A DNA stretch of 60,570 bases from assembly GCF_001422735.1 (NCBI RefSeq), contig NZ_LMLZ01000008.1, forward strand, positions 1-60,570. The letters are read 5' to 3'. Below are positions 1-60,570 of the stretch, piece by piece. The position numbers and the translations under genes were made by a program. The stretch is from Acidovorax sp. Leaf78. Lineage in GTDB: Bacteria; Pseudomonadota; Gammaproteobacteria; Burkholderiales; Burkholderiaceae_C. The notes below the pieces were generated by a model that did not search any database, was not told the DNA's origin, and saw only the letters and a program-made list of their open reading frames with translations. Every line of letters begins with the position of its first letter. Positions within the stretch are counted from its first letter, which is position 1.

Positions 1-183
1 GAGTTCTTCATGCCCTACCTGGCGATTCGCAACCGGGTGGAAGGCTACGGCGTGAGCATCATCAAGGCGGGCGCCAAGATCGTGGGCCACGACGGTGGGC
101 CGGTGCGCGCACCGCTGACGGACCTGAAGCCCGCCGAGGTGGAAGAGCTCAAGGCGCTGATCCAGAAGCTCGGGCCGCAGTAA
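1..183 (+). CDS. kdgD: 5-dehydro-4-deoxyglucarate dehydratase, C-terminal fragment
   Basis: The first 60 codons of the window are open in frame 1 and end at a TAA. The tail includes [22 protein letters not shown] and [18 protein letters not shown], which I recognise as the C-terminal end of 5-dehydro-4-deoxyglucarate dehydratase of the DapA/N-acetylneuraminate lyase family. That enzyme converts 5-dehydro-4-deoxy-D-glucarate to 2,5-dioxopentanoate, water and CO2 in the cytoplasm. The catalytic lysine lies upstream of the window, so only the tail can be judged. Context supports the call: glucarate dehydratase, which makes its substrate, lies 1.2 kb downstream on the same strand with a binding protein between. 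The 5' end is cut by the window edge. Confidence 0.85.
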
Positions 184-273
184 ACCCGCCGCGCGATCCC
201 TCCTACCCAGGCAAGAGCCCACCCCAGGCCCCGCAGAGGGCTGTCGACACCATCCACCTTTGGAGACATCACC

Positions 274-1257
274 ATGTTCATCAAGACGAAGACACTGCTG
301 CTCATCGCCAGCGCCTGCACCCTGGCCCTGGGCGTGTCCGCCCAAACCGCACCCGCCGCCTGGCCTGAAAAGCCGGTGACCATCGTCGTGCCGTTCCCGG
401 CCGGCGGTTCCACCGACATGGTGGCCCGCGCCATGGCGCAGCACATGGGCGACAAGCTGGGCCAGAACTTCGTGGTGGACAACCGCCCCGGTGCCACGGG
501 CACGCTGGGCGCGGGAGCCGTCAAACGCGCCGCACCCGATGGCTACACGCTGCTGGTGTCGTCCCTGGGCGCCTTCGTCGTCGCGCCACACCTGCTCAAG
601 AGCGTGCCGTACGACGCGCTCAAGGACTTCGACTACATCACCGTGCCTGTGCAGGCGCCCAATGTGCTGGTGGCCTCGCCGGCGCAAAAGGCACGCACCG
701 TGAAGGAGGTGATCGCGCAGCTCAAGGCCAACCCTGGCAAGGTGAGCTTCGCCAGCTCGGGCAACGGTTCGTCAGACCACCTGTCTGCCGAGGTCTTCTG
801 GCAGCAGAGCGGTACCGAGGGCTTGCACATTCCCTACAAGGGCGGCGCACCGGCCATCAACGATCTGCTGGGCGGGCAGGTGGAGTTTTCGTTCCAGAAC
901 GTGAACGCCGTGCTGCAGCACATTCGTGCGGGCAAGCTGCATGCAATCGCTGTGACAGGCGACAAGCGCAGCCCGGTGCTGCCCGACGTGCCCACCCTGG
1001 CAGAAGCTGGCGTGGCCGGTGCCGAGGTGTACTCGTGGCAAGGCATGGCCGCGCCCAAGGGTCTGCCCCCTGCCGTCAAAAAGAAACTCTCGGACGCTGC
1101 CATCGCCGCCATGAACGACCCTGCCGTGAAGAAGCGGATGCTCGACCAGGGCCTGGAGATCGTGGCCAGCACGCCCGAAGCCTTCACCGCCTACCAGGCT
1201 CGCGAATTTGCGCGATGGAAGACAGTCATCGAGACCCGCAAGATCACTGCCGATTGA
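274..1257 (+). CDS. Bug/TctC-family tripartite tricarboxylate transporter substrate-binding protein
   Basis: A 327-residue periplasmic binding protein. Residues 1-23 form a Sec signal peptide (hydrophobic LLLIASACTLALGVSA, cleavage near AQT). The mature part has Bug-family hallmarks: an early strand followed by VVPFPAGGSTDMVAR, then VVDNRPGATGTLG and later LHIPYKGGAPAINDLLGGQV. Bug proteins bind small carboxylates and normally work with TctA/TctB permeases, but none is encoded here, which is typical of the many orphan Bug genes in Comamonadaceae. A purine-rich sequence (tttggagac) precedes the ATG. Its place between kdgD and gudD suggests a ligand such as glucarate or galactarate; that is an inference from neighbours only. 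Confidence 0.9.
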   Translation: MFIKTKTLLLIASACTLALGVSAQTAPAAWPEKPVTIVVPFPAGGSTDMVARAMAQHMGDKLGQNFVVDNRPGATGTLGAGAVKRAAPDGYTLLVSSLGAFVVAPHLLKSVPYDALKDFDYITVPVQAPNVLVASPAQKARTVKEVIAQLKANPGKVSFASSGNGSSDHLSAEVFWQQSGTEGLHIPYKGGAPAINDLLGGQVEFSFQNVNAVLQHIRAGKLHAIAVTGDKRSPVLPDVPTLAEAGVAGAEVYSWQGMAAPKGLPPAVKKKLSDAAIAAMNDPAVKKRMLDQGLEIVASTPEAFTAYQAREFARWKTVIETRKITAD

Positions 1258-1425
1258 GAGCGACTCAAAAAGCTCTTCTGGCGTTGTTGCTCCGTCTTGT
1301 CGTGCTACCCGCACTTACCCGCACTGCCTGCGACGTAGCGCCTGGCCAGAACCGCTTCGCCGAGGTTTGTGAGCCGCTTTGACACGAAAGACCCGGGGGG
1401 CGCTCCCCCCATATTCCAGAACACC

Positions 1426-2778
1426 ATGACCACCTCTTCCAACCCTTCTGCCGCCAGCACCCCCGTCGTCACCGAGCTGCGCGTGGTGCCCGTGGCGGGC
1501 CACGACAGCATGCTCATGAACCTGAGCGGCGCGCACGGCCCGTTCTTCACGCGCAACCTGATCATCCTGCGTGACAGCGCGGGCAACACCGGGGTGGGCG
1601 AGGTGCCCGGCGGCGAGAAGATTCGCCAGACCATCGAGGATGCACGGCCGCTGATCGTGGGCCGCCCCATCGGGCACCACAACGCCGTGCTCAACGCCAT
1701 GCGCGCGCAGTTTGCCGACCGCGATGCAGGCGGGCGCGGGTTGCAGACGTTTGATCTTCGCATCACCATCCACGCGGTCACCGCCGTGGAATCAGCCTTT
1801 CTGGACCTGCTGGGCCAGCACCTGAACGTGCCCGTAGCCGCGCTGTTGGGCGATGGCGTGCAGCGCGAATCGGTGCAGATGCTGGGCTACCTGTTTTACG
1901 TGGGGGACCGCCAAAAGACCGACCTGGCCTACCGCACCGAGCCTGGTGCCGACAACGAATGGTCCCGCCTGCGCAACGAGAAGGCCATGACCGCCGACGG
2001 CATCGTGCGCCTGGCCGAGGCCGCATACGAGCGTTACGGCTTTGCCGACTTCAAGCTCAAGGGCGGCGTGCTGCGCGGCGAGGAAGAGGTCGAGGCCATC
2101 CGCGCGCTGCACGAGCGCTTTCCGGAAGCGCGTGTGACGCTGGACCCCAATGGCGGCTGGCTGTTGAAAGACGCCATCCGCATCACCCGCGACCTGCATG
2201 GCGTCATGGCCTATGCAGAAGACCCCTGCGGCGCCGAAGGCGTGTTCTCGGGCCGCGAGGTGATGGCCGAGTTTCGCCGCGCCACGGGCCTGCCCACCGC
2301 TACCAACATGGTGGCCACCGACTGGCGCGAGATGGCCCACAGCCTGGCCTTGCAGTCGGTGGACATCCCGCTGGCCGACCCGCATTTCTGGACCATGGCC
2401 GGGTCGGTGCGCGTGGCGCAGATGTGCCAGGCCTTCGGCCTGACCTGGGGCTCGCATTCCAACAACCACTTCGACGTGTCGCTGGCCATGTTCACCCACG
2501 TGGGCGCCGCCGCCCCCGGCCGGGTCACGGCCATCGACACGCACTGGATCTGGCAGGACGGTGAGCGCCTGACGAAGGAGCCTTTCCAGATCAAGGACGG
2601 CTTCATCCAGCTCCCCAAAAAGCCCGGCCTGGGCGTGGAGCTGGACATGGATGAAGTAGAGCGTGCCCACCGCCTGTATCTGGAGCACGGCCTGGGCGCA
2701 CGCGACGATGCGATCGCCATGCAGTACCTGATTCCGGGCTGGAAGTTCAACAACAAGTCGCCGTGCATGGTGCGTTGA
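1426..2778 (+). CDS. gudD: Glucarate dehydratase
   Basis: A 450-residue enolase-superfamily enzyme that dehydrates D-glucarate to 5-dehydro-4-deoxyglucarate, feeding the dehydratase at the window start. The size fits the family (about 446). Catalytic features are visible: the KxK pair at K210/K212 (FADFKLKGG), metal ligands D240 (TLDPNGGW), E265 (AEDPCG) and N294 ([10 protein letters not shown]), and the base H344 in GSHSNNH. The ATG at 1426 begins MTTSSNPS; the frame is open upstream to 1369 but the extra residues match nothing in the family. A short C6/G6 hairpin (1395-1410) sits just before the start. A hairpin terminator follows at 2867. Confidence 0.95.
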
Positions 2779-2866
2779 ACGAAGAGGCTGTGCCATATCG
2801 CCAAGGCACAGCCAGGGTGCTAAATAACGCGTGACGAGCCAGTTCAGCGCGAAGACGACACCCAGC

Positions 2867-2894
2867 AAAAAGCCCCGAAGTTCGGGGCTTTTTG
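2867..2894. terminator. Bidirectional rho-independent terminator between gudD and envZ
   Basis: Perfect stem AAAAAGCCCCGAA / TTCGGGGCTTTTT with a minimal loop. It has a T-run on both strands, so it can end gudD on plus and envZ on minus. Confidence 0.85.
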
Positions 2895-2917
2895 CGTTGG
2901 GCGGGGAGTAGGGCCGC

Positions 2918-4447
2918 TCAGGCCGTCCGGTCTTCAGCCCGGCGCCGGGGCAGCTGGCGCTTGACGGACGGACGCTGCAACCGCTGCTTGGGGTCGGCGC
3001 CATCCGGCAGCCCTGTGGCGCGCTGCAGCTGCAAATGCGCCACCAGGCCACCCGTGCTGGAGTTGGCCAGCGCAAAGATGCCACCCATGCGCTGCACGGT
3101 CTTGTCCACGATGGACAGGCCCAGGCCCGCGCCCGCAGCGGCGGTGCGCGCGGAGTCGCCACGGAAGAAGGGCTTGGTCAGGTTGGACAACTGCTCGGGC
3201 GGCACGCCGGGGCCGTGGTCGCGCAGCTTGACGAGTACCCAGTTTTCACGGCCCTTGGCGACGATGTCCACGTTGGTGATGCCGGTGTCCTCGGCCTTGC
3301 CGTAGCGCCGGGCGTTTTCGAGCAGGTTGGAGATCACGCGCGCCAGCTCCACCTCGTCGGCCAGCACGTTCAGGTCTTCGGGTACTGACATCGTGATCTG
3401 CAACTCGCGGTGGTCCTGCACCGCGTAGACGCACGACGACACCACGGCATGCAGGTTCACCGGCGTGAGCGTGACGTGATCAGGCCGCGCGTAGTCCAGG
3501 AACTTGTCGATGGTGGCGTCAAGCTGCACGATGTCGGCCACCATGTGCTCGCGTGCCACTTCGTCGTTCACGCTCATCTCGGTTTCGAGCCGCAGGCGCG
3601 CCAAGGGCGTGCGCAGGTCGTGCGAGATGCCGGCCAGCATCACCGCGCGGTCCTGCTCCAGCTTGGCCAGCTTTTGCGCCATGCGGTTGAAGCCGATGTT
3701 GACCTCCCGGATCTCACTGGTCACCACCTCTTCATCCAGATGGCTGGCCGCAAAATCACCATCCTTCACGCGGTTGGCAGCGTACGACAGCTGCTTGAGC
3801 GGACGATTGATCAGCCGCGCAATCGCTGCAGCACCGGCCAGCGACAAAGCGCCTGCGGTGATGAGCCAAATGAGCCAGGTGCGGCCACCTGCCGGGCTGA
3901 ACCGCGAGCGGTCCATCAGCAGCCAATTGGGGTCGCCGTTGATGTTGAAGCCCACCCACAGGCCGGTCTCGCCGTTCACGTTCTGTGCCACGATGGTGTC
4001 GGGCCCCAGGCGCTGCGTGAGCTCGTCGGTGAGGCGGTTGCCCAGGGCCGTGCCTTCGAGCAACTCGAATTTGTCCTTGGGCTCGCGCGGCAGAATGCGC
4101 ACACCCTCCTGGTCGGCCATGGTCTTGATGAGCGAGACGCGTGCAATCGCGTCCGAATGCACCAATGCCGCACGGCTCAGGTTGACCAGCGATGCGATCT
4201 GCTGGGCGGTGTGCAGGGTGCGCGGCTCGAACTCCAGCGCCCGCAGCGTCTGCAGCCAGGCCAGGATGCTCCCCACCAGCAGCAAGGCCAGCAGGAAGAA
4301 AGTGCGCCAGAAAAGGTTGAGCCCCACGCGCGCGCGCTGCTCCCGGGCAAGGCGCAGGGCTTCGAGCGGCGCGGGGCTGGTGGCGTCTGCCGGGGCAGTC
4401 ACGGATTGCCGGAAAGGGGGTCTCGGCTTGCCGTCATTCTTTCGCAT
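2918..4447 (-). CDS. envZ: EnvZ-type osmosensor histidine kinase
   Basis: A 509-residue inner-membrane sensor kinase, partner of OmpR encoded 10 bases upstream. Segments in order: cytoplasmic N-tail, TM1 about 45-67, periplasmic part about 70-188, TM2 about 190-210, HAMP linker to about 265, then the dimerisation box with phospho-accepting H276 in GISHDLRTPLARLR, the N-box NLLENARRYG, G1 DHGPGVP and G2 GAGLGLSIV. The H-box matches the EnvZ subfamily rather than generic kinases. Start chosen at the ATG giving MRKNDGKPRP, just after the ompR stop; the frame stays open upstream but would run into ompR. Autophosphorylates and transfers phosphate to D59 of OmpR. The signal sensed is not readable from sequence. 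Confidence 0.9.
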   Translation of the reverse strand: MRKNDGKPRPPFRQSVTAPADATSPAPLEALRLAREQRARVGLNLFWRTFFLLALLLVGSILAWLQTLRALEFEPRTLHTAQQIASLVNLSRAALVHSDAIARVSLIKTMADQEGVRILPREPKDKFELLEGTALGNRLTDELTQRLGPDTIVAQNVNGETGLWVGFNINGDPNWLLMDRSRFSPAGGRTWLIWLITAGALSLAGAAAIARLINRPLKQLSYAANRVKDGDFAASHLDEEVVTSEIREVNIGFNRMAQKLAKLEQDRAVMLAGISHDLRTPLARLRLETEMSVNDEVAREHMVADIVQLDATIDKFLDYARPDHVTLTPVNLHAVVSSCVYAVQDHRELQITMSVPEDLNVLADEVELARVISNLLENARRYGKAEDTGITNVDIVAKGRENWVLVKLRDHGPGVPPEQLSNLTKPFFRGDSARTAAAGAGLGLSIVDKTVQRMGGIFALANSSTGGLVAHLQLQRATGLPDGADPKQRLQRPSVKRQLPRRRAEDRTA

Positions 4448-4457
4448 GAAAAGGGGC

Positions 4458-5189
4458 TCAGCTGGTTCCGTCCGGCACGAACACGTAGCCGACGCCCCAC
4501 ACCGTCTGGATGTAGCGCGGTGCTGCCGCATCGACCTCGACCAGCTTGCGCAGGCGCGAGACCTGGACGTCCAGGCTGCGGTCGAAGGGCTCGAACTCAC
4601 GGCCGCGTGCCAGCAGGGCCAGCTTCTCGCGCGACAGCGGTTGGCGCGGGTGGCGCACCAGCGCCTTGAGCATCGCGAATTCACCGGTGGTCAGTGGCAG
4701 TTCTTCACCATTGCGCTGCAAGGCACGCGTGCCCAGGTCAAAGGTGAACGGGCCGAAGGTGACGACCTCGTTGTCGCCCGACGGAGCGCCGGGAGCCTCT
4801 TGCGCGGGGCGGCGGCGCAGCACGGCGTGAATGCGGGCCAGCAGTTCGCGGGGGTTGAAAGGCTTGCCCAGATAGTCGTCGGCGCCCACTTCCAGGCCCA
4901 CGATGCGGTCCACGTCCTCGCCCTTGGCGGTGAGCATGATGATGGGGGTGCGGTCATTGGCGGCGCGCAGGCGGCGGCAAATCGACAAACCATCTTCGCC
5001 CGGCATCATCAGGTCCAGCACGATGATGTCCACGGTCTCGCGCAGGAGCAGGCGGTTGAGCGCCTTGCCGTCTTCCGCGACCATGACCTCGAAGCCTTCC
5101 TGGGTCAGATAGCGGCGCAGCAAATCACGGATTCGGGCGTCGTCGTCCACCACGAGAACTTTGTCGGTGCGATTGGTTGTTGTGGCCAT
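4458..5189 (-). CDS. ompR: OmpR response regulator
   Basis: A 243-residue two-domain regulator. The receiver domain (about 10-125) has the acidic pair in VVDDD, phospho-acceptor D59 (IIVLDLMMPGEDG) and K109 (GKPFNPREL). The winged-helix DNA-binding domain (about 140-240) ends with RYIQTVWGVGYVFVPDG, nearly the E. coli OmpR ending. The match runs the whole length (PGEDGLSICRRLR, GEFAMLKALVRHP), so this is true OmpR and not just an OmpR-like regulator. First gene of an ompR-envZ operon on minus, 10 bases before envZ. Two GTTACA-type half-sites in the upstream region may be its own binding sites (see findings). Confidence 0.95.
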   Translation of the reverse strand: MATTTNRTDKVLVVDDDARIRDLLRRYLTQEGFEVMVAEDGKALNRLLLRETVDIIVLDLMMPGEDGLSICRRLRAANDRTPIIMLTAKGEDVDRIVGLEVGADDYLGKPFNPRELLARIHAVLRRRPAQEAPGAPSGDNEVVTFGPFTFDLGTRALQRNGEELPLTTGEFAMLKALVRHPRQPLSREKLALLARGREFEPFDRSLDVQVSRLRKLVEVDAAAPRYIQTVWGVGYVFVPDGTS

Positions 5190-5207
5190 GTAGATCTCAA
5201 GTCCAAT

Positions 5208-5283
5208 TTGTAACAGAGCCGATTCTGACCACTTGGAACGCCGAAGTTCGGGTTTTGGGGGGTGGTTTGACCAACTGTTACAA
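5208..5283. promoter_or_regulatory. Possible OmpR operator region (inverted TTGTAACAG/CTGTTACAA)
   Basis: The region between ompR and the SIMPL gene holds TTGTAACAG at 5208-5216 and its exact reverse complement CTGTTACAA at 5275-5283, 58 bases apart. GTTACA/TGTAAC elements are core parts of enterobacterial OmpR sites. The first lies only 19 bases before the ompR ATG. Autoregulation is an inference. Confidence 0.35.
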
Positions 5284-5406
5284 GTTTTGCCCAGCTTCGC
5301 ACGCTGGTGCGGCGCGCTTCAAACGGTGTGCCATGCCGTGCGGTTATGGTGGTGGCCGCACACGCCCACACGGAGGCTGTGTACAGCCATGAAGGACCTT
5401 CTGACC

Positions 5407-6123
5407 ATGAAAAAAACTACCAAAATGATAGCTGCCAGCGCCCTGCTGGCTTGCGCTGGAGCCGCTTTTGCGCAAACCGCTGCACCGGCCACCGAGCCCC
5501 GCAACGTAGTGCAGTTGTCGGCCACAGGCACGGTCGAAGTGCAGCAGGACCTGCTGGTACTCAACCTCGCCACCAGCAAGGAGGCGGCAGATGCAGCCAC
5601 CGTGCAGACCCAACTCAAGCAGGCGCTTGACACCGCCTTGACCGAAGCCAAACGCAATGCGCAGCCAGGGCAGCTGGACGTGCGCACCGGCCCGTTCGGC
5701 CTGTACCCGCGGTATGGCAAGGACGGCAAGATCAACGGCTGGCAGGGCAGGGCAGAGCTGGTACTGGAAGGGCGTGACTTCTCGCGCATCACCACCACCG
5801 CAGGCAAGATCCAGACGATGGCCATCAGTCAGGTGGCGTTCGGCCTGTCGCGCGAAGCACGCGCCAAGGTGGAGGGCGAGGCCCAGACCCAGGCCATCGA
5901 GCAGTTCAAGGCGCGCGCGGCGGATCTGGCCAAGGGCTTCGGCTTCAGCGGCTACAGCCTGCGCGAAGTAGCGGTGAACAGCAACGAGTCGATGCCCGGT
6001 CCGCGCCCCCGCATGATGGCTGCCGAGGCCAAGATGGGTTCGTTCTCGGACTCCGCGGTGCCGGTGGAAGCGGGCAAGGCCCAGGTCATCGTGAACGTGT
6101 CGGGCTCCGTGCAGATGCGTTGA
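5407..6123 (+). CDS. SIMPL-domain (DUF541) periplasmic protein
   Basis: A 238-residue secreted protein. The ATG at 5407 gives a classic Sec signal peptide, MKKTTKMIAASALLACAGAA followed by FAQ (cleavage near residue 23). The mature part contains VVQLSATGTVEVQQDLLVL at its start and VNVSGSVQMR at its end, typical of the SIMPL/DUF541 fold seen in BP26/OMP28-like and YggE proteins. YggE homologues have been linked to oxidative stress, but no defined activity can be assigned. It stands alone, divergent from ompR, and is followed by a strong terminator. The signal-peptide DNA resembles the dispersed palindrome found elsewhere in the window. A longer reading from 5233 would add a non-secretory leader and is rejected. 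Confidence 0.85.
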   Translation: MKKTTKMIAASALLACAGAAFAQTAAPATEPRNVVQLSATGTVEVQQDLLVLNLATSKEAADAATVQTQLKQALDTALTEAKRNAQPGQLDVRTGPFGLYPRYGKDGKINGWQGRAELVLEGRDFSRITTTAGKIQTMAISQVAFGLSREARAKVEGEAQTQAIEQFKARAADLAKGFGFSGYSLREVAVNSNESMPGPRPRMMAAEAKMGSFSDSAVPVEAGKAQVIVNVSGSVQMR

Positions 6124-6175
6124 CGGAACCACCCGCCGCCACGCGTCGAAGGCGTGCGGGGGGTGGGCGCCAATG

Positions 6176-6211
6176 GAAAAAGCGCCGGCCGTTGTGGCAG
6201 GCGCTTTTTTT
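6176..6211. terminator. Bidirectional terminator between the SIMPL gene and bdhA
   Basis: Stem AAAAAGCGCC / GGCGCTTTTT with a 13-base loop and a T-run on both strands, placed between two convergent genes. Confidence 0.85.
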
Positions 6212-6253
6212 CTGGGAAGGCTCCCCGGCGCGGGAGCATCAGGCCCGCAGTGC

Positions 6254-7036
6254 TTATTGCGCAGCCCAGCCGCCGTCCATGTTCCACGCCACACCGCGCA
6301 CGTTGTTGGCGGCAGGGGAGCAGAAGAACACCGCCAGCTCGCCCAGTTCTTCGGGCGTGGTGAACTGCATCGACGGCTCTTTTTCGCCCAGCAGCAACTT
6401 CTTGGCCTCTTCGTTCGACAGGCCATGTTCCTGCGCCTTGGCATCGACCTGCTTTTGCACCAGCGGGGTGAGCACCCAGCCGGGGCAGATGGCGTTGCAG
6501 GTGACGCCCGTCGTGGCGTTCTCGAGCGCGGTCACCTTGGTCAGCCCGACGATGCCGTGCTTGGCCGCCACGTAGGCCGACTTCTGCGCTGAGCCCACCA
6601 GGCCATGCACCGAGGCCACATTGATGATGCGGCCCCAGTTCGCGATCTTCATGGCCGGCAGCGCCAGGCGGGACGTGTGAAACGCGCTGGAGAGGTTGAT
6701 GGCAATGACCGAATCCCAGCGCTCGACCGGGAAGTCTTCCACGTTGGCCACGTGCTGAATGCCCGCGTTGTTGACCAGGATGTCCACGCGCCCGAACTGC
6801 GAGGCGCTGTACTTCATCATGTCCTCGATATCCGCCGCACGGCTCATGTCGGCCCCGTGGTAGGCCACCTGGATGCCTGCCGATTCGCCGGCGGCCAGTA
6901 CCTCAGCGCGCGGGCCTTCCACATCACCAAAACCATTGAGCACGATGTTGGCGCCCTGGCGGGCCAGGGCCTTGGCGATGCCAAGACCAATGCCGCTGGT
7001 GGAGCCGGTGACGAGGGCGGTTTTGCCTTTCAGCAT
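6254..7036 (-). CDS. bdhA: 3-hydroxybutyrate dehydrogenase
   Basis: A 260-residue short-chain dehydrogenase that interconverts 3-hydroxybutyrate and acetoacetate with NAD in the cytoplasm, the last oxidative step after depolymerisation of polyhydroxybutyrate. Visible features: nucleotide-binding TGSTSGIGLGI (10-20), NNAG (89-92), and the catalytic triad S142, Y155, K159 (ASVHGLVG, SAYVAAKHG). The stretch LVQKQVDAKAQEHGL and the ending AWNMDGGWAAQ are characteristic of the bacterial BDH subfamily rather than PhaB. Start at MLKGKTALVTG with a GAGAGAC-type ribosome site. It is divergent from the alpha/beta hydrolase gene. PhaR, the PHB regulator, lies 6 kb away. Confidence 0.92.
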   Translation of the reverse strand: MLKGKTALVTGSTSGIGLGIAKALARQGANIVLNGFGDVEGPRAEVLAAGESAGIQVAYHGADMSRAADIEDMMKYSASQFGRVDILVNNAGIQHVANVEDFPVERWDSVIAINLSSAFHTSRLALPAMKIANWGRIINVASVHGLVGSAQKSAYVAAKHGIVGLTKVTALENATTGVTCNAICPGWVLTPLVQKQVDAKAQEHGLSNEEAKKLLLGEKEPSMQFTTPEELGELAVFFCSPAANNVRGVAWNMDGGWAAQ

Positions 7037-7108
7037 GAGAGTCTCTCCCGAATGAATTACGATGCAACGCAGCTGATTATCAAGCGCTGCTCCCGGATTC
7101 CGCACCCC

Positions 7109-8068
7109 ATGATTGAACCTACGCTGAACTACGTACTGTGCCCTGGTCCCGCAGCGGCACCGGTGGCAGCAGGCACAGCGCCTGCGCCTGCACAGCAGCA
7201 TCGCATGGCGTACTGGGAATGGAACGCGACGGGTGATCCGTCACATCCGCATGTGGTGGTCTGCGTGCACGGCCTGTCGCGCCAGGGCCGCGATTTCGAC
7301 ACGCTGGCCGCAGCGCTCTCCCGGCATGCGCGTGTGGTGTGCCCAGACGTGGTGGGCCGGGGCCGCAGCGACTGGCTGGCAGACCCCATGTCTTACCAGA
7401 TCCCTCAGTACGCAGCCGACATGTTGTCGCTGGTGGCGCAACTGCACCAGCAGGCACCCATCGCCACGCTGGACTGGGTGGGCACGAGCATGGGGGGCCT
7501 TATCGGCATGGGCGTTGCGGGCCAGCCGGGCCTGCCGCTGCCGGTACCCGTGCGGCGCCTGGTGCTCAACGATGTCGGGCCTGTCATCGAGTGGCAGGCG
7601 CTGCAGCGCATCGGGCAGTACCTGGGACAGATGGCCCGTTTTGAATCGGTGGAGCAGGCGGCCCAAGCGATGTGGGCCGTTTCCACCAGCTTTGGGCCGC
7701 ACACACAGGCACAGTGGCTCGAATTGTCTCGTGCCATGGTCCGGCCGTTGCCAGACGGTGGCGTGACGCTGCACTACGACCCCCAGATCGCGGTGCCTTT
7801 CAAGGCGTTGACGCAAGACATGGCGGCTGCGGGCGAGGCTGCGCTGTGGCAGCTGTATGACCACATCACCGCACACACGCTGCTGCTGCGCGGTGCCCAG
7901 TCGGATCTGTTGTCCCCCGACACAGCGCAGGCGATGACGCAGCGGGGCCCCCGGGCGCGTGTGGTCGAGTTCGAAGGCGTGGGGCATGCGCCCACGTTGG
8001 TGGCAGCAGACCAGGTCGCAGCCGTCACAGGCTTCCTGCTGGCAGCAGAAGGTGCAGCGGCTGGATGA
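7109..8068 (+). CDS. Alpha/beta hydrolase
   Basis: A 319-residue alpha/beta-hydrolase-fold protein. It has the oxyanion motif VCVHGLSRQGRDF, the nucleophile elbow GTSMGGLIG, a late acid in GAQSDLLSPD and the catalytic histidine in FEGVGHAPTL, so the Ser-Asp-His triad is complete. The substrate cannot be read from the sequence; esterase or thioesterase activity is plausible. The ATG at 7109 (MIEPTLNYV) is preferred; an in-frame ATG at 7052 would add 19 residues inside the bdhA promoter region. The stop overlaps the relA start as ATGA, so translation of the two is probably coupled. Confidence 0.85.
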   Translation: MIEPTLNYVLCPGPAAAPVAAGTAPAPAQQHRMAYWEWNATGDPSHPHVVVCVHGLSRQGRDFDTLAAALSRHARVVCPDVVGRGRSDWLADPMSYQIPQYAADMLSLVAQLHQQAPIATLDWVGTSMGGLIGMGVAGQPGLPLPVPVRRLVLNDVGPVIEWQALQRIGQYLGQMARFESVEQAAQAMWAVSTSFGPHTQAQWLELSRAMVRPLPDGGVTLHYDPQIAVPFKALTQDMAAAGEAALWQLYDHITAHTLLLRGAQSDLLSPDTAQAMTQRGPRARVVEFEGVGHAPTLVAADQVAAVTGFLLAAEGAAAG

Positions 8069-10278
8069 AAACCAATCTCTCCGCTTCTGCTATCGCTTCC
8101 CCCCAGCCAGACGCCGTTCCGCAGCTGATTGCTGCCACCGCGCACACGCTGCCGGAGCAGGTGAATGCGCTGGTGCGCGCACGGGCCTTCGCCGAGCCGC
8201 TGATGGCCGGCGAAACACTCGATTCGGGGGAGAACACGCTGGCCCACGCAGACGCCGTGGCGGTCATCCTCAAAGGCATTGGTGGCTCCGAGGCCATGCA
8301 GGCGGCCAGCTATCTGGTGCATGCCTGCATTCACCTGACCAAGCCGCAGGAAGTCATCTCTAAAGCGTTTGGCGAGAACTTTGCGGCGCTGGCGGTAGAG
8401 ACCACCAAGCTCATGCGCGTGCAGCAGCAGGCCCGCGCCGGAGACCGGGCGGATGGCCAGGCACTGCAGACCGAGAACGTGCGCAAGATGCTGCTGGCCT
8501 TCTCGCGCGACCTGCGGGTGGTCATGCTGCGACTGGCCTCGCGCCTGCAGACGCTGCGCTTTCATGCGGCCAGCAAACGGCCCGTGCCGCCCAGCTTGGC
8601 GCGTGAATCGCTGCAAGTGTTTGCCCCCCTGGCCAACCGCCTGGGCATCTGGCAAATCAAGTGGGAGCTGGAGGACCTTTCGTTCCGCTTTCTGGAGCCC
8701 GACACCTACAAGGAAGTGGCCCGCCTGCTCGACGAGAAACGCGGCGAGCGCGAGGTCTACATGGTGCAGCTGCGCTCGCGCGTCGAGGCCGACCTGCGCG
8801 CCCACAGCATCAGCGCCAGCGTGCAGGGCCGCCCCAAGCACATCTACAGCATCGTCAAGAAGATGCGCGGCAAGTCGCTCAACTTCGACCAGGTGCTGGA
8901 CATCCGCGCGCTGCGCGTGGTCGTGCCCACCGTCAAGGACTGCTATGCCGCATTGAGCTGGGTGCACCAGCAGTTCAAGCCCATGGTCGAGGAGTTCGAC
9001 GACTACATCGCCAAGCCCAAGCCCAACGGCTACCAGTCGCTGCATACCATCGTGCGTGACGACAACGGCAAGCCCATCGAAATCCAGATCCGCACGCAGG
9101 CCATGCACGACCATGCCGAACACGGCGTGGCAGCCCACTGGGCTTACAAGGAGGCTGGCAGCAAAGGCTACGCTGGCGTTTCGGCCACGGGCGAGTACGA
9201 CGCCAAGATCGCCGTGCTGCGCCAGTTGCTGGCCTGGGAGCGCGACCTGTCGGGCAATGAGTCCAACAGCGGCCTTTTTGAAGACCGCATCTACGTGCTG
9301 ACCCCCGACGCCGCCGTGGTCGAGCTGCAGCAGGGCGCAACCCCGGTGGACTTTGCCTATGCGGTGCACACCAGCGTGGGGCACCGCTGCCGCGGTGCGC
9401 GTGTGGATGGCGCCATGGTGCCACTCAACACCCCGCTGCAAAACGGGCAGACGGTCGAAATCTCCACCGTCAAGGAGGGCCGTCCGTCGCGCGACTGGCT
9501 CAACGCGGACCTGGGCTACCTGACGAGCCACCGCGCCAAGGCCAAGGTGCGCGCCTGGTTCAACGCCCAGGCCACGCACGAAACCATCGGCCGCGGCCGC
9601 GAGTCGGTCGAAAAACTGCTGCAGCGCGAAGGCAAGACCGCGATCAGGCTGGACGACCTGGCGGCGCAGCTCGGGTTCAAGTCTGCCGACGCATTGTTCG
9701 AAGTGGTGGGCAAGGATGAGTTTTCGCTGCGCAACATAGAGACCGTGCTGCGCCCGCCCGAGCCGGTGCGGCAGCCCGATGACTATCTGCTGCTCAAGAA
9801 AACCCGTACCAACGAGTCGGCCCCCAAAGGCGGTGTGCTGGTGGTAGGCATCGATTCGTTGATGACGCAGCTGGCCAAGTGCTGCAAGCCCGCGCCGCCG
9901 GATGACATCCGCGGCTTCGTCACCCGCGGAAAAGGCGTGAGCGTGCACCGCGCGGACTGCAGCAACTTTCGCGAGATGGCGGCACGCAGTGTGGAGCGGG
10001 TGATCGAGGTGGAGTGGGGCGTGCCCAAAACTGCTGCCCAGACTGCCGTCTATCCCGTCGATGTGGCCGTGGAAGCCGCAGACCGCCAAGGGCTGCTGCG
10101 TGACATCTCGGAAGTCTTTGCCCGCGAGAAAACCAACGTGATCGGCGTGCAGACACAGTCGGTCAAAGGCACGGCTTGGATGACATTCACGGTCGAGGTC
10201 GCCGACTCGGGGCGGTTGAACAAGGTGCTGGGTATAGTCGCCGCCGTGCCGGGGGTGCGTTCAGCGCGCCGGCGTTGA
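8065..10278 (+). CDS. relA: RelA (p)ppGpp synthetase
   Basis: A 737-residue long RSH protein that makes (p)ppGpp from ATP and GTP/GDP in response to stalled ribosomes. The N-terminal HD domain is degenerate: no HDxxED motif is present where hydrolases have it (AASYLVHACIHLTK). The synthetase domain has GRPKHIYSIVKKM, DIRALRVVV and EFDDYIAKPKPNGYQSLHT; the acidic EFDD motif marks the monofunctional RelA branch, whereas bifunctional SpoT/Rel carry RxKD. Then come a TGS domain (about 410-470), a Cys-containing zinc-finger-like segment (LAKCCKPAPPDDIRGFVTRG) and a C-terminal ACT domain. The ATG overlaps the upstream hydrolase stop (ATGA). Confidence 0.93.
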   Translation: MKTNLSASAIASPQPDAVPQLIAATAHTLPEQVNALVRARAFAEPLMAGETLDSGENTLAHADAVAVILKGIGGSEAMQAASYLVHACIHLTKPQEVISKAFGENFAALAVETTKLMRVQQQARAGDRADGQALQTENVRKMLLAFSRDLRVVMLRLASRLQTLRFHAASKRPVPPSLARESLQVFAPLANRLGIWQIKWELEDLSFRFLEPDTYKEVARLLDEKRGEREVYMVQLRSRVEADLRAHSISASVQGRPKHIYSIVKKMRGKSLNFDQVLDIRALRVVVPTVKDCYAALSWVHQQFKPMVEEFDDYIAKPKPNGYQSLHTIVRDDNGKPIEIQIRTQAMHDHAEHGVAAHWAYKEAGSKGYAGVSATGEYDAKIAVLRQLLAWERDLSGNESNSGLFEDRIYVLTPDAAVVELQQGATPVDFAYAVHTSVGHRCRGARVDGAMVPLNTPLQNGQTVEISTVKEGRPSRDWLNADLGYLTSHRAKAKVRAWFNAQATHETIGRGRESVEKLLQREGKTAIRLDDLAAQLGFKSADALFEVVGKDEFSLRNIETVLRPPEPVRQPDDYLLLKKTRTNESAPKGGVLVVGIDSLMTQLAKCCKPAPPDDIRGFVTRGKGVSVHRADCSNFREMAARSVERVIEVEWGVPKTAAQTAVYPVDVAVEAADRQGLLRDISEVFAREKTNVIGVQTQSVKGTAWMTFTVEVADSGRLNKVLGIVAAVPGVRSARRR

Positions 10279-10367
10279 TAGGGGGCTGGGCGCGATGTGG
10301 GTGAACGACTCCACCACTGACTTGCACCGATTTCGCTCCAAGTTCCGGTAGAGCCGATTTTTATGGC

Positions 10368-10373
10368 TATAAT
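10368..10373 (+). promoter_or_regulatory. -10 element upstream of tRNA-Val(GAC)
   Basis: A perfect TATAAT lies 19 bases before the tRNA 5' end. No convincing -35 hexamer is seen at the usual spacing. Confidence 0.5.
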
Positions 10374-10391
10374 CGAAAGCTGTACAACGAC

Positions 10392-10468
10392 AGGCGCGTA
10401 GCTCAGCTGGTTAGAGCACCACCTTGACATGGTGGGGGTCGTTGGTTCGAGTCCAATCGCGCCTACCA
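10392..10468 (+). tRNA. tRNA-Val (anticodon GAC)
   Basis: A 77-base cloverleaf with acceptor AGGCGCG paired to CGCGCCT, D-arm GCTC..GAGC, anticodon loop TTGACAT (anticodon GAC), T-arm with TTCGAGT, and an encoded CCA end. Reads valine GUC/GUU codons. Confidence 0.96.
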
Positions 10469-10515
10469 AGTTTTCAATCGAAGCAGACCAGGCTTCGAAG
10501 CCGCTGAAAACTTGG
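10466..10515 (+). repeat. Long inverted repeat starting in the tRNA-Val CCA end
   Basis: CCAAGTTTTCA (10466-10476) is the exact reverse complement of TGAAAACTTGG (10505-10515). A second pair, CGAAGC (10479-10484) and GCTTCG (10492-10497), lies inside. The outer stem includes the last three bases of the tRNA CCA end. Confidence 0.7.
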
Positions 10516-10521
10516 CAACAC

Positions 10522-10549
10522 AAGCCGCTCTCACAGAGCGGCTTTTTTG
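10522..10549 (+). terminator. Rho-independent terminator after tRNA-Val
   Basis: Stem AAGCCGCTC / GAGCGGCTT with loop TCACA followed by a T6 run; it ends the tRNA transcript. Confidence 0.88.
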
Positions 10550-10718
10550 TTTCCCTCGCCAGATTCAGTGACGGCCTTTGCCAGGTTCGTCCTTTGTGCT
10601 GAAGGCTCGCGTGTACCTCTTCCATCAGCAGTAACTCTTCCTCACGATTGGCTTTTGTCTGACACGTCTGGCAGGGGTGCCACGGTACCTTCAATGCTCT
10701 ACAGAGAAGGGTTACATC

Positions 10719-10877
10719 ATGAATATCTCGTCCAATCCGCAAGCCGCAGGCCAACGTGTCGTGGACACTGACCCTGAAATGGGCATGTATGACATTCGGG
10801 TGTTCTGGTTTGCTGCCTTTGCGTCGGTGCTGGCAGTGCTGATGGTGGCCTATTTCAAGATGGGCTATCAGTTCTGA
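10719..10877 (+). CDS. Small single-pass membrane protein, 52 aa
   Basis: A good ribosome site (AGAAGG, 8 bases before the ATG) precedes a 52-codon ORF. The N-terminal half is polar (MNISSNPQAAGQRV, then DTDPEMGMYDIRV), followed by one transmembrane segment at about residues 29-46 (FWFAAFASVLAVLMVAYF) and a short KMGYQF tail. I do not recognise the family. Its predicted topology is N-in or N-out single pass. It lies between the tRNA-Val terminator and another small ORF on the same strand. Codon use is normal for the region. Confidence 0.6.
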   Translation: MNISSNPQAAGQRVVDTDPEMGMYDIRVFWFAAFASVLAVLMVAYFKMGYQF

Positions 10878-10967
10878 TCGTAAAAACAGGGTCCTTCGGT
10901 CCATTGCCTGTTGATCGGTCAGGTGCTCAGCCCTCATACTCGCTGATCATTTCAAGGAAGAACGCAC

Positions 10968-11168
10968 ATGGCCCAGGACCCGAACATCGCGCTGGCGCGC
11001 ACACTGCATCAATCGTGCGTACTGGCGGCCGCCCAGATTCAGGAAGCCCAAAGCTTGGCCACTGAGTTGTTCCCGACGGCGGCTATTTCTCGCGCAGATA
11101 TTCTGGGCATCGCGCAGGTGATTGCCATCAACCATGCCGCCTTGGCAGGCGCATCGTCTTCAAAGTGA
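10968..11168 (+). CDS. Hypothetical protein, 66 aa
   Basis: Starts MAQDPNIALARTL with GGAAGAAC upstream as a ribosome site. The 66 residues look like a soluble helical protein: two amphipathic helices (about 5-32 and 40-60), no signal peptide, no cysteine cluster. I do not recognise it. It lies 90 bases after the 52-aa membrane protein gene on the same strand, so the two may be co-transcribed. Confidence 0.55.
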   Translation: MAQDPNIALARTLHQSCVLAAAQIQEAQSLATELFPTAAISRADILGIAQVIAINHAALAGASSSK

Positions 11169-11306
11169 GACGGCGCTTAGGTTCATCCCAAGGTCAACTC
11201 AACACCTGCGTCCCCAAGTCAGCAGTTGGCTCGCAGGTATCTATAGCAGCGTCAAGCCGGGTGAATGCCAGCGTAAGAGCTGGCATGGAACTACGACACA
11301 TCAATC

Positions 11307-11450
11307 TCAGTTGAAATGCGGCGGTGGGTCCTGCACCGGCGGAGTTCCGGGCTGGGCTGGAGGGTCGCCTTGTGGCGAGTCAGGCGTCCAGGGAACGGGG
11401 TTGTCCACGGGCGGAAACGGTGGAACAGGGGAAGGAGCTGGAGTTTCCAT
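11307..11450 (-). CDS. Small proline-rich protein, 47 aa
   Basis: A 47-codon ORF with AAGGA eight bases before its ATG. About a third of the residues are proline (for example PAPSPVPPFPPVDNPVPW and PPAQPGTPPVQDPPPHF) and there is no hydrophobic segment. A disordered, acidic, extended peptide is the expected structure. The function is unknown. It lies 149 bases downstream of the MscS gene on the same strand. The rest of 11169-11599 shows no other convincing gene. Confidence 0.45.
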   Translation of the reverse strand: METPAPSPVPPFPPVDNPVPWTPDSPQGDPPAQPGTPPVQDPPPHFN

Positions 11451-11599
11451 GGCTGGGGTCCTTGTGGTGTTGAGGGGATGAAGAACTGCTTTCAATAAGC
11501 CAACCTTACGGATGACGGCGGCGGCTTGGTGCCAGAGAACACCCCGATCAACCCGCAGTGGCAGGATGACACCCAATGTGCGAAGCTTGTAGACCACCG

Positions 11600-12682
11600 T
11601 CACAAGCCCTCACCCAGGTTTGACGTGCCTGCAATGGGTGAGCGAGCATCAACAGGCATGCGCACCTGCGGCAAACAGTCCGGATATTCCCTCTGGATAA
11701 AAGTGACGAGCGCCTCACGCACCCGGCAACGCAAATCGAACGCCAGCCCCGACGATCGTGCCGACACCAGTACGCGGATCTGGATGGTCCGCTCGGTGAC
11801 GTCGGTCAGTTGCAGAACGCTCACCCGTTTGTCCCATTCCGGCGCGGCGTCCAGCACGCGTTGAAGCTCCGCCCGCAGTGGCTCCAGCGGCAACCGGTAG
11901 TCTGCATACAAAAACACCGTGCCCAGAATTTCAGAGCTTGTGCGCGTCCAGTTCTGAAAAGGGTGCTCGATGAACCACTGCAGAGGAATGATCAGCCGCC
12001 GCTCATCCCAGATGCGCAGCACCACGTAGGTGGACGTGATCTCCTCCACACGCCCCCATTCGCCTTCGATGATGAGCACGTCATCGATGCGGATGGGCTG
12101 TGCCAGCGCAATCTGCAGCCCGGCAATCATGTTGCTGAAAACAGGCCGGGCTGCGATGCCCGCCACGATGCCCACCACCCCCGCCGATGCAAGCAGGCTG
12201 GCGCCGACCTGCCGGGCGCCCGGAAAGGTCATGAGCATGAGCGCCACGCCCGCCATCACCACGCCGGTCATCGCCGTGCGTGCCAGCACGCGGGCCTGGG
12301 TGGCAATGCGGCGGGCAGTGAGGTTGTCTTCCACATCGGCAGGGTGGCGCGCCACGATGCCGTTGGCCAGCGCCTGTATGGCATTGATGGCGAGCCAGCA
12401 GGTACCTGCAATCAGTGCCAACCCGTTCAGGTGCCGGACACCCGCAATGTGCCTGATGTCGTCACTGGCCCCTTGCCAGACGGCCTGCAGTGCAACCAGC
12501 GGCAGCAGCACACGCATGACCGGAATGCATGCCACGACCACGGTGTGCACCAGGGGGAGTGGGGCGGTCACACGGCGCAGCACGACGGCCGTGATGCGGT
12601 GGACGATGGCGGCGACGAGTGCAGCCGCCAGAGCGATCAGCGCCGTCGATGACCAGGGAGTGAGCGACGGAAACTCAACCAT
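11600..12682 (-). CDS. MscS-family mechanosensitive channel
   Basis: A 360-residue membrane protein with about four or five transmembrane segments (around 15-35, 50-70, 85-105, 130-155 and 163-185), then a beta domain containing FSNMIAGLQIALAQPIRIDD and VEEITSTYVVLRIWDERR, and a C-terminal alpha/beta part. The pore helix ASLLASAGVVGIVAGIAARP followed by the FSNMIAG turn is the MscS signature. It likely releases solutes on hypo-osmotic shock. Start at the ATG giving MVEFPSLTPW; a TTG six codons upstream is possible but unneeded. It is longer than E. coli MscS (286), as in YbdG/YnaI-like relatives. Confidence 0.88.
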   Translation of the reverse strand: MVEFPSLTPWSSTALIALAAALVAAIVHRITAVVLRRVTAPLPLVHTVVVACIPVMRVLLPLVALQAVWQGASDDIRHIAGVRHLNGLALIAGTCWLAINAIQALANGIVARHPADVEDNLTARRIATQARVLARTAMTGVVMAGVALMLMTFPGARQVGASLLASAGVVGIVAGIAARPVFSNMIAGLQIALAQPIRIDDVLIIEGEWGRVEEITSTYVVLRIWDERRLIIPLQWFIEHPFQNWTRTSSEILGTVFLYADYRLPLEPLRAELQRVLDAAPEWDKRVSVLQLTDVTERTIQIRVLVSARSSGLAFDLRCRVREALVTFIQREYPDCLPQVRMPVDARSPIAGTSNLGEGL

Positions 12683-12787
12683 CACACACCCGCCGAGCAA
12701 GGTCGGCGGGCCTGTCGTTGGGTCCGCTGGAGTGGAGGGAAAAGTGGGACCGGTATGGCGTCAAGTGGAAATGACTGGACTGCATGC

Positions 12788-12997
12788 CTAGCGAATCCAC
12801 TGTCGCTTGGGGCGCGGTGTGACGGTGACATCCACGCCTTTGTGTACCGCAGGCTTGCCAGTTGCGGGGTCGACCTCCACCATGTCTTCCAGGGCAATTT
12901 TCTGGACTTCCGAATCGGTATCGTTTTCCAGATCCGCGAGGACGTTGCCGATTTCCTTCTCGGCCTTGTCGACTTTGGACGTGTTGCTGTCAGCCAT
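12788..12997 (-). CDS. Hypothetical protein, 69 aa
   Basis: The ORF begins MADSNTSKVDKAEKEIGNVL and ends TVTPRPKRQWIR. The first half is acidic and helical and the tail is basic. A GAGAG sequence precedes the ATG. There is no signal peptide or membrane segment. It lies 105 bases upstream of the MscS gene on the same strand. I do not recognise the family; the charge split suggests a small soluble protein. Confidence 0.55.
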   Translation of the reverse strand: MADSNTSKVDKAEKEIGNVLADLENDTDSEVQKIALEDMVEVDPATGKPAVHKGVDVTVTPRPKRQWIR

Positions 12998-13189
12998 GGT
13001 GGTGCTCTCTCGCGTGATGTGGACCTGTTGACATTGTCGGCAGGCTCACTGCACGGCGATGTCAGCCAAGGCCGATATTGCTCGGGCGCATGGCGGTCAG
13101 GCCTTCCCTGCACCACCGTCGGCTGAGAGGCCGCCTGCTGGCCCCATTAGGGTTATCCTGCGCCGTCTGCAGGGCTTCGACTTCTAGAA

Positions 13190-13205
13190 TCTGCTGCACT
13201 GCAAT
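13190..13205. promoter_or_regulatory. Possible PhaR operator upstream of phaR
   Basis: The TGC/GCA-rich sequence TCTGCTGCACTGCAAT lies 30 bases before the phaR start, with TAGAAT (a possible -10) directly upstream at 13185-13190. PhaR regulators bind TGC-rich palindromes in phaP and phaR promoters. Autoregulation is an inference. Confidence 0.35.
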
Positions 13206-13234
13206 ACAAGGGGTGCAACCCCGAGGAGTCCGTC

Positions 13235-13771
13235 GTGCCCGATTCGCAAAGCGCCGCTGCCGCAAAGACCACCCAGCGCGTGATCAAGAAGTACCCCAAC
13301 CGCCGCCTGTACGACACCACAACGTCCACCTACATTACCCTGGCCGAAGTGCGCCAGCTGGTCATGGACCGCGAGCTCGTGGTGGTGCGCGACGCCAAGA
13401 CCGGTGATGACCTGACTCGCAGCATCCTGCTGCAGATCATTCTGGAGGAGGAAGCCGGCGGTGCGCCGATGTTCACCGAGACCGTGCTGGCCAACATCAT
13501 CCGGTTCTACGGCCACGCGATGCAGGGCTTCATGGGTGCTTACCTTGAAAAGAACGTGCAGGCCTTCACCGATATCCAAGCCAAGCTGGCCGAGCAGTCG
13601 CAAAGCGTGACGCCCGAGATGTGGGCCCAGTTCATGAGCCTGCAGTCGCCCATGATGAAGGGCATGATGGGCAGCTATGTCGAGCAGTCGCAGTCCATGC
13701 TCACGCAGATGCAGGAGCAGATGCAAAAGCAGACGGAGCAGATGCTGGGGGCGTTTGGAATAAAACGATAA
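13235..13771 (+). CDS. phaR: Polyhydroxyalkanoate synthesis repressor PhaR
   Basis: A 178-residue regulator. The N-terminal DNA-binding domain (about 12-75) has RVIKKYPNRRLYDTTTSTYI followed by TLAEVRQLV, the PHB_acc_N signature. The central part (TETVLANIIRFYGHAMQGFM) is the PHB/phasin-interaction region, and the tail is Met/Gln-rich (QSMLTQMQEQMQKQTEQML), probably coiled coil. PhaR represses phasin and its own gene and is titrated by PHB granules. The start is GTG (GTG CCC GAT) behind GAGGAG. Together with bdhA it indicates a PHB-accumulating organism. Confidence 0.93.
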   Translation: MPDSQSAAAAKTTQRVIKKYPNRRLYDTTTSTYITLAEVRQLVMDRELVVVRDAKTGDDLTRSILLQIILEEEAGGAPMFTETVLANIIRFYGHAMQGFMGAYLEKNVQAFTDIQAKLAEQSQSVTPEMWAQFMSLQSPMMKGMMGSYVEQSQSMLTQMQEQMQKQTEQMLGAFGIKR

Positions 13772-13783
13772 ATAGAGAGAAGA

Positions 13784-13876
13784 CCCCCTGAGCCGCTGCG
13801 CGGCTTCCTCCAAGGGGACGCCTCCGGTGGACCGGCAGAGGCGGATCCACGGTGGCACTGGTTTGCGGAGCGCCAG
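13784..13876. repeat. Dispersed CCCCCTGAGCCGC-type palindromic repeat
   Basis: Begins CCCCCTGAGCCGCTGCGCGG and continues through CCAAGGGGACGCCTCCGGTG to a GGATCCACGG segment, with internal complementarity. A related but diverged copy is at 56815. This resembles intergenic repeats common in Comamonadaceae. Confidence 0.6.
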
Positions 13877-13959
13877 TTTTTTGAAGTCGGGGGCATCGTA
13901 AATACACCTGTGGAGCGGTTCCTCCACCGGTGCAACGCCGGAACTGGGACAATACGGGG

Positions 13960-15351
13960 ATGAGCGAAGTACTCTCCCCCACGAAAACACCCAAAGTCGG
14001 CTTTGTATCCCTCGGATGCCCGAAGGCTTTGACCGACTCCGAACTTATCCTCACGCAACTGAGCGCTGAGGGTTACGAGACCTCCAAAACCTTCCACGGC
14101 GCCGATCTGGTCATCGTCAACACCTGCGGCTTCATCGACGATGCCGTCAAGGAGAGCCTGGACACCATCGGTGAGGCCCTGGCTGAAAACGGCAAGGTGA
14201 TCGTCACCGGCTGCCTGGGCGCACGCGCGTCCGAGGGCGGCGGCAACCTGGTGCGCGAAATGCACCCCAGCGTGCTGGCCGTGACTGGCCCGCATGCCAC
14301 GCAGGAGGTCATGGATGCGGTGCACCTGAACCTGCCCAAGCCGCACGACCCTTTCATCGACCTGGTGCCGGGCGGCTTCGGCATTGCGGGCATCAAGCTC
14401 ACGCCCAAGCACTACGCGTACCTGAAGATCAGCGAGGGCTGCAACCACCGTTGCACGTTCTGCATCATCCCGTCGATGCGCGGCGACCTGGTCTCGCGGC
14501 CCATAGGCGATGTGCTGAGCGAGGCCAAGGCCCTGTTTGCGGGCGGCGTGAAGGAGCTTCTGGTGATCAGCCAGGACACCTCCGCCTATGGTGTGGATGT
14601 GAAGTACCGCACCGGCTTCTGGGATGGCAAGCCCGTCAAGACCCGCATGCTGGAGCTGGTGCAGACGCTGGGCGGGATCGCCGAGCCCTACGGCGCCTGG
14701 GTGCGGCTGCACTATGTGTACCCCTACCCGAGCGTGGACGAGGTGCTGCCGCTCATGGCCACCGGCAAGGTGCTGCCGTACCTGGATGTGCCCCTGCAGC
14801 ACAGCCACCCCGATGTCCTGAAGCGCATGAAGCGCCCAGCCAGCGGCGAGCGCAACCTGGAGCGCATCCAGCGCTGGCGCGAGGTGTGCCCCGAGCTGGT
14901 GATCCGCAGCACGTTCATTGCGGGCTTTCCGGGCGAGACCGAAGAAGAGTTCCAGCACCTGCTCGACTTCGTGCGCGAAGCGCAGATCGACCGCGCAGGC
15001 TGCTTTGCCTACAGCGACGTGAACGGTGCTGCCGCCAACGAGCTGCCCGGCATGCTGCCCATGGAAGTGCGCGAAGAGCGCCGCGCCCGCTTCATGGCCG
15101 TGGCCGAAGAAGTCTCCATCGCCAAGCTGCAGCGCCGCGTGGGTGCGACCATGCAGGTGCTGGTGGACCACGCCCCTGCGCTGGGCAAGAAGGGCGGCCG
15201 GGGCCGCAGCTATGCCGATGCGCCCGAGATCGACGGCGTGGTGCACCTGCTGCCGCCTGAGAAGATCAGCAAGCAGCTCAAAGTGGGCGAGTTCACCCGT
15301 GCGCGCATCGTCGGCACGCAGGGGCATGACCTGGTGGCCGTGCCGATCTGA
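13960..15351 (+). CDS. rimO: Ribosomal protein uS12 methylthiotransferase RimO
   Basis: A 463-residue radical-SAM enzyme that adds a methylthio group to the conserved aspartate of ribosomal protein S12. The N-terminal UPF0004 domain has [15 protein letters not shown] (C20) and IVNTCGF (C56) plus TGCLGAR, which hold the auxiliary cluster. The radical SAM CxxxCxxC motif is in [19 protein letters not shown]-terminal TRAM domain covers about the last 70 residues. Start at the ATG giving [10 protein letters not shown]; a GTG ten codons upstream is in frame but not needed. Monocistronic, between two repeats. Confidence 0.94.
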
Positions 15352-15478
15352 CGGCTGGCGGTTGGTTAGGCTGTGATGGGCTGATGGGACTGGCGGGCCC
15401 GTGGTCTGGTCGTCCTGGCGGTAAGGGTGGTACTGGTGATAGCGGCGTTGTCAGTATTGCCACATTCCATTTGCTATC

Positions 15479-15525
15479 ATTACGATAGCTGATCGCGCTT
15501 ATCAGACAAGCGGTAGCGGCTCAAA
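15479..15525. repeat. Dispersed GATAGCTG..CAAGCGGTAGCGG palindrome, copy A
   Basis: Contains GATAGCTGATCGCGCTTATC and CAAGCGGTAGCGGC. It shares its core with copies at 16714, 17174 (inverted) and 23270 (inverted). This copy is intergenic, just upstream of the rimO/efp terminator. Confidence 0.7.
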
Positions 15526-15531
15526 AGACAC

Positions 15532-15563
15532 AAAAAAGGCTTCCCGAGGGAAGCCTTTTGTTT
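15532..15563. terminator. Bidirectional terminator between rimO and efp
   Basis: Stem AAAAGGCTTCCC / GGGAAGCCTTTT with T-rich sequence on both sides, between convergent genes. Confidence 0.85.
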
Positions 15564-15625
15564 TGCCGGCACATCGGCCGGGCCGGAGACAGAAGCTGGC
15601 ACACCGGCCAGCTCCTTTCTTCGCC

Positions 15626-16180
15626 TTACACGCGCTTGCGGTATTCGCCGGTGCGGGTGTCGATTTCGATCTTGTCGCCTTGGCTGACGAACAGCGGCAC
15701 GGGCACTTCAAAGCCGGTGGCGATCTTGGCGGGCTTGAGCACCTTGCCGGACGTGTCGCCCTTGACGGCGGGTTCCGTCCAGGTGATTTCGCGCTCGACG
15801 CTGGTGGGCAGTTCGACCGAGATGGCCTTGCCGTCGTAGAACACCACTTCGAGGGCCATGCCGTCTTCCAGGTAGTTCAGTGCGTCGCCCATGTTTTCGG
15901 CTTCGACTTCGTACTGGTTGTATTCGGTGTCCATGCAGATGTACATGGGGTCTGCAAAGTACGAGTACGTGCAATCCTTCTTGTCCAGGATCACGTTGTC
16001 GATCTTGTCGTCGGCCTTGAACACGTTTTCCGTGCCGAAATTGCCGATCAGGCTTTTGAGCTTCATGCGCACGGTGGCTGCACCGCGGCCGCCACGGGCG
16101 TATTCGGTCTTCAGGACAACCATGGGGTCCTTGCCGTGCATGATCACATTGCCGGCGCGGATTTCTTGAGCGATTTTCAT
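15626..16180 (-). CDS. efp: Translation elongation factor P
   Basis: A 184-residue tRNA-shaped factor that relieves ribosome stalling at polyproline. The modified loop is [17 protein letters not shown] and the tip residue is R32, as in the arginine-type EF-P rhamnosylated by EarP, not the lysine-type of E. coli. Three OB-like domains are full length, ending [13 protein letters not shown]. Start at [14 protein letters not shown]. The gene for its modifying enzyme EarP lies 162 bases upstream on the same strand, so the two form an expected pair. Confidence 0.96.
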
Positions 16181-16342
16181 AGCGAGTTGCTTGGGTTGGG
16201 GCCGCTCAACGCGCGGGCCGGTGGCTTTCTGCTTTCTCTCTGAAAGGCAGAAGGCGCGCCGTGCCAATGCATGTTCCGCGGCGGGAATGCGCAAGTGCTG
16301 TGCACCAATGTGCCGCACCTGTTTTGCGCAAAGCCTTGGATT

Positions 16343-17515
16343 TTACCGTTTTTCGGCGACAAACCCCAAAAGTTGCGCGACGAGGTGGTCCTGCGTCAGC
16401 AGCCGGGCACGGGCGGCCTGTATGCAGGCAGTCCATTCGGCGAGCGTTGCGGTGTCGGGCATGGCCAAGGGCGTGTCGTCGATGGCGTTCCACGCCGCGT
16501 GGAAGGCCCGCAGCGAAGCGGGTGCCTGCAGCCAGTCGAGAAACGCCTGCAGCTTGTCGTGGTGGGCGTTGTCGTCTTGTGGGTAGATGTGCCAGACCAG
16601 CGCCTGCCCGGCCCAGAGGGCCCGCACCAGCGAGTCCTCGCCGCGCACCAGGTTCAGGTCGCAGGCCCACAGCATGGCGTCAAAGGCAGGCTGCTGCCGG
16701 GCAGGCAGGTATGAAATTGATAGCTGGTCGCGCTTGTCAGGCAAGCGCTGGGGGCCATTTTGATCCTCAATGTCTGCCAGGGCCGCCTGCACGGCTGCCG
16801 CAGGGCGGCCCGGGGCTACCAGCAACTGCACGGGCTGGGTCTGGCTTTGCTGCAGCAGTTGCCGCAGCATTTCGGGCAGGGCCGGGGGCTCGTAACAGAA
16901 CAGCGAGATCCAGGTGGCGGTATCCACCCCGTCTGCAGAGGCAAGCCCTGGGGCGGCCGCGTGCGCCGCGCGCCAGGCCGTGCGGTCAAACGCATCGCGC
17001 CGGGCCATCAGGTCGTCTTCGCGCAGCAGGCCGCCCGTGGCAGGCGTGAAACCGGGGTAGAAGAACCAGCGGGTCCACCCTGACGCCGGGCCTGACATGA
17101 TCAGCGACGGCAGGCGGTGGTTGCGCTCCACATAGCCTTCGGCCGACAGGTACTCAAGGTTGATCCACACAGGTTTTTGGCCGCTACCGCTTGCTGAGAG
17201 CGCGCTGTAAGCTATGAATTCAGGAGCAATTTCGCACCCGAAGGCCTCCACCATCACATCCGGCGCACGATCGGTGGCTGCGGGCGGCGGGGCATGCCAG
17301 TCGCGCACCTCCACGCCGGGGCAGCCGCCGGGCGCCATCCACGCCAGGGCCGACGCATCGTCCACCCACAGGCGCACCTGCTGGCCGTGGGCTGCCAGTT
17401 GCGTGGCCAGGCGCCAGCACACGCCGATGTCGCCGAAGTTGTCGATGACGCGGCAAAACACGTCCCACTGCAGGGCGGGCTCGGCAGGCAAGGTGGGAGG
17501 TTGGGATGAGGTCAT
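16343..17515 (-). CDS. earP: EF-P arginine-32 rhamnosyltransferase EarP
   Basis: A 390-residue GT-B fold enzyme that transfers rhamnose from dTDP-L-rhamnose to R32 of EF-P. The N-terminal CRVIDNFGDIGVCWRLA contains the two aspartates (D25, D29) known to be needed in this family; VWINLEYLSAEGYVERNH and the donor-site GEDSLVRALWAGQALVWHIY are also typical. The neighbouring efp has the matching arginine. Oddity: two copies of a dispersed palindrome lie inside the reading frame, encoding about residues 97-113 (YSALSASGSGQKP) and 251-268 (DQNGPQRLPDKRDQLSIS), both without stops (see findings). Confidence 0.93.
   Translation of the reverse strand: MTSSQPPTLPAEPALQWDVFCRVIDNFGDIGVCWRLATQLAAHGQQVRLWVDDASALAWMAPGGCPGVEVRDWHAPPPAATDRAPDVMVEAFGCEIAPEFIAYSALSASGSGQKPVWINLEYLSAEGYVERNHRLPSLIMSGPASGWTRWFFYPGFTPATGGLLREDDLMARRDAFDRTAWRAAHAAAPGLASADGVDTATWISLFCYEPPALPEMLRQLLQQSQTQPVQLLVAPGRPAAAVQAALADIEDQNGPQRLPDKRDQLSISYLPARQQPAFDAMLWACDLNLVRGEDSLVRALWAGQALVWHIYPQDDNAHHDKLQAFLDWLQAPASLRAFHAAWNAIDDTPLAMPDTATLAEWTACIQAARARLLTQDHLVAQLLGFVAEKR
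16714..16760. repeat. Dispersed palindrome, copy B, inside earP
   Basis: Contains GATAGCTGGTCGCGCTTGTC and CAAGCGCTGGGGGCC. It is in the same orientation as copy A and differs from its core at only a few positions. It is translated as part of EarP. Confidence 0.7.
17174..17220. repeat. Dispersed palindrome, copy C, inside earP
   Basis: The opposite orientation to copies A and B: GGCCGCTACCGCTTGCTGAG followed by AGCGCGCTGTAAGCTATGAA. It is translated as part of EarP, without a stop in the earP frame. Confidence 0.65.
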
Positions 17516-17525
17516 CGGTGCCGCC

Positions 17526-18410
17526 TCATCCCGCGCGCAGGTGGTCCACCAGCAGCCGTGCCACGCTGGAGAGCGATTCTTCCGACCGCACGCACAGCAC
17601 CAGTTGACGGTGCGCCCAGGGCTCGTCCAGCGTCACGACGCGGATCGGCTGCGTGCCCTTGTACAGGGCGGCGCTGCCGCGCGGCATCACGCCCACGCCC
17701 AGGCCGGCGGCCACCATGAGGCACAGGGCGTCGTAGCTGGTGACCTGCATGCGCAGCCGCAGCGGCAGGCCGGCCTCGGACGCAGCCCGGGTCAGCTGGT
17801 TGTTGATGGCGCTGCCGGGGTGCGCGCCGACAAAGTCGTAGGGCAGGGCGTCGGCCAGGCGGGCACTCTTGCGGCGTGCCAGCGCATGGCCCGTGGGCAC
17901 CAGCAGCACCAGCTCATCGGTGCGGTAGGGTAGCTGCACCACCCGGTCGCCATACTGGCCCTGGTTCAGGATGCCCACGTCGGCCGCGTTCTCGGCCACC
18001 GACTGGGCTATCGACGTGCTGATCTGCTCCTGCAGCCGCACGTCCACCTGCGGGTGCAGCGCCATGAAGCTCTGCAACTGCGCAGGCAAGAACTGCGTGA
18101 TGGCCGAGATGTTGGCCACCACGCGCACATGGCCGCGCACGCCGGCGCCGTATTCGCGCATCTGGCTGGCGATGCCGTCCAGGTCGTTCAGCACGCCGCG
18201 CGCCAGGTTCAGCAGCGCGTAGGCGGCCGCGGTGGGCTCGGTGCCCTTGTTGCTGCGGGTGAACAGCTCCACGCCCAGCGTGCCCTCCAGGTCCGCCAGG
18301 CGCCGGCTCACGGCCGAGGCCGCTAGGTGCTCGCGCGCGGCAGCAGCAGCGATGGTGCTTTCTTCCATCACGGCAACGAAGAGGCGCAGGGAAACGGGGT
18401 CGAGCTTCAT
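17526..18410 (-). CDS. LysR-family transcriptional regulator
   Basis: A 294-residue LysR regulator. The N-terminal winged helix-turn-helix (about 1-65) includes LRLFVAVMEESTIAAAAARE and AASAVSRRLADLEGTLGVEL followed by FTRSNKG. The effector domain starts near residue 92 (HVRVVANISAITQFLPAQL). The start MKLDPVSLRLF is standard for the family. It is divergent from the CoA-transferase cassette with a 291-base spacer, so it very likely controls that cassette in response to a substrate or CoA intermediate. The earP gene follows on the same strand after 10 bases but is unrelated in function. Confidence 0.9.
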   Translation of the reverse strand: MKLDPVSLRLFVAVMEESTIAAAAAREHLAASAVSRRLADLEGTLGVELFTRSNKGTEPTAAAYALLNLARGVLNDLDGIASQMREYGAGVRGHVRVVANISAITQFLPAQLQSFMALHPQVDVRLQEQISTSIAQSVAENAADVGILNQGQYGDRVVQLPYRTDELVLLVPTGHALARRKSARLADALPYDFVGAHPGSAINNQLTRAASEAGLPLRLRMQVTSYDALCLMVAAGLGVGVMPRGSAALYKGTQPIRVVTLDEPWAHRQLVLCVRSEESLSSVARLLVDHLRAG

Positions 18411-18574
18411 GGCGGTGCGGGTGGGCGGGGGTGTCGATGGTAACGCTGGTGCTGCGCCACCATGCCGGTTTGCGATGGCAGCTTCGTGCATCAGCGTTTT
18501 GCAGACGGGCAGGCTGTGCGCATCATTCGCGCCAACATACAGAGAGCCACGCCCGGCGCTGGCCCATACACCCG

Positions 18575-18638
18575 CCGTTCGGACTGAGCTTGGCGAAGCC
18601 GTGCCCTGCACCACGCTTCGACAAGTTCAGCGTGAACG
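18575..18638. repeat. Dispersed CCGTTCGG..CTTCGAC palindrome, copy 1
   Basis: CCGTTCGGACTGAGCTTGGC ... CGCTTCGACAAGTTCAGCGT GAACG: two arms complementary around a short centre. A second copy is at 22054. It lies in the LysR/CoA-transferase spacer, 64 bases before the CoA-transferase ATG. Confidence 0.7.
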
Positions 18639-18701
18639 TTTGGGGGGTTTTTGGGGGGCTTGGCGCGTCGCGCCCCCACCTTTGAGGAGACACCTATTTC
18701 C

Positions 18702-19931
18702 ATGGATTCACCCTTTTCGTCGTCCGCCCTGCACGGCGTGCGCGTGATCGAGATGGGCCAGTTGATCGCCGGCCCTTTCTGCGGCAAGACGCTGGGCGAG
18801 TTCGGCGCCGAGATCATCAAGATCGAAGCCCCGGCCGACCCCGAGCGGCCCGGCGTGCCCGGCGGCGACCCGCTGCGCAACTGGCGCCTCATCAAGGAGG
18901 GTACGTCGGTGTGGTGGCAGGTGCAGTCGCGCAACAAGCGCTCGGTGGCGCTGGACCTGCGCCAGGCCGAGGGCCAGGATATCGCCCGCCGCCTGATCGC
19001 CGAGGCCGACGTGCTGATCGAGAACTTCCGCCCCGGCACGCTGGAGGGCTGGGGCATGTCGCCGGACGAGTTGCACGCGCTCAACCCGGGCCTCGTGATC
19101 CTGCGCATCTCGGGCTACGGCCAGACCGGCCCCTACCGCGACCTGCCGGGCTTCGGCGTGATCGGCGAGGCCATGGGCGGCCTGCGCCACCTGACGGCCG
19201 AGCCCGGCCGCGTGCCGGTGCGCGTGGGCGTGTCCATCGGCGACACGCTGGCCGCGCTGCACGGCGCCATCGGCGTGCTGACGGCGCTGTACCACCGCAA
19301 GGTCAACGGCGGACAGGGCCAGGTGATCGACGTGGCGCTGCACGAGGCCGTCTTCAACGTGATGGAAAGCCTGATCCCCGAGTACAGCGCGTTCGGCGCG
19401 GTGCGCGAGGCCGCGGGCAGCGCACTGCCGGGCATCGCGCCCAGCAACGCCTACCCCTGCACCGACGGCTGGGTGCTGGTGGCCGGCAATGGCGACAGCA
19501 TCTTCAAGCGGCTGATGGCGGCCATCGGCCGGCAGGACCTGGCCGACGCGCCCGATCTGGGCAGCAATACAGGCCGCGTGGCAAGGGTGGCAGAAATCGA
19601 CGCCGCCATCGGCAGCTGGACCGCCGCGCGCTCGGTGCAGCAGGTGATGGAGACGCTGGGCGGTGCCCGTGTGCCCGCGGGCAAGGTCTACACAGCCCGG
19701 GACATTGCCGAAGACCCGCACTACCAGGCCCGCGACATGCTGCTGACCCAGCAGACGCGCGACGGCTACAGCGTGCAGGTGCCGGGCATCGTGCCCAAGC
19801 TCTCGGGCACGCCGGGCAGCATCCGCAGCAGCGCGCCGCACCTGGGCGACGACACCGATGCGGTGCTGGCCGAGGCCGGTTTGACGGCAGAGCAGATCGG
19901 TCTGCTGCGCAGCAAGGGAGTGATCCAATGA
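18702..19931 (+). CDS. CaiB/BaiF (class III) CoA-transferase
   Basis: A 409-residue family III CoA-transferase that moves CoA from a donor acyl-CoA (often succinyl-CoA) to a carboxylic acid. Features: GVRVIEMGQLIAGPFCGKTL, GAEIIKIEAP, the catalytic Asp region in VALDLRQAEGQDIARRL, ADVLIENFRPGTLEGWG and PDELHALNPGLVILRISGYG. Start at MDSPFSSSAL behind GAGGAGA. The stop overlaps the next start (ATGA). Paired with an HMG-CoA-lyase-like enzyme, it probably activates a hydroxy-dicarboxylic acid for cleavage, as SUGCT does for 3-hydroxy-3-methylglutarate. The true substrate is unknown. Confidence 0.9.
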   Translation: MDSPFSSSALHGVRVIEMGQLIAGPFCGKTLGEFGAEIIKIEAPADPERPGVPGGDPLRNWRLIKEGTSVWWQVQSRNKRSVALDLRQAEGQDIARRLIAEADVLIENFRPGTLEGWGMSPDELHALNPGLVILRISGYGQTGPYRDLPGFGVIGEAMGGLRHLTAEPGRVPVRVGVSIGDTLAALHGAIGVLTALYHRKVNGGQGQVIDVALHEAVFNVMESLIPEYSAFGAVREAAGSALPGIAPSNAYPCTDGWVLVAGNGDSIFKRLMAAIGRQDLADAPDLGSNTGRVARVAEIDAAIGSWTAARSVQQVMETLGGARVPAGKVYTARDIAEDPHYQARDMLLTQQTRDGYSVQVPGIVPKLSGTPGSIRSSAPHLGDDTDAVLAEAGLTAEQIGLLRSKGVIQ

Positions 19932-20938
19932 CCACCACCACCCGTTCGACCGGCGCCAGCGTCTGGCAGGGCCATGGCCGCCGTATCCACATGCAGGAGG
20001 TCGGCACGCGCGACGGCCTGCAGATGGAGCAGGCCTTCGTGCCCACCGACGACAAGATCGCGCTCGTCAATGCGCTGTCGGCCACCGGGCTGGCCAAGAT
20101 CGAGGCCACCTCGTTCACGTCGCCCACCGCCATCCCCGCACTGCGCGATGCCGAAATCGTAATGCGCGAGATCGAGCGGCGCCCCGGCGTGGTGTACACC
20201 GCGCTGGTGCCCAACCTGCGCGGGGCCGAGCGCGCCATCGAGGCGCGCACGGACGAGCTGAACCTGGTGATGTCCGCGAGTGCCACGCACAACATCGCCA
20301 ACCTGCGCATGACGCAAGAACAATCGTTCGCTTCGCTGGCGCAGGTGGTGGCCGTGGCCCAGGCTGCGGGCGTGGCGGTCAACGTGTCGCTGTCCTGCGT
20401 GTTCGGCTGTCCCATGGAGGGCGACGTGCCCGAGGCTGCGGTGCTCGGCTGGGTGCAGCGGTTCGTGGACCTGGGTGTGGGCGGCATCACGCTGTGCGAC
20501 ACCACGGGCATGGCCTTTCCCACCCAGGTGGCGCAGATCACGGCGGCGGCGCGTGCGCGCTGGCCGGGCGTGGATTTCACACTGCACTTTCACAACACGC
20601 GCGGCATGGGGCTGGCCAATGTGCTGGCCGCCATCGATGCGGGCGCGGACCGGTTCGACGCATCGCTGGGCGGGCTGGGCGGCTGCCCCTATGCGCCGGG
20701 CGCCAGCGGCAATGTGTGCAGCGAAGAGATCGTGCATGCGCTCGGCCTCATGGGCTACGACACCGGCGTGGACCTGGCCGCGCTGGTGGCGGCGGCGGAA
20801 CGCCTGCCAGGGTTGATCGGGCACGACATCCCGAGCCAGATCGTCAAGGCCGGCCCCCGGCTGCACCTGCACCCGGTGCCTGCAGATTTCGCGGCCATCC
20901 GCGACCGCGCGCTGCAGCGCGAGCGTGGCAGAGCGTGA
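19928..20938 (+). CDS. Hydroxymethylglutaryl-CoA lyase family protein
   Basis: A 336-residue TIM-barrel lyase of the HMGL-like family. HMG-CoA lyase splits HMG-CoA to acetoacetate and acetyl-CoA. Motifs: MQEVGTRDGLQMEQAFVP (metal and substrate Asp/Arg), LHFHNTRGMGLANVLAA (metal-binding His), and the active-site loop SLGGLGGCPYAPGASGNV with its catalytic cysteine. Related members cleave citramalyl- or other branched hydroxyacyl-CoA, so the substrate is not fixed. The start overlaps the CoA-transferase stop as ATGA. Two Bug binding proteins follow. Confidence 0.9.
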   Translation: MTTTTRSTGASVWQGHGRRIHMQEVGTRDGLQMEQAFVPTDDKIALVNALSATGLAKIEATSFTSPTAIPALRDAEIVMREIERRPGVVYTALVPNLRGAERAIEARTDELNLVMSASATHNIANLRMTQEQSFASLAQVVAVAQAAGVAVNVSLSCVFGCPMEGDVPEAAVLGWVQRFVDLGVGGITLCDTTGMAFPTQVAQITAAARARWPGVDFTLHFHNTRGMGLANVLAAIDAGADRFDASLGGLGGCPYAPGASGNVCSEEIVHALGLMGYDTGVDLAALVAAAERLPGLIGHDIPSQIVKAGPRLHLHPVPADFAAIRDRALQRERGRA

Positions 20939-20991
20939 CCTGATTTGATCTGACCGCGGCAAAGACCACAACACAACGACAGGAGACAACC

Positions 20992-21993
20992 ATGCCCCAG
21001 ACCATCACCCTCCACCGCCGACACGCCGCCCTGCTGCTGGGCGCGCTCGTGGGCGCCATGGCGTGCGGCGCGCCGCTTGGCGCGCACGCACAAGACAAGT
21101 TCCCATCCAAACCCATCACCCTGGTCGTGCCCCAGGCCGCGGGCGGTGCCAACGACGCCATCGCCCGCGTGCTGGCCCAGCGCCTGTCCGAGCAGATGGG
21201 CCAGAGCGTGGTGGTGGACAACCGCCCCGGCGCAGGCGGCACGCTGGCCACCGCGGGCCTGGCGCGTGCCAAGCACGACGGCTACACGCTGCTGGTCACT
21301 GCCGACAGCGCCCACGTCATCGGCCCCGCGCTGTACAAGAACGCGGGCTTCGATGCGGTCAAGGACTTCGAGCCCGTGGCGCCCATCGCCACCGCCGGCT
21401 ACGTGCTGGTGGCACACCCATCCTTCCCGGCCAAGAACGTGGCCGAGCTGATCACGCTGGCCAAGGCCAGCCCCGGCAAGTATTCGATCGCGTCGGCGGG
21501 CAACGGCACGCTCAACCACCTGATCGGCGAGATGCTGCAAAAGGCCGCGGGCATCCAGCTGCAGCACATCCCCTACAAGGGCTCGGCCGCGGCAGCGACC
21601 GATGTGGTGGGCGGGCAGGTGCCGCTGTCGGTGCAAAGCCTGCCGTCGGCCATTGCGTTCATCAAGGCCGGCAAGCTCAAGGTGCTGGGCGTGGTCAATG
21701 AAAAGCGCGTGGCGGCTTTGCCCGACGCGCCCACCATCGGCGAGACCCTGAAGGGCTTCGGCCAGGCGCCCTGGTACGCGATGTTCGCCCCGGCCGGCAC
21801 ACCCGCGCCCGTGGTGGCGCAGTTGCAGGCCGAGGTGGCCAAGGCTCTGGATCACAAGGACGTGGTCGACAAGCTCGCCGCCGTGGGCTGCGAGCCCTTC
21901 AAGGGCACGCCGGCCCAGCTCGGCGCGCTGGTGCGCGACGATCTGGTCCGCTGGCAGCGCGTGGTGAAGGAGACCGGCGCCACGGTGGATTGA
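20992..21993 (+). CDS. Bug/TctC-family substrate-binding protein
   Basis: A 333-residue periplasmic binding protein with a Sec signal peptide (about 1-33, ending GAHAQ). Family motifs: LVVPQAAGGANDAIARVLAQ, VVDNRPGAGGTLATAG, and IPYKGSAAAATDVVGGQVPL. It lies 53 bases after the HMG-CoA lyase gene with an AGGAGAC ribosome site, so it is part of the same transcript. No TctA or TctB is nearby. It probably delivers the acid that the CoA-transferase activates; this is inference. Confidence 0.92.
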   Translation: MPQTITLHRRHAALLLGALVGAMACGAPLGAHAQDKFPSKPITLVVPQAAGGANDAIARVLAQRLSEQMGQSVVVDNRPGAGGTLATAGLARAKHDGYTLLVTADSAHVIGPALYKNAGFDAVKDFEPVAPIATAGYVLVAHPSFPAKNVAELITLAKASPGKYSIASAGNGTLNHLIGEMLQKAAGIQLQHIPYKGSAAAATDVVGGQVPLSVQSLPSAIAFIKAGKLKVLGVVNEKRVAALPDAPTIGETLKGFGQAPWYAMFAPAGTPAPVVAQLQAEVAKALDHKDVVDKLAAVGCEPFKGTPAQLGALVRDDLVRWQRVVKETGATVD

Positions 21994-22053
21994 AACCCCG
22001 CACGCCGGCCGGCACGCGCGCATGTTGCGTCGGCATCTTTGAACTCGAACCCA

Positions 22054-22113
22054 CCGTTCGGGTTGAACTGGTCGAAGCCCTGCGCGGCGCTTCGACAAGC
22101 CCGGCGTGAACGG
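22054..22113. repeat. Dispersed CCGTTCGG..CTTCGAC palindrome, copy 2
   Basis: CCGTTCGGGTTGAACTGGTC, GAAGC, then GGCGCTTCGACAAGCCCGGC GTGAACGG. It matches copy 1 in its core arms and lies between the two Bug genes. Confidence 0.7.
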
Positions 22114-22199
22114 TTGCAGTTGATAGGCGCCGACTCGATCGTGGGCCCCCGTCAGCGACACCATTTCTTGACAGTCACAACAACGGAGACAACACCTTT

Positions 22200-23201
22200 A
22201 TGACCACCTTCTCTCGCAGGCCTTTCACGGCACGGGCCGCCCTGGGCGCCACCACCCTGGCCATCTTGGCGCTCGGTGCATCCTCTTCTGCCTGGGCCCA
22301 GGGGGCCTACCCCAGCAAGCCCGTCAACATGGTCGTGCCCACCGCAGCCGGTGGCACCACCGACCTGTCGGCCCGCATGCTCGCCCAGGCGCTCACGCCG
22401 GTGCTGGGCCAGTCCGTGGTGGTGGACAACAAGGGCGGCGGCAACGGCAGCATTGCGGCGGCGGCCGTCAAGCGCGCCGAGGCCGATGGCTACACGCTGC
22501 TGATGCAGTACTCGGGCTACCACGTGATCTCGCCCCACCTGACCAAGCAAAAGCAGTGGGAGCAGGGCGACTTCCAGCCGGTGGCCAACGTGATCTCGGC
22601 CCCGCAGATCATCGTGGTGCGCAACGACCTGCCGGTGAAGACACTGGCCGAACTGGTGGCTTATGCCAAGGCCAACCCGGGCAAGCTCAACTACGCGTCG
22701 TCGGGCAATGGCTCGCTGCAGCACGTGACCGGTGCCATGCTGGAGCAGCAGGGCAGCATCAAGATGGTCCACGTGCCCTACAAGGGCACCGGCCCCGCGC
22801 TGCAGGACCTGCTGGGCGGCCAGGTGGACCTGACCTTCGGCACCGCGCCGCCCTTCATGCCCCACATCGCCAGCGGCAAGCTGCGGGTGCTGGCCGTCAC
22901 CGGCAAGGAGCGCCTGCCCAGCCTGCCCGATGTGCCCACCACCGCCGAAGCCGGTTACCCCAAGGTGGACGCGACCTCCTGGTTTGCGGTGTTCGTGCCT
23001 GCTGCCGTGCCCAAGCCCGTGGTCGACAAGCTCACCGCCGACATCCGCACCGTGGTGCAGAGCGCCGCGTTCAAGCAAAAGGCGCAGGAGCAGGGCGCCA
23101 CGGCGGACTACCAGAGCCCGCAGCAGCTGGGCGACAAGGTCAAGGCCGACCTGACGGGCTGGGCCAGCGTGGTCAAGACGTCGAAGATCGAGGCGGAGTA
23201 G
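22200..23201 (+). CDS. Bug/TctC-family substrate-binding protein
   Basis: A second 333-residue Bug protein, clearly diverged from the preceding one. The signal peptide is about 1-32 (TLAILALGASSSAWAQ). Motifs: MVVPTAAGGTTDLSARMLAQ, VVDNKGGGNGSIAAAAVKRA, VPYKGTGPALQDLLGGQVDL. It has its own 206-base upstream region containing a palindromic repeat, and an ACGGAGAC ribosome site. Two different Bug proteins beside one CoA-activation module suggest related but distinct ligands. Confidence 0.92.
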   Translation: MTTFSRRPFTARAALGATTLAILALGASSSAWAQGAYPSKPVNMVVPTAAGGTTDLSARMLAQALTPVLGQSVVVDNKGGGNGSIAAAAVKRAEADGYTLLMQYSGYHVISPHLTKQKQWEQGDFQPVANVISAPQIIVVRNDLPVKTLAELVAYAKANPGKLNYASSGNGSLQHVTGAMLEQQGSIKMVHVPYKGTGPALQDLLGGQVDLTFGTAPPFMPHIASGKLRVLAVTGKERLPSLPDVPTTAEAGYPKVDATSWFAVFVPAAVPKPVVDKLTADIRTVVQSAAFKQKAQEQGATADYQSPQQLGDKVKADLTGWASVVKTSKIEAE

Positions 23202-23269
23202 CAGGATGGTTGCAGTGCTGGAACAGCTGAATAGCCATAACAGTTAGAATCATTGCAGTCCATTGAAGT

Positions 23270-23316
23270 AAAAACAGGCTCTACCGCTTGCTGGATAAGC
23301 GCTAGCAGCTATATTT
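23270..23316. repeat. Dispersed palindrome, copy D
   Basis: AAAACAGGCTCTACCGCTTG, CTGG, then ATAAGCGCTAGCAGCTATAT. It is the inverse of copy A. It lies between the second Bug gene and the nitroreductase gene, which converge here. Confidence 0.7.
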
Positions 23317-23353
23317 AGTATAGCAATCGGTCATCGGCAGCCGCTGCGGGGGC

Positions 23354-24175
23354 TCAGCGCAGCGGAAACCCCGCCCCGTGCAGCGCCTCGACCAGCCGGT
23401 GGCGGCCCTTGAGCGCCTGGGCGTCGCGCAGGCGCTCCAGCACCACGTCGCTCCAGTCCGCCGGCGGCAGGCCTTCGCGGGTTTGGAAGCTGCGCAGTTG
23501 CGCGTCGTAGTCGCCGATCTCTTCAATCAGATTGCCGGGTGCGGTGTAGCGCTCGCGGTGCAGCACGGCGGCCTGCGGCAGGCGGGGCTTGATCGCGGCG
23601 GGCCGGGCAGGGTCCGGGTGGCCCACCACCAGGCCGAACACCGGGAACACGCCTTCGGGCGTGCCCACCACCTCGGCCACTGCCTCGGGCTGGTTGCGCA
23701 GCGCGCCGATGTACACGGTGCCCAGGCCCAGCGCTTCGGCGGCCACCACGGCGTTCTGCGCAGCCAGGGCGGCGTCGATCACGGCCATGAGGTAGGTGTC
23801 CAGGTACGGCAGGCCGTCGGCCTGGGCGCCCTTGTACTGCGCGATGCGGGCAATGCGCGACAGGTCGGCCAGCCACACCAATAGCAGCGGCGCCGTGCGG
23901 ATGTGCGCCTGGTGGCCTGCGAGGTCGGCCAGCCTGTCGCGGCTGGCTTGGGATTGCACCGCCACCACGCTCCAGGTCTGCAGGTTGGATGAACTGGCGG
24001 CCGACTGCGCTGCGGCCACCAGCGTGGTGATGGTGTGTTCGGGCAACGCGTCGGGCAGGAAGTGGCGCACCGACCGGTGCGACAGCAGGTGCTCCAGCAC
24101 GGGGCTGTCGGGCACGTTTAGGGCGTTGGCGTGGGCGCCGTAGCGGGCCTGCAGGAGTGGGGCGGCAAGGGACAT
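23354..24175 (-). CDS. NADPH-dependent nitroreductase-family flavoprotein
   Basis: A 273-residue FMN-dependent nitroreductase of the NfsA/FRP type. Features: LLSHRSVRHFLPDALPE near residue 30 (FMN phosphate contact), AAQSAASSSNLQTWSVVAV, and GLGTVYIGALRNQPEAVAEV. The family reduces nitroaromatics, quinones or flavins with NADPH. Start at MSLAAPLLQARYGAHANAL; a longer upstream reading adds low-complexity residues and is rejected. It stands alone between convergent and divergent neighbours. Confidence 0.85.
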   Translation of the reverse strand: MSLAAPLLQARYGAHANALNVPDSPVLEHLLSHRSVRHFLPDALPEHTITTLVAAAQSAASSSNLQTWSVVAVQSQASRDRLADLAGHQAHIRTAPLLLVWLADLSRIARIAQYKGAQADGLPYLDTYLMAVIDAALAAQNAVVAAEALGLGTVYIGALRNQPEAVAEVVGTPEGVFPVFGLVVGHPDPARPAAIKPRLPQAAVLHRERYTAPGNLIEEIGDYDAQLRSFQTREGLPPADWSDVVLERLRDAQALKGRHRLVEALHGAGFPLR

Positions 24176-24400
24176 GGGCGTTTTCGGATGTGGGGTGGGG
24201 CGGGTGGTCGTACGGGGGAGGTACGGCCCTGGCCCACTGTAGCCAGCGTGACTGCGTTCGTTTGCGCGCTTACCGCATATCGGCATGCCCTGGCCTCATA
24301 TGCTGCGCCCATTGCACGGGCATGCATCGACCGGATCAAGTCGGGAGCGGGTGGACCGGGGTAGTGCAAGGGCCGCCGCAGAGCCGCCACAATACGGCCC

Positions 24401-26413
24401 ATGTCTGATGTGCATTCCGAAGAACTGTTGGCGCAGGTGGCTGCGCTGCCCGCGCTGCCCGGTGTCTACCGCTATTTCGACGCCCAGGGCGCGCTGCTGT
24501 ATGTGGGCAAGGCGCGGCACCTCAAGCGCCGCGTGTCGAGCTACTTCACCAAGAACCATGGCGGCACGCGCATCGGCCACATGGTCAGCAAGATCACGCG
24601 CATGGAGACCACGGTGGTGCGCTCCGAGGCCGAGGCGCTGCTGCTCGAAAACAACCTCATCAAGACGTTGAACCCCAAGTTCAACATCCTGTTCAGGGAC
24701 GACAAGAGCTATCCGTATCTCAAGATCACCGGCGTGGCCGGCGGTGCTGCGCGCGGCGAGGCGCCGGGGCAGGTGTTTCCACGCATGGCGTACTACCGCG
24801 GCTCGGTCGACAAGAAGCACCGCTACTTCGGGCCATACCCCAGCGCCTGGGCGGTGAAGGAAACCATCCAGCTGCTGCAGAAAGTCTTCAGGCTGCGCAC
24901 CTGCGAGGACACGGTGTTTGCCAACCGCACGCGGCCCTGCCTGCTGTACCAGATCAAGCGCTGCACGGGCCCCTGCGTAGACCTGATCTCGCCCGAGGCC
25001 TATGCCGCCGATGTGCAGCATGCCGAGGCACTGCTGCGCGGCGAGACGCAGGAGGTGCTGCAGGCCATGGAGACTCGCATGATGGCGCACTCCGGCAAGC
25101 TCGAGTTCGAGCAGGCCGCCGAGGTGCGCAACCAGATCCAGGCCCTGTCGCGCGTGCTGCACCAGCAGTCCATCGAGATCGCGGACGACAAGGACGTGGA
25201 CATCCTGGCGGTGCGGGTGCAAGGCGGCCGCGCCTGCGTCAACCTGGCCATGGTGCGCGGCGGGCGCCACCTGGGCGACCGGCCGTACTTTCCGGTGCAT
25301 GTGGAAGACGCGGCGGCCATCTTTGCGGAGGAGGCGGACGACGACAACCCTGACCACGCCGTGGCAGCCCCCGCGCGGCCTGTGGAGGTGCAGGTGCTGG
25401 AAGCCTTCATCGCCCAGCACTACATCGGTGTGCCGGTGCCGCCGCTGCTGGTGACGAGCGAGCCCGTGGACAAGGCGTTGATGGAAGCGCTCACCGTGCA
25501 GTCGGGCCTGCGCGTGACGGCGGTGCACCAGCCGCGCGAGCAGCGCCGGGCCTGGCTGGACATGGCGCAAAAGAACGCCAGCCTGCAGCTGGCCCGCCTT
25601 CTGGCCGAAGAGGGCTCGCAGCAGGCCCGCACCCGCGCGCTGGTCGAGGCGCTGGACCTGCCGCCCGAGGACCTGGACCAGCTCACCATCGAATGCTTCG
25701 ACATCTCGCACACGGCGGGCGAATCTACGCAGGCATCGTGCGTGGTGTTCCACCACCACAAGATGCAAAGCAGCGAGTACCGCCGCTACAAGATCGAAGG
25801 CATCACCGGCGGCGACGACTACGCCGCCATGCGCCAGGTGCTCACGCGCCGCTACAGCAAGGTGGTGGAGGCCGCACGCGAAGCCGGGGGCATCGACTTT
25901 GCGGCCGCCCCGCCGCCCGACACTGAGTCCGCCGAAGGTGCCGTCAAGCCCAAGGGCGTGGCGCGCCTGCCCGACCTGGTGCTGATCGACGGCGGCAAGG
26001 GCCAGGTGGGCGTGGCGCGGGAGGTCTTCACGGCCCTGGGGCTCGACCTCGCGCGCATCGTCGGCGTCGAGAAAGGCGAGGGCCGCAAGGTCGGCCTGGA
26101 AGAACTGGTGTTTGCCGACGGCCGCGAGAAGGTCTACCTGGGCAAGGACTCAGCGGCCCTCATGCTGGTGGCGCAGATTCGCGATGAGGCCCACCGGTTT
26201 GCCATCACCGGCATGCGCGCCGCGCGCGCCAAGGTGCGGGTGGGCGGCGGGCAGCTGGAGGAGATTGCCGGCGTGGGCCCCAAGAAGCGTGCACGGCTGC
26301 TGCAGCGCTTTGGCGGTGTGCGCGGCGTGGCCTCGGCCAGCGTCGAAGACCTGGTCACGGTGGACGGCATTTCGCGCGAGCTCGCGGAAGAGATCTACCG
26401 GGCGCTGCGCTGA
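24401..26413 (+). CDS. uvrC: UvrABC system protein C
   Basis: A 670-residue excision nuclease subunit that makes both incisions in nucleotide excision repair. The GIY-YIG domain is at the N-terminus ([20 protein letters not shown]). Then come the Cys region ([13 protein letters not shown]), a UVR motif (about 225-260, [16 protein letters not shown]), the RNase-H-like endonuclease ([13 protein letters not shown] ... [11 protein letters not shown]) and a C-terminal helix-hairpin-helix pair ([18 protein letters not shown]). It is about 60 residues longer than E. coli UvrC, including an extra loop near residue 505 ([17 protein letters not shown]). The pgsA gene follows after 97 bases. Confidence 0.96.
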
Positions 26414-26510
26414 GCCGGAGCGTTGCTGCACGATCACATTCGCCGCAAAGGCGGTGCGTGCATGCAATGCGGCGCGTGGGGCCACCCCGGGCCGTGACAC
26501 AATCGCCGCC

Positions 26511-27077
26511 ATGTTCTGGACGATCCCCACGCTGATGACCTGGACGCGCATTGTCGCGATACCTTTGATCGTGGGGGTGTTCTATGCGCCGCTGGATCCT
26601 GCCACCCGCAACCTCATCGCCACGGTGATGTTCGTGGTGTTCGCGGCCACCGACTGGCTCGACGGCTACCTGGCACGCAAGCTCAACCAGACCTCGTCCT
26701 TCGGCGCCTTCCTGGACCCGGTGGCCGACAAGTTCCTGGTGTGCGCATCGCTGCTGGTGCTGGTGCACCTGCAGCGCGCCGATGTGTTCGTGGCCTTGAT
26801 CATCATCGGCCGCGAGATCGCCATCTCGGCCCTGCGCGAGTGGATGGCGCAGATCGGCGCGAGCAAGAGCGTGGCGGTGCACATGATCGGCAAGGTCAAG
26901 ACCACCGTGCAGATGGTGGCCATCCCCTTCCTGCTGTACGACGCCCGGCTGTTCGGCGTGATCGACACCGGGGTGTGGGGCACCTGGCTGATCTGGGCCT
27001 CTGCCGTGCTCACGGTGTGGTCGATGGTGTATTACCTGCAAAAGGCACTGCCCGAGATCCGGGCCCGCGTGAAGTAG
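26511..27077 (+). CDS. pgsA: CDP-diacylglycerol--glycerol-3-phosphate 3-phosphatidyltransferase
   Basis: A 188-residue inner-membrane enzyme that makes phosphatidylglycerol-phosphate from CDP-diacylglycerol and glycerol-3-phosphate. The CDP-alcohol phosphotransferase motif DGx2ARx8Gx3Dx3D is intact in WLDGYLARKLNQTSSFGAFL and the following DPVADK. There are four or more transmembrane segments. Start at MFWTIPTLMTW. The uvrC-pgsA order is common in proteobacteria. Confidence 0.94.
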   Translation: MFWTIPTLMTWTRIVAIPLIVGVFYAPLDPATRNLIATVMFVVFAATDWLDGYLARKLNQTSSFGAFLDPVADKFLVCASLLVLVHLQRADVFVALIIIGREIAISALREWMAQIGASKSVAVHMIGKVKTTVQMVAIPFLLYDARLFGVIDTGVWGTWLIWASAVLTVWSMVYYLQKALPEIRARVK

Positions 27078-27474
27078 CTCTGTCGGGCCTGCCTGCGCCT
27101 GCTGGGCCGGGTGCTGCTGTTTTGAGTTCAGTCATGCAGCGGTTTTTGGGGCTGCTGCCATGCTGTTCGAAAAGGCATGTTGGCGGATGGTGCCGGTGAT
27201 CGATGCGGCGGCATGGTCTGCTGCGCACTGCCGTGGTGCGAACGTCTGCCCTGGATGGTGCTGCGGCGCCCGATACGCGCTCCACGTGCACCACAAACGC
27301 CTTTCTACGCTGGATTTCAAGCCCTTTTGCGCCCGCGTGCCTTGCCGCAAGAGGGGTGTCAATACGGAATGCTGCCCATACGGCATGTATGAGACAAAAC
27401 GGTCCGCACGCCCAGTCGCAGCACGAAATACGACTAGAATTCATCGCTACGCTGCCGCAAAACAGCGTGTTGTA
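27078..27474. other. Non-coding stretch before the hupB promoter
   Basis: About 400 bases with no convincing gene. Several short open frames exist but have poor codon use, no ribosome site and many Cys/His/Arg residues typical of non-coding frames. Nothing else recognisable is seen. Confidence 0.5.
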
Positions 27475-27503
27475 TTGACACCCGGAAACTCGATGGCTTT
27501 AAT
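27475..27503 (+). promoter_or_regulatory. Sigma-70 promoter for hupB
   Basis: A perfect -35 TTGACA (27475-27480) and TTTAAT (27498-27503) are separated by 17 bases. It would start a transcript with a leader of about 130 bases before the hupB GTG. Confidence 0.7.
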
Positions 27504-27642
27504 CTGATGCAGCAGCCACTGCTGTGTATGCCAGTCATTCCCCCGTCTGCTTTCAACCAGTCTCCTTCAGGCTGCGCTTTGGGACGTGTGAAGACCAGAT
27601 ATCCGCGAGACATTCCATCAACTCTTTCCCGAGAGGCTTCTT

Positions 27643-27915
27643 GTGAACAAAACCGAACTGATTGAGCACATCGCTACCAACGCCGACATCTCCAAGGCCG
27701 CTGCCGCGCGTGCCCTGGAATCCACGATCGAGGCCGTCAAGAAGACCCTGAAGAAGGGCGGCACTGTTTCGCTCGTCGGTTTCGGCACTTTCGCAGTTGG
27801 CAAGCGGGCCGCTCGTACCGGTCGCAATCCCCGTACGGGCGATACGATTAAAATCAAAGCTGCTAAAGTTCCAAAGTTCCGTCCTGGCAAGGCATTGAAA
27901 GATGCCTTGAACTGA
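27643..27915 (+). CDS. hupB: DNA-binding protein HU
   Basis: A 90-residue nucleoid protein. It begins [20 protein letters not shown], has the family core [25 protein letters not shown], and ends [18 protein letters not shown], all diagnostic of HU. It binds and bends DNA as a dimer. The start is a GTG behind GAGAGG. A strong promoter is present upstream. The tRNA-Val(TAC) gene begins 15 bases after its stop and is probably on the same transcript. Confidence 0.96.
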
Positions 27916-27930
27916 GGATCAGTTTAGGCG

Positions 27931-28006
27931 GGGTCCTTAGCTCAGTTGGTAGAGCGGCTCCTTTACACGGAGTAGGTCGGCGGTTCGAGACCGTCAGGAC
28001 CCACCA
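27931..28006 (+). tRNA. tRNA-Val (anticodon TAC)
   Basis: A 76-base cloverleaf: acceptor GGGTCCT/AGGACCC, anticodon loop TTTACAC (anticodon TAC), T-loop TTCGAGA, and an encoded CCA. It is a second valine isoacceptor in this window. Confidence 0.96.
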
Positions 28007-28015
28007 CCCACCGAA

Positions 28016-28047
28016 CAAAGGCGAACGCAAGTTCGCCTTTTGTTTTT
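28016..28047 (+). terminator. Rho-independent terminator after tRNA-Val(TAC)
   Basis: Stem AAAGGCGAAC / GTTCGCCTTT with loop GCAA, followed by TTGTTTTTT. Confidence 0.88.
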
Positions 28048-28067
28048 TGTCTTCTGAAAGATCGACC

Positions 28068-29996
28068 ATGTTTGAATCCATCCGCAAGCACTCCAAGATC
28101 GTCATGATCTTATTGTTCTTGCTGATCATTCCATCGTTTGTGCTGGTAGGTATCGACAGCAACTACTTCTCTGAAAAGAGCCCGGTGGTTGCCCGCGTCG
28201 ATGGCCACAAGATCAACCAAACCGATTGGGACAATGCTCATCGCATGGAAACCGACCGCATCCGCGCTCAGTCTCCCACGGTCGATCCCAAGCTGCTGGA
28301 CTCGCCGCAGTCCCGCTATTCCACGCTGGAGCGCCTGGTGCGCGACCGCGTGCTGGCTGCAGCAGCCAAAGACATGCACCTTGTGACCAGCGATGCACGT
28401 CTGGCCCGCAGCCTGCAGGAGATCCCTGCCATCGCCGGCCTCAAGCGCGCTGACGGCACGCTCGACGCCGAGGCCTACCGCGCGCTGGTCGGAAGCCAGG
28501 GCCTCACGCCCGAAGGTTTCGAAGCCAACGTGCGCCGCGACCTGTCGGTCAACCAGGTCATGGGCGGCGTGATGGGTTCGGCCTTTGGTACCGATGCTCA
28601 GATCAAGCTGGCGCTGGACCCGTTGTACGAGCGGCGCGAAGTGCAGATCCTGCGCTTCAAGGCTACGGACTTCGCATCCAAGGCAGAGCCTGCAGACGCG
28701 GACCTGGAGGCCTACTACAAGGCCCACACCGCGCAGTTCCAGCAAACCGAGCAGGCCGCTGTCGAATATGTGGTGCTCGACCTGGACAGCGTGCGTGCCG
28801 GCATCTCGCTGAGCGAAGACGACCTGCGCACGTACTACAAGGAAAATCTCACGCGCCTGTCGGGCAAGGAAGAGCGCCGCGCCAGCCACATCCTCATCAA
28901 CGCATCCAAGGATGCCCCGGCAGCCGACCGCGAAAAAGCCAAGGCCCGCGCAGAAGAACTGCTGGCCCAGGTGCGCAAGACGCCGTCGAGCTTTGCCGAA
29001 GTGGCCAAGAAATCGTCCGACGACAAGGGTTCTGCCGTCGCTGGCGGCGATCTGAACTTCTTCGGTCGCAATGCGATGGTCAAGCCGTTCGAAGACGCAG
29101 CGTTTGCGCTCAAGAAGGGCGAGATCAGCGATGTGGTCGAGTCGGACTTCGGCTACCACATCATCCAGCTGACCGACATCAAAACGCCTCGCCAGCCCAC
29201 CTTCGAAGAACTGCGTCCTTCGATGGAGGCCGAGCTCAAGCAGCAGCAGGCGCAAGCCAAGTTCGCGGAAGTCGCGGAGTCGTTTGCCAACGGTGTGTAT
29301 GAACAGGCCGACAGCCTGCAGCCCGTGGCCGACAAGCTCAAGCTCAAGGTGCAGACCGCCACCGGCGTGACACGCACGCCCACGCCTGGCGCCAAGGGCC
29401 CGCTGGCCAACAGCAAGTTCCTGGAAGCCCTGTTCTCCAACGACTCGGTGCAGAACAAGCGCAACACTGAGGCGGTCGAAGTCGGCACGAGCCAGATGGC
29501 CGCAGGCCGCATCACCAATTACACCCCTGCCCGCACCTTGCCGCTCGACGAAGTGCGCGCACGCGTGAAGTCGCTGTTCATCGCGCAGCGCGCTGCCGAG
29601 CAAGCCCGCAAGGAAGGCGAGGCCAAGCTGGCCGCCTGGAAGGCCAACCCCGCAGCTGCCACCGGCCTGCCTGCGGCCGTGGAGATCTCGCGCGAGCAGC
29701 CCCAGGGTCAGTCGCGCCAGGTGATCGACGCCGCCCTGCGCGCGCCGTCGGACAGCCTGCCAGGCTGGGCCGGTGTCGACTTGGGCACCGAAGGCTATGT
29801 GGTGGTCAAGGTGAACCGTGTGGTGCCACGCCAGGCACCGGACGCGCAGCGCGCCCAGCAAGAGCGCCAGCAGTATGTGCAGTGGTGGACCACGGCCGAA
29901 GGCCTTGCGTACTACGAACTGCTCAAGCAGCGCTTCAAGGTCCAGATCAAGGCACCGCGTCCGGAAACCACCGCGCAGGCAACTGCAGAAAATTGA
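28068..29996 (+). CDS. ppiD: Peptidyl-prolyl isomerase-type periplasmic chaperone PpiD
   Basis: A 642-residue protein anchored in the inner membrane by one N-terminal segment (about 12-33, [19 protein letters not shown]). A SurA-N-like chaperone region (about 35-250) is followed by a parvulin domain (about 270-370) with ASHILINAS and [22 protein letters not shown] sequence ([17 protein letters not shown]), then a C-terminal region. PpiD works near the Sec translocon on newly exported proteins. It lies right after the hupB/tRNA terminator, the usual hupB-ppiD order. Start at [10 protein letters not shown]. Confidence 0.93.
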
Positions 29997-30003
29997 ATAG
30001 TTG

Positions 30004-30028
30004 GGCCCGAGACGTGAAAATCTCGGGC
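30004..30028. terminator. Hairpin after ppiD, abutting the tRNA-His -10
   Basis: Perfect stem GCCCGAGA / TCTCGGGC with loop CGTGAAAAT minus one. No T-run follows; the next bases form TATAAT (30029-30034), a -10 for tRNA-His. It may be a weak terminator of ppiD or an mRNA stabiliser. Confidence 0.4.
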
Positions 30029-30044
30029 TATAATACGAAGCTTC

Positions 30045-30121
30045 GGTGGCTGTAGCTCAGTTGGTAGAGTCCAGGATTGTGATTCCTGTTGTCGTGGGTT
30101 CGAGCCCCATCAGCCACCCCA
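30045..30121 (+). tRNA. tRNA-His (anticodon GTG)
   Basis: A 77-base cloverleaf with the extra 5' G(-1) typical of tRNA-His opposite C73. The acceptor GTGGCTG pairs with CAGCCAC. The anticodon loop TTGTGAT has anticodon GTG. The CCA is encoded. Confidence 0.96.
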
Positions 30122-30130
30122 AATCAGCAA

Positions 30131-30170
30131 AGCCGCTGCAACTTTCAAGGTTGCAGCGGCTTTTGTCTTT
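30131..30170 (+). terminator. Rho-independent terminator after tRNA-His
   Basis: A 12-base stem AGCCGCTGCAAC / GTTGCAGCGGCT with a 7-base loop, followed by a T-rich tail. Confidence 0.88.
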
Positions 30171-30261
30171 TATTCCCACCGTGGGAATATGGCCTTGATC
30201 TTTTCACGAAGTTCGCGCTGATCGTTTCGGCCCGCGCAGGCGTCAGCAAATCCAGTCAAGG

Positions 30262-30435
30262 ATGGCGTGTTTTGCAAACACCCACGTCCTAGCCACAGCG
30301 CGAGTGCCAATGCCCCTGGGCTTCGAGTCGAAAAACTTCAGCAGCCACACAGACCTGTACAGCGCCGCACTTGAGCGCTGCTTGCGGCGGCAAGCCGCAA
30401 TCACGCCCATTGGCGAGGCGACGAAGAAGGGATGA
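30262..30435 (+). CDS. Doubtful orphan ORF or gene remnant, 57 aa
   Basis: Between tRNA-His and tRNA-Arg the only open frame of note starts ATG GCG TGT and encodes 57 residues, including MPLGFESKNFSSHTDLYSAA and RCLRRQAAITPIGEATKKG. The middle part looks protein-like rather than random, but there is no ribosome site and no family I recognise. It could be the tail of a decayed gene, since tRNA-flanked spots often collect fragments. The rest of 30171-30447 is empty. Confidence 0.2.
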   Translation: MACFANTHVLATARVPMPLGFESKNFSSHTDLYSAALERCLRRQAAITPIGEATKKG

Positions 30436-30447
30436 GGGGCCAATGAT

Positions 30448-30524
30448 TGGCCTGCCCGGAGGGACTCGAACCCCCGACCTATTGCTTAGAAGGCAATTGC
30501 TCTATCCGGTTGAGCTACGGGCAG
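30448..30524 (-). tRNA. tRNA-Arg (anticodon TCT)
   Basis: On the minus strand: acceptor CTGCCCG/CGGGCAG, anticodon stem ATTGC..GCAAT with loop CTTCTAA (anticodon TCT), T-loop TTCGAGT, and encoded CCA. It reads the rare AGA codon. Confidence 0.95.
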
Positions 30525-30768
30525 ATGGATGGATGTCGGCCGCGGGGGCCGAAGCGCTGGGCACGGTACGGGCAATGAATTGAAACCGTCATTGCCGCAC
30601 GCCGCTGCGCGAACCCTGGATCATACCTGCGGCGGCTGGGCTTGTTGTCGTCATCGGGCGGCATTTGCGGGGTTGTCATGGCAAGGGGATGGCGGATGCG
30701 GGTATAACGGAGTGGCGCTCGCACCGTGCGCCTGTTGTCTCTGTTTGCTTCCCACTTCAACTCAGCCC

Positions 30769-32511
30769 ATGCCACACAGCGTCAATCTCATCAGCACCAT
30801 TGCCGCTGCGCTTGGACTGGCGCTGGCGTTGGGATTCGTGGCGGCGCGGCTCAAGCTGCCTGCGCTGGTGGGTTACTTGCTGGCTGGGGTGGTGATCGGC
30901 CCGTATACACCCGGTTTTGTGGCCGACATGGCCATGGCCAGCCAGTTGGCCGAAATCGGCGTGATGCTGCTGATGTTCGGCGTGGGCCTGCATTTCTCTT
31001 TCGGCGACCTGCTGGCGGTGCGCCGTATCGCGGTGCCCGGGGCGGTGGTGCAGATGATGGTGGCCACCGCGCTCGGCATGGCGCTGGCCGTGTGGTGGGG
31101 CTGGAGCTGGGGCGGTGCGCTGGTGTTTGGCCTGGCGCTGTCGGTGGCCAGCACGGTGGTGCTGCTGCGCGCGCTGGAGACGCTGGGAATTCTCGACAGC
31201 CATACCGGGCGCATCGCGGTGGGCTGGCTGGTGGTCGAAGACCTGGCCATGGTGTTGGTGCTGGTGCTCCTGCCGCCGTTGGCTGGCTCTTTGGGGGGCC
31301 ACGGTGCCCAGGGCCAGGCTGTGGACGGCGCAGCGCTGTGGAAGACGCTGGGATGGACCTTGCTGCAGGTTGGCGGCTTTGTGGCGCTGATGCTGCTGGT
31401 GGGGCGGCGGCTGTTCCCGTGGGTGTTGTGGCAGGTGGCGCGCACAGGGTCGCGCGAGCTGTTCACGCTGTGCGTGGTGGCGGCTGCGGTCAGCATTGCG
31501 TTCGGGTCTGCTGCGCTGTTCGGCGTCTCGTTTGCGCTGGGTGCTTTCTTTGCGGGCATGGTGATGCGCGAGTCGGAGTTCAGCCACCGCGCCGCGGAGG
31601 AGTCATTGCCGCTGCGCGACGCTTTCGCCGTGCTGTTCTTCGTCTCCGTGGGTATGCTGTTCAACCCATCTGTCCTGTGGGACAGGCCCGTGCAGGTGCT
31701 TGCCGTGGTGGCCATCATCATGCTGGGCAAGACGCTGGCGGCCGCGGCCCTGGTGCTGGCGTTCCGCTACCCGCTCAATACTGCGCTGACGGTGTCTGCC
31801 AGCCTGGCGCAGATCGGCGAGTTCTCTTTCATCCTGGTGGCGCTGGGTTCGTCGCTGGGGCTCTTGCCGGTGGAGGGTGCCAGCCTGGTGCTGGCCGGTG
31901 CGTTGATATCGATGGCCCTGAACCCGATGCTCTTTCGCGCCATTGCCCCGCTGCAGGACTGGTTGCGTGCCCGCTCCGCGTTGGCGCGGCGGCTGGAGCA
32001 GCGGGACGACCCGCTGGCCGAGTTGCCCATGACCACCGATTCGCGCTACCTCGCGCGGCAGGTCGTGTTGGTCGGCTACGGCCGGGTAGGGCGCCGCGTG
32101 GCCGCCGCCCTGGCGGCCAACGACATTCCGTTCGTGGTGGCCGAGCAGAACCGCGAACTGGTGGAGTCGCTGCGCGAGTCCGGCGTGGCGGCTGTGTTTG
32201 GCGATGCGGTGGACCCGGCTGTGCTGATCCAGGCGCACATCGCCCGCGCGGCAATGCTGGTGATTGCTACACCCGACACCTTGAACGTGAGGCAGATCAT
32301 CGGCACCGCACGCATGCTGAACCCGCACATCGAAACCGTCGTGCGCAGCCACAGCAGCGACGAGGCACGCAGGCTCACGCAGGAGTGCGACAGCGCGGTG
32401 TTTCTGGCGGACGAGGCGCTGGCCCAGGCCATGTCGCGCTACGTTGTGGAGCGCACCGAGACGCGCCGTGCCCGAGCGACAGCGCCTGCCGCGCTGCACA
32501 GTCGCATTTGA
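30769..32511 (+). CDS. CPA2-family monovalent cation:proton antiporter (KefB/YbaL type)
   Basis: A 580-residue membrane protein. The N-terminal 390 residues are a Na+/H+-exchanger domain with about 12 transmembrane segments (GYLLAGVVIGPYTPGFV, LMFGVGLHFSFGDLL, ASTVVLLRALE, VVEDLAMVLVLVLLPPLA). The C-terminal part (about 420-540) is a TrkA-N/RCK nucleotide-binding domain with VVLVGYGRVGRRVAAAL and VFGDAVDP. The domain order matches E. coli YbaL and KefB/KefC, which export K+ in exchange for H+. Ion choice is not readable. Start at MPHSVNLISTIAAALG. Stands alone. Confidence 0.9.
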   Translation: MPHSVNLISTIAAALGLALALGFVAARLKLPALVGYLLAGVVIGPYTPGFVADMAMASQLAEIGVMLLMFGVGLHFSFGDLLAVRRIAVPGAVVQMMVATALGMALAVWWGWSWGGALVFGLALSVASTVVLLRALETLGILDSHTGRIAVGWLVVEDLAMVLVLVLLPPLAGSLGGHGAQGQAVDGAALWKTLGWTLLQVGGFVALMLLVGRRLFPWVLWQVARTGSRELFTLCVVAAAVSIAFGSAALFGVSFALGAFFAGMVMRESEFSHRAAEESLPLRDAFAVLFFVSVGMLFNPSVLWDRPVQVLAVVAIIMLGKTLAAAALVLAFRYPLNTALTVSASLAQIGEFSFILVALGSSLGLLPVEGASLVLAGALISMALNPMLFRAIAPLQDWLRARSALARRLEQRDDPLAELPMTTDSRYLARQVVLVGYGRVGRRVAAALAANDIPFVVAEQNRELVESLRESGVAAVFGDAVDPAVLIQAHIARAAMLVIATPDTLNVRQIIGTARMLNPHIETVVRSHSSDEARRLTQECDSAVFLADEALAQAMSRYVVERTETRRARATAPAALHSRI

Positions 32512-32521
32512 TTGAAATTGC

Positions 32522-32558
32522 CGAAATACCGTGCTACCGCTGGATGGGCGGTATTTCG
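32522..32558 (+). terminator. Hairpin after the antiporter gene; following 300 bases empty
   Basis: Perfect 10-base stem CGAAATACCG / CGGTATTTCG with a 17-base loop, 11 bases after the antiporter stop. No clear T-run follows. The loop and the flanking GCTATTGAATTAATAG faintly resemble the dispersed palindrome of copies A-D. From 32560 to 32865 I see no gene. Confidence 0.4.
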
Positions 32559-32865
32559 TTGCTATTGAATTAATAGTAATTCGGTTTGCGCTTCCTCAGC
32601 GGGCCTGCTGAGCACTGGCGCGCACACTGTTTCCCGTCTGAACCCACAACAGCTTGTGCTGCCTGTCCATCATGGACCTGAAGCACTTGCCCAGGGCAGG
32701 CTGAGGCGCTGGAAGGGCGCTCCAGCAGGGTGTCATGTGAAGCGGTGCAGGCAGCGCGCAAAGCTCGCTGGCGGACTGCCGCACAGATCGGCAGATGCTT
32801 CGGCATAGCAATCTTGCGCCAAGCCTGCTGAATTCACAGCGCGCATCTGCAGCGCGGTCCGCTCC

Positions 32866-34752
32866 TCAGTCCGTCTCTTCAAACACCAGCGACGGATTGC
32901 TCATGATGCGCGCCGTCTGTCCCAACTCGTCGATCAGGCGATTCGCAAAATAGCTGTTTTGCGTGTCGGGCTCCAGCGCTGCCACTGCCAGATTGGCGCG
33001 CGGCTGGTTCAGAGGAATGTAGTAGCTGCCGGCAGGCACGTCGATGGCGCTGCGCATGGGGGCTACCTGCACACGGACGATGCCGGTGCCTCCGGCGATG
33101 GTGCCGATCACGTCCTGACGGTCGCCAGACTCCCGCGAGGTTTCGCGGTAAGTATCAGCCAGTGCGGAGCCGGGCTCGGCCACGCGCATGACCTGCAGGC
33201 CCAGCAGCTTCAGGCGTTCGACGGCAGCTGTGGAGCTGGCCGACAGCCAGTAGCCGCACGGCCGGGCGCGGGTCTTGGTAGGGCGCAGCGTGAGGGACGA
33301 GTTCCACTCGACACGAATCGGCCGCGTGGCGCCGGTTTCGGGGTCGAGGAACTCCAGTTCGCGCTGGGTAGGTGTGGCGGCAGCCTCCACCACGACCTGG
33401 TCGCGGCAGGCCTGCGCGCTGATGTCGCGCGCCACGAAAGAGCGCACCTGCTCCAAGTTGTTGGCGCGCTCGGCCGTGCTGCGCAGCGCGCTCGTGATGG
33501 CGGTGACTTGCGAATGAACCCTGCGCTGGATGTGCATGCGGCCGATGCCCACGCCGCGCGTTTCGATCAGAAGGCTCACCGTGTTCTTCAGGCCATTCAC
33601 ATTGCGGCCCGTGTCAGGCTGCGTGCCGCCCATCGAGATGCTCTTGTCGTCGGGGTTGTTGGAGGTGGTGTAGTACCAGTCGCTCGCCAATCCCTGGGCC
33701 TTCAGGGCCGCGACCATGGGCTGGTGGTACCACTCCTGCGAGGCTTTGGTCAAAAACTCTGGATAGTTGGCCGTGGTGGTGTACTGCAGCAGCGCGTCGT
33801 AGCGCTGGATGGCGTTGAACTTCTGCAGGTAACGGCCTGCCACGGTGTATTCGTGCGCGTCCACCACCAGGATGGGGCGGTACTCATTCACCACCCGCGC
33901 CAGGGCGCGTGCCTCGGGGGTGTTCAGCAGCAGGTGGTCGCGGTTCATGTCGACGCCATTGGCGGTGACGCGCGTGCCAGCCGCGGCTCCGTCGGGGTTG
34001 GCGCGGGGGATGATCACCACGTTGATGCGGTCGAGCAGGGGCTCGAGCAGCCCCTGGGTCAGTTCACGGCTGATGACGAGCAACGCTTCGGTCCCTGCCG
34101 GTTCGTCGCCGTGCTGCTGGCCGATCAGAACGACCGTGGGGCGACCGCTGTTGTCCAGCTGCATGGGGTCGGTGCCGGCTGCGCGGGTGGCCAGCAGGCC
34201 AAGGATGGGCTCGCCGCGCTGGGACATGCCCAGATTGAGCAGCCGGGTGCGGGTGGCGCCGCGCTGGGCCGGATCGTCCAGCGACTGGAGCCACTGGCCC
34301 AGTTCAGCGTTCGTGGTGAAAGACCGTCGGTCCGCACCAAGCCCCGGGGTGGCATACGCCACGGCGGGGTCCGGGAACCGTGCAGCCACGGCCGCGGAAT
34401 AGGGCGGCGCCATCGGCCCTTCGTTCTGCACCACCAGCGGGGCGGATGGGGGCAGCGGGCTGGCGACAGCGCCTTCGCGCGGGGCCGGTGCTGGCAAGCG
34501 CGCAGGTGGCTGGCCCAGAGGAGCAGGTACCACCGTGCCCTTCTGGGCGCGGGTGGGCAGTGGTGCGGGTGCCGTGGTGCGCGCTGTGGGGCCGGACGAC
34601 GGCCATGGCGGGAGCGGCGTGCTGGAGCAGGCGCTCAGCAGCACGGCTGCCAGCGCGGCAGAGACCTTCCAGGGAGTCTGCGGCAATAGCGCGGAGAAAG
34701 GCTGGGGCTCCGAGCCGCGCGACGTGCGCCGGAAGAAGGTATGCATGGTCAT
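32866..34752 (-). CDS. M14-family zinc carboxypeptidase lipoprotein
   Basis: A 628-residue exported peptidase. Near residue 35 is a lipoprotein signal (ALAAVLLSAC, lipobox cysteine, then SSTPLPPWP), so the protein is likely membrane-anchored after processing. A Pro/Ala-rich linker (about 45-120) follows. The M14 domain (about 140-420) has zinc ligands in IGQQHGDEPAGTEALL (HxxE), a later His in VVDAHEYTVAGRY, and the catalytic Glu in LLIETRGVGIGRMHI. A C-terminal domain of unknown function follows. The start at MTMHTFFRRTSRG is chosen so the signal begins properly. The substrate is unknown; peptidoglycan or peptides are possible. Confidence 0.88.
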   Translation of the reverse strand: MTMHTFFRRTSRGSEPQPFSALLPQTPWKVSAALAAVLLSACSSTPLPPWPSSGPTARTTAPAPLPTRAQKGTVVPAPLGQPPARLPAPAPREGAVASPLPPSAPLVVQNEGPMAPPYSAAVAARFPDPAVAYATPGLGADRRSFTTNAELGQWLQSLDDPAQRGATRTRLLNLGMSQRGEPILGLLATRAAGTDPMQLDNSGRPTVVLIGQQHGDEPAGTEALLVISRELTQGLLEPLLDRINVVIIPRANPDGAAAGTRVTANGVDMNRDHLLLNTPEARALARVVNEYRPILVVDAHEYTVAGRYLQKFNAIQRYDALLQYTTTANYPEFLTKASQEWYHQPMVAALKAQGLASDWYYTTSNNPDDKSISMGGTQPDTGRNVNGLKNTVSLLIETRGVGIGRMHIQRRVHSQVTAITSALRSTAERANNLEQVRSFVARDISAQACRDQVVVEAAATPTQRELEFLDPETGATRPIRVEWNSSLTLRPTKTRARPCGYWLSASSTAAVERLKLLGLQVMRVAEPGSALADTYRETSRESGDRQDVIGTIAGGTGIVRVQVAPMRSAIDVPAGSYYIPLNQPRANLAVAALEPDTQNSYFANRLIDELGQTARIMSNPSLVFEETD

Positions 34753-34882
34753 GGTGTTTTCTGCCAGTGAGGGGCCGCAGGGCGGCTTTGTTACGGCGAT
34801 GTTACCTGCGCGCCTGCGGGAGCCGGTGTCAGCGTACATCCCGTTGCAAACCTGTCGTTGACACGTCGGGCCGGGCTGGACG

Positions 34883-36052
34883 CTACGGTTTTGTCACTGC
34901 GTGCGGGTGGGGTTGAGGAGCGATATGCCCGGGCATCCCCGAGGCGGCTGTCGCACCCGGTGTCTGGAGTCCAGCCGAATACGGCGGCACGGGCGCCTGC
35001 GCTGCAGCAGCTGCCGGTTCCTGCCGGGTGTCTGCCTGCATCCTCAGCCGCAGCAGCGCGCGCACAAAGCCATGGTCGGACCGTGAGCGGTCACGCCCCT
35101 CGTGCAGGTGGTCATTGAAATAGTCCACTCTGCGCACGTCGCCGATGCTGTTGCGGCCATTGTGCAAAAACTCTTCGCTCACCAGGATTTGGTCCAGCAC
35201 GCTGGGCGATCCCTGGTGAATGTGAGAGTACGCCACGTCTTTCTTGAGCGCGGCGTCTCCCTGCAGTTCGTACGCGTTGAACAGTGCCACGTCCCGCGCT
35301 CCGCGGTCATAGGCGATTTCGTTGGTGGCGCAGATCAGCTGGGTGGTCACGCTGTCGGGCGTGTCGTTGAAGTCGCCCATCACCACCAGTGGCACGCTGG
35401 TGCGGTGCAGCAGGTCGATCACCAGGCAGCGCAGCGCCATGGCTTCGGCGCCCCGCATCATGAGCGAGCGCAGCGACGCCAGTGCCATCACCTTGGGGTC
35501 GCTGCGGTCTTCCAGCGCATGGCCTTGCCCATCCTGCAGGAACTTGGGCCGCTTCGACTTGAGGTGGGCGGTCAGCACGTTGAGTGTCTGCCCGTGCTTC
35601 ATGTGCAAGGTCACGACCAGGGGAGGGCGCTCGAAGCGCGAATGCCGGCCCAGGCCCGGCACCTCGACCTCGAAGCCTGGTGGGAACTCTGCGAACGACT
35701 GCAAGGCGTCCACCTTCAGCCGCGTGGCAATGCCCACGCGGGGTGTTCCGTGTGCACCGCCTTGTGCCCCCTGGTTCTCGGCGCCGGGTACGGCCACAAA
35801 GTCATAGCGCAGCCCACTGCGGGCCAGGGCCCCCTTCAATGCCGCGTCGTCCCACACCTCCTGCACCGCCAGCACATCGGCATTGAGCGTGCGAAAACGA
35901 TCGCCCAGCCAGGTGAGCTTGCGGTCGAATTCGGCCTGGGTGTAGGGGTCCTGGTTGTCATAGAACACACGCCCGGGGTTGGCCAGGTTCAGCGTGTTGC
36001 AGGTGGCCACCATCAGGGTGGCCAGGGGTACGGGAGTGTCGGTGGGGCGCAT
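34883..36052 (-). CDS. Endonuclease/exonuclease/phosphatase-family protein
   Basis: A 389-residue protein of the EEP (DNase I-like) fold. Motifs: MVATCNTLNLANPGRVFYDN, LAVQEVWDD (catalytic Glu), VVMGDFNDTPDSV, and the final RSRSDHGFVRALL (catalytic Asp-His). Thus the catalytic set is complete. The tail (last 45 residues) is Ala/Pro/His-rich and disordered. There is no signal peptide. The start at MRPTDTPVP is chosen; a GTG 12 codons upstream is possible. Substrate unknown: nucleic acid, phosphoinositide or other phosphodiester. Together with the M14 and NAD-binding genes it lies on minus with short gaps. Confidence 0.85.
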   Translation of the reverse strand: MRPTDTPVPLATLMVATCNTLNLANPGRVFYDNQDPYTQAEFDRKLTWLGDRFRTLNADVLAVQEVWDDAALKGALARSGLRYDFVAVPGAENQGAQGGAHGTPRVGIATRLKVDALQSFAEFPPGFEVEVPGLGRHSRFERPPLVVTLHMKHGQTLNVLTAHLKSKRPKFLQDGQGHALEDRSDPKVMALASLRSLMMRGAEAMALRCLVIDLLHRTSVPLVVMGDFNDTPDSVTTQLICATNEIAYDRGARDVALFNAYELQGDAALKKDVAYSHIHQGSPSVLDQILVSEEFLHNGRNSIGDVRRVDYFNDHLHEGRDRSRSDHGFVRALLRLRMQADTRQEPAAAAAQAPVPPYSAGLQTPGATAASGMPGHIAPQPHPHAVTKP

Positions 36053-36108
36053 GGAATGGCGGGGTGGTGAAGCGAATGCCGCTTGCACCCCTGGCCGTCC
36101 GAAGCCGC

Positions 36109-36798
36109 TCAGCCCATGGGTTGCAACGCGCGACCAGACAGCACATGCAACCCGGCAGGGAGTGACTGTACGGCATGCACGAGTGCGCGGGCTACATCCG
36201 CACCCGGGCGGGCGCGGTAGTTGGTAGGCACGATGGGGTCGAGCCAGCGAAATAGCGTCAGGGACAGCGACTCTGCACGGCGTGGCGCCTGCTGCAGCGC
36301 ATGGCGCTCACCGATGAGCAGCGAAGGGCGTGCAATCACCAGGGTCTCGAAACCCAACCGTTGCAGGTCGCGTTCGACCTCGCCTTTGACGCGGTTGTAG
36401 AAGATGCGAGAGTGAGGATCGGCGCCCATGGCCGTGACCACGCCACAGCGTGTGGCGCCAGCTGCGCGCGCTGCACGTGCTGTGGCCAGCACGGCGTCGT
36501 AGTCGACCGCCCGAAAAGCACTTTGGCTGCCCGCCACAGCCATGGTGGTGCCCAGGGTGATGTAGACATCATCCACCGGCGGCAGCGCGGGCAGTGCCGC
36601 AAAGTCCACGGCGTGCAGGTGCAGCCGTGGATGGCTCAGCGCGGGAGCGCGCCGGCCTTGGGCGTGCAGCACATGCACCGCACCGGGTGCTGCCGCGTTT
36701 CCTGAAGGGGATGTATCAGCGGTTAAAAGAGCCGCGAGGACCGCCTGGCCCACGAGGCCCGTTGCCCCGGCCACCACCGCCACCCGCGCCTCCGCCAT
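36109..36798 (-). CDS. NAD(P)-binding Rossmann-fold protein (HTATIP2-like)
   Basis: A 229-residue atypical short-chain dehydrogenase. The N-terminal nucleotide motif [15 protein letters not shown] (residues 6-20) is followed by [40 protein letters not shown] and [10 protein letters not shown], the pattern of the HTATIP2/YwnB oxidoreductase family. The function is unknown. The start at 36798 ([11 protein letters not shown]) lies inside rhlE: the first 83 bases overlap the helicase tail in another frame. A later start would delete the glycine motif, so the overlap is probably real. Its ribosome site (GGAGGAGG) is formed by glycine codons of rhlE. Confidence 0.85.
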
Positions 36799-38542
36799 AG
36801 CCGCCTCCTCCGCCATTACCACCACGATAACCACCGCCGCGGCGGCCGCCCATGCTGTCTACGCTGGTGCGCATCGGGTCGGGCTGGCCGCCGGCGCCAG
36901 CGCCATGGCCGGACGCGCGGTTGCCCGGATTGCTGTGGCCCGAATGCGTACCGAGGTGTGCGTCTGGACGCGGGGGCTGCGAGTCGTCGTAGCGGGGGGC
37001 GCCACCACCACCATAGCCGCCACCACCGCCGCCGCCGGAGCGACCGCGTGCAGGTGCCTGGCCGCCGGCGCGTGCTCCGCCGCCACCGCCACCGGCACGG
37101 CCGCCACGCGGGCCGTTGCCACCGCCGCCGCCACCAGCGCCAGCACTGGCACCGCCGCCAGCGCGGCCACCACGGCCGCCACCGTTGCCGCCACCCGCAG
37201 GGCGGGGGCCACGCTCGCCGCCGCCACCACCACCGCCACCGCCGGCACCCTGGCCGGCCTTGTTGGTGCGGATGCGTTCCATCATTTCGCTGCGGGCGGC
37301 CTTGGCGGCAGCCTGCATCACGTCACGGCTCGGGGGCTTGCCTGCGCCGCCCCAGATGGTCTGGCGGCCCATGGCGATGGGCTCGGCTTTTTCGCCAGCG
37401 TCGGGGCCGAAGCCTTCGATGACCTGCACGGGAATCTGCTGCTTGGTAAAGCGCTCGATGTCCATCATGAAGCCTTCTTCGTCCATGCAGACCAGGCTGA
37501 CGGCTTCGCCGCTGTTGCCGGCGCGGCCCGTACGGCCGATGCGGTGGACGTAGTCTTCCGAGACGTTCGGGATTTCGTAGTTCACGACGTGCGGCAGCTC
37601 GTCGATGTCGATGCCGCGGGCAGCGATGTCTGTGGCCACCAGGGCGCGGATGTCACCGCTCTTGAAGCCGGCCAGGGCTTGCGTACGGGCGCTCTGGCTC
37701 TTGTTGCCGTGCAGCGCCATGGCGTTCACGCCGTTCTTGGTCAGGAACTCGGCCACGTTGTTGGCGCCGAACTTGGTGCGGGTGAACACCAGCACCTGGC
37801 TCCAGTTGTGCTGCTGGATGATGTGCAGCAGCACTTGCTTCTTCTTGCCGCGGCCCACGGGGTGGATCACCTGGGTGATGCGCTGCACCGTGGTGTTGCT
37901 GGGCGTGACCTGAATGCTCTGGGGGTTCTTGAGCAGTGTGTTGGCCAAGTCGCGGATTTCGTCGCTGAAGGTGGCCGAGAACAGCAGGCTCTGCTTTTCG
38001 CGGGGCACCAGGGCCAGCACTTTCTTCACGTCGTGGATGAAGCCCATGTCCAGCATGCGGTCGGCTTCGTCGAGCACCAGCACCTGCACGGTCGACAGGT
38101 CCAGGAAGCCCTGCTGCTGCAGGTCCAGCAGGCGGCCGGGGGTGGCCACCAGGATGTCCACGCCGCGCTTGATGCGGTCGATCTGCGGGTTCATGCCCAC
38201 GCCGCCGAAGACCACGGTGGAGTTGATGTCGAGGTACTTGCCGTATTCGCGCACGGACTCTTCCACCTGGGCGGCGAGCTCGCGGGTGGGCGTCAGCACC
38301 AGGGCGCGGATGCCCTTGCCGCCGAACTTGTTCTTGGGGGCAGCGCCTTGCGAGAGGCGGTGCAGCAGCGGCAGGGTGAACGCGGCGGTCTTGCCGGTGC
38401 CTGTCTGCGCGCCGGCCAGCAGGTCGTGGCCTGCGAGCACGGCGGGGATGGCCTGGGCCTGAATGGGCGTGGGGGTCTCGTAGCCCGTTTCGTGCACGGC
38501 CTTCAGGATGGCAGGAGCCAGGTTCAATTCGTCAAATGTCAT
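36716..38542 (-). CDS. rhlE: DEAD-box ATP-dependent RNA helicase RhlE
   Basis: A 608-residue RNA helicase of ribosome assembly and RNA turnover. Motifs: Q-motif [21 protein letters not shown], Ia [33 protein letters not shown], and [12 protein letters not shown]. The last 160 residues are a very glycine-rich RGG/YGG tail (for example [18 protein letters not shown]), likely disordered and RNA-binding. Start at [14 protein letters not shown]; an ATG six codons upstream (MGAFND) is also possible. The tail region overlaps the start of the next gene by 83 bases. A 302-base spacer separates it from the divergent ettA. Confidence 0.93.
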
Positions 38543-38785
38543 GTCGTTGAATGCGCCCATCCGGGGCGCTGGTATCGGCCTGTCGTGCAACCGGAGGTTG
38601 CCGAGCCAGTCTCAAGCCGATGAGGTTCATGAGTGGGAGCCCGGAAGTTTGGGTGCTTCCTTCGTCCCCAGCAGCGTGCTGATGCGTCGGGCAACTGGAG
38701 CCCGTCACGAGGCGTATTGTCGCATGGCCTGATAATCTCGGTTTGCACGCAGAATTTCTGCTCACTTTTGCAGGTTAGACACTCA

Positions 38786-38862
38786 ATGGCCCAATACGTT
38801 TTGTCGACACAACTGCCCGCCTTCGGCGGCGCCCACTCGGTTTGCTCGCGGAGGATCATGTA

Positions 38863-38863
<1 letters not shown>
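38786..38863 (+). CDS. Upstream mini-ORF (25 aa) coupled to ettA
   Basis: A 25-codon ORF whose stop TAA overlaps the ettA ATG as TAATG. It begins MAQYVLS, against MAQYVFS for EttA; over these seven codons the DNA differs at five bases, all in third codon positions. The rest (TQLPAFGGAHSVCSRRIM) is unlike EttA. Its ribosome site is weak (CAGGTT, about 12 bases before the ATG), while ettA's GGAGG lies within the end of this ORF. It may be a leader peptide for ettA or a decayed partial duplication. I have no proof that it is translated. Confidence 0.45.
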
Positions 38864-40524
<1,661 letters not shown>

Positions 40525-40613
40525 GCCGTCAGGAGCTGGTTCGAAGACCTGAAATAAGCTTTCAGGTCAAGTAGGATTGCATCTGGAAACCTCTCGCCCG
40601 ATTCTTCCCCACC

Positions 40614-43244
40614 ATGTCCCAGCCTGCTTCTCAGTCGAGAACCGTCTTCCGTGCCTGCGTCGTCAACGCCGTGCGCGGGGGCGAAGCGTTGATGCAGCAG
40701 TTGGTGAAGGTGACGCAAAGCGCCTTGACCGAGGAAGAATCGAGCGTCCGCAACATTCAGCAGCGCAACCTCGTCAGTGACAGCCTGCGCTTGCTGAACC
40801 AGCACGAAGCCGCCATGGTCAAGGGGTATCCCATGGCGCTGCTGGAGACTTTTGCCGAAGGCCCGTCCATCGCCAAGGGCCGCAGCACGGCCGAAGACAC
40901 CGGCATGGACTTCGGCGAGCTCTCGCTCATGGACGAGAACGAGATGCAGGCGCAGGTCGAGCTGTCCAAAGCACAGCAATCGGCCCTGCACGCCACAGAT
41001 GCCGTGCTGGCCGAACTCAATACCCTGGTGAGCTCTGCGCAGGGCCTGCGCAGCGTTCAGCCGGAGCGCAACCCGTTGCGGCCCGAAAGCTACATTCGCG
41101 CCCTGCAGCAGGTGGTGGGTGATACCACCGTGTCGCCGGAGGTGCGCCAGCTGTGGATGCAGCACATGCGCGACCTGCTGGGCAAACTTCTGGTCGAAGA
41201 ATACCGCCGCACCGCAGCCAGCCTGCGTGAGCATGGCGTGCAGCCCGTCGGATATGCCGTGCTCGGCACCCCTGGAAGCAGTGGACGGGGCGGACCTGTA
41301 GGCGGTGGCGGGTCGGGGTACGCCGGTACGGGTTACGGCAACGGCATGGGCTCCGGTGCAGGGACCGGCTATGGCGGCCCAGGCACTGGGTATGGCAGCG
41401 GCTACTCGGGTTACGGCCCTTCGATGAACGGCCCCATGGGTGATCCGGCCAATGGTGGCTACGGGCGCAGCGGCATGGGGCCGAATACCGGATGGAGCGG
41501 CGATTCGCAGCAGGGCGGCATGATGCCTTCTGCCGAAGAAGCCTTGCTGACGGTGGGCATCCTGCGGCAGATGCTGGCGGGCGGTGACCCCTTCGATCCG
41601 CGGTCCTATGGCGCCATGCCTGCAGGGGGCGTGCCAGTGCAAGCTGCGGCTGTGCCTGTCAACGGCTCGTACCCTGGCGCTGGCGTTCCTGCCGGTCCTG
41701 TTGGCGCTGTGGGTGCAGCGGGTGCAGGCGGGGCGTACTACCCTGCCGGCGCGGCAGCAGAGGCGATGGAAGACATGGCCCAGCTGGAGCGGCTGGTCGG
41801 CCGTCTGGCAGGCGGTGCCTCCGGCAGCGGCAGCATGAGCCAGCCGGGTTCGTTGTCGGTGCCGCTGTCCGGCTGGCGGTTGCCGCCCGGCGTGGCGCCG
41901 GTGGTGTACGCCACCATGCCCATGGATGGGGTCGCGCAGTCCACCGCCGTTGCGACCGAGGTGGTGGGGCGCATGATGTTCAACATCGCGCAGGATGCGC
42001 GGCTGCTCCCGCCGGTGCAAAAGGCCGTGCAGACGCTGGAGCCCGCGCTCAAGCAACTGGTGCAGCACGATGCCCGTTTCTTCACGGAAAGCAACCACCC
42101 GGCGCGCCGTCTGCTCGACGAGCTGACCCAGCGCAGTCTGGCCTTCACCGGCGAAACGGCGCCCGGCTTCAGCAGCTTCATGCGGCTGGTCAAAGGCGCG
42201 GTCGATCATCTGTCCAGTTCAGAGATCAAGGATGCGGGGCCATTCGATACCGTGCTCAAGGCCCTGCAGTCGGCCTGGGACACCCAGGAAAAGAAACTCA
42301 AGGCCCATCAGGAGGCACAGCAAAAGGCGCTGCTGCATGCGGAGCAACGCGAGATGCTGGCCGAAAAGATCGCTGCCGACATCCGCAAGCTGGCCGATGT
42401 GGCCTCTGTTCCCGCTGACATCGTCGATTTTGCTGCCGGGCCGTGGGCCGATGTGGTGGCCCTGGCCCAGGTGCTCAAGCCCGCCGATTCGCCAGACGAC
42501 GACCCGGGCGGCTATCTTGCCCTGGTGCCTGTGTTGCTGTGGAGCTCGCAACCGGACCTCACCCGCCAGGACCCCGACCGCCTCAACGATTCCATTCCCG
42601 GTCTGCTGGCCAAGCTGCGCAAGGGCCTGAAAACCATCGGCTACCCCGCGGTGCAGACCAGTGCTTTGCTGCAGCGGCTGGTCGGGCTGCACCAGGAGGC
42701 TTTCGAAAAGGCCCCCCCGGCGGCCGTTGCCAAGCCTGAACCAGAGCCTGTGGCCGAGCCTGCCGTGCAGGATGCTTTGCAGCAGGAGCCAGCCCCTGCA
42801 CCTGAAGTGGCCGGGGAGCCGCAGGACAGCGCCCAGGCGCCCGCAGAAGCACTGCCCGACCCATACGCTGATTTCGTGATCGGTGCCTGGGTCGAGCTGG
42901 TGACCAACGGTCGCTTGGTGCGTACCCAGCTCACCTGGTCGAGCCCGCACGGCACGCTGTTTTTGTTCACAGCGCCAGACGCCAGCACACAGTCGATGAC
43001 GCGGCGCATGCGGGACAAGCTGGCGTCCGAGGGCGCGCTGCGGGTGATACCGGCCCCGGCAGCCAGGCCCGCCGGCAATCGCAGCGTCGACACCGGCTTG
43101 GCGGATCTGGGGGGCGATTCACGGCGTTCGTCGTCCAGCCGCTCAGCCTCCAGTTCCAAATTGGCCCCGCTGTCCAAGTCAGCGCCCCTGTCCAAGGCCG
43201 CGCCCCTGTCGAGCGGCGGCAAGTCGGCCAGCAAAGGGCGCTGA
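40614..43244 (+). CDS. DUF1631-family protein
   Basis: An 876-residue cytoplasmic protein that I place in the DUF1631 family on its helical N-terminal region (VKVTQSALTEEESSVRNIQQ, ESYIRALQQVV) and C-terminal half (PVQKAVQTLEPALKQLVQHD, ESNHPARRLLDELTQRSLAF). A low-complexity Gly/Tyr/Ser stretch is at about 219-305 (GGPGTGYGSGYSGYG). The end holds a PilZ-like stretch (ELVTNGRLVRTQLTWSSPHG), suggesting possible cyclic-di-GMP or surface-sensing links, but the function is unknown. Ends in a Ser/Lys-rich repeat tail (SKLAPLSKSAPLSKAAPLSS). Confidence 0.75.
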   Translation: MSQPASQSRTVFRACVVNAVRGGEALMQQLVKVTQSALTEEESSVRNIQQRNLVSDSLRLLNQHEAAMVKGYPMALLETFAEGPSIAKGRSTAEDTGMDFGELSLMDENEMQAQVELSKAQQSALHATDAVLAELNTLVSSAQGLRSVQPERNPLRPESYIRALQQVVGDTTVSPEVRQLWMQHMRDLLGKLLVEEYRRTAASLREHGVQPVGYAVLGTPGSSGRGGPVGGGGSGYAGTGYGNGMGSGAGTGYGGPGTGYGSGYSGYGPSMNGPMGDPANGGYGRSGMGPNTGWSGDSQQGGMMPSAEEALLTVGILRQMLAGGDPFDPRSYGAMPAGGVPVQAAAVPVNGSYPGAGVPAGPVGAVGAAGAGGAYYPAGAAAEAMEDMAQLERLVGRLAGGASGSGSMSQPGSLSVPLSGWRLPPGVAPVVYATMPMDGVAQSTAVATEVVGRMMFNIAQDARLLPPVQKAVQTLEPALKQLVQHDARFFTESNHPARRLLDELTQRSLAFTGETAPGFSSFMRLVKGAVDHLSSSEIKDAGPFDTVLKALQSAWDTQEKKLKAHQEAQQKALLHAEQREMLAEKIAADIRKLADVASVPADIVDFAAGPWADVVALAQVLKPADSPDDDPGGYLALVPVLLWSSQPDLTRQDPDRLNDSIPGLLAKLRKGLKTIGYPAVQTSALLQRLVGLHQEAFEKAPPAAVAKPEPEPVAEPAVQDALQQEPAPAPEVAGEPQDSAQAPAEALPDPYADFVIGAWVELVTNGRLVRTQLTWSSPHGTLFLFTAPDASTQSMTRRMRDKLASEGALRVIPAPAARPAGNRSVDTGLADLGGDSRRSSSSRSASSSKLAPLSKSAPLSKAAPLSSGGKSASKGR

Positions 43245-43308
43245 GACTGCCGTTCCGGCAGAGCGGTCCAGCCCTGCCGGGCTTGCATGCAGCGCTGGCG
43301 CTGCTTCT

Positions 43309-44742
43309 TCAGCGGGATTGTGTGGGTGATGACGCCGCGGCTGTCCCTGCCGCCAACGCAGCATTGGCCGCCCCTGGGGTAGCGTCAGGCGTCGGCGCCT
43401 GGGCCGCACTGCCACCGGCCTGCAGACGCAGCAATTTCTTGCGGATGAGGTGGATGTTGCTGCGCAGCGCGTACAGCTCGTCGGCATAGGACAGAGGCAC
43501 GCTCACCTTCTCCGCCTGTGTCTCCAGCGCATCCAGGGCCGTGAGCAGGTCCGCAGGGTCCGTCCGTCCGGTTTCCATGTCGTTTTCAATCTCACGCAGC
43601 CGTCCGTACCACCGGAACACCCGCGAGCGCACCCGGAACTGGTACAGCGGCGGAACCACGCGCGACAGCGGCAGCATCACGGCCAGCAAGATACCCATCA
43701 CCAGCCACATGCGATCGATCAGGTTGGCAATCCAGAACGGCAGGTAGCGCTGCAGCATCGGGACCGGCTCGTTCATCGCGCGGTCGCCTTCCTTGGCGAT
43801 GGGCAGCTCGCTCGCGCGAGAGTTGGGAAACTCCCGCGCGCGGTTGAACCAGCCCGAGCCGCCGTGCAGCTTTTGCGCGTTTTGCGCAAAGAGCGTGAGC
43901 AGCGCCGGGTGCGTGCCATCCCGCGCCAGCAAAGACGTGGTGGACGCCACTAGGCGCACGTCCCGCGTAGGCACGTTGGAGGCCAGGTCGACCACACCGC
44001 GCGGCAGCGTCACGGGTGTCAGAAACGGAAAGCGCCGGGCATACGCCTCGTGCTGCGCAAAATCGAGCAACTGGACGCCGGGCGTCTGTAGCAGCATCTG
44101 CACCATCAGCGATTCAGGGGCCGAGGCGAACACCAGCGCATCCAGCTTGCCAGCCAAAAAATCCACGGTAGCCGGCGTCTGCTCCAGCCGCGACATCCTC
44201 ACGGTGCCGGGCTCCACCTTGTTCGCTTCCAGCAGCGTCTCCATCAGCTTGGGCACGCCACTCCCTTCAGAGCCCACATTCACCCGCCAACCGCGCAACT
44301 GGCGCAGGCTGTCGAGACGGGGCGTGTTGTAGGCGCGCTCAGCGGCATCGGCGCGGTAGAACAGCCAGACCGGCTCCACGAACAAACTGCCCAGGGACAC
44401 GAGTTGATCCGCATCGTCGGGCAGCAACTGGGCCGTGCCGCCCTGCACAAACGCCACGTCCGCCTTGCCGTCGCGCAGCAACTGCAGGTTGTGCGAAGAA
44501 CCGTCGCTGGGCAGCAGCACGACCTCGATGCCGTCGGCCGCCAGTGCCTTCTGGTAGCGCTTGCCGAATTCCTCGTACGCGCTTTGCGCAGGGCCGGTGG
44601 CCAGGGTGACGGTCTTGGGCGGGTTGGGGTTGAGCCACCAGTACGCCAGTATCAGCAGCCCGATCGCCAGAAAGGCCAGCGGGCCTGCCGAAGCAATGAG
44701 ATCGCGCAAGGTCAGAAAGGTATTTCGAAAAGCCTGGGGCAT
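43309..44742 (-). CDS. TAXI-family solute-binding protein with membrane anchors
   Basis: A 477-residue protein of the TRAP-associated extracytoplasmic immunogenic (TAXI) family. Near the N-terminus (about 17-37) is a hydrophobic anchor, then the binding domain begins TVTLATGPAQSAYEEFGKRY and runs to about residue 320. A second transmembrane segment (about 342-362, MWLVMGILLAVMLPLSRVVP) and a C-terminal cytoplasmic part follow. TAXI proteins normally serve a 4TM-12TM TRAP permease, which is not in this window, so it may act alone as a sensor or be paired elsewhere. Monocistronic, convergent with the DUF1631 gene. Confidence 0.85.
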   Translation of the reverse strand: MPQAFRNTFLTLRDLIASAGPLAFLAIGLLILAYWWLNPNPPKTVTLATGPAQSAYEEFGKRYQKALAADGIEVVLLPSDGSSHNLQLLRDGKADVAFVQGGTAQLLPDDADQLVSLGSLFVEPVWLFYRADAAERAYNTPRLDSLRQLRGWRVNVGSEGSGVPKLMETLLEANKVEPGTVRMSRLEQTPATVDFLAGKLDALVFASAPESLMVQMLLQTPGVQLLDFAQHEAYARRFPFLTPVTLPRGVVDLASNVPTRDVRLVASTTSLLARDGTHPALLTLFAQNAQKLHGGSGWFNRAREFPNSRASELPIAKEGDRAMNEPVPMLQRYLPFWIANLIDRMWLVMGILLAVMLPLSRVVPPLYQFRVRSRVFRWYGRLREIENDMETGRTDPADLLTALDALETQAEKVSVPLSYADELYALRSNIHLIRKKLLRLQAGGSAAQAPTPDATPGAANAALAAGTAAASSPTQSR

Positions 44743-44980
44743 GGGTGTCAGATGGAGATTGGAGCGCGATCTCTGAGCGGCGGTTTCGCTGCCAGCCTGG
44801 CTGCGGGTGGCTCATGCGGCGCAGGCAGGGCTACGGAGCCGCGAGGTGTGGCGGGTTGCTGGGATTATCCGTGCCTTGAAGAACACGGGGCCACTCCAGT
44901 TCGGCGTGAGCTGCGCGCAAGTCCCGAGAGGCGATAGGGGCGGAGGCGGGGAGGGGGGGCGGTGCCGCCCCAGAGTTCGC

Positions 44981-45556
44981 CTACTGCTTGCTGCCGCGCC
45001 GCTGGCGCTCGTAGGCCACGCACTCGTCAATCGACAACTCGTCGTTCTGGTTCGTATCCGCCGCTTCGAAGTAAGCCATGCGGGTTTCGACCACTTCCTT
45101 GAACGACAGCTTGCCGTCGCCGTCCTTGTCGCTGGCGGCCAGCCGCTTCACACGGCCCTTGCCCATGCCCGGCACCTGGGCCAGATCTGCAAGCTGCACA
45201 TAGCCTGTGGCGTCGGGCGACAGGCTGTGCCAGCTCTGGACGATGTCCTGGTGGAACTCGTCGAGCGACACGCTGCCGTCGTGGTTCAGGTCCGCTGCAG
45301 AGCAGATGGCCTGCAGCCGCTGCCCGCGCGGCTTGGCGGGCGCCTTGTGGCCGTGCCCATGCCCATGGCCTGGGGCTACGGCGGCGGTGCGTTGTGGCAC
45401 TGCAGGGGACGACACCGGGGCGTCTGCAGCACGCGCTGCGCCGGACAGGGCAAGCCACGCTGTCGCAACCGCCAGAGCACCGATGCTCAGTTGAATTGCG
45501 CGGCCTGCGCGGACCGCCCGGAGGGAAGAGTAAGTCATGGTCTGGGTGCTTTTCAT
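44981..45556 (-). CDS. EF-hand calcium-binding protein with His-rich segment
   Basis: A 191-residue exported protein. Signal peptide about 1-43 (IGALAVATAWLALSGAARAA). A GHGHGHGHK stretch near residue 64 could bind metal. Three EF-hand loops follow: DLNHDGSVSLDE, DKDGDGKLSFKE and DTNQNDELSIDE, all with the Asp/Asn and final Glu ligands. The likely role is periplasmic or surface calcium binding. AGGAGA precedes its ATG. It starts 17 bases after the lectin-like gene and is thus in the same transcript. Confidence 0.85.
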   Translation of the reverse strand: MKSTQTMTYSSLRAVRAGRAIQLSIGALAVATAWLALSGAARAADAPVSSPAVPQRTAAVAPGHGHGHGHKAPAKPRGQRLQAICSAADLNHDGSVSLDEFHQDIVQSWHSLSPDATGYVQLADLAQVPGMGKGRVKRLAASDKDGDGKLSFKEVVETRMAYFEAADTNQNDELSIDECVAYERQRRGSKQ

Positions 45557-45573
45557 GGTGTTTGTCTCCTCGC

Positions 45574-46371
45574 TCACCACCACCAGCGCTGGCTGGGGCT
45601 GCGGTTGCAGGACCACACCATGGCAGCCGCTTCCTGGCGCACGCGGCCGTCTTCGACGTCCAGGCACTTGCCGTTGAGGTTGCTCACGATCTGGCCGCCG
45701 CGCGATGTCCAGCTCTGGCTGCGCGAGCCCGAGCAAGACCACAGCACCACCCGTGCGCCATCGCGCGGGTCGCCACGGTCCACGTCCACGCACAAATCGC
45801 GCACGCGGATCTCACCCCCGCGACCCACGGCAAACCGCTGCGACGCGGTGCCGTTGCATTCATACACCTGAAGCGAGGTGCCGGGCTGGAACTTGCCGCC
45901 CCGCACGTCCAGGCACAGGCGCCCGTCGACGCGGATTTCGCCACCGCGGCCGCCGTAGCCAGGGTCCGGGTACTCGGGGCGCCGGTCGTCGTCGTGCCGG
46001 TTGTGGTTGGCCAACAGGGCGATGCCCGCAATGGCAGCCACCGCGGCAACCGCGGCACCGGCGTTGGAGCCGCTGCCGTTGCTGTTGCCGGACGCATAGC
46101 TGCGCGAGACCTTGAACCGCCCGCCGCAGCCGCCGTTGGTCCACAGCTCGCGGTTGGTGAGGTCGTAGCCCCAGGTGCGGTTGAAGCGGCACGCTCCCTG
46201 CGTCTGCTCCACCAGGTCCACCTGGGTGGTGTCGTCTGCAAGGCGGTAGGAGGTGTAGCTGCCGTTGGAGCGCAGATCCACCAGCTGGTCCTGGGCCTGA
46301 GCGCCCAGAGGATTCACCAGCAAGGGCAGGCACAGCAGCCAGGCGTGTTTCCGAAGAGCGGGGTCTTTCAT
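45574..46371 (-). CDS. DUF3011/ricin-type lectin-like secreted protein
   Basis: A 265-residue protein with a Sec signal peptide (about 1-26, ending GAQAQ). The N-terminal part has a DUF3011-like pattern (YRLADDTTQVDLVEQTQGAC, WGYDLTNRELWTNGGCGGRF). An Ala-rich hydrophobic stretch (about 100-118) follows, then a C-terminal ricin-B-type beta-trefoil with repeats CLDVRGG..QVYECNG..QRF, CVDVDRGD..LWSCSG..QSW and CLDVEDG..VWSCNR..QRW: each has a QxW/QxF-like end. It may bind sugars on cell or host surfaces. Ribosome site AAGGAGA. Lies 146 bases downstream of the fimbrial operon on the same strand. Confidence 0.82.
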   Translation of the reverse strand: MKDPALRKHAWLLCLPLLVNPLGAQAQDQLVDLRSNGSYTSYRLADDTTQVDLVEQTQGACRFNRTWGYDLTNRELWTNGGCGGRFKVSRSYASGNSNGSGSNAGAAVAAVAAIAGIALLANHNRHDDDRRPEYPDPGYGGRGGEIRVDGRLCLDVRGGKFQPGTSLQVYECNGTASQRFAVGRGGEIRVRDLCVDVDRGDPRDGARVVLWSCSGSRSQSWTSRGGQIVSNLNGKCLDVEDGRVRQEAAAMVWSCNRSPSQRWWW

Positions 46372-46517
46372 GGAGTTCTCCTTCTTTGCAGTCTGTGGGG
46401 GGAGGCCATCACGATGCGTTGCGCAGGGCCTGTGTGCTGGCGCATCGGGCCGAGGTTCGGTCTGGCTATTGTGCTGCGGTTCGCGGGCCTTGTTGAAAGT
46501 TCTGTACCACGCGGCGT

Positions 46518-47609
46518 TCAGAACTGCACGTCCACCTTCACGCTGTCGCTGTAGCTGCCTTGCGGCACGGCGGGCTGGTCGGCATAGATGGTGGCGGTGT
46601 ACGGGATCACCTGGGGCGTGAGCCCGTCGGCCACGCCCAAGCTGGGCACGCGTGCGCCGGCCAGTGGCCCCCAGACCGACTGGTCCTGCCTGAAGATGTT
46701 GTACTGCAGCCGGTTGACCCCGCTGGCCATCTGGCGCCGCGCGCCGCTGGCATAGGAGCCCATGTCCAGCCCGACCGTGTAGGTGATGCCCTTGGTGCAC
46801 AGCAGCGTGATGCTCTGCGAGACGGTGCCAAAGGCGCTGGGCAGCGGTGCCGAGCCGAACTGCACGTTGGGCGCCGTGATGGTGCAGTCGTTCGTCACCA
46901 CCAGCGTGACAGTGATGGTGCGGTCCGTGCTGCCCGTGCGCAGGTTGCCCACGCAGGCGTTGCCCACCGCAATGCCCTCGCAGATGTTGGCGTACGTCCA
47001 GTTCACGGTGATGTTGTCGGTGTACGTACCGGCCGGCACGTTGGCGCCCGGGAGCGTGCTGATCTTGATGCCGATGATCGCCTGGTTGTTGCTCAGCAAG
47101 GACACCACGTTGATGTTGTTGAGGTCCAGGATCAGCAGCCCTGATGTGAACGTGCCACCGCCCAAAGGAGATATTTCATAGGGCACGGTGATGGCGCTGT
47201 TCGTGGTGTTCTTCAGGGTCAGTCCGGTCACGGGTGTGGTGATCTTGGCCTTCAGGGTCGGTGTCGACAGCAGCGCCAGCACCACTGCGCCGCAACCAAA
47301 CCGGAACTCCGCCGTGGACGTGATGGGCGAGCCCGTGCGCACGCGCTGCGAAGGGTGTGAACCCAGCACGCCGCTGCTTTCCACCGGCGTGCACACGGCG
47401 GCGGCCTGCAGCGAGCACATCGCCAGGGCCGCGGCAAGCCCGAGGCGCCACCAGTGCGCTGAACAGGCCTTGCGCAAGACATGGCCCACCCACACGGCTA
47501 GCCATCCCCTCACGGCCGGCGGACGTGCGGGGCTGCCATGCGGCGTGTGCGCAGCGGCTGTGGTGATGGGCCGGGCGGGCGGGGCAAGCGGGGCGGCAGG
47601 TCGGGTCAA
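46518..47609 (-). CDS. Spore coat U-domain tip adhesin of the chaperone-usher system (CsuE-like)
   Basis: A 363-residue exported protein and the last gene of the fimbrial operon. The end is a spore coat U (SCPU) domain (SQSITLLCTKGITYTVGLDM, RQMASGVNRLQYNIFRQD, YSDSVKVDVQF). An N-terminal domain (about 95-220) with FRFGCGAVVLALLSTPTL probably carries adhesive function. This two-domain layout matches the Csu tip subunit. A signal peptide (LGLAAALAMCSLQAAAV) is preceded by a long basic lead. The start is a TTG overlapping the usher stop as TTGA, with AAGGAG seven bases upstream; an upstream ATG (MRKAHGRC) inside usher is the alternative. Confidence 0.8.
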   Translation of the reverse strand: MTRPAAPLAPPARPITTAAAHTPHGSPARPPAVRGWLAVWVGHVLRKACSAHWWRLGLAAALAMCSLQAAAVCTPVESSGVLGSHPSQRVRTGSPITSTAEFRFGCGAVVLALLSTPTLKAKITTPVTGLTLKNTTNSAITVPYEISPLGGGTFTSGLLILDLNNINVVSLLSNNQAIIGIKISTLPGANVPAGTYTDNITVNWTYANICEGIAVGNACVGNLRTGSTDRTITVTLVVTNDCTITAPNVQFGSAPLPSAFGTVSQSITLLCTKGITYTVGLDMGSYASGARRQMASGVNRLQYNIFRQDQSVWGPLAGARVPSLGVADGLTPQVIPYTATIYADQPAVPQGSYSDSVKVDVQF

Positions 47610-50098
47610 CGGGTGGCTCCTTTCTGCGCAGCGCCCGTGGGCTTTGCGCATGGCACGACGAGGTCGCGGGCCGCGGCGTAGTCGGCCTCGCTGAATTCGG
47701 CCCGGCACTCGGCGCCTTCGGGCGTGCGCACCACCAGCTGGTTGCGAGGGTGAAGCACGGTGAGGTAGACCACGCCGTCCCAGCCCACCACGGTGTGGGT
47801 GCCCCCGGGCGCATGGTGCACTGCGCTTCCAGCGGGCACAGGCTTGCCGTCCTGGTCTACCAGGGTGATGGTGGCGGTGCGCATCTTGAGCACCGGCAAC
47901 TGAACCAGCATGCCCGCATTGCGCGACACTGCCATGCGCCGCTCCAGCGCCGGGATGTCCACGTCGGGCGGCAGCGTCAGCGGGTCCACGGCGTAACGAC
48001 CTGGGTAGTAGGCGGGCACGCTCGGCACCAGCAGGTAGCCCTGGGCGTTGGTGTAACCCGCCAGCTGGTTCTCGTACATGATCGGCACGTCGGGCATGCC
48101 CTGGGTGGACACCAGCGCAAAACCGTCGTGCACCCGGTTGGCCGCAAACAGGTGCCCGTCGATGACGCCCAGCGATCCGGCCAATCCTCCCCACTGCGTG
48201 GTCTGGCCCGCGCTGGTGCTGACCCCGCCTTCCACCGCAAGGGTGCCGTTGCGGTACTGCACCGCGGCCTGGCCGTAGCGCTCTGGCCCGCCCGACAGCG
48301 TGTGCGCCGCGTTCCAGCCCCACCCGCCTTCCGTGGGCAGAGAGCGTTGGTAGCTGGCATAGGTCTGCGTCGACCCGCGCGTCCTGCCGGACGCCACCTG
48401 CACGGTGGCGTTGTTGCCGAGAAAGTAGGTCAGCTGAAGCCGCAACTGGTTCTCGCCGGTTTCCAGCGTACGCCCCGCCGTCACGGTGAGGTAGGTGTTG
48501 CTGCGCACCGGTGCGCTGTAGCTCGCAAACGCGATGCGGCTGCGCTCGCTGCGGGCGCTGCGCGTGTCGATCCAGCCTGCGGAAATGGCCCCGTTGCCCA
48601 GCGTCCAGCTCAGGTTCAACTGGCGGGTGCGCCGGGGCAGTTGATAGCCGTCGTCCGCATAGGTGCTGGCGTCGCCGAAGCGCGCCGTGCGCCCGCTTTG
48701 CTGCAGCGAAATGCCCGCGCGCTGCGTGTTGTACTGCCAGCCGGTGCTGTACTGCCAGCCGCTGCCTGAGCGCGATGTGTAGCCGCGGGTGATCGACGCG
48801 TTGGCGATGCCCATCATGCCCAGCCCCGCCAGCCCCCCCACACCGGCCACGCCCAGGCCCTTGCCCACCTGGGCCTGGGCCTCCAGCGTGAGTACATCCG
48901 ACAGCCCCTGGCGGTACACGCCCGTGGCAACGGGCCGACCATACGAGAAGCTGCGCACGCCGTAGTCGCGGCGCAGCGCGCCCAGCGACAGCGAATAGTC
49001 CGTCCACCCGGGCCGCAGCAGTTCGCGGTGGACATAGAACGGGATGGTGGTGTACACCTGTCGGCCCAGCGCGTCGGTGGTGACCACCGACGCAGTGCCC
49101 GCGCCGCTGACCAGCGGCATCTCGCTGAGCGTGAAAGGGCCCGGTGCCACCCGGTTGCTGAAGGCCTTGAATCCATTGAGAAACAGGTCCACCGCCGACG
49201 GCACTGCGGCCTGCCCGGCGAACTGGGGCAGGGGGTAGGTCACCAGGTCGGGCCGCACCCCGAAGTTGCGCGACCACTGCACCCCGCCCAGGCGCACCGA
49301 CGTGCTCCAGGGCAGGGAGCCGCTGACGATGTCGCCGTAGATTGCCTCGGTGGCGGTGCCTGTGTCGGTGCGCGTCCAGCGCGTGTCGTAGCGCACATAC
49401 CCTCGGGTGGCGTCGCGCACCTGCAGGCGCACCAGCCCAGTGTTGGAGACCACCCCGTCGGGGCTGAAGTACCGCTGCTCCGACCACAGCGATGTGAGGG
49501 AGTGCCTGCGCGAATGCGTGCTGTAGATGTCGTAGTTCAACAGCCAGCCGCTGCCGGTCGTGCTGTCGGGCGACTCCTGCGGCGTTTCGTCGGCCAGCCG
49601 CTGCATGGGCAGCCATTGCGGCGGCACCGTCAGCGACAGCTGCTGGGTGAGCGGCTCGTATTCCACCGACACACCGGGCAGCCGATTCACGGCCAGGCGC
49701 GTGTTGCGGGGCTGCGCGTTGTGGATGTGCATGCGCCGCAGCGTCTCGGCCTCGATCTCGAAGTCGTCCCCGTTCTGCACCACCTCCACCAGCTGCCCCT
49801 GGGGCTGCCCGTTGATCTGCACATCCAGGTACAGCAGCGAAGCGCCCGGAGGCGGCGGCCACGCGGTCGCAGGTGCATCCCACGGCGACTGGGGCGATGC
49901 AGCGGACGGCATGGCGGGCGGCACCGCCAGCGCATGCTGCACCGGTGCCGCAGCAGGGTGGCCCGCGGGCGGGGCCGGTGCCGTCACGGTGCCGGCCGAT
50001 ATCTGCGCCGGCACGAGACTGCTGGCCACCAGGGCACGCCCGGCGCGGATCCACAGGGAGGCGCGCTCACTACTCGCCACGGGGCACAAGGGTCTCAT
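47606..50098 (-). CDS. Outer-membrane fimbrial usher (archaic, CsuD-like)
   Basis: An 830-residue PapC-family usher that forms the outer-membrane pore and assembles subunits. The N-terminal PapC_N domain (about 88-190) begins SLLYLDVQINGQPQGQLVEV. The 24-strand barrel (about 195-650) has SRNFGVRPDLVTYPLP and FLNGFKAFSNRVAPGPFTL, the plug region. The C-terminal domain has TITLVDQDGKPVPAGSAVHH. It belongs with archaic ushers by context (SCPU subunits). Its ATG overlaps the chaperone stop by 29 bases. Confidence 0.92.
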   Translation of the reverse strand: MRPLCPVASSERASLWIRAGRALVASSLVPAQISAGTVTAPAPPAGHPAAAPVQHALAVPPAMPSAASPQSPWDAPATAWPPPPGASLLYLDVQINGQPQGQLVEVVQNGDDFEIEAETLRRMHIHNAQPRNTRLAVNRLPGVSVEYEPLTQQLSLTVPPQWLPMQRLADETPQESPDSTTGSGWLLNYDIYSTHSRRHSLTSLWSEQRYFSPDGVVSNTGLVRLQVRDATRGYVRYDTRWTRTDTGTATEAIYGDIVSGSLPWSTSVRLGGVQWSRNFGVRPDLVTYPLPQFAGQAAVPSAVDLFLNGFKAFSNRVAPGPFTLSEMPLVSGAGTASVVTTDALGRQVYTTIPFYVHRELLRPGWTDYSLSLGALRRDYGVRSFSYGRPVATGVYRQGLSDVLTLEAQAQVGKGLGVAGVGGLAGLGMMGIANASITRGYTSRSGSGWQYSTGWQYNTQRAGISLQQSGRTARFGDASTYADDGYQLPRRTRQLNLSWTLGNGAISAGWIDTRSARSERSRIAFASYSAPVRSNTYLTVTAGRTLETGENQLRLQLTYFLGNNATVQVASGRTRGSTQTYASYQRSLPTEGGWGWNAAHTLSGGPERYGQAAVQYRNGTLAVEGGVSTSAGQTTQWGGLAGSLGVIDGHLFAANRVHDGFALVSTQGMPDVPIMYENQLAGYTNAQGYLLVPSVPAYYPGRYAVDPLTLPPDVDIPALERRMAVSRNAGMLVQLPVLKMRTATITLVDQDGKPVPAGSAVHHAPGGTHTVVGWDGVVYLTVLHPRNQLVVRTPEGAECRAEFSEADYAAARDLVVPCAKPTGAAQKGATR

Positions 50099-50897
50099 GC
50101 CCGTTGATGTTGGCCTTGAGCACCGGGTCGCCGGGCGGTGGCGCCTCCAGTTCCCAGCGCATCAGGCTGTTGGGCAGCACATAGCCCATCAGCCCTTCAT
50201 TGACGGTCACATCGGGCCGCGGTGCGCGGGTGCCCCAGCGCACGGCCGTGATGCGCGCGTGCCCCTTGCCCTTGTTGCGCACCACCAGGCGGTGCGCCTT
50301 GCCGTCCTTGACCGTGTTCCAGGTCAGGTCCGGTGGCAGCGGCTTGCCCTTGCTGCCGCGTTGTGCCTGCGAATGCGTGGCCCTGAATGGCTGCGCGCCG
50401 CGGCCGTATACGAACAGCGGGATGGCGTAGCGCACCTTGAGCCGTATGCCCATGCCCGCGTCACTCTGCGCATCCGATGCAGCCTGGTCATCGGGCGCGG
50501 GCAGCTCGTCGATGAGCACGCGGTAGGCCACTTCCAGTTCCGGTGGCACCGGCTGCGACGCGATCAGGCGGACCATCTGCCGCTTGCCCGGCGGGATCAC
50601 GCTGATCGGGGGGCTTGCCACGACCTCTTTCTGGGACGAGAGAAACTCCTCGCCTTCGGTCTGGCTCCAGTCCATGACACGCACCTGCAGCGACACCGCA
50701 GCCACGCCCCGGTTCTCCACCCAGACGGCCACCGCCTGCTGCTCCTCGGTGATCATCGGGTCCACCGGCCAGATCATCAGCGGCGTGGCGGCATTCACGG
50801 GCGCCGCAGAGGCCAGGGCCAGCCACAGTGCGCAGAGCCACGGCGCCGCGGCGTGCCACGGGCGCAAGCGGCTATTGGTGGTGCTTGCGCTCACCAT
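50070..50897 (-). CDS. Periplasmic fimbrial chaperone (CsuC-like)
   Basis: A 275-residue PapD-like chaperone with signal peptide about 1-36 (ALWLALASAAPVNAAT). The first Ig domain has PLMIWPVDPMITEEQQAVAV and, typical of the G1 and F1 region, SPPISVIPPGKRQMVRLIAS, then VAYRVLIDELPAPD. A second domain ends WELEAPPPGDPVLKANIN. It binds SCPU subunits by donor-strand complementation and hands them to the usher. Start overlaps the upstream subunit stop by 7 bases and its end overlaps the usher start. Confidence 0.92.
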   Translation of the reverse strand: MVSASTTNSRLRPWHAAAPWLCALWLALASAAPVNAATPLMIWPVDPMITEEQQAVAVWVENRGVAAVSLQVRVMDWSQTEGEEFLSSQKEVVASPPISVIPPGKRQMVRLIASQPVPPELEVAYRVLIDELPAPDDQAASDAQSDAGMGIRLKVRYAIPLFVYGRGAQPFRATHSQAQRGSKGKPLPPDLTWNTVKDGKAHRLVVRNKGKGHARITAVRWGTRAPRPDVTVNEGLMGYVLPNSLMRWELEAPPPGDPVLKANINGHETLVPRGE

Positions 50898-51490
50898 GAC
50901 AGCGTCACCTGCACGGTGTCCGCATAGATGCCCGCTGCGGCCGTAGAGCCCGGCAGCGTGGCGGTGCCGCGCACGGGCAGGGCCAGCGGCGTGGCGTCGA
51001 TCACCAGGCCCACCGGCACATTGGGCACCAGCGGAGCGGTGACGCCCTGCACGAGATCGAGTTGGTAGGGCACGTACTTGCCTGCGCCGTTGGACATGCG
51101 CCGCTGCACACCCTGTCCGTGCTGCCCGCCATCGATGCTGATCTGCACGGCCGTCCCCGGGGTACACACCAGCTTGGCCTGGCCCCCCATGCTGCTGCCG
51201 GCCATGGTTTGCATGCTGCCCGTCTGCAGCGCGGGGTGGCTGCCGAAGTTGATGCTGCCAAACGCAATACCGCTAACCTGGCTGGTGCTACCGGAGACCA
51301 CACAGCCACGCACCACGGACGCCGACACCGTGAACGTAGGGCTGGTAGGGATGGTGGCCGCCAGGGCAGCCGCTGGAAGCAGCAGCAGCGCCAGGCGGGA
51401 TGCCCGCACCAGCTTGAGCGGTGTTTGCGCAGTGGTGAGGCGCTTCGCGCGCAGCCTCACCCCTGCAATGGCTTGCATGATTTTCTTCAT
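50891..51490 (-). CDS. Spore coat U-domain fimbrial subunit
   Basis: A 199-residue secreted subunit. Signal peptide about 1-45 (LALLLLPAAALAAT); the mature part is an SCPU domain: FTVSASVVRGCVVSGSTS, GIAFGSINFGSHPAL, LVCTPGTAVQISIDGGQHGQ, and the final GIYADTVQVTLSW. Subunits of this kind polymerise into thin archaic pili (Csu). It shares low but clear similarity with the subunit upstream. It overlaps the chaperone start by 7 bases. Confidence 0.9.
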   Translation of the reverse strand: MKKIMQAIAGVRLRAKRLTTAQTPLKLVRASRLALLLLPAAALAATIPTSPTFTVSASVVRGCVVSGSTSQVSGIAFGSINFGSHPALQTGSMQTMAGSSMGGQAKLVCTPGTAVQISIDGGQHGQGVQRRMSNGAGKYVPYQLDLVQGVTAPLVPNVPVGLVIDATPLALPVRGTATLPGSTAAAGIYADTVQVTLSW

Positions 51491-51590
51491 CGGGATCTCC
51501 CTGTGGCTGTTGTGCGCAGCCGTGGTGTTGCCGCGGGCTGGGTGGTGGGCGGTCCCGCCCGTGCCCTGCGGTGGAAGAGGCGCGAAAGAA

Positions 51591-52235
51591 TCAGTAGGTC
51601 ACAGTGACCTGCAGCGTATCCATGTACATGCCTGCTGGGAGTGCCGTGGGGTCGGTCTTGTTGATCTGGCCGTAGATCGGCAGCGGAAACGCCGCGCCAT
51701 TGGCGGGCACCGCGATACCTGCGATGGCTGCGGCCAGCGGGTAGACCTGCGTGTGGCCGGAGTCGCGGTACACGTCGTAGGGGATGTACGCGGCGGTGTT
51801 GCCGTTGCGCATGGCCCGGGTGCCGGCACCGATGGCACCGCCCAGGCCCGCATAGTTGCCAGGGCCGACCTGGATGCTGATACCCAGCACATCCGGCGAG
51901 CACACCAGCTGTGTGGGGCCCGACACGCTTTCGCCGCCGGATGCGGTGGCCTGCACCGTGCCGGTAAACGTGCTGGGCCGTGTGCCGAAGTCCAGCGTAC
52001 CGAAGTTGACCCCCGATGCCGCCCCGGAACTGCCGGCAATCATGCAGCCGGCCGTAAGCTGGATCTGGGATTGCAGAGTGCCGGTGAGCGTGTCCGCGCC
52101 AGCGGTGCAAGCCCATGCGCAGCAGGCCAGGATGATGCCGGCCCCCCGCAGCTTCTGCACTGTGTGCAGACCGTGCGCGCTAGCGCTTGTCGTTGATGAA
52201 CCAACCGGTGGTTGCGCTCGTCGTGATGCTTGCAT
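51591..52235 (-). CDS. Spore coat U-domain fimbrial subunit (first gene of operon)
   Basis: A 214-residue secreted subunit with an SCPU domain (LTAGCMIAGSSGAASGVNFG, LVCSPDVLGISIQVGPGNYA, RAMRNGNTAAYIPYDVYRD, MYMDTLQVTVTY). The start at MQASRRAQPPVG has AGGAGA upstream; the hydrophobic signal (AGIILACCAWACTAGA) is at about 32-48. It opens the operon and is preceded by an AT-rich promoter region (52347-52420). In Csu systems the first subunit is the main pilin (CsuA/B). Confidence 0.9.
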   Translation of the reverse strand: MQASRRAQPPVGSSTTSASAHGLHTVQKLRGAGIILACCAWACTAGADTLTGTLQSQIQLTAGCMIAGSSGAASGVNFGTLDFGTRPSTFTGTVQATASGGESVSGPTQLVCSPDVLGISIQVGPGNYAGLGGAIGAGTRAMRNGNTAAYIPYDVYRDSGHTQVYPLAAAIAGIAVPANGAAFPLPIYGQINKTDPTALPAGMYMDTLQVTVTY

Positions 52236-52346
52236 TGCCTTCTCCTCAAGGAAAATTGAAGAAGAAACGCCAAGACACACGTGATGCGCGCCCTGCGTGG
52301 TGAACCTGTCCAGCCTCAGGGTGCACTGCAACGGTGCGTACGTCCA

Positions 52347-52420
52347 GTTTTTAATTGATAGTTGCGGCGAATAATCAGTTGTTTGTATTGTTTTTTACAT
52401 TTGTTTGCTCGAATATTCCG
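52347..52420. promoter_or_regulatory. AT-rich spacer upstream of the fimbrial operon
   Basis: A run much richer in A+T than its surroundings (for example TTTTTAATTGATAG, TTGTTTGTATTGTTTTTTAC) between the divergent fimbrial and sigma-factor genes. It is probably where the fimbrial promoter lies and could attract H-NS-like silencers. No precise promoter is identified. Confidence 0.4.
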
Positions 52421-52461
52421 TGCGTTTACATGCAGAGGGTGAAGTAGGAGTTTGATATCAT

Positions 52462-52490
52462 TTGGTATTGAGAATTATTCTCAATATAAT
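52462..52490 (+). promoter_or_regulatory. Promoter with overlapping Fur box upstream of the ECF sigma gene
   Basis: A perfect 19-base palindrome ATTGAGAAT-T-ATTCTCAAT at 52467-52485 is a clear Fur box. A promoter, TTGGTA (52462-52467) and TATAAT (52485-52490) spaced 17 bases apart, encloses it. Fur-Fe would block polymerase, so the locus should be turned on under iron limitation. Confidence 0.8.
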
Positions 52491-52522
52491 GGCGTCATCA
52501 CCACCCCTGCACTTGGATCTGC

Positions 52523-53032
52523 ATGACCGCCGCCGACGCCAGCCAGGTTCACTCCCCGCACACCCTGTACAGCGACCACAGCGGCTGGCTGCGTGCCTGG
52601 CTGTACCGGCGGCTCGGCTGCAGGGACGAGGCGGCCGACCTGGTGCAGGACACGTTTGTGCGGGTGCTGCTGCGCCCGCAGGTGCTGCAGGGCGTGCGGG
52701 AGCCGCGGGCCTACCTCACCACCATCGCCAAGGGCCTGGTGTCCGACCATTGGCGCCGCCAGGCGCTGGAGCTGGCCTACGCGGATGCGCTGGCGCTCAT
52801 GCCCGAACCGATGGCGCCATCTCCCGAAGAGCGCGCGCTCATTCTGGAGGCACTCCATGCCATCGACGCCATGCTGGAGAGCCTGGCACCCAAGGCGCGG
52901 CACGCGTTCCTGCTGTCGCAACTCGAAGGCCTGGGCTATGCCGAGATCGCGCAGGAGCTGCAGGTGAGCGAGCGCACCGTCAAGCGCTACATGGCGCAGG
53001 GGTTTGAATGCTGCCTGCTCGCGATGGCATGA
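52523..53032 (+). CDS. ECF sigma factor, FecI type
   Basis: A 169-residue extracytoplasmic-function sigma factor. Region 2 (about 15-80) has YRRLGCRDEAADLVQDTFVR and YLTTIAKGLVSDHWRRQALE; region 4 (about 105-165) has SLAPKARHAFLLSQLEGLGY and ERTVKRYMAQG. This pattern and the next gene mark the iron-siderophore (FecI) class. It directs RNA polymerase to the receptor promoter after release by FecR. The ATG is close to the Fur box. The stop overlaps the fecR-like start (ATGA). Confidence 0.93.
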   Translation: MTAADASQVHSPHTLYSDHSGWLRAWLYRRLGCRDEAADLVQDTFVRVLLRPQVLQGVREPRAYLTTIAKGLVSDHWRRQALELAYADALALMPEPMAPSPEERALILEALHAIDAMLESLAPKARHAFLLSQLEGLGYAEIAQELQVSERTVKRYMAQGFECCLLAMA

Positions 53033-54072
53033 ACGGCCGCGCCGGCGGGCCGCCACACGCAGACCCGCAAGGAGCAGGGCGAGGGCCGGGCGCATCCCAT
53101 GCCCGCCCGCTAGACAACGACCCCAGCGCGCCTGGCCGCGCCGTGCTGCGAGAGGCCGCGCAATGGCTGGTGCGCCTTCATTCGGGCCAGGCCCAGCCGG
53201 CCGATTGGCAGGCGCTTGCACACTGGCGCGCCCAGGACGCTGCCCACGAAATGGCCTGGCAGCGGGCAGAGCGGATGTCCCGCACTTTTGGCGCAGTGCC
53301 CGCGCCTTTGGGGATGCCCGTGCTGGCCACCGCGCGGCGCGGGACCAACCGGCGCGCCGCACTGCGCGTGCTGGCATGGGTGGGCACGGCCCCCACCGCC
53401 GCCTTCCTGGGTTGGCGCCACCTGCCCTGGCAGGAATGGACGGCGGCCCACCGCACAGCGGTCGGCGAGCAGCGCAGCGTGGTCCTGGCCGACGGCTCGC
53501 GCGTCATGCTCAATACCGCCACCGCACTGGACGCCGCCTTCAGCCCGCAGGAGCGCCTGGTGCGCCTGCGGGCGGGCGAGGTGCTCATTACCACCGGGGC
53601 CGATGCGGGCGGCCACCGCAGCTTTCGCGTGGAGACACCCCAGGGTTGGCTGCGGGCGCTGGGCACGCGGTTTGCCGTACGCCTGGGCGATGCCGGCGAG
53701 GCGCGCGTGGGGGTGGCCGAGGGTGCGGTGGAGATCACGCCGCACCAGGGCACGGGCCGGGTGCTGCGGGCTGGAGAGCAGTGCAGCTTCACCCACGATG
53801 GCGTGCAGGCCGTGGCGGCGCTGAGCGAACAGGCGCTGGCATGGACGCAGGGCGTGCTGTATGCGGACGGCATGCGGCTGAGCGACTTTGCGAGCGAGCT
53901 CTCGCGCTACCGTCCGGGCGTGGTGCGCTGCGACCCGCAGGTGGCCGGGCTGCGCATCTCCGGCGCGTTCCAACTGCAGGACACCGAATACATCCTGGCC
54001 ATGCTGCGCGAGACCCTGCCCGTGCAGGTGGTCATGCGCACGCGTTATTGGGTCACGCTGCTGCCGGCCTGA
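53029..54072 (+). CDS. FecR-family anti-sigma/sigma regulator
   Basis: A 347-residue regulator. The N-terminal cytoplasmic part (about 40-90, EAAQWLVRLHSGQAQPADWQ) binds the sigma factor. One membrane segment is at about 113-134 (AALRVLAWVGTAPTAAFLGW). The periplasmic FecR domain (about 145-250) has GEQRSVVLADGSRVMLNTAT and GWLRALGTRFAVR, and the tail contains the STN-like part (SELSRYRPGVVRCDPQVAGL). It relays signal from the STN domain of the receptor to the sigma factor. Starts in ATGA overlap with the sigma gene. Confidence 0.92.
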   Translation: MNGRAGGPPHADPQGAGRGPGASHARPLDNDPSAPGRAVLREAAQWLVRLHSGQAQPADWQALAHWRAQDAAHEMAWQRAERMSRTFGAVPAPLGMPVLATARRGTNRRAALRVLAWVGTAPTAAFLGWRHLPWQEWTAAHRTAVGEQRSVVLADGSRVMLNTATALDAAFSPQERLVRLRAGEVLITTGADAGGHRSFRVETPQGWLRALGTRFAVRLGDAGEARVGVAEGAVEITPHQGTGRVLRAGEQCSFTHDGVQAVAALSEQALAWTQGVLYADGMRLSDFASELSRYRPGVVRCDPQVAGLRISGAFQLQDTEYILAMLRETLPVQVVMRTRYWVTLLPA

Positions 54073-54164
54073 CGGGGCCCGGCCCTGCGAGCGGTCGAAG
54101 CCTACGGCGAGGGGAGGGGCGTTCAGGGCTTTTGGGTCCATCGCCATGAACGGTCTTTGAAAAA

Positions 54165-54236
54165 TATCGGTCAAACCGTGTCACTTTTTTCGCGTTCACA
54201 CGGCAGGTATCGGAACACCGCTTTCTGACCGATACC
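54165..54236 (+). promoter_or_regulatory. Leader with competing inverted repeats before the TonB receptor
   Basis: TATCGGTCA (54165-54173) is the exact complement of TGACCGATA (54226-54234). The latter also overlaps CCGATACC (54229-54236), which pairs with GGTATCGG (54206-54213). The two hairpins share bases and cannot form together. The second ends eight bases before the GAGGAGA ribosome site. Confidence 0.4.
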
Positions 54237-54256
54237 AACCTCCGAGGAGAACGCGC

Positions 54257-56809
54257 ATGGCGCACCCATCGCACCCATCGCACCGGCCACACGCCTTGCG
54301 CGGCCAGCCGCAACTGGCCCACCACCATCCACGCCCTGCTGCTGCCACAGCGCCCGCACGCGCCGCGCAGGCACTGTGTCTCGGCCTGGCGCTGACGGCC
54401 TCCGCACTGCCATTCCACGCCATGGCCCAAGGTGCCCAGTCATCTGGCGCCGGCGCTGCAGGCACCGTGGCCGCCCCGGCTCCGCGTACCTACGACATTC
54501 CCGCAGGCCCCCTGGGCCCGGCTCTGTCGCGCTTTGCGGGGGCTGCAGGCGTTACGCTGTCGTTCGAGCCTGCGCTGACCGAAGGCCTGCGCAGCGGCGG
54601 GCTGCAGGGCAGCGTGGCGGTGGAACAAGGCTTTGTTCGGTTGCTGGCAGGCACGGGCCTGGAGGCGGTGGCGCGCTCGGGTGGCGGCTACACGCTGCGC
54701 CGCGCAGCCGCCAGTCCGGCCGCAGCGTCGTCGCCATCCGGCACCGACACCCAGCTGCCCGCCGTGCGCGTGACGGCCGAGCGCGAATCCGCCTGGGGCC
54801 CGGTGGAGGGCTACCGTGCCACGCGCGGCGCGGGCGCCACCAAGATGGACGTGCCCGTGCTGGAGACCCCGCAGCAGGTCTCCACCATCGGTGCCACGCA
54901 GATCCGCGACCAGGCCATCTCCAGCGTGGCCGAGGCCGTGCGGTACAGCGCGGGCGTGCGCCCGGCGGACTACGGCATCACCGACGACGATGTGTCCGTG
55001 CGCGGCTTCTACCTCACCGGCACCGGCCTGTACCGCGACGGCATGCGCCTCATCCACAACGGCTTCATGACCAACCTCGAGCCCTATGGACTGGAGCGGC
55101 TCGAAGTGGTGCATGGCCCGGCCTCGGTGCTGTACGGCCAGTCGGCCCCGGGCGGCCTGATCAACGCGGTGACCAAGCGCCCGCGTGCCGGCATGCAGCG
55201 CGAGGTGGGGCTGGAGCTGGGCAGCCATGACCGGCGCCAGGTCACTGCCGACATCGGCGGCGCCTTCAACGCATCGGGCACCGTGCTCGGCCGCCTCACG
55301 GTGCTCAAGCGTGAGGCCGGCACGCAATGGGACGGCCTGCGCGCCGACCGCACCTACGTGGCCCCCGCGCTCACCCTGCAGGGCGACCGCACCACGCTCA
55401 CGCTGCTGGCGCACTACCAGGACGACGACACCGGCTACATCATTCCCTACTACCGCAACACGCCGTTCGGCGCGGCCAACGAGCGCATCAACGTCAACGG
55501 CCCCGGCTCCGGCCACCACAAGCGTGCGTACTCGCTGGGCTACCTGCTCGAGCATTCCTTCAACGACGCGCTGACGGTGCGCCACAACCTGCGCTACCTC
55601 GACGGCAGCAACCACCGCCTGGAGATGCGCAACCGCGGCCTGCTGGCCGACCAGCGCAGCATGGCGCGCCTGGCCATGGTGCGGCCCGATGCCGAAAAGA
55701 CCCTGGTGGTGGACACTCACGTCGAGGCGCGCTTGAAGAGCGGTGATGTCTCGCACCAGCTGCTGGCGGGCCTGGACTACTACCACTCCAAGCTTGACTG
55801 GCGCATCCAGTCGCTCAACGGCGCGGTGGCGCCCATCGAACTGGTGAACCCCGTGTACGTGCAGCCCGACTGGGGCAACAACTTCCTGAGCGACCGGGCC
55901 CTGGCGCGCAACACCCAGGTGGGCCTGTACCTGCAGGACCAGATCAAGCTCTCCGAGCGCTGGGTGGTCAGCCTGGGCGGCCGCTACGACACGGCGCACA
56001 TCGACACGCAGTACGACGCGCGGCTGACCGGCACCGCGCCCTTCGCCACCACGCACGTGGACCGGCGCGACAGCGCCTTCACCGGCCGCGCCGGCGCCAT
56101 CTACCTGGCGCCCAACGGCCTGGCGCCGTACGTGAGCTTCAACACCGCCTTCCAGCCGCCGCTGACCACCGTGACGGCAGTGGACGCCAACGGCGCGCCG
56201 TACGAGCCCGAGACGGCGAAACAAGCCGAGGTGGGCGTGCGTTATGCGCCGGCCAACGCGGGCTACACGCTCAGCGCCGCGGCGTTCGACCTGCGCAAGC
56301 GCAACGTGCGCACGCCGTCCACCATCAACCCGCGCTTTGATGTGCAGACTGGCGAAGTGCGCAGCCGCGGGCTGGAGCTGCAGGGCTCGGGCGACGTGGG
56401 CGGCGGCTTCTCGGTGATCGGCGCGTACACGTACCTGAACGCCAAGGTCACCCGCAGCAACAACGCGCTGGAGGTGGGCGAGCGCCCCGGCGCCACGCCC
56501 GAGCACGTGGCGTCGCTGTGGGGCAAGTACCAGCGCGGCCCGCTGGAGCTGGCCCTGGGCGCGCGCCACATCAGCGCCGCGCCCGGCGAGTTGCGCGTGG
56601 CCACCAGCCCGCTGCCTATGAATGACAGCTACACCTTGTTCGATGCCATGGCCGCCTACGGCGTCGGCGCCTGGCGCCTGTCGGTCAACGTGACCAACCT
56701 GGCCGACAAGCGCTACAAGACCCAGTGCAACACCTTCCGGGGCGGTGCGCAGTTCTGCGCGCTGGGCTTCGGGCGTGAAGTGCGTGTGGCCGCCGCGTAC
56801 CGGTTCTAA
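54257..56809 (+). CDS. TonB-dependent siderophore receptor with STN signalling domain
   Basis: An 850-residue outer-membrane transporter. Signal peptide to about residue 57 (ALPFHAMAQ). The secretin/TonB N-terminal (STN) signalling domain is at about 78-150 (YDIPAGPLGPALSRFAGAAG). A TonB-box-like TQLPAVRVTAERES follows, then the plug (ETPQQVSTIGATQIRDQ, LERLEVVHGPASVLYGQSAP) and a 22-strand barrel ending GFGREVRVAAAYRF. The plug belongs to the siderophore class (FpvA/FoxA type). STN plus neighbouring FecI/FecR makes it a transducer of its own induction. Start behind GAGGAGA; the leader opens with CGCACCCAT repeats. Confidence 0.95.
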   Translation: MAHPSHPSHRPHALRGQPQLAHHHPRPAAATAPARAAQALCLGLALTASALPFHAMAQGAQSSGAGAAGTVAAPAPRTYDIPAGPLGPALSRFAGAAGVTLSFEPALTEGLRSGGLQGSVAVEQGFVRLLAGTGLEAVARSGGGYTLRRAAASPAAASSPSGTDTQLPAVRVTAERESAWGPVEGYRATRGAGATKMDVPVLETPQQVSTIGATQIRDQAISSVAEAVRYSAGVRPADYGITDDDVSVRGFYLTGTGLYRDGMRLIHNGFMTNLEPYGLERLEVVHGPASVLYGQSAPGGLINAVTKRPRAGMQREVGLELGSHDRRQVTADIGGAFNASGTVLGRLTVLKREAGTQWDGLRADRTYVAPALTLQGDRTTLTLLAHYQDDDTGYIIPYYRNTPFGAANERINVNGPGSGHHKRAYSLGYLLEHSFNDALTVRHNLRYLDGSNHRLEMRNRGLLADQRSMARLAMVRPDAEKTLVVDTHVEARLKSGDVSHQLLAGLDYYHSKLDWRIQSLNGAVAPIELVNPVYVQPDWGNNFLSDRALARNTQVGLYLQDQIKLSERWVVSLGGRYDTAHIDTQYDARLTGTAPFATTHVDRRDSAFTGRAGAIYLAPNGLAPYVSFNTAFQPPLTTVTAVDANGAPYEPETAKQAEVGVRYAPANAGYTLSAAAFDLRKRNVRTPSTINPRFDVQTGEVRSRGLELQGSGDVGGGFSVIGAYTYLNAKVTRSNNALEVGERPGATPEHVASLWGKYQRGPLELALGARHISAAPGELRVATSPLPMNDSYTLFDAMAAYGVGAWRLSVNVTNLADKRYKTQCNTFRGGAQFCALGFGREVRVAAAYRF

Positions 56810-56814
56810 AGCAT

Positions 56815-56878
56815 CCCCCTGAGTCGCTTCGCGCCTTCCCCCTTCTCTCGAATGGCTGCGCCATTCGGGAAGGGAACA
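56815..56878. repeat. Dispersed CCCCCTGAGTCGC-type repeat
   Basis: CCCCCTGAGTCGCTTCGCGC, then TTCCCCCTTCTCTCGAATGG and CTGCGCCATTCGGGAAGGGA: related to the repeat at 13784, with the hairpin CGAATGGCTGCGCCATTCG inside. It lies between the receptor and the PepSY gene. Confidence 0.55.
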
Positions 56879-57001
56879 CCGCCAGTGCATGCACGTGAAG
56901 CGCTGCTGTGCAGCTGGGGCCGCCCTTGCGCGGCGGTCGCTGGCGTGGGCCTCGCCCAGCGCGCAGGCCTCAGGCGGGTGCGACCTTTATCTGACCACTT
57001 G

Positions 57002-58192
57002 ATGCGCAAGCTGCTGGTACTGCTGCACCGCTGGGCGGGCCTGTTCATGGCCGTGTTCCTGGCGGTGGCCGGGCTCACGGGCTCCGTCATCGCGTGGGAG
57101 CATGAACTCGACCGCTGGCTCAACCCCGGTTTTCACCGTGCGGTCCCCTCGGACGCGCCGCTGCTGAGCGCCACCGAAGTCGCGCGCCGCGTGGAGGCCG
57201 CGCACCCGCAATGGCAGGTGAGCTTTCTGCCCCTGGCCGCGCCGCCGGGGCAGACACTGGTGATGATGGTGGAGCCCCGCACCGACCCCGCCACCGGCAA
57301 GCCGTACACGCTGGGGTTCGACCAGATCGCCGTGCACCCTGCCACCGCGCAGGTGCAGGGCCGGCGCACCTGGGGCGAGGCATCGCTGGCGCGCGAGAAC
57401 ATCGTGCCCTTTCTGTACAAGCTGCACCACACCCTGTTCCTGCCGCGCGCCTGGGGTGTGGACTGGGCGGTGTGGTTTCTGGGCGCGGTGGCGATGCTGT
57501 GGACGGTGGACTGCTTCATCGCGCTGTGGCTGTCGTTCCCGCGCCTGTCGGCCTGGCGCAAGTCGCTGCGATTCCGGTGGGCGCGGGGCGGGCAGGCGAT
57601 CAACTTCGACCTGCAACGCTCGGGCGGCGTGTGGACCTGGGCGCTCATGCTGGTGCTGGCCGTCTCGTCGGTGGCGATGAACCTGCACGACGAGGTGATG
57701 GAGCCGCTGGTCAACCTGGTCTCGCGCACCAGCCCGAGCCCGTTCGATGACCGCATACCGCGCGGCCCGGCGCAGCGCGCCGTACCACCGGCCGTCGACA
57801 GGGCCGAGATCGTGGAGCGTGCGCGCGCAGAAGGCCTGCGCCGGGGCTGGCCCGACCCGCCGGGCTTCTTGACCTACCGGCCCGCGTTCGGCCTGTACGG
57901 CGTCGATTTCTACGTGCCCGGCATCAGCCGCGCGGGCCTGGGCCCGCCGCGCTTGTACTTCGACGCCGATACCGGCGCCCTGGCCGGGCAGCGCGTGCCG
58001 GGCGAGGGCAGCGCCGGCGACCTGTTCATGCGCCTGCAGTTTCCCCTGCACTCCGGGCGCATCGCGGGGCTGCCGGGGCGCATCCTGGTGACCGTGCTGG
58101 GCGTGGCGGTGACGGTGCTTTGCGTGACGGGCGTGGTGCTGTGGCTGGCCCGTCGCAGCGCGCGGCGCGCTGGCCGAACGGGACGCATGTGA
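57002..58192 (+). CDS. PepSY-associated TM protein, candidate ferric-siderophore reductase
   Basis: A 396-residue inner-membrane protein of the PepSY_TM family. Transmembrane segments at about 10-33 (FMAVFLAVAGLTGSVIAWE), 150-180, 205-225 and 365-390, with a periplasmic PepSY domain between. Conserved histidines in LLHRWAGL, LHHTLFLP and FPLHSGRIAG could bind haem, as proposed for FoxB/FsrB-type siderophore reductases. Start at MRKLLVLLHRWAGL with a ribosome site that is weak. Placed after a siderophore receptor, it probably releases iron from the siderophore; this is inference. Confidence 0.85.
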   Translation: MRKLLVLLHRWAGLFMAVFLAVAGLTGSVIAWEHELDRWLNPGFHRAVPSDAPLLSATEVARRVEAAHPQWQVSFLPLAAPPGQTLVMMVEPRTDPATGKPYTLGFDQIAVHPATAQVQGRRTWGEASLARENIVPFLYKLHHTLFLPRAWGVDWAVWFLGAVAMLWTVDCFIALWLSFPRLSAWRKSLRFRWARGGQAINFDLQRSGGVWTWALMLVLAVSSVAMNLHDEVMEPLVNLVSRTSPSPFDDRIPRGPAQRAVPPAVDRAEIVERARAEGLRRGWPDPPGFLTYRPAFGLYGVDFYVPGISRAGLGPPRLYFDADTGALAGQRVPGEGSAGDLFMRLQFPLHSGRIAGLPGRILVTVLGVAVTVLCVTGVVLWLARRSARRAGRTGRM

Positions 58193-58358
58193 ACGCTTCC
58201 AACCGCCGGCGCATCATGTTCTATGAACACCTTGGGGTTTCCCGGGGTGGCCGACCGGCGGAGCTACCGGCTGAGCTACCGGCTCGGGCACGCCGGCATG
58301 CAGGCGCTCGGCGCGGCGGTGTAGTGAAGACAGGGGCAGGGCGGCGGCGCCCCGCGAT

Positions 58359-59366
58359 TCATCGACCCAGGTCGCCCGCGCAAGGCAGGTAGAGCCCTTC
58401 GGCCGTCGTGATCGACCGCGCAGCGCGCGCTGCGCGCGCGGTGGCGATGGCGGTGGCTTCTGCCGCCATGGTGGCCAGCACCATCATGCCCAGGCTCTTG
58501 CCGGCGCGGCCGGTGCCCAGGCTGAACATCGTGTCGCCGTCGGACATGGTGTGCACGGGGTTGATGCTGCGCGCCAGCCCGTCGTGCGCGGCCACGGCCA
58601 GGCGGTGGGCCTGCACCTTGGTGATGACGGCATCGGTCGCCACCACGCCGATGGTGGTGTTGGTGCCCGCCAGCAGCGGCTGGGGCGGGTCGCCGCGCAG
58701 CAGGGCGCGGCGCGTGTCGCGCAGGCGCAGGCCGTCGTCGGTGCGGGCGCCGGCGATCACTTGGGCGGTGTCGGGGTCCACCACGTCGCCCAGCGCGTTG
58801 CAGGCGATGAGCGCGCCCACCGTCACGCCATCCACCGTGACGGACGCGGTGCCGATACCGCCCTTCATCGCGCGCTGTATGCCGAAGATCTTGCCCAGCG
58901 CTGCGCCCGTGCCCGCGCCCACGTTGCCTTCGGCCGGGTCGGCGGTGGACGCGGCGTCGCACGCGGCGTAGCCGGCCGCTGCATCGGGGCGGATGCGCAT
59001 GTCGCCCACCAGCAGGTCGAACAGCACGGCCCCCGGCACGATGGGCAGGCGGCCCACGGCCACGTCGAAGCCGATGCCGCGCTCTTCCAGCCAGCGCACC
59101 GCGCCGCTGGCGGCATCGAGCCCCCAGGCGCTGCCGCCGGCCAGCATGATGGCGTGCACCTTGTCCACCAGGTTGGAGGGGTCGAGCAGGTCGGTCTCGC
59201 GGGTGCCGGGCGCTGCGCCGCGCACGTCCACGCCGCCCACGGCGCCGTCGCGGGTCATGATCACGGTGCAGCCGGTGGGGCGGCGGGTTTCGGTGAAGTG
59301 GCCGACTTCGATGCCGGCCACGCGGGTGATGCTGCCGGCGTCGCCGGCCAGTGCGTGGGAACTCAT
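58359..59366 (-). CDS. P1-family (S58) peptidase, DmpA/NylC-like
   Basis: A 335-residue self-processing N-terminal-nucleophile hydrolase. It begins with VAGIEVGHFTETRRPTGCTV, has LAGGSAWGLDAASGAVRWLE and GNVGAGTGAALGKIFG, and the likely cleavage and nucleophile segment AGTNTTIGVVATDAVITK (Thr or Ser at the new N-terminus). Family members are D-aminopeptidases, beta-peptidases and nylon-oligomer hydrolases. The specific substrate is unknown. No signal peptide. It lies alone on minus. Confidence 0.88.
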   Translation of the reverse strand: MSSHALAGDAGSITRVAGIEVGHFTETRRPTGCTVIMTRDGAVGGVDVRGAAPGTRETDLLDPSNLVDKVHAIMLAGGSAWGLDAASGAVRWLEERGIGFDVAVGRLPIVPGAVLFDLLVGDMRIRPDAAAGYAACDAASTADPAEGNVGAGTGAALGKIFGIQRAMKGGIGTASVTVDGVTVGALIACNALGDVVDPDTAQVIAGARTDDGLRLRDTRRALLRGDPPQPLLAGTNTTIGVVATDAVITKVQAHRLAVAAHDGLARSINPVHTMSDGDTMFSLGTGRAGKSLGMMVLATMAAEATAIATARAARAARSITTAEGLYLPCAGDLGR

Positions 59367-59433
59367 GGCTGCCGATTATGGAGCCCGGCTGCGGTGCTGC
59401 CGCTGTCCCGCATCAGGCGCCGCAGGGCCTCAG

Positions 59434-59841
59434 TCACTGAGCCTTTTCGATGTGCACCACATGGTATGCACCGCCCACCTGCTCGGCCCGGAACCGCACC
59501 TTGTCGCCCGCCTGCAAGCCGCCCACCACGCCCGCGTCCTGCACGCGGAACACCATGGTCATGGGGGGCATCTGCAGGTTCTGGATCTCGCCATGGCGCA
59601 GCGTGACGCGCAGGGTGCGCGGGTCCCAGCGGGTGATCTCGCCCTCGCTCAGCGGTGCCTGAGGTGCCGCCGATGCAGGCTGCCGCACGCCGTCGGTGCT
59701 GTGGGTTTCGTGGGCGCTGTGGCTGTCGCTCGCCGTGGCTGCAGAGGCCTGTGCCGGGGCCTGCGCAAGGGCAGGTGCTGACACCACGATCAGCAGGCTG
59801 GCGGCCAGGCTAGTTGCCAGGGTGGTGGTGATGTTTTTCAT
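59434..59841 (-). CDS. CusF-like periplasmic copper-binding protein
   Basis: A 135-residue protein with a signal peptide (about 1-26, SLAASLLIVVSAPALAQ), an Ala/His/Ser-rich linker and a CusF/CopK-like OB domain. The domain has ITRWDPRTLRVTLRHGEIQN, LQMPPMTMVFRV (the Met-rich metal site, with the His before) and DKVRFRAEQVGGAYHVVHI. In E. coli CusF a tryptophan stacks on Cu(I); here a methionine appears at that place. The start overlaps the upstream stop (ATGA), so it is coupled to the DUF411 gene. Confidence 0.87.
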   Translation of the reverse strand: MKNITTTLATSLAASLLIVVSAPALAQAPAQASAATASDSHSAHETHSTDGVRQPASAAPQAPLSEGEITRWDPRTLRVTLRHGEIQNLQMPPMTMVFRVQDAGVVGGLQAGDKVRFRAEQVGGAYHVVHIEKAQ

Positions 59842-60332
59842 GTGGATGCCTTGGGGTTGTAGCTGTTGAACACGCGGGTGCTGCCGTCCCGCAGCACCAG
59901 CAGCACGTCGTACGGGTCGCGGCGGTTGCCGTAGGCGGCGCCGTCCATGCCGGGCGAGCCCACCGGCATGCCGGGCACCGCCAGGCCCAGCGCCTTGGGC
60001 TTTTGCTGCAGCAGGGCGCGCACGTCGCTGGCGGGCACATGGCCTTCGACCACATAGCCGCCCACCAGCGCGGTGTGGCACGAGCCCAGCTGGGGCGGCA
60101 GGCCCAGGCGGGCGCGCACGGCGTTGTTGCCCGTGTCATGGACCTTCACGGCAAAACCATGGGCCTGCATGTGGTCCAGCCAGTCCTGGCAGCAGCCGCA
60201 GTTCGGGTCTTTCCAGACTTCCAGGGGGGTGGGGGCCGCTGCAGGTGTGGCCAGGGGCAGGGCGCCTGCGACGAGCAGGCCTGCGCTGCGGGCCAGCCAG
60301 GTGCGGCGGTTGCCGGTTGTGGTGTGTTGCAT
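59838..60332 (-). CDS. DUF411 metal-binding protein
   Basis: A 164-residue secreted DUF411 protein. Signal peptide about 1-33 with a twin-arginine-like start (NRRTWLARSAGLLVAGALPL). Core motifs: VWKDPNCGCCQDWLDHMQAH (Cys pair and third Cys), GSCHTALVGGYVVEGHVPAS and GMPVGSPGMDG, with conserved Cys, His and Met that probably bind copper. DUF411 genes usually sit beside copper-resistance genes, and here a CusF-like gene follows by ATGA overlap. Upstream (60333-60570) is a spacer with a perfect GCCGGT-CTAA-ACCGGC hairpin at 60397-60412 and no gene. Confidence 0.88.
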   Translation of the reverse strand: MQHTTTGNRRTWLARSAGLLVAGALPLATPAAAPTPLEVWKDPNCGCCQDWLDHMQAHGFAVKVHDTGNNAVRARLGLPPQLGSCHTALVGGYVVEGHVPASDVRALLQQKPKALGLAVPGMPVGSPGMDGAAYGNRRDPYDVLLVLRDGSTRVFNSYNPKAST

Positions 60333-60570
60333 GGGATGCCTTCTTTCTCTCTGCGTTCGTGAATGTTCCGTGTCCGTGGGACCTCAATCCGCTACCGCCG
60401 GTCTAAACCGGCACAGCACAACGCCAGTGCCACCGTGGAACCGGCTTGTATGGTGGAGGTGTTGGGGTGGAGGGCCTGAATACCGGCTATCGGCTTTGAC
60501 CGACTGGCAAAGATAGCCCCCACCCCGCCCCTGAGCGTCGATAAGGAACTGAGCCGCACCTCAGCGCCGA

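Follow-up and report, generated by a model that had tools for sequence, protein, structure and literature searches.

In the available part of PMC12548453, a close stop and start together with a structure that masks the ribosome binding site are described as a setting for translational coupling, by unfolding or by reinitiation. In the coupled pairs treated there the stop and the start lie a short distance apart or overlap, an inhibitory structure is found at the downstream site and upstream translation opens it. The locus which we present here would share these features. It differs from those pairs in two respects: its upstream ORF has 25 codons and begins with the old start of the same gene, and the predicted fold takes in the first codons of ettA.

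EttA itself has been connected with a leader peptide. In E. coli it acts on MgtL, the leader of mgtA, and the EttA-dependent ORFs described in the accessible portion of PMC11282234 need acidic residues within their first 30 residues. MgtL resembles our case as a leader ORF linked to EttA. However it has an acidic EPDP motif and its output is transcription termination (PMC11282234, same portion), whereas our mini-ORF lacks acidic residues and leads into ettA itself. The msrD leader is also a regulated leader on an ABC-F gene, but according to the part of PMC10314930 at hand it is macrolide-dependent. Among the matches listed for open-licence papers on EttA leader peptides, EttA in Acidovorax, EttA autoregulation and Comamonadaceae leader peptides, we found no leader control of ettA. 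A different kind of comparison is offered by the Rickettsia palindromic elements and MITEs, which have many copies per genome. They are also short palindromic inserts in coding regions, but in our genome we have found one copy, at ettA.

The mini-ORF and the old start of ettA

The window is the whole stretch of DNA analysed, 60,570 nt from Acidovorax sp. Leaf78. In it ettA has a divergent DEAD-box helicase gene on one side and a DUF1631 gene on the other. It is preceded by a mini-ORF with a TAA stop in positions 38861–38863, the last A of which is the first base of the ettA ATG. The features of the locus are collected in Table 1. The initial annotation had reported the 25-codon ORF, the TAATG junction and the MAQYV match of both products, and all of them are present at 38786–38863. 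Over seven codons the two starts have five base differences, all of them in third positions, with a single residue change (L/F), exactly as it had been described. The weak ribosome site ascribed to the mini-ORF is also confirmed: its predicted anti-Shine-Dalgarno duplex has -3.2 kcal/mol, versus -9.5 for ettA. The sequence ATGGCNCARTAYGTN has two occurrences in the 5.75 Mb genome, both at the mini-ORF and ettA; since it is found nowhere else, a chance origin of the matching starts was discarded.

Table 1. Features of the ettA locus in the window, and the tandem units of one relative
Feature	Position	Strand	Remarks
GATAAT, likely -10 of the ettA promoter	38731..38736	+	conserved upstream in congeners
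Small hairpin GCAGAATTTCTGC in the presumed 5' leader	38749..38761	+	similar hairpins in leaders of relatives, by eye
Mini-ORF, 25 codons + TAA (MAQYVLSTQLPAFGGAHSVCSRRIM)	38786..38863	+	ATG at 38786; stop overlaps the ettA ATG
Old (resident) ettA start ATGGCCCAATACGTTTT, now mini-ORF start	38786..38802	+	identical to ettA start of unit-less L091
Inserted unit, predicted four-way junction	38803..38880	+	covariance model 80.8 bits; window among the model's own sequences
P0 closing stem, 5' arm	38806..38816	+	faces ettA codons 2–6; 1/11 pairs broken in window
P1 hairpin CCGCC-TTC-GGCGG	38817..38829	+	alignment fold
P2 hairpin	38830..38854	+	3' arm 38850–38854 GGAGG = ettA Shine-Dalgarno; in window 2/5 outer and 1/2 apical pairs broken
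P3 hairpin	38855..38867	+	3' arm contains ettA ATG 38863–38865; 1/5 pairs broken in window
P0 closing stem, 3' arm	38868..38879	+	ettA codons 2–6; alignment fold
ettA, 553 aa	38863..40524	+	EttA by NCBIfam NF008775, 978 bits
Two tandem units before ettA in G113	L229:1501-1681	-	

The genus and family of the genomes compared (Acidovorax and Comamonadaceae) were assigned from named relatives. The congeneric set has 47 genomes, with ettA present in 44. An extra stretch is found in four of these loci: it has 77 bp in the window (G000), in G019 and in G029, and 76 bp in G025, where the mini-ORF is out of frame because a G run has six bases, not seven, possibly a sequencing error. In the unit-less congeners the same leader enters ettA directly at the position of the mini-ORF ATG. 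The window is identical to the unit-less L091 in the 43 bases before the start, behind the -10-like GATAAT, and in the first 17 bases of the start. Judging from their coordinates, L091 is the same genome as the named locus L004, and G019 the same as L003. We also gathered 80 loci by EttA similarity, the nearest named ones being Acidovorax sp. with 99% EttA identity. The ettA start is visible in 77 of them, and in 75 (74 loci without the unit, plus L003) it is preceded by 100 bases or more; the tandem start arrangement is found in L003 only, among the 77. By comparison of these sequences, the mini-ORF start is the position where most relatives examined begin ettA. The initial annotation had given absence or frameshifts in close relatives as grounds for refutation; the ORF is absent from 40 of the 44 congeners and it is frameshifted in one carrier.

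All 44 congeneric loci have a GATAAT motif at most 130 bases upstream of the first start, and a promoter scan found no full sigma-70 match. The ettA promoter is likely to lie at GATAAT, so that the mini-ORF would be within the ettA transcript. By eye, the small hairpin of Table 1 or variants such as GCGGAAATTCCGC appear in the presumed ettA leaders of many congeners (L083–L126), with the unit present or absent. Six congeners (L115, L119 and L121–L124) have a different ettA leader, about 50 bases longer, with a large predicted hairpin of -24 to -37 kcal/mol.

Predicted fold of the unit and the start of ettA

The extra stretch, which we call the unit, has 76–84 bp, lies after the old start and supplies a second ettA start. 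It is present in 13 carrier genomes which belong to six genera of one family. The aligned copies are predicted to fold in a four-way junction without linkers, formed by a closing stem P0 (GAAACAACTGC with GCAGTaTGTTTT) and hairpins P1, P2 and P3. The alignment has 28 pairs with 92.8% of the cells paired, and eight of the 28 have changed on both sides; shuffles give 2.7 ± 1.1 such changes (none of 500 reaches the observed value) and slid structures two to three. These counts do not include G113a, and the contrast with shuffles may be inflated because the copies are related. With G113a added, the 14 copies have 91.8% of the cells paired and again eight pairs changed on both sides, versus 3.0 in shuffles. 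Examples of compensation are a C-G pair of P1 which becomes G-C in G160 and G339, a C-G pair of P0 which becomes U-A in G852, and the apical G-C pair of P2, found as A-U in five rows and as C-G in one. No such double change is seen in P3. The four-armed fold of the unit is thus a prediction backed by significant covariation. A search of positions 38500–39000 of the window with the Rfam covariance models (E up to 1) gave no match.

Individual copies are quite different in quality. The single-sequence energy lies clearly below that of shuffles in five of the 13 carriers (z = -3.6 in G844, -3.4 in G832, -3.35 in G190, -2.8 in G160 and -2.4 in G319) and is like that of shuffles in the window (-0.35), in G019 (-0.31) and in G339 (-0.71). 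The window has kept 23 of the 28 pairs and G019 has kept 25, while G832 and G844 have all 28. The window's own copy is partly decayed.

The two starts have different codons. The set GCK-CAG-TAY-GTT-TTY is found in the second starts of 12 of the 13 carriers, in none of the 40 unit-less congeners and in three of 148 distinct unit-less loci. At codon 3 all 40 unit-less congeners have CAA and the second starts of 12 carriers have CAG; in G852, the thirteenth, it is CAA and the base which faces it is altered too. The first copies hold resident codons: GTT in the four carriers of the Acidovorax group, GTC in five of the six carriers of genera g103 and g12, as in the unit-less G188 and G271 of g12. 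Third-position differences of this kind can be produced when each start has its own constraint: one is the old resident start, the other a new start whose codons must pair. A fresh tandem duplication, already set aside by the initial annotation, was rejected here too, since the two copies use different sets of codons and several genera share the unit which separates them.

The second start has a strong Shine-Dalgarno (SD) sequence: the predicted duplex has a median of -10.0 kcal/mol in the 13 carriers (range -10.8 to -5.8), with the weakest values, -5.8, in G113 and G852. The starts of ettA without a unit have a median of -1.0 kcal/mol, with two loci at -5 or lower, among 150 loci which count a few genomes twice; a recount on 146 distinct loci gives the same result. 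The mini-ORF starts of the carriers lie between +0.2 and -5.8 kcal/mol. In the family at large ettA begins almost without SD and its first codons are uniform, with CAA as codon 3 in 120 of 148 distinct unit-less loci. When the carriers are folded in context, the SD has an unpaired probability of 0.28 or less in 12 of 13; in G019 it is 0.62, mostly free. The ettA AUG has a median unpaired probability of 0.46 in the carriers (0.11 or less in five of the 13) versus 0.39 in 113 unit-less loci. The AUG is no more paired in carriers than in unit-less loci, so only the masking of the SD supports coupling. In a crude model with a ribosome on codons 7–17, the unpaired probability of the SD is still 0.38 or less in 12 of the 13 carriers. 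As the SD is not freed by a ribosome in the middle of the ORF, opening would need, in this crude model, a ribosome which reaches the stop.

These features suggest a leader coupled to ettA by translation. The unit would have been inserted after the old start, or it may be ancestral and lost elsewhere. With it would have come a new ettA start preceded by GGAGG, and the old one would no longer be in frame. Its predicted fold, with the backing of covariation, pairs GGAGG in P2, the ettA AUG in P3 and codons 2–6 in the closing stem. A ribosome would initiate at the old start, where the SD is weak or absent, open the fold over 25 codons, end on the UAA which overlaps the ettA AUG and restart there; ettA would otherwise be hardly translated. 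Synthesis of EttA would then depend on prior translation of the mini-ORF, with the ettA ribosome site hidden until that moment. This is the explanation which we favour, tentatively, giving it slightly less than an even chance. As the fold of the window is partly worn, control may be weak there. The initial annotation had also proposed a leader which controls ettA. This part of it is probable, and the ORF recurs, with stops which meet the ettA start in 12 of the 13 carriers.

The unit might instead be a worn insertion scar which regulates nothing: translation of ettA would simply have passed to the second start, where the SD is strong, and the old start would be a relic. The pairs lost in the window and in G019 agree with a scar, as do the frameshift of G025, the patchy presence among relatives, the weak constraint on the mini-peptide (pN/pS 0.76 in codons 7–25) and an AUG which is no more paired than in unit-less loci. 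However the compensatory changes in several genera suggest that the fold has been kept by selection there. Also the unit differs less than the fourfold sites of ettA in 60 of 66 pairs between genera and in 8 of 12 pairs within a genus, which again speaks against a scar. We consider a scar somewhat unlikely.

Distribution and origin of the unit

The 13 carriers have 14 copies of the unit, since G113 has two in tandem. Their mini-ORFs end as TAATG in nine cases, as TGAATG in one and as TAACCATG in two, while G025 is out of frame: the stop adjoins or overlaps the ettA start in 12 carriers, including the window (TAATG). When the 61-bp insert was searched by BLAST, 26 of 399 genomes of the family had a match with E of 0.02 or lower. 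We checked the positions for 10 of them. Six have it directly before ettA with E below 1e-3 (G160, G000, G019, G319, G190 and G113); four have it elsewhere, two of them (G248, G252) also with E below 1e-3, the others being G152 and G385. This search scored two candidates per genome and missed G339. A search for the tandem-start pattern gave seven of the 399 family genomes, with G339 and the variant G334 as new ones. The pattern demands ATGGC in the first copy; it missed G019 and would miss similar cases. By genus it was found in 3 of 15 genomes in g103, 3 of 21 in g12 and 1 of 26 in g15. In a sample of the order, 387 of whose 399 genomes lie outside the family, only the window itself has the pattern. 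Further samplings of the family beyond g15, mostly of genomes already searched, gave no new carrier. An ettA match was found in 372 of the 399 family genomes, and presence or absence rests on those. Matches of the covariance model at ettA in L058 (20.6 bits) and L206 (12.5 bits) were rejected: many pairs are broken and the score comes partly from the ettA start.

G334 is a case apart. Its insert (L227:426-540, minus strand) occupies the same site in ettA but is not related to the unit; it comes with an 11-bp hairpin, a mini-ORF MAQYVLAKRSRYCDESQ and identical 17-base copies of the start. Its second start does not have the codon set GCK-CAG-TAY-GTT-TTY. It has AGCGAAAC in common with several units, and we have not counted it as a carrier.

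In an ettA tree of 152 loci, some of them present twice and with carriers over-represented, the 13 carriers need at least eight changes; eight carriers are found in one clade of 14 tips. The changes may be gains, or repeated losses through recombination between the two copies of the start. The divergence of the unit is not correlated with that of ettA (Spearman 0.004). Together with the low divergence given above, this fits constraint plus exchange between species. The unit stays with ettA, because the genes upstream of ettA vary among carriers.

We looked for a source of the unit. In its own genome BLAST found no second copy (the next match has E 0.116), nor did the covariance model over 0.86 of the 5.75 Mb (next match E 5.5); a repeat of its own genome was discarded on these grounds. 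Plasmids gave no match. A phage source was also rejected: there is one 24-base match, in a terminase gene, which we take as chance. The 3' junction pattern of the unit was not found in viral contigs. An island or integrase beside ettA was rejected on a reading by eye of the upstream ORFs of the ten tandem-start loci L227–L236, which are diverse genes with no recognisable integrase among them.

These searches bear on another explanation, a small palindromic DNA element which would spread among species, target the ettA start and be kept as a DNA fold, with the mini-ORF as a by-product. The unit sits precisely behind the old start even where the resident codons differ between lineages, it is in tandem in G113, and the absence of correlation with ettA divergence also fits horizontal spread; the different insert of G334 occupies the same site between identical 17-base flanks. 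Against such an element we find a single copy in the genome by BLAST and by the covariance model (over 0.86 Mb), the negative results in plasmids and viral contigs with the single phage match, and a unit which includes codons of ettA as well as a suitably spaced SD. A DNA element of this type is distinctly unlikely.

The mini-peptide and control by EttA

The initial annotation had read the third-position differences as the mark of selection on the peptide. This reading is not supported: the first copy equals the resident ettA start of relatives which lack the unit, the codons of the second fit base pairing and the inserted part has a pN/pS of 0.76. The pattern is therefore no demonstration of selection on the mini-peptide. 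The value of 0.76 corresponds to codons 7–25, in a set without G025; the other sense frames give 0.96 and 1.01 and the antisense frames 0.96, 0.67 and 1.25. In these codons any selection on the peptide is at most weak. The open frame and its stop are also weak evidence, because stops are rare in the units' other sense frames as well. The first five codons give MAQYV throughout, apart from A2S in G019 and Y4H in the first of the two G113 copies; their conservation may be an inheritance from the time when they were ettA codons.

It could still be thought that selection acts on this EttA-like peptide itself, and that EttA senses its translation and controls its own synthesis. The conserved MAQYV is in favour of such sensing, and so is the fact that EttA can work through a leader peptide, as with MgtL in E. 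coli (PMC11282234, part available). However the match can derive from the old ettA start, and the inserted codons have the pN/pS given above. Furthermore the first 25 residues of the mini-peptides have no acidic residue in any of the 13 carriers, while the known targets, in the same part of PMC11282234, need them. The frameshifted product of G025 has its first acidic residue at position 34; only the variant G334 (MAQYVLAKRSRYCDESQ) has D-E. EttA might control itself through the mini-ORF, but this is unsupported, and the combined reading of a selected peptide sensed by EttA is very improbable. Programmed bypassing, in which ribosomes initiating at the old start would skip from its GUU codon to the GUU of the second copy and so produce EttA, is hardly credible: codon 5 is Val in both copies and the stretch between them is structured, but the second copy's own AUG and SD make a jump unnecessary, the take-off codon, unlike that of known bypass sites, has no stop after it, and in five carriers codon 5 is GUC against GUU.

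The coupled leader is our preferred explanation. A wider proposal may be built upon it, although we think it quite unlikely as a whole: a cloverleaf RNA element without Rfam match would be spreading among related bacteria, only behind the ettA start, and would turn that start into a control ORF, so that a translation factor would be governed from its former initiation site; it could be a sensor through which the levels of EttA respond to EttA or to the state of initiation. If the coupled leader is right, the gene of a factor of early translation would be reached only by ribosomes which first pass its own old start. The locus would then offer a simple system to study how a start codon is captured for regulation, and to ask if EttA is under its own control. 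The gene's own old start would have become its control switch.
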